Positions 1-7,424 of a stretch of DNA of 7,424 nucleotides are shown piece by piece (within the stretch, counting starts at the first letter, position 1; each line of letters begins with the position of its first letter). The stretch is from Phycisphaerae bacterium (GTDB lineage Bacteria > Planctomycetota > Phycisphaerae > Sedimentisphaerales > SG8-4). The DNA lies in NCBI GenBank assembly GCA_030613765.1, contig JAUWLI010000141.1:1-7424 (forward strand), given 5' to 3'. Under the pieces are notes generated by a model. The model made no database searches. It worked only from the letters and a program-made list of their open reading frames with translations, and was not told where the DNA came from. Position numbers and translations under genes: made by a program.

Positions 1-14
1 AGAAAAAGCCCGGC

Positions 15-43
15 TTGACGTTTTCATGCTATTGGGTTATGCT
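15..43 (+). promoter_or_regulatory. Predicted sigma70-type promoter for the URO-D/Gfo-Idh operon
   Basis: A TTGACG hexamer at 15-20 (5 of 6 to TTGACA) and a TATGCT hexamer at 38-43 (4 of 6 to TATAAT) are separated by exactly 17 bases. The expected start lies near base 50, which is also the first base of the hairpin at 50-75. It precedes a long same-strand gene run and gives a 5' leader of about 73 nt. The hexamers and spacing are seen directly; promoter activity is inferred, and GC content in the spacer and around the -10 is not ideal. Confidence 0.45.
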
Positions 44-49
44 TGTACG

Positions 50-75
50 GACTATGGTGGCAGGCCATCATAGTC
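50..75 (+). promoter_or_regulatory. Inverted repeat / 5'-leader hairpin
   Basis: The arms GACTATGGTGG (50-60) and CCATCATAGTC (65-75) are reverse complements except for one position, which is a G.U wobble in RNA (57 with 68). They form an 11-bp stem closed by the four-base loop CAGG. No T-run follows, so it does not look like an intrinsic terminator. If the promoter at 15-43 is real, the stem begins at the first transcribed base, as in hairpins that protect mRNA 5' ends. The alternative is a protein-binding operator overlapping the start site. Confidence 0.5.
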
Positions 76-106
76 TATCGTCTGTGTAAAGCCAATCGAA
101 TGCAAG

Positions 107-113
107 TAAGGAG
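107..113 (+). promoter_or_regulatory. Ribosome binding site of the URO-D-like gene
   Basis: TAAGGAG at 107-113 sits nine bases before the ATG at 123. It is the best Shine-Dalgarno match near this start and supports 123 over the internal ATG four codons later. Confidence 0.7.
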
Positions 114-122
114 TAGAGCAGG

Positions 123-1319
123 ATGGCAAAGGATATGGAGCAATTGTATGCTGAGCGGTTGAAGCGCTACGTTACGGCGATGCGGAATGGGAAACCGGAC
201 AAGATTCCGATTCGCCCTTTTATGGCGGAATTTACGGCCAAATACGCCGGGTACACATGTCAGCAGGTAACACACGATTATGAGATGGCGTTTGCCGCCG
301 CCCGCAAGTGCGCGGCTGATTTCGACTGGGACGCCATCGTCCCGAATATGGTCTACGTGTGGACGGGGCTGACACAGGCAATCGGGATGAAGTACTACGG
401 GGTTCCCGGAATCGATGTGGCGCCGGACTTTGGCTTTCAGTACAGGGAACCGTCCGAAGAGGATGCATTTATGAAGCCGGACGAGTACGATGCGCTTATC
501 GAGGACCCGACGGGTTTTTTATTCAACGTCTGGCTTCCACGTGTCTCCGCCGATGTTAGTGCGAAGGGAGAGGCGACATCCTTTCGGAACAACCTGTCGT
601 TTTTGAAAGGTGGGATGGCGATGCTGAGTTATTTCAACGCATTTGGAACACAGATTGCGCGAATGAGGACGGAGTCGGGAACGGTCTCGGCCATCTCAGG
701 TATTCTAAAGGCACCGTTCGATATCATTGCGGACAAGCTTCGTGGGTACCTTGGTCTTGTCAGTGACGTGCTCGAACGGCCGGATAAAGTTCTCGCGGCC
801 TGCGAGGCGTTGATGCCGCATTTAACGCATGTGGCACTTTCAGGTGCAGACCCGGACAAGAATGTGCCGATTGGCCTCTGGATGCATCGTGGGTGTGTTC
901 CCTTCTTTTCAATGGAGCATTTCGAGAAGTTTTACTGGCCGACATTTAAGCCGATTGTAGAGGAAATCTGGAAAAACGGGCACCAGGTCCTGTTCTATGC
1001 CGAGGGCAGTTGGGACGCCCATTTGGATTCATTCGCGGAGCTGCCCGACCAGGCGATTGTTTATCATGTCGATATGGGTGACATATTCGAAGTGCACAAG
1101 AAGATTGGGCATAAGTTCTGCATCAGCGGCGGTATCCCGAACTATCTGCTTTCAATGGGTACACCGGATGAGGTGCGCGATTGCTGTAAGAAGGTGATCG
1201 ACGGCGTGGCCGGCGACGGTGGTTATATAATGGACGCCAGCGCTATCGTTCAAAACGATGCGAAGGTTGAAAATATCAAAGCGATGACAGATTTTACACG
1301 TGAATATGGAGTATATTAA
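123..1319 (+). CDS. URO-D superfamily protein (degenerate uroporphyrinogen decarboxylase / corrinoid methyltransferase-like)
   Basis: This is a 398-residue cytoplasmic protein with no signal peptide. It fits the URO-D fold (PF01208), which covers HemE and the methylcobalamin-dependent methyltransferases of the MtaA/MtbA/CmuA type. The match is clearest in the C-terminal half: YWPTFKPIVEEI (271-282), CISGGIPNYLL (333-343, the Gn-dP region), a GTPDEVRDC helix (346-354) and GGYIM...ENIKAM (366-388). It is unlikely to be true HemE, because the N-terminal RQAGR signature is absent; the region reads IPIRPFMAEFTAKYAG (28-43). By my alignment by eye, the methyltransferase zinc ligands are also missing. 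The HxCG site reads FYAEG (291-295), and the late Cys is Ser/Ala in MDASAI (370-375). Paralogues of this kind are common beside sugar-catabolic oxidoreductases in Planctomycetes, but I cannot name the reaction. It is first in the operon, and its stop overlaps the next start (TAATG). Confidence 0.85.
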   Translation: MAKDMEQLYAERLKRYVTAMRNGKPDKIPIRPFMAEFTAKYAGYTCQQVTHDYEMAFAAARKCAADFDWDAIVPNMVYVWTGLTQAIGMKYYGVPGIDVAPDFGFQYREPSEEDAFMKPDEYDALIEDPTGFLFNVWLPRVSADVSAKGEATSFRNNLSFLKGGMAMLSYFNAFGTQIARMRTESGTVSAISGILKAPFDIIADKLRGYLGLVSDVLERPDKVLAACEALMPHLTHVALSGADPDKNVPIGLWMHRGCVPFFSMEHFEKFYWPTFKPIVEEIWKNGHQVLFYAEGSWDAHLDSFAELPDQAIVYHVDMGDIFEVHKKIGHKFCISGGIPNYLLSMGTPDEVRDCCKKVIDGVAGDGGYIMDASAIVQNDAKVENIKAMTDFTREYGVY

Positions 1320-1489
1320 TGGCTGAAGCAAAGAGACCAGAGAGAAAGCCGGGTGTTTGTGTTCCCTGGGAAGAGAAGGTAAAGGAACTGAAGGAAATAA
1401 AGGCCGATAAAGAGCTTGTGCAGAAGGTGTGGGAAGATATTGACGGATTAGGGTATGTGTATATCTGGCAGTGTCTGCTCTCATTTTAA
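1319..1489 (+). CDS. Small ORF, 56 residues, translationally coupled to the URO-D-like gene
   Basis: The ATG at 1319 shares its A with the last base of the upstream TAA (TAATG), the usual arrangement for termination-reinitiation coupling. The frame runs 56 codons to TAA at 1487-1489, starting MAEAKRPERKPGVCVPWEEK and ending GYVYIWQCLLSF. The middle (about residues 17-43) is highly charged and could form an amphipathic helix; the end is hydrophobic and aromatic. It fills most of the 199-base gap between the two neighbours and ends 29 bases before the oxidoreductase ATG. I do not recognise a family. It could be a genuine small partner of the URO-D-like protein. It could also be the N-terminal remnant of a longer gene truncated by deletion or frameshift. 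Coupling and length favour translation; function is unknown. Confidence 0.5.
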   Translation: MAEAKRPERKPGVCVPWEEKVKELKEIKADKELVQKVWEDIDGLGYVYIWQCLLSF

Positions 1490-1504
1490 GAAGCGAGTGT
1501 TTGA

Positions 1505-1510
1505 TTGGAG
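1505..1510 (+). promoter_or_regulatory. Ribosome binding site deciding the oxidoreductase start
   Basis: TTGGAG at 1505-1510 lies eight bases before the ATG at 1519. This supports 1519 over the in-frame GTG at 1471, which would add 16 residues ahead of the Tat motif and lies inside the small ORF at 1319-1489. Confidence 0.65.
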
Positions 1511-1518
1511 ATTATGCA

Positions 1519-2823
1519 ATGAATGGAAGAGCGGTTATCACGCGCCGGAGATTTATGAAACGAGCTGCCGGTATTACAGCCGGGGCGCTGGCATTTCCAT
1601 ACATTGCTGCCTCATCGGCTTTGGGTAAGGCGGGGAGTGTTGCAGCGAGCAACCGTATTACACTGGGTTTCATCGGAGTTGGCAGCCACGGAATTGGGAT
1701 GAATCTGAGGACGTTCCTTGGTAACGATGACGCTCAAGCTGTCGCCGTTTGCGATGTCGATATCAATAATCTTAAAAAGGGTCGTGATATAGTAAACCAA
1801 AAGTACGGGAATCAGGATTGTGCTACTTACAGGGATTGGCGGGAGGTTATCGCGCGGGATGATATCGATGCAGTGATGGTATCGACGCCGGACCACTGGC
1901 ATGTGCCGATATCGCTGGCGGCCCTGCGGGCGGGCAAGGACGTCGAGTGTGAGAAGCCAACGCTGACGGTGCGCGAGGGGCGGATCTTAGTCGAGACGGT
2001 AGAGCGCTACGGGCGCGTGTTTCAATGGTCCACGGAGGACCGGTCGGTTTACGAGTATCACCGGATGTGCGAGCTGGTTCGCAACGGGCGGATAGGCAAG
2101 GTGCATACGATTCGGGTGGAGCTGCCGAGCGGGCCGGGCAATCCGGGTAACGCCAAGCCGATGCCGGTGCCGGAGAGCCTGGACTATGATATGTGGCTTG
2201 GGCCGGCGCCCCTGAGGCCTTATACGGGATGGGACCAGCTCCCTTATCAGTGGCGGTGGGTAATGGATTACTCGGGCGGACAATTGACCGACTGGGGGGC
2301 GCACCTGTTGGACGGGGCTCAGTGGGGCAACGACAGCGAATACACCGGACCCGTAGATGTCGAGGGCAAGGGTGTGTTCTGTACTGGAGGCCTTTACGAT
2401 ACGGCGAAAGAATACAGAATCGAGTATGAATATGCCAGCGGTGTTAAGCTGATAGTTACGTCGGGTACACCGAGCCTTAGATTCGAGGGCAGTGATGGGT
2501 GGATCGGCAACGTCGGCTGGCGATCGCCACTGCAGGCCGAGCCGAAGTCGATACTGGATTCGAAGATCGGCCCGGATGAGGTTCATCTTTATACGTGCAA
2601 AGCGGGCGAGCAACGTAATTTCCTCGATTGTGTGAAATCGCGGAAAGATTGCTATTTTCCGCCGGAGATTGGCCAGCGATGCTTTACAATCGCTCATATC
2701 GGGAATATTTCGATGCTTTTGGACAGGAAACTTCGATGGAACCCGGAGAAAGAGCAATTCATCAATGATGAGCAGGCGAATAGAATGCTGTCACGGTCGA
2801 TGCGGAGCCCGTGGCACTTATGA
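1519..2823 (+). CDS. Tat-exported Gfo/Idh/MocA family NAD(P)-dependent oxidoreductase
   Basis: A 434-residue protein starting at the ATG with a good Shine-Dalgarno. The N-terminus carries a textbook twin-arginine motif, TRRRFMK (8-14), then a hydrophobic stretch (about 16-31) and a likely cleavage zone around residues 32-42. The mature protein begins with a Rossmann fold: TLGFIGVGSHGIG (48-60, the GxGxxG nucleotide site) and VAVCDVD (75-81). The family EKP motif is at 145-147 (CEKPTL), with Lys146 the conserved active-site lysine. The GGQLTDWGAHLLD segment (253-265) supplies His262 and Asp265, the usual C-terminal catalytic residues. Members oxidise or reduce sugar hydroxyls; enzymes next to DUF1080 proteins have been linked to 3-keto-sugar formation. 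Tat export would carry the enzyme folded with its cofactor, as in glucose-fructose oxidoreductase. Substrate unknown. It is followed after 39 bases by the secreted DUF1080/TIM-barrel gene. Confidence 0.93.
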   Translation: MNGRAVITRRRFMKRAAGITAGALAFPYIAASSALGKAGSVAASNRITLGFIGVGSHGIGMNLRTFLGNDDAQAVAVCDVDINNLKKGRDIVNQKYGNQDCATYRDWREVIARDDIDAVMVSTPDHWHVPISLAALRAGKDVECEKPTLTVREGRILVETVERYGRVFQWSTEDRSVYEYHRMCELVRNGRIGKVHTIRVELPSGPGNPGNAKPMPVPESLDYDMWLGPAPLRPYTGWDQLPYQWRWVMDYSGGQLTDWGAHLLDGAQWGNDSEYTGPVDVEGKGVFCTGGLYDTAKEYRIEYEYASGVKLIVTSGTPSLRFEGSDGWIGNVGWRSPLQAEPKSILDSKIGPDEVHLYTCKAGEQRNFLDCVKSRKDCYFPPEIGQRCFTIAHIGNISMLLDRKLRWNPEKEQFINDEQANRMLSRSMRSPWHL

Positions 2824-2844
2824 AATGATTAATGATAAATGATT
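2824..2844 (+). repeat. Three tandem heptamers AATGATW in the intergenic gap
   Basis: AATGATT (2824-2830), AATGATA (2831-2837) and AATGATT (2838-2844) stand head to tail directly after the oxidoreductase stop. The repeat scatters ATG codons, including a five-codon frame at 2825-2842 and the in-frame ATG at 2839, ahead of the likely true start at 2863. It may be a slippage product or may affect reinitiation; neither can be settled from sequence. Confidence 0.6.
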
Positions 2845-2851
2845 ATTGGAA

Positions 2852-2858
2852 AAGGAAG
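2852..2858 (+). promoter_or_regulatory. Ribosome binding site deciding the DUF1080/TIM-barrel start
   Basis: AAGGAAG at 2852-2858 puts the AAGGA core six bases before the ATG at 2863. The earlier in-frame ATG at 2839 has no comparable site and would place eight extra residues before the signal peptide. I therefore call 2863. Confidence 0.65.
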
Positions 2859-2862
2859 AATT

Positions 2863-4386
2863 ATGAAAGTTCGAGGCAAAGAGATTTGGGTGATTGTGCT
2901 ATTTAGCGGGATTTGCTGTTTACTTTCGGCGGGAATAGCCTGTGCCAAGGTTTCCTTAGTAGGTGATGATTTTTCCACATGGCGGGGTAATACCGGACAA
3001 TGGGAAATTGTCGGAGATACCTTTACAAATCCGAAGAACGTGAAGTCGCTAAGCAGCAAGACGGGAAGTGGGGTCATTTTGAATGGGCCTACCGGAAGGA
3101 CAAGGAACATAATAAGCAAGCCGGAATTCGGTGACGTCAGGGCCCATATCGAGTTTATGGTTCCCAAAGGGTCTAACTCCGGGGTGTATTTTATGGGCCG
3201 ATATGAAATTCAGGTCTACGACAGCTACGGTGTGGAAAAAGACAAATACCCAGGCATTGAGTGCGGCGGTATTTATGAGCGGTGGGATAATAACAGAAAC
3301 AAGGGCTTCGAAGGCCATTCCCCGCGCGTCAACGCTTCGCGAGCACCGGGACATTGGCAAACGTATGACGTGATATTCCGGGCGCCGCGTTTTGACAAGG
3401 ATGGGCGGAAAATCGCCAACGCCAGATTTGAAAAGGTTGTACACAACGGCATTGTTGTACACGCAGACCTGGAGCTTACCGGGCCGACGCGGGCCAGCAC
3501 GTATAACGACGAGAAGCCAACCGGGCCTCTGATGCTGCAAGGCGACCACGGGCCTGTGGCATATCGTAATATATGGTTCGAGCCGGCTGGGGTGCTGCCG
3601 TTCTTCGCGATGGATACGGGAACGAAAGACGCCAAACACAAGACGGCAAAACAGCAAGTAGAGATGATAAAAGAATTAGGATATGACGGCATCGGCTGTA
3701 CAGCGGGGCCGGGATTGGCGGAGATGCTCAAAGAGCTGGATAAAAATGGCTTGAGGCTTTTTGCTGTTTATCTTGGAGCAAATATAGATGCGGACCAGCA
3801 AAAGTATGGGCCGGAATTAAAAGAAGCAATCGAAGTTTTGAAGGGACGCAATGCGGTACTCTGGCTGTTCGTTCTAAGCAAAAAGCATAAGCCTTCTTCG
3901 CCGGAAGGCGATGGGCGTGCGGTGGAAGTCATACGCGAGATTGCCGACATGGCGGGTGAGGCCAAACTGCGAGTCTCGCTGTACCCGCACCAGAGATTCT
4001 GGGTCGAGCGAGTGGAAGATGCGGTTCGAGTGGCCAAGAAGGTAGACCGGAAAAACGTCGGTGTTACTTTCAACCTATGCCACTGGCTAATGGTTGATGA
4101 TGAGAAAAATATGGAACCACTGATAAAATCGGCGATGCCATACCTGTCTCTGGTGAGTATCAACGGTGCGGACAGCGGTGGTAAAAACTGGAAGCAGCTC
4201 ATACAGACACTTGACCGAGGTACTTTCGATATGTACAGTTTTTTAAAGGCACTGGAAGACGCAGGCTACAACGGCCCGATAGGATTTCAGGGATATGGTA
4301 TAGGCGGCGATGCACATGATAACCTGAAACGTTCGATGAGCACATGGCGTCAACTTGCAAAACGGTTAGCGGCAGATAAAAATTAA
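2863..4386 (+). CDS. Secreted fusion: DUF1080 (3-keto-disaccharide hydrolase) domain plus xylose-isomerase-like TIM barrel
   Basis: A 507-residue protein. Residues 1-28 form a Sec signal peptide: basic start, hydrophobic core 9-25, probable cleavage after ACA at 26-28. The Cys at 27 lacks a good lipobox. Residues about 30-240 match the DUF1080/PF06439 concanavalin-like domain, with the hallmarks SNSGVYFMGRYEIQVYDSYG (104-123), ECGGIY (133-138) and GPLMLQGDHGPVAYRNIWF (221-239). Characterised members hydrolyse 3-keto-glycosides. Residues about 245-500 resemble the xylose isomerase-like TIM barrel (PF01261), with LYPH (373-376), VTFNLCHWL (401-409) and GPIGFQGYGIGG (471-482). In canonical members the first and last of these strands carry Glu metal ligands; here they read Tyr and Gln, so metal binding may be altered or lost. 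Together with the Tat-exported oxidoreductase just upstream, this suggests extracytoplasmic 3-keto-sugar processing. Domain calls are firm; the reaction is inferred. Confidence 0.9.
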   Translation: MKVRGKEIWVIVLFSGICCLLSAGIACAKVSLVGDDFSTWRGNTGQWEIVGDTFTNPKNVKSLSSKTGSGVILNGPTGRTRNIISKPEFGDVRAHIEFMVPKGSNSGVYFMGRYEIQVYDSYGVEKDKYPGIECGGIYERWDNNRNKGFEGHSPRVNASRAPGHWQTYDVIFRAPRFDKDGRKIANARFEKVVHNGIVVHADLELTGPTRASTYNDEKPTGPLMLQGDHGPVAYRNIWFEPAGVLPFFAMDTGTKDAKHKTAKQQVEMIKELGYDGIGCTAGPGLAEMLKELDKNGLRLFAVYLGANIDADQQKYGPELKEAIEVLKGRNAVLWLFVLSKKHKPSSPEGDGRAVEVIREIADMAGEAKLRVSLYPHQRFWVERVEDAVRVAKKVDRKNVGVTFNLCHWLMVDDEKNMEPLIKSAMPYLSLVSINGADSGGKNWKQLIQTLDRGTFDMYSFLKALEDAGYNGPIGFQGYGIGGDAHDNLKRSMSTWRQLAKRLAADKN

Positions 4387-4414
4387 ATAATGCAATAATA
4401 TTAACAGAGTATAA

Positions 4415-4717
4415 ATGGAAACTCTTAAATTACTACGCGATTACTTTCCGATGGCGGTGTTTACCGGCAAGTGCCTGGTCTTTATCAGCGAAGACTGGCG
4501 TGTTGAACTCGGCGAGCATAAAGACAGTGACTTTAGCAAGGCTGATGCTGAGCCGGTTGTTATACGAGTCAGAATCTTTAAGAAGGCCCTGAATGGACAA
4601 TTTGTGGCGGGCCATTACGAAGATTTCCAGCTCGAATTGCTGGGAGAGCTTGCCGAGCAAATTGAAAAGTACGTGCAGCTGGCACTCGGCACGAATATCA
4701 GGGAAAATATCGAGTGA
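4415..4717 (+). CDS. Hypothetical protein, 100 residues
   Basis: I do not recognise this family. The protein is soluble and acidic, without signal peptide or membrane segment. It appears to alternate strand-like stretches (MAVFTGKCLVFI at 13-24, EPVVIRVRIFK at 46-56) with a C-terminal helix (about 73-90, LELLGELAEQIEKYVQLA), suggesting a small alpha/beta domain. It starts 28 bases after the preceding stop in an AT-rich gap. There is only a weak purine stretch (CAGAG, 4405-4409) before the ATG, so translation may depend on coupling or be modest. An antisense ORF of similar length covers it, but the sense frame is better supported because it fits the same-strand gene run. The next gene, a YggU homologue, begins 50 bases downstream. 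Confidence 0.7.
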   Translation: METLKLLRDYFPMAVFTGKCLVFISEDWRVELGEHKDSDFSKADAEPVVIRVRIFKKALNGQFVAGHYEDFQLELLGELAEQIEKYVQLALGTNIRENIE

Positions 4718-4754
4718 GCAGCACAATTTTCTTCTTTGTATCCATCCTACCGGC

Positions 4755-4760
4755 TACAAT
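4755..4760 (+). promoter_or_regulatory. Candidate -10 box for a leaderless yggU-type mRNA
   Basis: TACAAT at 4755-4760 (5 of 6 to TATAAT) ends seven bases before the ATG at 4768, so transcription would begin at or next to the start codon. No Shine-Dalgarno sequence is visible before this ATG, and an in-frame TGA at 4762-4764 rules out a longer protein. No convincing -35 lies at the right distance; TTGTAT at 4736-4741 is only 13 bases away. This is suggestive only. Confidence 0.35.
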
Positions 4761-4767
4761 CTGATCT

Positions 4768-5082
4768 ATGAGTAATTTTGCGATTGAAGAGATTGATGGC
4801 GGTGTTGTTTTTGCCGTAAAAGCTGTGCCGGGCAGCAGCAGGACGGCAGTCTGTGGCTTGCTTGATGAGATGGTGAAGATCAAGGTTTCCGCGGCACCTG
4901 AGAAGGGAAAAGCAAATAAGTGTCTGCTTGATTTTCTGTCGAAACGACTTGGTGTAAAAAAGAATGCAGTTAAGATAGTATCCGGCAACAGCAATCCCAT
5001 CAAGGGCGTGCAAGTATTGGGAATCTCTGCCGAGCAACTATTAAACAAACTGAATTTGAATAAACAAAGTGTGGGTCAATGA
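4768..5082 (+). CDS. yggU: DUF167 / YggU (UPF0235) family protein
   Basis: A 104-residue protein, about the normal length for this widespread family (PF02594). The signature blocks appear in order: VPGSSRTAVCG (20-30), KIKVSAAPEKGKAN (37-50), the CLLDFLSKRLGV helix (52-63), and IVSGNSNPIKGVQVLG (70-85). The fold is a small alpha/beta domain of unknown biochemical role, found in the cytoplasm. The start is fixed by an in-frame stop just upstream (4762-4764). There is no Shine-Dalgarno, and a -10-like box ends seven bases before the ATG. The last four bases (ATGA) overlap the start of the MATE transporter gene, so the two are probably cotranscribed and translationally coupled. The 19 residues after the core are Asn/Lys/Leu-rich and probably flexible. 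The name follows the E. coli family member; orthology is by motif only. Confidence 0.88.
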   Translation: MSNFAIEEIDGGVVFAVKAVPGSSRTAVCGLLDEMVKIKVSAAPEKGKANKCLLDFLSKRLGVKKNAVKIVSGNSNPIKGVQVLGISAEQLLNKLNLNKQSVGQ

Positions 5083-6506
5083 GTGACAAATCATCTCTGC
5101 TTCCACATGACCAAATAGTGGACGAGTCTTCACTAAGATATATGCTGAAGTTAGCGGCACCAATGGTAGTGACGACCATATCGTTCACCATTATGCAGTT
5201 TGTGGATAGATACATGGTATCCCGGCTTGGGACGGAGGCGCTGGCGGCGATTTTGCCGGCGGGATTTGCCAGTTTTCTGCCCAGCGGTTTCGCGATTGGC
5301 GCGATGGTGAGCCTGAGCACGTTTGTGAGCCAGAGTCTTGGCAGAGGCGATAAGAGGAGCTGCTCGAATTATTTCTGGCAGACAATATACATGGGGTTAG
5401 CGTACTTTCTGTTAATGGTAACAATTATGTGGCCGGCTGCACCGTGGATATTTAAGTTGATGGGACAACCGGAAGCGGTGGCTGAGATGGAAGTGGTATA
5501 TTTTCGAATCATACTTTACGCCCATGTTCTGGCCGTCATCAACTGGTCAGCCAACCAGTTTTTTATGGGTATACATCGGCCAACTATCACAATGTTTGCA
5601 TCGTTATGTGGACAAGTGGTCAACGTAGCGGCTAATTATATATTGATTTTCGGCAAGCTGGGTTTTGCACCTATGGGCATTGCAGGCGCAGGCTGGGGGA
5701 CATTTATCGGGATAACCGTCGCGGCTGTTATAAATATGGCGGTGTTTTTGAGCAGCGGTATGAATACTACTTTCAGGACCCGGCGAGCGGTGCACCTGGA
5801 CTTCAATAAGATGTATGATTTGCTGAAAGTGGGGCTTCCTGCCGGATTTGGTCTGATGATGAATGTGGCAATCTGGGGTATGATTCTGTTTGCACTCGTT
5901 GGAAGATTCGGCACGGAGTCATTAGCAGCGACAAGTGCGGCGCTTTCGTACACAAGCCTGTCGGTGATGCCTGTTGTGGGGATAGGTACTGCTTTAGCTG
6001 CAGCAGTAGGTAAGACAATAGGTGCGGGCAAGAAAGAGCTGGCAGCCAGGCAAACCAGTGTTTGTTTGAAGGTGGCGCTGGTTTATATGGGATTAGTGGG
6101 GATTTGTTTCTATTTTTTCAGACATGCTTTGATGGCGTTTTGGTCTTCCGACGAAGAAGTCATCAAGGTTGGCGCTAATATTTTGATTTGTGCCGCCATA
6201 TACCAGGTGTTTCACGCAGCACGAATAATTTACGGCGGGTCTTTGCGCGGAGCTGGTGATACGCTATGGCTGGCGATTGTCTCGGCGCTTGGGGCAGTGG
6301 TAATATTGTGGTTGGGTGGTTTAGTTGTAGTTACGCTTTTTGGCCAGCTCGAGGCATTGGGGCCCTGGATAGTCGCTACAATCAGCATTATCGTCGTAGG
6401 GTTGGCGAACTACTGGCGATTCAAGAGCAACAGGTGGATGAAGATAGATTTGTTCAAGCATCGTGCAGTGGGCGTACCGGTCGAGACCGAAGCAGTGGTC
6501 GAGTAG
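5079..6506 (+). CDS. MATE family efflux transporter (multidrug/Na+ or H+ antiporter)
   Basis: A 475-residue inner-membrane protein of the MatE family (PF01554), the usual length for a complete transporter. About twelve hydrophobic segments are visible in two related halves (roughly residues 20-225 and 245-450), joined by a basic cytoplasmic loop at 231-248. Family features include FVDRYMVSRLGTEALAA (41-57), matching the conserved Asp-containing first helix and loop (Asp43); the second-half equivalent VGRFGTESLAA (274-284); AVGKTIGAGKK (309-319); and GSLRGAGDT (387-395). MATE proteins export cationic drugs, dyes or metabolites in exchange for Na+ or H+. The substrate cannot be told from sequence. 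The N-terminal Asp/Glu-containing tail (1-18) is cytoplasmic. It begins inside the stop of the yggU-type gene (ATGA) and ends 36 bases from the stop of the convergent lipoprotein gene, with no clear terminator between them. Confidence 0.95.
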   Translation: MSDKSSLLPHDQIVDESSLRYMLKLAAPMVVTTISFTIMQFVDRYMVSRLGTEALAAILPAGFASFLPSGFAIGAMVSLSTFVSQSLGRGDKRSCSNYFWQTIYMGLAYFLLMVTIMWPAAPWIFKLMGQPEAVAEMEVVYFRIILYAHVLAVINWSANQFFMGIHRPTITMFASLCGQVVNVAANYILIFGKLGFAPMGIAGAGWGTFIGITVAAVINMAVFLSSGMNTTFRTRRAVHLDFNKMYDLLKVGLPAGFGLMMNVAIWGMILFALVGRFGTESLAATSAALSYTSLSVMPVVGIGTALAAAVGKTIGAGKKELAARQTSVCLKVALVYMGLVGICFYFFRHALMAFWSSDEEVIKVGANILICAAIYQVFHAARIIYGGSLRGAGDTLWLAIVSALGAVVILWLGGLVVVTLFGQLEALGPWIVATISIIVVGLANYWRFKSNRWMKIDLFKHRAVGVPVETEAVVE

Positions 6507-6542
6507 GATTTAAATTAAACAATCAATCTGTCCCCGGATAAC

Positions 6543-7253
6543 TCAGAGAATGCTACTTAGGTCCGTGAGCGTTTTTAATCGGATGTTTCGAACAGCTCCG
6601 GCCGTTTGCCAGGTTGCAATTCCAAGGGGCTTAGATAAGTCCACTTCCGGGCGGATGTCGATTTTTCGGTCGGTCGTCACTACATCTACAAGTTTTTCAT
6701 CGTCGAGCCATGCTTCAATCTTGTCGGGGGTGACGCGCAACCGGACGTGGTACCACCGGCCGGTCTCAAAAGCGACGATTCGCGTGGTTTCGTTGTTGGC
6801 GGCGTCATAATAATCGAGATTTGAGAGGCCGCAGACCTCGCCGCCCCAGCCTCCGAGTATTAGTGAGCAGGGATTTTCACCGACGGGAAAGGTCAGACCA
6901 CAGAAAAAGTCACTGCCGGTGACTCGCTTTGCTTCGAGGCTGATTTCATAGTTCATGCGAACGACCGGGCCGGTCCAGTTTATGCCGGTCATATCGTTAC
7001 CCATTTCAAGATAGATAGCATTCTCTTTTACATAGACATTGCCCTGACCGCCGAAGTCGGTAATCGCCCACTGGCCCATTGTCTTGCCGTCGAAAAGGCT
7101 GATTTCTGATGGTCCTTGATCGGATAGCCCCTGATCGGACGGGCCCTGACATGAGGGAAGCACTAAAAGGCCAAGCAGTAGAAATATTGCATATGGCGTA
7201 TTAGGTAATTGGTGATGAGATAATCTTTCAATATTGTTACGTTTTCGACTCAT
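6543..7253 (-). CDS. Lipoprotein with DUF1080/LamG-like beta-sandwich domain
   Basis: A 236-residue protein on the minus strand. A long n-region (1-20) precedes a hydrophobic core, YAIFLLLGLLVL (21-32), and a lipobox-like LPSC with the lipidated Cys at 35, so it is expected to be anchored in the envelope. A repeated Gly-Pro/Leu-Ser-Asp-Gln linker (36-50) follows. From about residue 51 a domain resembling 3keto-disac_hyd/DUF1080 or concanavalin-like folds begins: ISLFDGKTMGQWAI (51-64), the paired strands FFCGLTFPVGENPCSLILGG (116-135), GRWYHVRLRV (165-174), KIEAWLDDEKLVD (178-190) and VRNIRLK (221-227). It lacks the GVYF-EIQV signature of the DUF1080 domain at 2863-4386, so it belongs to a distant subgroup that may bind glycans or act as a hydrolase. 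It is convergent with the MATE gene and probably transcribed alone. The start is supported by AGGAG seven bases upstream. Confidence 0.88.
   Translation of the reverse strand: MSRKRNNIERLSHHQLPNTPYAIFLLLGLLVLPSCQGPSDQGLSDQGPSEISLFDGKTMGQWAITDFGGQGNVYVKENAIYLEMGNDMTGINWTGPVVRMNYEISLEAKRVTGSDFFCGLTFPVGENPCSLILGGWGGEVCGLSNLDYYDAANNETTRIVAFETGRWYHVRLRVTPDKIEAWLDDEKLVDVVTTDRKIDIRPEVDLSKPLGIATWQTAGAVRNIRLKTLTDLSSIL
7104..7148 (-). repeat. Three 15-bp tandem repeats encoding the lipoprotein linker
   Basis: On the + strand the units are ATCGGACGGGCCCTG (7134-7148), ATCGGATAGCCCCTG (7119-7133) and TTCTGATGGTCCTTG (7104-7118). On the minus strand they encode three imperfect five-residue units (QG-P/L-S-D/E), directly after the lipidated Cys. 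The outer two units nearest the N-terminus are most alike. The copy number is probably variable between strains and would set the spacing of the domain from the membrane. Confidence 0.7.
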
Positions 7254-7260
7254 TATGTGG

Positions 7261-7265
7261 CTCCT
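7261..7265 (-). promoter_or_regulatory. Ribosome binding site of the lipoprotein gene
   Basis: CTCCT on the + strand (AGGAG on the minus strand) lies seven bases before the ATG whose complement is 7251-7253. It fixes that start. Confidence 0.75.
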
Positions 7266-7306
7266 ACAAAAAAATTTACGTTGAATAAAGTAACGTCGGA
7301 AACTAA

Positions 7307-7312
7307 ATGATA
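7307..7312 (-). promoter_or_regulatory. Weak -10 candidate for the lipoprotein gene
   Basis: The minus strand reads TATCAT here (5 of 6 to TATAAT). Transcription from it would begin near 7300 and give a leader of about 47 nt containing a short inverted repeat, ACGTT/AACGT (7278-7296, five-base arms, nine-base loop). No good -35 is found at 16-18 bases, so this is tentative. Confidence 0.25.
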
Positions 7313-7400
7313 CAACAGATATTTGCTAAAACGGGCTGAATTTTTGACAAAGTCATTGAGAAAACACAAAAAACAAGAAAAGCTCACTTGATTGTAAGGT

Positions 7401-7412
7401 TTGTAGCTACAA
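7401..7412. promoter_or_regulatory. 12-bp perfect palindrome, possible operator
   Basis: TTGTAGCTACAA is an uninterrupted dyad, about 150 bases upstream of the lipoprotein start and just before a TATCAT box (7418-7423, + strand) at the window edge. It has the size and symmetry of a dimeric regulator site. A second, shorter dyad, TGACAAAGTCA, lies at 7345-7355. No regulator gene is in view. Confidence 0.35.
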
Positions 7413-7424
7413 GCATTTATCATA

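What the first reader, a model, noticed from the sequence alone, without database searches (positions are those of the whole stretch)
1519..4386. Candidate extracytoplasmic 3-keto-glycoside module: Tat oxidoreductase next to a secreted hydrolase/TIM-barrel fusion
Adjacent genes encode a Gfo/Idh/MocA enzyme with a clear Tat signal and a Sec-exported protein joining a DUF1080 domain to a xylose-isomerase-like barrel. Gfo/Idh oxidation at C3 followed by DUF1080 hydrolysis or xylose-isomerase-like lyase action is an established scheme in Bacteroides-type 3-keto-glycoside metabolism and in C-glycoside cleavage. Placing all parts outside the cytoplasm by two export routes, with two of them fused, is a distinct arrangement. 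It raises the question of how the NAD(P) cofactor is regenerated there; tight binding and internal redox cycling, as in glucose-fructose oxidoreductase, is one answer.
Basis: partly seen in the sequence, partly recalled or inferred. Interest (0 to 1): 0.72.

Follow-up and report, generated by a model that had tools for sequence, protein, structure and literature searches.

The report
Exported sugar oxidase and fused partner
A planctomycete exports two neighbouring enzymes that probably work together on oxidised sugars outside the cytoplasm; the general scheme is known from gut Bacteroides, but here two parts are fused and one has lost its usual metal-binding site, which is a new variation.

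Summary
GFO (1519-2823) is a Gfo/Idh/MocA enzyme with a Tat motif (TRRRFMK). FUS (2839-4386; likely start 2863) is a Sec-type secreted protein joining PF06439 (DUF1080, "3-keto-disaccharide hydrolase") to a PF01261 xylose-isomerase-like barrel. The window is Phycisphaerae-like. GFO lies directly upstream of the fusion in 29 of 37 fused loci examined, and next to the barrel in 9 of 13 unfused relatives.

Two points change the reading. First, the two export routes are not distinctive: Bacteroidota loci of the BT_2158 glycoside 3-dehydrogenase family often pair a twin-arginine-type oxidoreductase with a secreted DUF1080 lipoprotein. Second, the fused barrel has lost all four metal ligands of its superfamily (E/D/H/E became Y382/N412/S440/Q484; Y, N and Q in 121 of 121 rows) but keeps a histidine (H384) where Mn-dependent 3-keto-glycoside eliminases have their base. 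Another exported barrel of the same order keeps E/D/H/E (17 of 17 distinct) and in one genome is itself fused to this DUF1080.

Best reading: an extracytoplasmic 3-keto-glycoside pathway with a metal-free barrel step. Chemistry, substrate and localisation are untested. New variant of a known kind.

The parts
1519..2823 (+). GFO: Tat-type Gfo/Idh/MocA oxidoreductase, 434 aa
   Evidence: PF01408, PF19051; best NCBIfam BT_2158_fam, below cut-off; EKP 145-147, D258, H262 invariant in 32 rows
1540..1560 (+). twin-arginine motif TRRRFMK (residues 8-14)
   Evidence: sequence; RRx[FIVYLM] in 112 of 120 homologs; TatC in 9 of 9 related genomes
2839..4386 (+). FUS: secreted DUF1080 + xylose-isomerase-like barrel, 515 aa; likely translation start 2863 (M9)
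   Evidence: (M9 invariant in 51 rows)
2863..2946 (+). Sec-type signal peptide, likely end ...ACA|K (residues 9-36)
   Evidence: read from the sequence and 20 of 120 homolog N-termini; no predictor run
2962..3579 (+). DUF1080 / 3keto-disac_hyd domain (residues 42-247)
   Evidence: E123, Q125, D128 invariant in 121 rows
3592..4383 (+). xylose-isomerase-like TIM barrel (residues 252-515)
3982..3990 (+). Y382-P383-H384 at the end of strand 5: Y replaces the first metal ligand, H at the catalytic-base position
   Evidence: base position by comparison with AtOGE His132/His134
4072..4074 (+). N412 in place of the second ligand (Asp), end of strand 6
4156..4164 (+). S440-I441-N442 in place of the third ligand (His), end of strand 7
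   Evidence: S440 is S 81, T 39, A 1; N442 121 of 121
4288..4290 (+). Q484 in place of the fourth ligand (Glu), end of strand 8
123..1319 (+). URO-D-family protein (no export signal seen by eye), recurrent neighbour of GFO
   Evidence: synteny
1319..1489 (+). conserved 56-aa ORF overlapping the URO-D stop; in-frame end of URO-D in some relatives

Best explanation
An extracytoplasmic 3-keto-glycoside module of Phycisphaerae. GFO folds with NAD in the cytoplasm, is exported by Tat and oxidises C3-OH of a glycoside. The DUF1080 domain of FUS cleaves the 3-keto-glycoside. [quoted passage not shown] GFO or a paralog may then re-reduce the keto sugar, so the bound cofactor is recycled. Shown: gene content, export motifs, conserved adjacency, loss of ligands. 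Inferred: C3 chemistry, order of steps, metal independence, NAD recycling.
For: Domains and best NCBIfam match of GFO. GFO EKP and D258/H262 invariant. Adjacency: 29 of 37 fused loci. Unfused relatives keep the set: GFO beside the barrel in 9 of 13 (L100, L110, L111, L112, L114, L116-L119), with URO-D in L100, L112, L114 and L116; also L056 and L058 in the phylum-wide sample. DUF1080 is fused a second time, in reverse order, to a metal-type exported barrel in L100. Metal-type and metal-less barrels are neighbours in L101 and L102. Metal ligands lost: phmmer against solved epimerases, paralog alignment, 121 of 121 rows, positions at the ends of strands 5-8 in the model; the metal-type barrel keeps E/D/H/E in 27 rows, 17 distinct. 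Literature, passages only: BT2157 (DUF1080) named 3-ketotrehalose hydrolase, and a proposed periplasmic 3'-ketolactose hydrolase (PMC9007349); BT2158 plus BT2156 or BT2157 needed for glucosinolate cleavage in vitro, as a review reports (PMC12385236); AtOGE barrel with base His134 two residues after ligand His132 (PMC10628242).
Against: GFO is only about 32% identical to a BT_2158-family protein and fails that cut-off. FUS's DUF1080 is 19-23% identical to six Bacteroidota ones. In 7 of 37 fused loci with upstream sequence the pair is not adjacent (L075, L120-L123, L125, L126), and 4 of 13 unfused barrel loci lack it (L101, L102, L113, L115). Another characterised DUF1080 protein is an endo-xanthanase/lichenase (PMC9007349). 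Deletion of BT2157 or BT2158 gave no growth defect on raffinose-family sugars (PMC11501099, passages). The recurrent URO-D-family partner has no place in this scheme. The DUF1080 half and GFO were modelled poorly. No activity, metal content or location was measured.
Confidence: 0.5

Rival explanations
1. The barrel domain is a non-catalytic relic or binding/scaffold domain; only DUF1080 and GFO are enzymes, and the barrel holds sugar or GFO.
For: All four metal ligands are gone; DUF1080 proteins without a barrel are credited with 3-keto-glycoside hydrolysis (PMC9007349 passages).
Against: Y382, H384, N412, H415, N442 and Q484 are invariant over 121 rows, and Y, H, N, H over 15 sequences (34-64% identical to the window), among only 23 invariant columns; a binding pocket could also be kept this way. 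The domain also occurs alone beside GFO, with a secretion-type N-terminus in several.
Confidence: 0.25
2. DUF1080 here is a polysaccharide endo-hydrolase or binding domain, and GFO plus barrel handle a free sugar or sugar acid, not a 3-keto-glycoside.
For: An endo-xanthanase/lichenase is a characterised DUF1080 protein (PMC9007349); related clusters carry a heparinase II/III-like protein, glycoside hydrolases and sometimes sulfatases; many top structural neighbours of the barrel are ketose 3-epimerases.
Confidence: 0.2
3. The export signals do not work and the pair is cytoplasmic.
For: The NCBIfam Tat model is just under its cut-off; no predictor or fractionation was run.
Against: Motif in 112 of 120 GFO homologs and TatC in 9 of 9 genomes; stand-alone barrels L100-L102 begin like lipoproteins (read by eye).
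Confidence: 0.05

Closest known systems
Bacteroides thetaiotaomicron BT2156-BT2159 3-keto-glycoside system (glucosinolates, disaccharides)
   Same: Extracytoplasmic Gfo/Idh dehydrogenase (BT2158 periplasmic) with a DUF1080 hydrolase (BT2157) and BT2156; twin-arginine-type GFO near a DUF1080 lipoprotein in several Bacteroidota loci. That BT2156 is a xylose-isomerase-like barrel is recalled, not tested.
   Different: DUF1080 fused to the barrel; barrel without metal ligands (the barrel beside a BT_2158-family gene in L160 keeps an ENH motif and, by eye, Asp and Glu at two other ligand positions); recurrent URO-D partner and 56-aa protein.
Mn-dependent 3-keto-glycoside beta-eliminases (AtOGE, PuCGE) and levoglucosan LgdB1/LgdB2
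   Same: Act after C3 oxidation; AtOGE and PuCGE are TIM barrels, with a histidine at the base position (passages).
   Different: AtOGE and PuCGE need Mn and carry His/Glu, Asp, His, Glu ligands; here Y, N, S, Q.
Caulobacter LacABC + DUF1080 (3'-ketolactose)
   Same: Periplasmic C3 oxidation plus a signal-bearing DUF1080 protein, as proposed in PMC9007349 (passages).
   Different: LacABC is a membrane-bound three-part dehydrogenase; no barrel is mentioned in the passages seen.
Zymomonas glucose-fructose oxidoreductase
   Same: Gfo/Idh/MocA enzyme exported as a folded precursor (export recalled); phmmer E 1.3e-6.
   Different: By eye only some 12-20 residues lie between the likely signal end and the Rossmann strand, so a long GFOR-like arm is not evident; tight NADP binding not tested.

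Membership tests
Gfo/Idh/MocA oxidoreductases | PF01408 Rossmann domain plus C-terminal domain over cut-off | tested here: met
Gfo/Idh/MocA oxidoreductases | EKP lysine and D...H catalytic residues | tested here: met
   E145 K146 P147, D258, H262 invariant in A2, 32 rows; that these are catalytic is recalled family knowledge
BT_2158 glycoside 3-dehydrogenase (NF058561) | score of at least 750 bits | tested here: not met
   141.6 bits
3-keto-disaccharide hydrolase, PF06439 | profile match over cut-off | tested here: met
   108.4 against 26.8 bits
3-keto-disaccharide hydrolase, PF06439 | hydrolysis of a 3-keto-disaccharide | not testable with these tools
   needs an assay
Xylose-isomerase-like barrel, PF01261 | fold and profile match | tested here: met
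Metal-dependent xylose-isomerase-like enzymes / Mn 3-keto-glycoside eliminases | Glu(His)/Asp/His/Glu metal ligands | tested here: not met
   Y382/N412/S440/Q484
Mn 3-keto-glycoside eliminases (AtOGE type) | base histidine two residues after the strand-5 ligand | tested here: inconclusive
   H384 follows Y382 by two, as His134 follows His132; AtOGE itself was not aligned, and in the IolI alignment two residues are inserted here
Tat substrates | S/T-R-R-x-F-x-K motif in a signal peptide and a Tat system in the host | tested here: met
   motif and related genomes; NCBIfam Tat model just below cut-off; no export assay; the window's own genome not held

The most novel reading that the evidence does not exclude
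The fused barrel is a metal-independent 3-keto-sugar enzyme, a new mechanistic branch of the xylose-isomerase-like superfamily that keeps the base histidine but replaces the whole metal site with neutral hydrogen-bonding side chains, and it passes its intermediate to or from DUF1080 within one exported protein, alongside a separate exported metal-type barrel in the same pathway.
Probability: 0.35. Interest if true: 0.68.

Novelty: new variant of a known kind. Interest (0 to 1): 0.47.

Why it matters
It shows what is probably the oxidise-cleave-reduce route for glycosides as a recurrent exported module in a planctomycete order known here mostly from metagenome assemblies, with gene fusions that tie DUF1080 to two different barrels. 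If the barrel is active without metal, it is a natural experiment on how this superfamily does enolate chemistry, testable with two soluble proteins. It also ties a URO-D-family protein of unknown role and a conserved 56-aa protein to the same clusters.

Tried and rejected
AlphaFold2 of GFO (mean pLDDT 44) and of the DUF1080 half of FUS (mostly under 60) were too poor to use; no claim on domain packing or cofactor pocket is made. Own-genome search was impossible. Bacteroidota were searched for the barrel itself: 3 of 198 genomes matched, at 22-27% identity, so this barrel clade is not common there. I could not fetch BT2156 by name, so the comparison used the barrel next to a BT_2158-family gene in L160. 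A 2024 study of this pathway (Withers and colleagues) is recalled; a search for its title words listed only three other papers. No paper describing the DUF1080-barrel fusion appeared in the held open-access library (search listings), which misses most subscription papers. Sulfatase neighbours (L005; L058, L067, L101, L113) were considered as a substrate clue but left as a lead because sulfatases are abundant in these bacteria (recalled).

Full report
What is in the window. Seven ORFs and one small one: a URO-D-family protein (123-1319), GFO (1519-2823), FUS (2839-4386), a 100-aa protein without a Pfam match (4415-4717), a DUF167 protein (4768-5082), a MATE transporter (5079-6506), and on the minus strand a second DUF1080-type lipoprotein (6543-7253). 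The best contig matches to FUS are Phycisphaerae/Planctomycetota MAGs, up to 89% identical. The gene order is kept, as far as the contigs reach, in L001, L002, L003 (with a second GFO), L004, L008, L009 and L011; L005 has genes inserted after FUS, L007 lacks URO-D and GFO at this place, and L006 shows FUS alone.

Export. GFO's N-terminus holds TRRRFMK before a hydrophobic stretch. RRx[FIVYLM] is in 112 of 120 homologs; 7 of the 8 misses are short starts and one reads RG. The NCBIfam Tat model gives 14.6 bits against a cut-off of 16.7. TatC is in 9 of 9 related genomes that carry FUS. In the 28 order-wide loci with GFO next to FUS among L070-L099, the script found an RR motif in 25; the other three GFO frames are cut by contig ends. 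FUS and the 20 of 120 homologs printed begin with a Sec-type signal peptide; M9 (base 2863) is invariant in 51 rows. These are readings of sequence, not export tests.

The pair is real and selected. In the order of the closest genome, 67 of 148 genomes match FUS at E<=1e-30, matches to one domain alone included. Of loci matching both domains I examined 37 (the 30 returned plus 7 of 9 further ones; G493 and G499 were not fetched): GFO lies directly upstream on the same strand in 29; L072 is at a contig edge; L075, L120-L123, L125 and L126 lack it. Nine of these genomes carry 3 to 20 GFO-like matches each at E<=1e-60, too few for this by chance (inference). Unfused relatives keep the association: of 13 stand-alone barrel loci in the order, GFO adjoins the barrel in 9 (L100, L110, L111, L112, L114, L116-L119) and not in L101, L102, L113 and L115; URO-D is in the cluster in L100, L112, L114 and L116. 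In the phylum-wide sample GFO adjoins the barrel in L056 and L058, and weakly in L062, a separate DUF1080 gene follows the barrel in L055, and most of the other barrel loci have no GFO neighbour.

A built-in control. L100 carries a protein with the opposite order: an exported-type barrel with all four ligands, fused to a DUF1080 that is 68% identical to the window's. A match to that metal-type barrel, as a separate gene, was found in 27 of the 39 genomes in which FUS matched over both domains (counted by me; at E<=1e-75 and with at most 10 candidates scored per genome, so a lower bound). It sits beside the metal-less barrel in L101 and L102. Its N-terminus has RR in 15 of 17 distinct sequences (one of the other two is cut short), and E/D/H/E is kept in all 27 rows, 17 distinct. 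So the order has both barrel types, and DUF1080 has been fused to each.

What is already known. DUF1080 proteins were tied to 3-ketotrehalose hydrolysis (BT2157) and proposed for periplasmic 3'-ketolactose in Caulobacter; the same paper names an endo-xanthanase of this family (PMC9007349, passages). BT2158 is called a periplasmic glycoside 3-dehydrogenase (PMC11300592, passages). A review reports that BT2158 with BT2156 or BT2157 converts glucosinolates in vitro (PMC12385236, passages). Another study saw no raffinose-family growth defect in BT2157 or BT2158 deletions (PMC11501099, passages). Of 296 Bacteroidota genomes 15 have BT_2158-family genes over cut-off. Around 14 family matches that I read (12 over the cut-off), the N-terminus has RR in 10, RK in 3 and RQ in 1; of 9 neighbours scanned with Pfam 6 are DUF1080 (L150, L151, L154, L158 and L160 adjacent, L152 one gene away) and 3 have no match (L153, L155, L156); the other 5 loci were not scanned. 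So exported GFO plus exported DUF1080 is not a new arrangement. AtOGE and PuCGE need Mn, and AtOGE's base is two residues after its strand-5 ligand (PMC10628242, passages), the spacing of Y382 and H384. In levoglucosan metabolism two proteins act in turn, elimination then hydration (PMC7676230, passages), which is a model for two barrel types here.

Mechanism. Most likely GFO oxidises C3, DUF1080 cleaves, the barrel handles the keto sugar without metal, and hydride returns by GFO or a paralog. GFO has Asp at the end of its second strand (D79, D81 invariant in 32 rows), which usually favours NAD over NADP (recalled). Heparinase II/III-like and glycoside hydrolase genes upstream in related clusters suggest a polysaccharide-derived oligosaccharide; they lie outside this window. 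None of this chemistry was tested, and the URO-D partner is unexplained.

Verdict. Observation confirmed; interpretation partly supported; ordinary in its two-route export, unusual in the fused, metal-less, strictly conserved barrel.

Noticed in passing
window 1319-1489 (+): A 56-aa ORF overlapping the URO-D stop codon is conserved: tblastn hits in 26 fetched loci, five of them second copies of the same place; pS 0.37-0.87 against pN 0.03-0.16 in 7 comparisons; it is the in-frame C-terminus of the URO-D protein in L127, L132, L134, L135 and L136; no Pfam match. It looks like a partner of the URO-D protein.
   Followed up: partly
window 123-1319 (+): A URO-D-family protein far below the HemE and MtaA/CmuA curated cut-offs recurs beside GFO in fused and unfused clusters; its role is unknown.
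   Followed up: partly
L100:5828-7414 (+): Reverse-order fusion: exported-type barrel with intact E/D/H/E ligands followed by DUF1080.
   Followed up: yes
L105:6543-10316 (+): DUF1080 (63% identical to the window's) fused to ThuA, HEAT and F5/8-C domains, directly after a GFO; L108 and L109 also have DUF1080 in frames of about 1,000 aa or more (their other domains were not scanned).
   Followed up: partly
L065:5394-7607 (-): Metal-less barrel at the N-terminus of a protein whose rest reads like a sulfatase (same protein as in L029, printed; not scanned); Pfam sulfatases also lie near barrels in L005, L058, L067, L101 and L113.
   Followed up: partly
window 6543-7253 (-): Second DUF1080-type lipoprotein, syntenic in relatives. 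In alignment A4 it keeps the conserved Glu and Gln but lacks the Q-x-x-D after the Glu and the D-H-G after the Gln; perhaps binding only.
   Followed up: no
L036, L038-L042, L046: A sister group of barrels, four of them in frames of over 760 aa, with a YNHGG/YNxHH pattern also lacking the four acidic/His ligands.
   Followed up: no
window 4415-4717 (+): 100-aa protein without Pfam match, seen next to FUS in many of the fused loci.
   Followed up: no
L153:7099-7986, L155:6876-7814, L156:4074-4961: Lipoprotein-like neighbours of BT_2158-family genes without any Pfam match at E 0.001, in the place where others have DUF1080.
   Followed up: no
genomes G001-G009: DUF1080 matches number 17 to 42 per genome, a large expansion.
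   Followed up: no
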